Positions 1 to 5,830 of a stretch of DNA of 5,830 nt are shown here, piece after piece (the first letter of the stretch is position 1; each line of letters opens with the position of its first letter). The position numbers and the translations under genes were made by a program. Source of the DNA: Pseudomonadota bacterium. GTDB taxonomy: Bacteria > Pseudomonadota > Gammaproteobacteria > Xanthomonadales > Rhodanobacteraceae. A model generated the notes under the pieces. The model was not told where the DNA came from, made no database searches, and saw only the letters and a program-made list of their open reading frames with translations. Location of the stretch: the NCBI GenBank assembly GCA_021777635.1, contig JAJYDI010000110.1, positions 1 to 5,830 on the forward strand. Direction: 5' to 3'.

Positions 1-784
1 CAGGGTGATCGGCTGCTTCGGCCTGACCGAACCGCACGGCGGCTCCGATCCCGGCAACATGAAGACGCATGCCAGACGCGACGGCGGCGACTGGATCCTC
101 AACGGCGCCAAGATGTGGATCACCAATGGCGGCCTGGCGCACATCGCGATCGTCTGGGCGATGACCGACGAGGGCATCCAGGGCTTCCTCGTCGAGCGTG
201 GAATGAAGGGCTTCGAAACCCGCGACATCCACCGCAAGATGTCGCTGCGTGCCTCGGTCACCAGCGAGCTGTTCTTCGACCACGTGCGCGTGCCGGACGC
301 CAATCGCCTGCCCGGGGTCAGGGGCCTCAAGGGTCCGCTGGGCTGCCTGACGCAGGCGCGCTACGGCATCACCTGGGGTCCGATCGGTGCGGCCATCGCC
401 TGCTCCAGCCAGGCGATCGACTACGCCAGGGAGCGCATCATCTTCGGCAAGCCCATCGCCGCCACCCAGGCCGTGCAGCTCAAGCTCGCCGACATGGCCC
501 GGCGCATCACGCTGGCGCAGCTGCTGTCACTGCAGCTTGGGCGCCTGAAAGACGCCGGCAGGATGCAGCCGACCCAGGTCAGCCTGGCCAAGTGGAACAA
601 TGTGCGCATGGCCATCGACATCGCTCGCGAGGCGCGCGATATTCTCGGCGGCGCCGGCATCACCGTCGAGTACGTGCCGATCCGGCATGCACTCAACCTT
701 GAATCGGTGATCACCTACGAGGGCACCGAGACCGTGCATCAGCTGGTCGTCGGCCGCGAAATCACCGGCATCAACGCATTCTGA
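1..784 (+). CDS. gcdH: Glutaryl-CoA dehydrogenase, C-terminal two-thirds (5' end outside window)
   Basis: FAD-dependent acyl-CoA dehydrogenase family enzyme that oxidises and decarboxylates glutaryl-CoA to crotonyl-CoA in lysine/tryptophan (and some aromatic) catabolism, passing electrons via ETF to the quinone pool. The reading frame is open at the left edge (first full codon at position 2), so the GTG at 5 is internal, not a start. About 260 residues are visible of a usual ~390. Seen in order: the flavin-site motif GCFGLTEPHGGSDP, WITNG, the beta-domain stretch KMSLRAS, ARYGITWG, the helical domain with LQLGRLKD, DIAREARDILGGAGI, and TYEGT, whose Glu (about residue 240 of the visible part) is the expected catalytic base. 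It ends GREITGINAF, nearly as in human GCDH (recalled GRAITGIQAF). The match to GCDH is better than to generic acyl-CoA dehydrogenases. The substrate-binding Arg/Ser of the N-terminal domain lie outside the window, so decarboxylating activity cannot be confirmed. The next gene starts 9 nt after the stop. Confidence 0.93.
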   Translation, partial: RVIGCFGLTEPHGGSDPGNMKTHARRDGGDWILNGAKMWITNGGLAHIAIVWAMTDEGIQGFLVERGMKGFETRDIHRKMSLRASVTSELFFDHVRVPDANRLPGVRGLKGPLGCLTQARYGITWGPIGAAIACSSQAIDYARERIIFGKPIAATQAVQLKLADMARRITLAQLLSLQLGRLKDAGRMQPTQVSLAKWNNVRMAIDIAREARDILGGAGITVEYVPIRHALNLESVITYEGTETVHQLVVGREITGINAF

Positions 785-793
785 GGATTCGCC

Positions 794-1243
794 ATGCAGC
801 TTCGTCGCAGCGCCATCGCCGTTTCCCTGCTCGTTCTCTCGATCGCCGCGCAGGCACAGGCTCCGGCTGCGCCGGTCGGCCCGCCGATCAACCCCAATGC
901 GCTGCACGTGGCGCTCAGCTCGCTGCTGCTGGCCTCGGTCAAGGCGTCGGTCGCCAACGCCATGATCGCCAACGGCAGGGCTCCGGCCAGCAACGCGGCC
1001 GCCAAGGTCGGTGCGCCCGACTACCTCACCAGCAACGAGATCAGCCATATCGTGGTCGGCGCCGGCGGCGTGCTGAACGTCGGTTTCACCGGTGCCGTGA
1101 GCCCCGACGCGGTCGCTGTGACGCTGACACCGAAGCTCGATGCCGGCCGCCGCTCGGTCAGCTGGAGCTGTGTCAGCAGCAGCATCCCCGAGATCGCCAA
1201 GGTCGAGTCCGAGTGCCGTTACGTGCCGGCGGCGGGCCACTGA
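794..1243 (+). CDS. Secreted protein with a type IV pilin-like globular domain
   Basis: 149 residues. Residues 1-21 look like a Sec signal peptide: MQLRR, a hydrophobic core (about 7-18), then AQA with likely cleavage after Ala21. The mature part resembles the C-terminal two-thirds of a type IVa major pilin. It has a helix-like stretch (about 36-59) running into NGRAPASNAAAKVGAP, a region matching the pilin pattern ISHIVVGAGGVLNVGF, then VAVTLTPKLDAG, SVSWSC and a final ECRYVPA. Cys126 and Cys141 would form the disulfide-bonded D-loop of pilins. What is missing is the prepilin leader and the GFTLIE-type hydrophobic helix, so it should not be a PilD substrate or assemble as a normal pilin. A soluble periplasmic or secreted role is inferred; the function is unknown. 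The SD-like GAGG (783-786) overlaps the gcdH stop and sits 7 nt before this ATG, implying co-transcription and probable translational coupling with gcdH. The pilin relation rests on motif reading, not a search. Confidence 0.78.
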   Translation: MQLRRSAIAVSLLVLSIAAQAQAPAAPVGPPINPNALHVALSSLLLASVKASVANAMIANGRAPASNAAAKVGAPDYLTSNEISHIVVGAGGVLNVGFTGAVSPDAVAVTLTPKLDAGRRSVSWSCVSSSIPEIAKVESECRYVPAAGH

Positions 1244-1270
1244 GGGTTGCCTGCGGCCGTCTCCGCCGCG

Positions 1271-1318
1271 GCCTTGATCCAGGACAAGGCGGGCCTGACT
1301 TCGCCGCGGTATCAAGGC
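1271..1318. repeat. 8-bp inverted repeat GCCTTGAT / ATCAAGGC
   Basis: Perfect arms at 1271-1278 and 1311-1318, separated by 32 nt, in the gap before the chorismate mutase-UbiT gene. The arms include TTGAT and ATCAA, AT-rich words that stand out in this GC-rich DNA and equal the half-sites of an FNR/Anr box. GC-rich flanks (CCGCCGCG on the left, GGCGG on the right) could extend the pairing imperfectly. No T-run follows, so it is a poor terminator candidate. It may be an operator pair or chance. Confidence 0.5.
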
Positions 1319-1322
1319 GGCG
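1274..1322 (+). promoter_or_regulatory. Candidate FNR/Anr-activated (class II) promoter for the chorismate mutase-UbiT gene
   Basis: TTGAT-CCAG-GACAA at 1274-1287 matches 8 of 10 defined bases of the FNR box TTGAT-N4-ATCAA (left half 5/5, right half 3/5). TATCAA at 1310-1315 is a 4/6 match to the -10 consensus. If transcription starts at 1322, the -10 lies at -12 to -7 and the FNR-like box is centred at -41.5, the geometry of class II FNR promoters. In E. coli the O2-independent ubi genes are known to respond to FNR. Weak points: the right half-site is poor, and the predicted leader would be only 13 nt, with the SD at its very 5' end. Inference only. Confidence 0.35.
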
Positions 1323-1326
1323 GAGG
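1322..1326 (+). promoter_or_regulatory. Shine-Dalgarno GGAGG for the chorismate mutase-UbiT gene
   Basis: GGAGG lies 8 nt before the ATG at 1335 and fixes that start. The start is also supported because the mutase domain then begins with the expected short leader and aligns from residue 13. It directly follows and partly overlaps the GC-rich extension of the upstream inverted repeat, so pairing there could mask it. Confidence 0.8.
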
Positions 1327-1334
1327 TTCCGCCC

Positions 1335-2222
1335 ATGTCGCTTGCCTTGCCGTTGCCCCCCGCGGGCCATCGTTTCCTGATCGATCGGATCGATGACGCC
1401 CTGATCGACGGACTCGCGCTGCGTCAGCGCATCGTAGCGTCGCTGACCGCGCGCAAGCAGCGCGACGGCTTGCCGTTGCGCGACCCCGCCCGCGAGGAGC
1501 AGGTGCAGGAGCGCGCGCGCCGGCGCGCGGCGCGGCGGCATCTCGATCCTGCCGACGGCGAGCGGCTGATGCGCACGGCGATCGACTGCGCGCTGGCGCA
1601 GCAGCAGCGCACGGGCGCGGCGGCGGCATCCGCCGCGGACCGGACGTCGGCGTTCGCGGACGCCTGGCGCCAGCGCCTGCTGGGCCTGCTGCCGCCACCG
1701 CAGCGTCTGGCACTGCCGCTGCGGGCCGTGCCCGACGTCTGGCAGCGGCGGCTTCTGGAGGCGGTCACCCAGAGCGTGCTGCAGGCGCCGCTGCGGGCCG
1801 GCAAGCTGGCGTTCCTGGTCGATCGCCGCATCGCCATCGAGGTGACCGACCTTGATCTGCGCTGGGTGCTGACCGCGCAGGCCGATCGCCTGCGCACCTG
1901 CGAACGCAGCGCCCCGGCCGCAGCGGCCGTGCGCGGGCGCGCGCTGGAGTTCCTGCTGCTGGCCAGTCGCCTCGAGGACGCCGATACGCTGTTTTTCCAG
2001 CGTCGCCTGGCGCTGACCGGCGACACCGAACTGGGTTTGACCGCGCGCAACCTGCTCGATCAGCTGCCCTGGGAGTCGATCCCGCTCGCGCTGCGCATCG
2101 CACTGCATCGCGCCGCACGTTTCGCCGCCGTCGCGCGCGATGCCCACGCCGCGCGCAGGGCGCCCGCTGCGGTCGCGCTCACGCGGGTGCCTGAACCGGT
2201 GTCGCGACTTCCGCTGCCCTAA
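1335..2222 (+). CDS. ubiT: Chorismate mutase (AroQ class)-UbiT fusion, O2-independent ubiquinone biosynthesis accessory protein
   Basis: 295 residues, two domains. Residues ~12-92 are an AroQ (all-helical) chorismate mutase, aligning ungapped to the E. coli PheA mutase domain at an offset of +2. Arg13, Arg30, Lys41, Asp50, Arg53, Glu54 and Gln90 correspond to E. coli Arg11, Arg28, Lys39, Asp48, Arg51, Glu52 and Gln88; only Ser84 is changed (Ala86). The motif GLPLRDPAREE is diagnostic. Residues ~93-108 form an Ala-rich linker. Residues ~111-275 are UbiT, an SCP2-type lipid-binding domain, with LAFLVDRRIAIEVTDLDLRW and DTLFFQRRL-ALTGDTELGL (217-235), the UbiT signature; a ~20-residue Ala/Arg/Pro tail follows. 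E. coli UbiT is ~174 aa and lacks the mutase. UbiT is required with UbiU/UbiV for anaerobic ubiquinone synthesis; the mutase should convert chorismate to prephenate. AroQ mutases dimerise with shared active sites, so the fusion probably dimerises UbiT. The gene converges on ubiV. Domain calls are strong; the purpose of the fusion is inferred. Confidence 0.9.
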   Translation: MSLALPLPPAGHRFLIDRIDDALIDGLALRQRIVASLTARKQRDGLPLRDPAREEQVQERARRRAARRHLDPADGERLMRTAIDCALAQQQRTGAAAASAADRTSAFADAWRQRLLGLLPPPQRLALPLRAVPDVWQRRLLEAVTQSVLQAPLRAGKLAFLVDRRIAIEVTDLDLRWVLTAQADRLRTCERSAPAAAAVRGRALEFLLLASRLEDADTLFFQRRLALTGDTELGLTARNLLDQLPWESIPLALRIALHRAARFAAVARDAHAARRAPAAVALTRVPEPVSRLPLP

Positions 2223-2305
2223 TTTGCGGGCGTGGGCGAACGCATGACTCACGAGCAGAGCGGTCGCTCGCCTGCAGCGGCGGCCTTGGGTCGCCCACCC
2301 TTGGG

Positions 2306-2339
2306 GCACCGTGGGCAGCCGAGCGCAACCAGACGGTGC
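2306..2339. repeat. 7-bp inverted repeat GCACCGT / ACGGTGC
   Basis: Perfect 7-bp arms (2306-2312 and 2333-2339) with a 20-nt loop, 84 nt downstream of the ubiT-fusion stop. Could be part of a transcript end. There is no poly-T after it. Confidence 0.4.
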
Positions 2340-2343
2340 GGAG

Positions 2344-2403
2344 CTTGCCCGCGACAGGCAAGGGGCGTTCGGTTGGCGGGAAGGCACGCCCCCGCGGCAA
2401 GGG
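2344..2403. repeat. Overlapping hairpins with a duplicated GGCAAGGG arm
   Basis: CTTGCC (2344-2349) can pair with either of two GGCAAG copies (2357-2362 and 2396-2401), both within the direct repeat GGCAAGGG (2357-2364, 2396-2403). A separate stem, GGGGCGT/ACGCCCC (2362-2368/2386-2392), lies between the copies. The short pairing (6 bp, 7-nt loop) and the longer nested pairing, where CTTGCC plus CGCG meets CGCGGCAAG, are mutually exclusive. It lies just past the ubiV stop, so it would form the 3' end of the ubiDUV transcript. Folding energy was not computed. Confidence 0.45.
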
Positions 2404-2409
2404 ATCCGT

Positions 2410-3327
2410 TCAGCGCGCGGCGAGGGGTGCCCCCGGGCGCTGGCGCAGCGGGTCTTGATGGGGCGGTCCCGCTGAGCGCATGCCGGCCTCGCCGTGCCAG
2501 TAGCCGTTGCAATCGCCGCGGCGCTGCGTCGGCGGCTGCGCCAGCGCGGCGCGGAAATAGGCGACCGTGTCGGCCATGCCCTGCGGCTGCGGATACAGGC
2601 GCAGCAGGTTGACGCCGGCCGCGCGCAGCTGATCGATCTCGGGCGCCAGATCGCAGACGGCCTCGCTCTGCACCTGGATGCCGTTGATGCGCAGGAACGG
2701 CGCGCCTTCGCGCGTTGCCAGCGTCAGGCCCTCGGGATCGTCGAGGCAGCGGAAGGCGCAATCGTCCTTGGCGAGGTCGTGCGCGCGGGCGGTGAAGCAG
2801 CGCGCCGAGTAGGCCAGCGGCAGGCGGCCCCAGGCGATCAGCTCGATTTCCGGCAGCATGCCCGCATCCGCCGCCTGGCGGATCTCCGCGAGCTGCTCGC
2901 GGCCCTGCTCGACGCCGGGCACCCAGCGCGTCATGCCGGCCCGGCGCAGCAGCGCCAGCGCGCGCTGGTTGTAGAGGTTGACGCCGGGCCCGGCGACGAA
3001 CGGCAGGCCGCGCTCGCGCAGCAGCTGCACGGCGGACATGTCGTTGGCCTCGACCGCGAACTCGCCGTTGCCGACCAGGCGCTTCAGGCTGGCCAGCTCC
3101 GACTCGGCCTCGATCAGCGTCAGCGCCGACAGCACCACTTCGCGTCCGGTTGCGGCCAGTTCGCGCGCCAGCGCCAGCCAGTCGCCGCCGCGCAGCTCGC
3201 GGCGCTTGCTGCACACGGTTTCACCGAGGTAGATCGCGTCCAGCGGCAGCTCCGCCATCGCGGCATAGAAATCGAGCACCTGCCGGCGCGGCCAGAAGTA
3301 CTGCAAGGGTCCCAGGGTCAGGCGCAT
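2410..3327 (-). CDS. ubiV: UbiV, U32-family 4Fe-4S subunit for O2-independent ubiquinone hydroxylation
   Basis: 305 residues. UbiV forms a heterodimer with UbiU that adds hydroxyl groups to the ubiquinone ring without oxygen. The protein tracks E. coli UbiV (about 292 aa) from its start (MRLTLGPLQYFWPR) through DAIYLGETVCSKRR, GNGEFAVEANDMSAV, LPFVAGPGVNLYN, LPLAYSARCFTARAHD, INGIQ and GDCNGYWHG. The four cluster ligands known from E. coli UbiV (Cys39, 180, 193, 197) correspond to Cys39, Cys177, Cys190 and Cys194, with identical C-x12-C-x3-C spacing. The frame stays open upstream to 3639, but that would overlap ubiU and lacks family similarity, so the ATG at 3327 is chosen. It lies 8 nt after the ubiU stop; the SD is weak (GAG), so it is probably translated by coupling. 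A 20-odd-residue Pro/Arg-rich C-terminal tail after GEAGM is longer than in E. coli. Often mislabelled as a peptidase or collagenase. Confidence 0.96.
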   Translation of the reverse strand: MRLTLGPLQYFWPRRQVLDFYAAMAELPLDAIYLGETVCSKRRELRGGDWLALARELAATGREVVLSALTLIEAESELASLKRLVGNGEFAVEANDMSAVQLLRERGLPFVAGPGVNLYNQRALALLRRAGMTRWVPGVEQGREQLAEIRQAADAGMLPEIELIAWGRLPLAYSARCFTARAHDLAKDDCAFRCLDDPEGLTLATREGAPFLRINGIQVQSEAVCDLAPEIDQLRAAGVNLLRLYPQPQGMADTVAYFRAALAQPPTQRRGDCNGYWHGEAGMRSAGPPHQDPLRQRPGAPLAAR

Positions 3328-3335
3328 GGGCGGAC

Positions 3336-4331
3336 TCAGTGCCAGGAACGGTGGTAGGGACCGAGGGTGGTCTGCGTGCCTTCGGCGACGCGCGCAAGCG
3401 CGGCCTGCCAGTCCGGCTCGACGCGGAAGCCGGCCGGATCGGACTGCACGCGGTCGATCGCGCGGCGCCAGACTGCGGCGACGGCGCCGACATAGGCCGG
3501 GCTGCGCTGGCGGCCCTCGATCTTGAGCGCGGCGATGCCGCAGGCGGCGAGGCGCGGCAACAGGTCCAGCGTGTTGAGGCTGGTCGGTTCTTCCAGCGCG
3601 TGGAAGGTTTCGCCGCGGACCAGGTAGCGGCCCTTGCACACGGTCGGATAGCCGGCCGCCTCACCATTGGCGAAGCGGTCGATCAGCACGTCGTTGAGAC
3701 GCACGCTGCGGCCGTCCGCGGTTTCGTCCCAGCGCACGAATTTCGCCGGCGAGCAGACGCCGTGGCGGTTGGGCGAGGCGCCGGTGACGTAGCTCGACAG
3801 CTGGCAGCGACCCTCGACCATGATGCACAGGCTGCCGAAGGCGAAGGTCTCCAGCGGCACCGGCGACTTCTCGGCCAGACGCTCGACCTGCTGCATCGCC
3901 AGCACCCGCGGCAGTACCGCGCGGCTGATGCCGAACTCCTCGACGTAGAAGCGCAGCGCGGCGTGGGTGGTGGCCGAACTCTGTACCGACAGGTGCCGCG
4001 GCAGCGCGGGGTAGTGCCGTGCGGCATAGTCGAGGACCGCGAGCTCGGCGATGATCAGCGCGTCCACGGCCAGGTCCGCGGCGCGCTCCACCGCGGCTTC
4101 CCAGTGTCCGAGCTGCGCCGGGGTCGGGTAGGTATTGAGCGCGACGTAGATCTTGCGGCCGCGCGCGTGGGCATAGGCGATGCCGCTGCGCAGATCGGCC
4201 TCGTCGAAATTGAGGCCTGGGAACGCGCGCGCATTGGTGGCGTCACGGAAGCCCACGTACACCGCATCGGCGCCGTGATCCACGGCTGCCTGCAGCGAGG
4301 GCAGGCTCCCGGCGGGGCAGACGAGTTGCAT
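3336..4331 (-). CDS. ubiU: UbiU, U32-family 4Fe-4S subunit for O2-independent ubiquinone hydroxylation
   Basis: 331 residues, exactly the E. coli UbiU length and alignable without gaps as recalled. Partner of UbiV in anaerobic ring hydroxylation of ubiquinone precursors. Seen: MQLVCPAGSLPSLQAAVDHG, DAVYVGFRDATNARAFPGLN, the U32-family core FAFGSLCIMVEGRCQLSSY, GVCSPAKFVRW, GYPTVCKGRYLV, LEEPTSLNTLDLLP, KIEGRQRSPAYV and a C-terminal EGTQTTLGPYHRSW. The four cluster cysteines of E. coli UbiU (169, 176, 193, 232) fall at the same numbers here. A strong SD, AGGAGG (minus strand, 4341-4336), lies only 4 nt before the ATG; its overlapping GAGG gives a more usual 7 nt. It is preceded by ubiD (57-nt gap) and followed by ubiV (8-nt gap), all one direction, so an operon ubiD-ubiU-ubiV is likely. 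It has no signal peptide, so it is cytosolic. Confidence 0.97.
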   Translation of the reverse strand: MQLVCPAGSLPSLQAAVDHGADAVYVGFRDATNARAFPGLNFDEADLRSGIAYAHARGRKIYVALNTYPTPAQLGHWEAAVERAADLAVDALIIAELAVLDYAARHYPALPRHLSVQSSATTHAALRFYVEEFGISRAVLPRVLAMQQVERLAEKSPVPLETFAFGSLCIMVEGRCQLSSYVTGASPNRHGVCSPAKFVRWDETADGRSVRLNDVLIDRFANGEAAGYPTVCKGRYLVRGETFHALEEPTSLNTLDLLPRLAACGIAALKIEGRQRSPAYVGAVAAVWRRAIDRVQSDPAGFRVEPDWQAALARVAEGTQTTLGPYHRSWH

Positions 4332-4351
4332 GCATCCTCCTCGGGCGATGG

Positions 4352-4382
4352 GCGGCAGGCGCGAGCGTGAGCGCGCCGCCGC
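4352..4382. repeat. GC-rich hairpin between ubiD and ubiU
   Basis: GGCGCG (4358-4363) pairs with CGCGCC (4372-4377) around an 8-nt loop. After a one-base bulge (4357) the stem continues for 5 bp (4352-4356 with 4378-4382), filling much of the 57-nt ubiD-ubiU gap. No T-run follows on the minus strand, so it is more likely an mRNA stability or processing element than a terminator. It ends about 10 nt upstream of the ubiU SD. Confidence 0.5.
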
Positions 4383-4388
4383 GCCGGT

Positions 4389-5830
4389 TCACTGATCTGG
4401 GTCAGACGCGGTGCCGAACGTCTGCGTCCACAACGCATCGACGCGGCGTTCGACGGCGGGATCGGACCGGATCGGCCGGCCCCAGGTGCGCGTGGTCTCG
4501 CCCGGCCACTTGCTGGTGGCGTCGATGCCGAGCTTGCCGCCGAGGTGGGGCTGCGGGCTGGCGAAGTCGAGGTAGTCCACCGGCGTGTTTTCGGTGATCA
4601 GGCAGTCGCGTGCCGGATCCACCCGCGTCGACAGCGCCCACAGCACGTCGTCCCAGTTGCGTACATCGATGTCGTCGTCGGTGATGATCACGAACTTGGT
4701 GTAGGTGAACTGGCGCAGGTACGACCAGACCGCGAACATCATGCGCCGCGCGTGGCCCGGATAGCGCTTGCGGATGCTGACCACGGCGAGGCGATAGGAG
4801 CACGCCGCCGCGGGCAGGTAGAAATCGACGACCTCGGGAAAGATCCGGCGCAGGATCGGCACGAACAGGTCGTTCAGCGCCATCGCCAGCATCGATGGCT
4901 CGTCGTGCGGCGAGCGCCCCATCCAGCTGCCCTGGTAGATCGCGTCCTCGCGCCGGCAGATGCGCTCGATGGTGAACACCGGAAAGCGGTCGACCGCGTT
5001 GTAGTAGCCGGTGTGATCGCCGAACGGCCCCTCCAGCGCGCTGTCACCGGGCTGGATGTGGCCCTCGAGCACGATCTCGGCGCCGGCCGGCAGGTCCAGC
5101 CCGGTCAGACGGCTGCGCAGCACGTGCCCGCGCGCGCCGCGCAGCAGGCCCGCGAACTCGAATTCCGAGAGGGTGTCCGGCAGCGGCGCCACCGCCGCCA
5201 GCGTGGTCGCCGGGTCGGCGCCGATCGCGACCGCCAGCGGGAATGGTTCGCGCGGATGCAGCTCGCACCACTCGGCGTAGTCCTGGGCACCGCCGCGATG
5301 CGCCAGCCAGCGCATGATCACGCGGTTGCGGCCGATTACCTGCATGCGGTAAATGCCGATGTTCTGGCGGTCCAGCCGCTGGCTGCGCGTGATCACCAGA
5401 CCCAGCGTGACCAGCGGGCCGGCGTCCTCGGGCCAGCAGGTCTGGATCGGCAGATCGCCGAGATCGACCTCCTCGCCCTGCCGGCAGTCGGCGAGGAACG
5501 CTGCCGTGGTGACCGTGCGCGGTGCCACCAGCGCCAGCTGGCCGTAGGCGGGCAGGGCCGACACGGCTTCGCGCAGCGAGCCCGGCCAGCGCGGCTCCTT
5601 GAGCGCGGCGAGCAGTTCGCCCAGTTCGCGCATCGTGGCCACCGGACGGCGCCCCAGCGCCAGCTGGATGCGCTCGGCGCTGCCGAACACATTGCCGAGA
5701 AAGCGGTGCCTGCTCGCGCCGGCGCGTTCGAACAGCAGGGCGGGGCCGGCGCTGCGCTGCGCGCGCTGGCAAAACGTGGTGATTTCGAGATGCGGGTCCA
5801 CCGTCGCGCCGACCCGGCGTAGCTCGCCGC
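4389..5830 (-). CDS. ubiD: UbiD, 3-polyprenyl-4-hydroxybenzoate decarboxylase (N-terminal ~19 residues outside window)
   Basis: Prenylated-FMN-dependent decarboxylase that converts polyprenyl-4-hydroxybenzoate to polyprenylphenol; its cofactor comes from UbiX. 479 residues are visible. The frame is open to the right edge and the first residues ([16 protein letters not shown]) match E. coli UbiD from about residue 20, so the GTG at 5801 is internal and full length is ~498 (E. coli 497). Seen: GGPALLFE-like [32 protein letters not shown] (Arg expected at the catalytic site), [31 protein letters not shown] (Glu/Asp of the active site), [58 protein letters not shown] and WGRPI. Nothing appears broken. 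It is the first visible gene of the ubiD-ubiU-ubiV run; any promoter lies outside the window. UbiD works without oxygen, so it serves both the aerobic and anaerobic routes. Confidence 0.97.

Follow-up and report, generated by a model that had tools for sequence, protein, structure and literature searches.

The cm-ubiT locus

The window, by which we mean the whole 5,830-nucleotide stretch of DNA analysed here, carries on its forward strand a gene (1335..2222) whose 295-residue product joins an AroQ-type chorismate mutase (CM) domain to a UbiT domain, an architecture identified with Pfam and NCBIfam models and common to 79 of the 80 related loci kept. When the open reading frames of the window are read, the frame runs from an ATG to a TAA without an internal stop. 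A GGAGG motif 8 nt before the ATG (1322..1326, forward strand) can be read as a likely ribosome-binding site. Pfam places CM_2 at residues 15-91 of the fusion protein (E 5.3e-13, 49.4 bits against a cut-off of 27) and SCP2 at residues 151-242 (E 1.2e-12, 48.5 bits against a cut-off of 21.3), and the NCBIfam UbiT equivalog NF047962 covers residues 129-247 with 126.7 bits against a cut-off of 46.9. A preliminary description of this DNA had proposed an AroQ-type mutase and a UbiT/SCP2 domain in one uninterrupted frame, and the three scores, all above their cut-offs, confirm that proposal. Its domain limits were also about right, with the CM helices spanning residues 9-96 in the structural model and UbiT beginning at about residue 118. 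On the DNA, the CM domain (residues 9-96, including the Pfam match) occupies 1359..1622, a linker that evolves fast by dN/dS (residues 97-117) occupies 1623..1685 and the UbiT domain of SCP2 fold (residues about 118-265, based on NF047962 and on Foldseek matches to UbiJ-SCP2) occupies 1686..2129, all on the forward strand. A gene for a small pilin-like protein (794-1243, forward strand; Pfam Pilin, 34.4 bits) lies directly upstream of the fusion gene.

The genes ubiD, ubiU and ubiV are located on the opposite strand, convergent with the fusion gene. ubiV (2410..3327, reverse strand, 305 residues) and ubiU (3336..4331, reverse strand, 331 residues) score 367 and 532 bits with the NCBIfam equivalogs NF047965 and NF047963, respectively, both above cut-off. 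The ubiD decarboxylase gene, identified from position 4389 onward (4389..5801, reverse strand), reaches 451 bits with TIGR00148 and 644 bits with PRK10922, the latter below its cut-off of 788. Its frame is open at the window edge and its 5' end is therefore probably cut. These matches uphold the three neighbours named in the preliminary description. Four cluster cysteines are kept in UbiU and likewise in UbiV of the window: C39, C177, C190 and C194 of UbiV form a CXnCX12CX3C set, and C169, C176, C193 and C232 of UbiU are found at the same positions in E. coli UbiU. The CXnCX12CX3C motif has been reported for E. coli UbiV, and UbiU and UbiV are described as 4Fe-4S proteins, in the accessible part of PMC6747719.

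Conserved catalytic residues and fold of the mutase domain

Residues 15-91 of the fused CM align without gaps to residues 13-89 of E. coli CM (1ECM; phmmer E 0.097), and residue numbers in the fused domain equal the E. coli numbers plus 2. We take the catalytic set of E. coli CM to consist of R11, R28, K39, D48, R51, E52 and Q88, with S84 as a further position. Conservation was assessed over 86 distinct fused loci out of 102. R13 (R11 in E. coli; codon 1371..1373), R30 (R28; 1422..1424), K41 (K39; 1455..1457) and the adjacent R53 and E54 (R51 and E52; 1491..1496), all encoded on the forward strand, are each kept in 86/86 fusions. D50 (D48; 1482..1484, forward strand) is D in 82 and N in 4 of the 86, Q90 (Q88; 1602..1604, forward strand) is Q in 85 and H in one, and the position equivalent to S84 is A or G in 85. 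Seven of the 80 CM columns are invariant and five of these are catalytic (hypergeometric 4.6e-5). R13, R30, K41, R53 and E54 are also kept in all 121 rows of a second set. In a comparison of 26 close pairs, dN/dS has a median of 0.17 in the CM domain (largest 0.46), 0.64 in the linker (residues 96-117) and 0.135 in UbiT. Judged by these rates, the fused CM domain is under purifying selection. Because invariant catalytic residues are combined with purifying selection, the mutase is very probably catalytically active, and an inactive relic is very unlikely.

An AlphaFold2 model of the fusion based on 58 sequences (mean pLDDT 86.5, pTM 0.65) consists of three AroQ helices (residues 9-43, 51-67 and 72-96) and an SCP2-like part. 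In Foldseek comparisons the fused CM matches 1ECM (TMt 0.84, rmsd 1.2 A, E 0.016) and the UbiT part matches UbiJ-SCP2 (TMt 0.70-0.75, E from 9e-6). Fold and catalytic residues are as in the AroQ mutases 3rmi and 1ECM, which differ in not being fused to SCP2. None of the NCBIfam CM equivalog cut-offs is reached by the fused CM (best PRK09239, 40.5 bits against 120), as would be expected of a distinct branch. The domain could also be imagined as a structural or sensory module that dimerises UbiT or reads the chorismate level without any catalysis. AroQ proteins are intertwined dimers and UbiT without a CM domain exists elsewhere, both of which would suit such a module; the concentration of catalytic positions among the invariant columns would not, and we assign this explanation very little probability.

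Distribution of the fusion

A genome scan found 355 relatives, of which 80 loci were kept, and both domains lie in one frame in all of these except L067. Both Pfam domains are present in each of the 120 protein homologues listed (the best 120 of 1060), and a protein 100% identical to that of the window is encoded on contig JAGWPB010000030.1 of the Lysobacteraceae MAG REEB27. A chance or assembly join as the origin of the fusion is ruled out by these observations. Named hosts include Rhodanobacter, Dyella, Frateuria, Arenimonas, Thermomonas, Pseudoxanthomonas, Lysobacter and Dokdonella, and some members are labelled 'predicted lipid carrier protein YhbT/chorismate mutase' in JGI automatic annotation. 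Dyella jiangningensis SBZ 3-12 has two copies of the fused locus (L025 and L026), about 5 Mb apart. A MAG labelled Erythrobacter sp. also has the fusion on one of its contigs (L060), which groups with gammaproteobacterial MAGs in the UbiT tree and is probably misbinned.

An order sample of 398 Lysobacterales/Xanthomonadales genomes was searched with the fusion protein (E <= 1e-14) and with UbiU (E <= 1e-60), yielding matches in 94 and 99 genomes, respectively. A fusion was called where the protein match started at residue 15 or earlier, with HMM confirmation for the loci fetched, and the CM part is covered in 59 genomes. UbiU is present in 59/59 of these and a fusion was called in 0/299 genomes without UbiU (Fisher value 4e-44), an association among related genomes that is largely inherited from UbiT and thus not an independent test. 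Confinement of the fusion to genomes with ubiU, a check put forward with the preliminary description, is therefore seen in this sample, and is a weak test because UbiT itself follows ubiUV. Within a nested sample of 200 order genomes, UbiT scores above cut-off in 56 and UbiU (E <= 1e-60) is found in 57. By HMM, 23 of the 56 UbiT regions are fused and 33 are not. UbiU is present in all 23 fused genomes; in one of these, G085, the match is only partial and scores under the family cut-off.

The phylum sample comprised 398 genomes, 185 of them UbiT-positive; besides 4 genomes known to be fused, 80 UbiT regions were read (usually about 7 kb on each side), leaving 101 outside the count. CM was found in 0/80 of these regions and ubiU in 56/80, and a convergent CM beside ubiTUV elsewhere in the phylum was accordingly rejected for the regions read. 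In these samples, the fusion is a trait of Lysobacterales/Xanthomonadales, among which it is widespread, and most ubiUVT bacteria examined manage without a fused CM.

UbiT proteins without the mutase domain

On a UbiT tree of 126 rows, built by a quick method with SH-aLRT support only and with G652, G710 and G685 outside it, the fusion label needs five changes and inner support is weak. Genome G193 adjoins Frateuria flava within the fused clade (SH-aLRT 85) and carries a ubiT gene (L135, about 5956-6570) whose CM part is deleted save for its tail; UbiU and UbiV were not found in this genome at E <= 0.001. Coupled loss of CM and ubiUV is thus seen in this one genome and is not significant (table 59,5;0,1; p 0.09). 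Two further genomes, G710 and G652, keep ubiU and ubiV, and their UbiT proteins are 63% and 60% identical, respectively, to that of the window. Frame length had hinted that both might be fused, a reading that was rejected since no CM was found around ubiT (L225 6995-7804 in G710; L226 6001-6939 in G652) within the 12-13 kb examined. By eye, the L226 ubiT frame continues from an apparently shortened upstream membrane-protein gene. ubiU, ubiV and a CM-less UbiT also occur in L067, G039, G075 and G685.

Because G652 and G710 keep ubiUV without a CM in the region examined, the CM does not appear to be strictly needed, and on such comparisons it is helpful at most, not essential, for UbiUV bacteria. 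Selection maintains the CM domain in most of the sampled species of the clade, yet the domain is not indispensable. Dispensability of this kind would be expected of a supply aid where another CM also makes prephenate.

Regulation and gene neighbourhood

The FNR consensus is TTGAT-N4-ATCAA, and a putative FNR-like site with two mismatches to it lies 47 bp before the start codon of the fusion (1274..1287, forward strand). FNR-like sites with at most two mismatches are found upstream of 26/84 fusions against 1.9 expected and upstream of 26/49 ubiU genes against 1.45 expected, where expectations were derived from mononucleotide shuffles and the loci are related. Most of the listed ubiU sites (23/25) are located 67-78 bp before the HMM match. 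ubiU of the window has no such site, the best candidate in the 300 bp upstream showing three mismatches; the operon to which it belongs may begin with ubiD, beyond the window edge. From these sites, we infer that the fusion is expressed anaerobically.

Neighbouring genes were counted by clustering the neighbours in 86 fused loci and annotating one representative per cluster. A NirK-type cluster is present in 30/86 loci, an Fnr-like regulator in 14 and NorB in 6; no denitrification gene was found among the window frames scanned. A nadA (quinolinate synthase) cluster occurs in 55/86 fused loci (e.g. L023:7820-8890), and a gene for a DGC-domain protein, located just before the fusion in L028 (6289-6975, forward strand), belongs to a cluster found in 24/86. 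Directly upstream of ubiU, two loci encode a protein that resembles prephenate dehydrogenase and has a CM domain at its C-terminus (L006:12438-13487 and L020:12346-13431, both reverse strand), a second CM at either locus, identified by domain scan in L006 and by likeness in L020. A CM-TyrA-like gene also lies near the fused locus in L034, where the protein was scanned, and in L037.

Chorismate use in genomes with the fusion

Another CM_2 gene is present in 23/24 fused genomes; G125 has only the fused CM, and the second match in G169 is partial. Genome G001 (locus L001), used in place of the window's own genome, has two further CM_2 genes. With another CM gene in 23/24 genomes the fused CM looks dedicated, and in G125 it could serve amino-acid synthesis, being the only CM seen there. 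UbiC was found in 0/23 fused genomes. Isochorismate lyase (compare PchB) shares the AroQ fold, and together with the absence of UbiC this would be compatible with the fused domain being a chorismate lyase-like enzyme and the source of 4-hydroxybenzoate where UbiC is missing. However, the mutase residue set is kept, the NCBIfam isochorismate lyase equivalog gives the fused CM only 12.3 bits, far below its cut-off of 126, and 23/23 fused genomes encode an FkbO/Hyg5-like chorismatase domain, which we take to be of the XanB2 type. XanB2 chorismatase is reported, in the accessible text of PMC4682078, to make 4-hydroxybenzoate for CoQ8 in Xanthomonas. A lyase role is consequently extremely unlikely. 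Given the other CM genes and the chorismatase domain, the synthesis of Phe/Tyr and that of 4-hydroxybenzoate can probably both do without the fused CM.

A different alternative is that the CM is an ordinary extra mutase for Phe/Tyr, co-translated with UbiT by happenstance, with its prephenate mixing in the cytosol. Prephenate is a diffusible metabolite, and the case of G125 would fit such a role. The surplus of CM genes elsewhere, the enrichment of FNR-like sites at both the fusion and ubiU, the lack of any fusion in order genomes without UbiU and the deletion of CM in G193, itself without ubiUV, all argue against it, and we consider this explanation improbable.

A predicted prephenate source for UbiUV

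The product of cm-ubiT is most likely a bifunctional accessory protein in the O2-independent synthesis of ubiquinone, one that gives UbiUV its own source of prephenate, a reading drawn from comparative sequence data. The N-terminal AroQ domain would convert chorismate to prephenate, presumably as a dimer if it behaves like other AroQ enzymes, and the C-terminal UbiT domain would carry the polyprenylated ring intermediates. UbiU and UbiV, 4Fe-4S proteins of the U32 family, would in turn hydroxylate the ring, taking the oxygen from prephenate. In this way prephenate from an anaerobically expressed source would arise at the site of lipid-substrate presentation, separate from the Phe/Tyr pool, and would pass locally from the fusion to UbiUV. 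A prephenate supply for UbiUV had already been suggested in the preliminary description and is the best explanation for the intact residues, the purifying selection, the surplus CM in 23/24 genomes, the presence of UbiU in 59/59 and the FNR-like sites; a strict need for the fused CM, however, does not survive the comparison with G652 and G710.

UbiT is known from published work as the partner of UbiUV. For the U32 proteins RlhA and TrhP, hydroxylation is reported to need prephenate made by CM (PMC6599085, accessible text). Prephenate as the UbiUV donor was left open in the available text of a 2023 study in mBio (PMC10470549); its role in supplying UbiUV with oxygen was published in 2024 (PNAS 2024 e2321242121, as cited in the accessible part of the review PMC11574389). 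The fusion had been taken to point to prephenate as the oxygen source: it fits and corroborates that role, which is not new, since it was already published in 2024. Three ring hydroxylations per ubiquinone are reported in the available text of PMC10470549, and about three prephenates would thus be used per 4-hydroxybenzoate in one ubiquinone. At this ratio it is reasonable to have a mutase set aside for the pathway, and the concern raised earlier, that the fusion is puzzling because it would drain chorismate, is weakened. More tentatively, CM-UbiT may be a metabolite-supply scaffold that hands prephenate straight to UbiUV, with donor and lipid substrate arriving together and about three prephenates spent per quinone, a possibility that we rate as real and somewhat short of even.

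The window proteins resemble E. coli UbiT and UbiU-UbiV in having a UbiT domain above the equivalog cut-off and the UbiU/UbiV cluster cysteines. E. coli UbiT has 174 residues with its SCP2 part at 45-133 (PMC6747719, accessible text) and, judging from this length, would lack a mutase domain, unlike the window fusion. The ubiT-ubiU gene fusion of Zymomonas mobilis (Pelosi 2019, accessible part of PMC6747719) is similar in tying UbiT to the pathway by gene fusion; it joins the carrier to a hydroxylase, whereas the window fusion joins it to a predicted prephenate-making enzyme. RlhA and TrhP are likewise U32 enzymes with prephenate-dependent hydroxylation and differ in acting on RNA and in drawing prephenate from PheA/TyrA, according to the available text of PMC6599085. 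In PheA (CM-PDT) and TyrA (CM-PDH), an AroQ domain is also joined to a protein acting on its product, whereas the window fusion pairs it with a lipid carrier from the ubiquinone pathway. The Zymomonas ubiT-ubiU fusion was the only one found by term search in the accessible parts of the UbiT/UbiU/UbiV literature (PMC6747719, PMC11707229, PMC13386864, PMC10470549 and PMC8854274). No published account of a CM-UbiT fusion was found in the literature searched, the full text of PNAS 2024 e2321242121 lying outside that search.

Where PheA and TyrA alone make prephenate, a local source of it can hardly be told apart from amino-acid synthesis. A tool for testing local prephenate use by UbiUV is offered by the fusion protein, together with its catalytic residues and its natural CM-less relatives. 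If the scaffold reading is true, the fusion would be, to our knowledge, the first natural module to couple the making of an organic oxygen donor with a hydroxylase that works without O2. In one bacterial order, the fusion lends independent evolutionary support to the view that prephenate donates the oxygen used by UbiUV.
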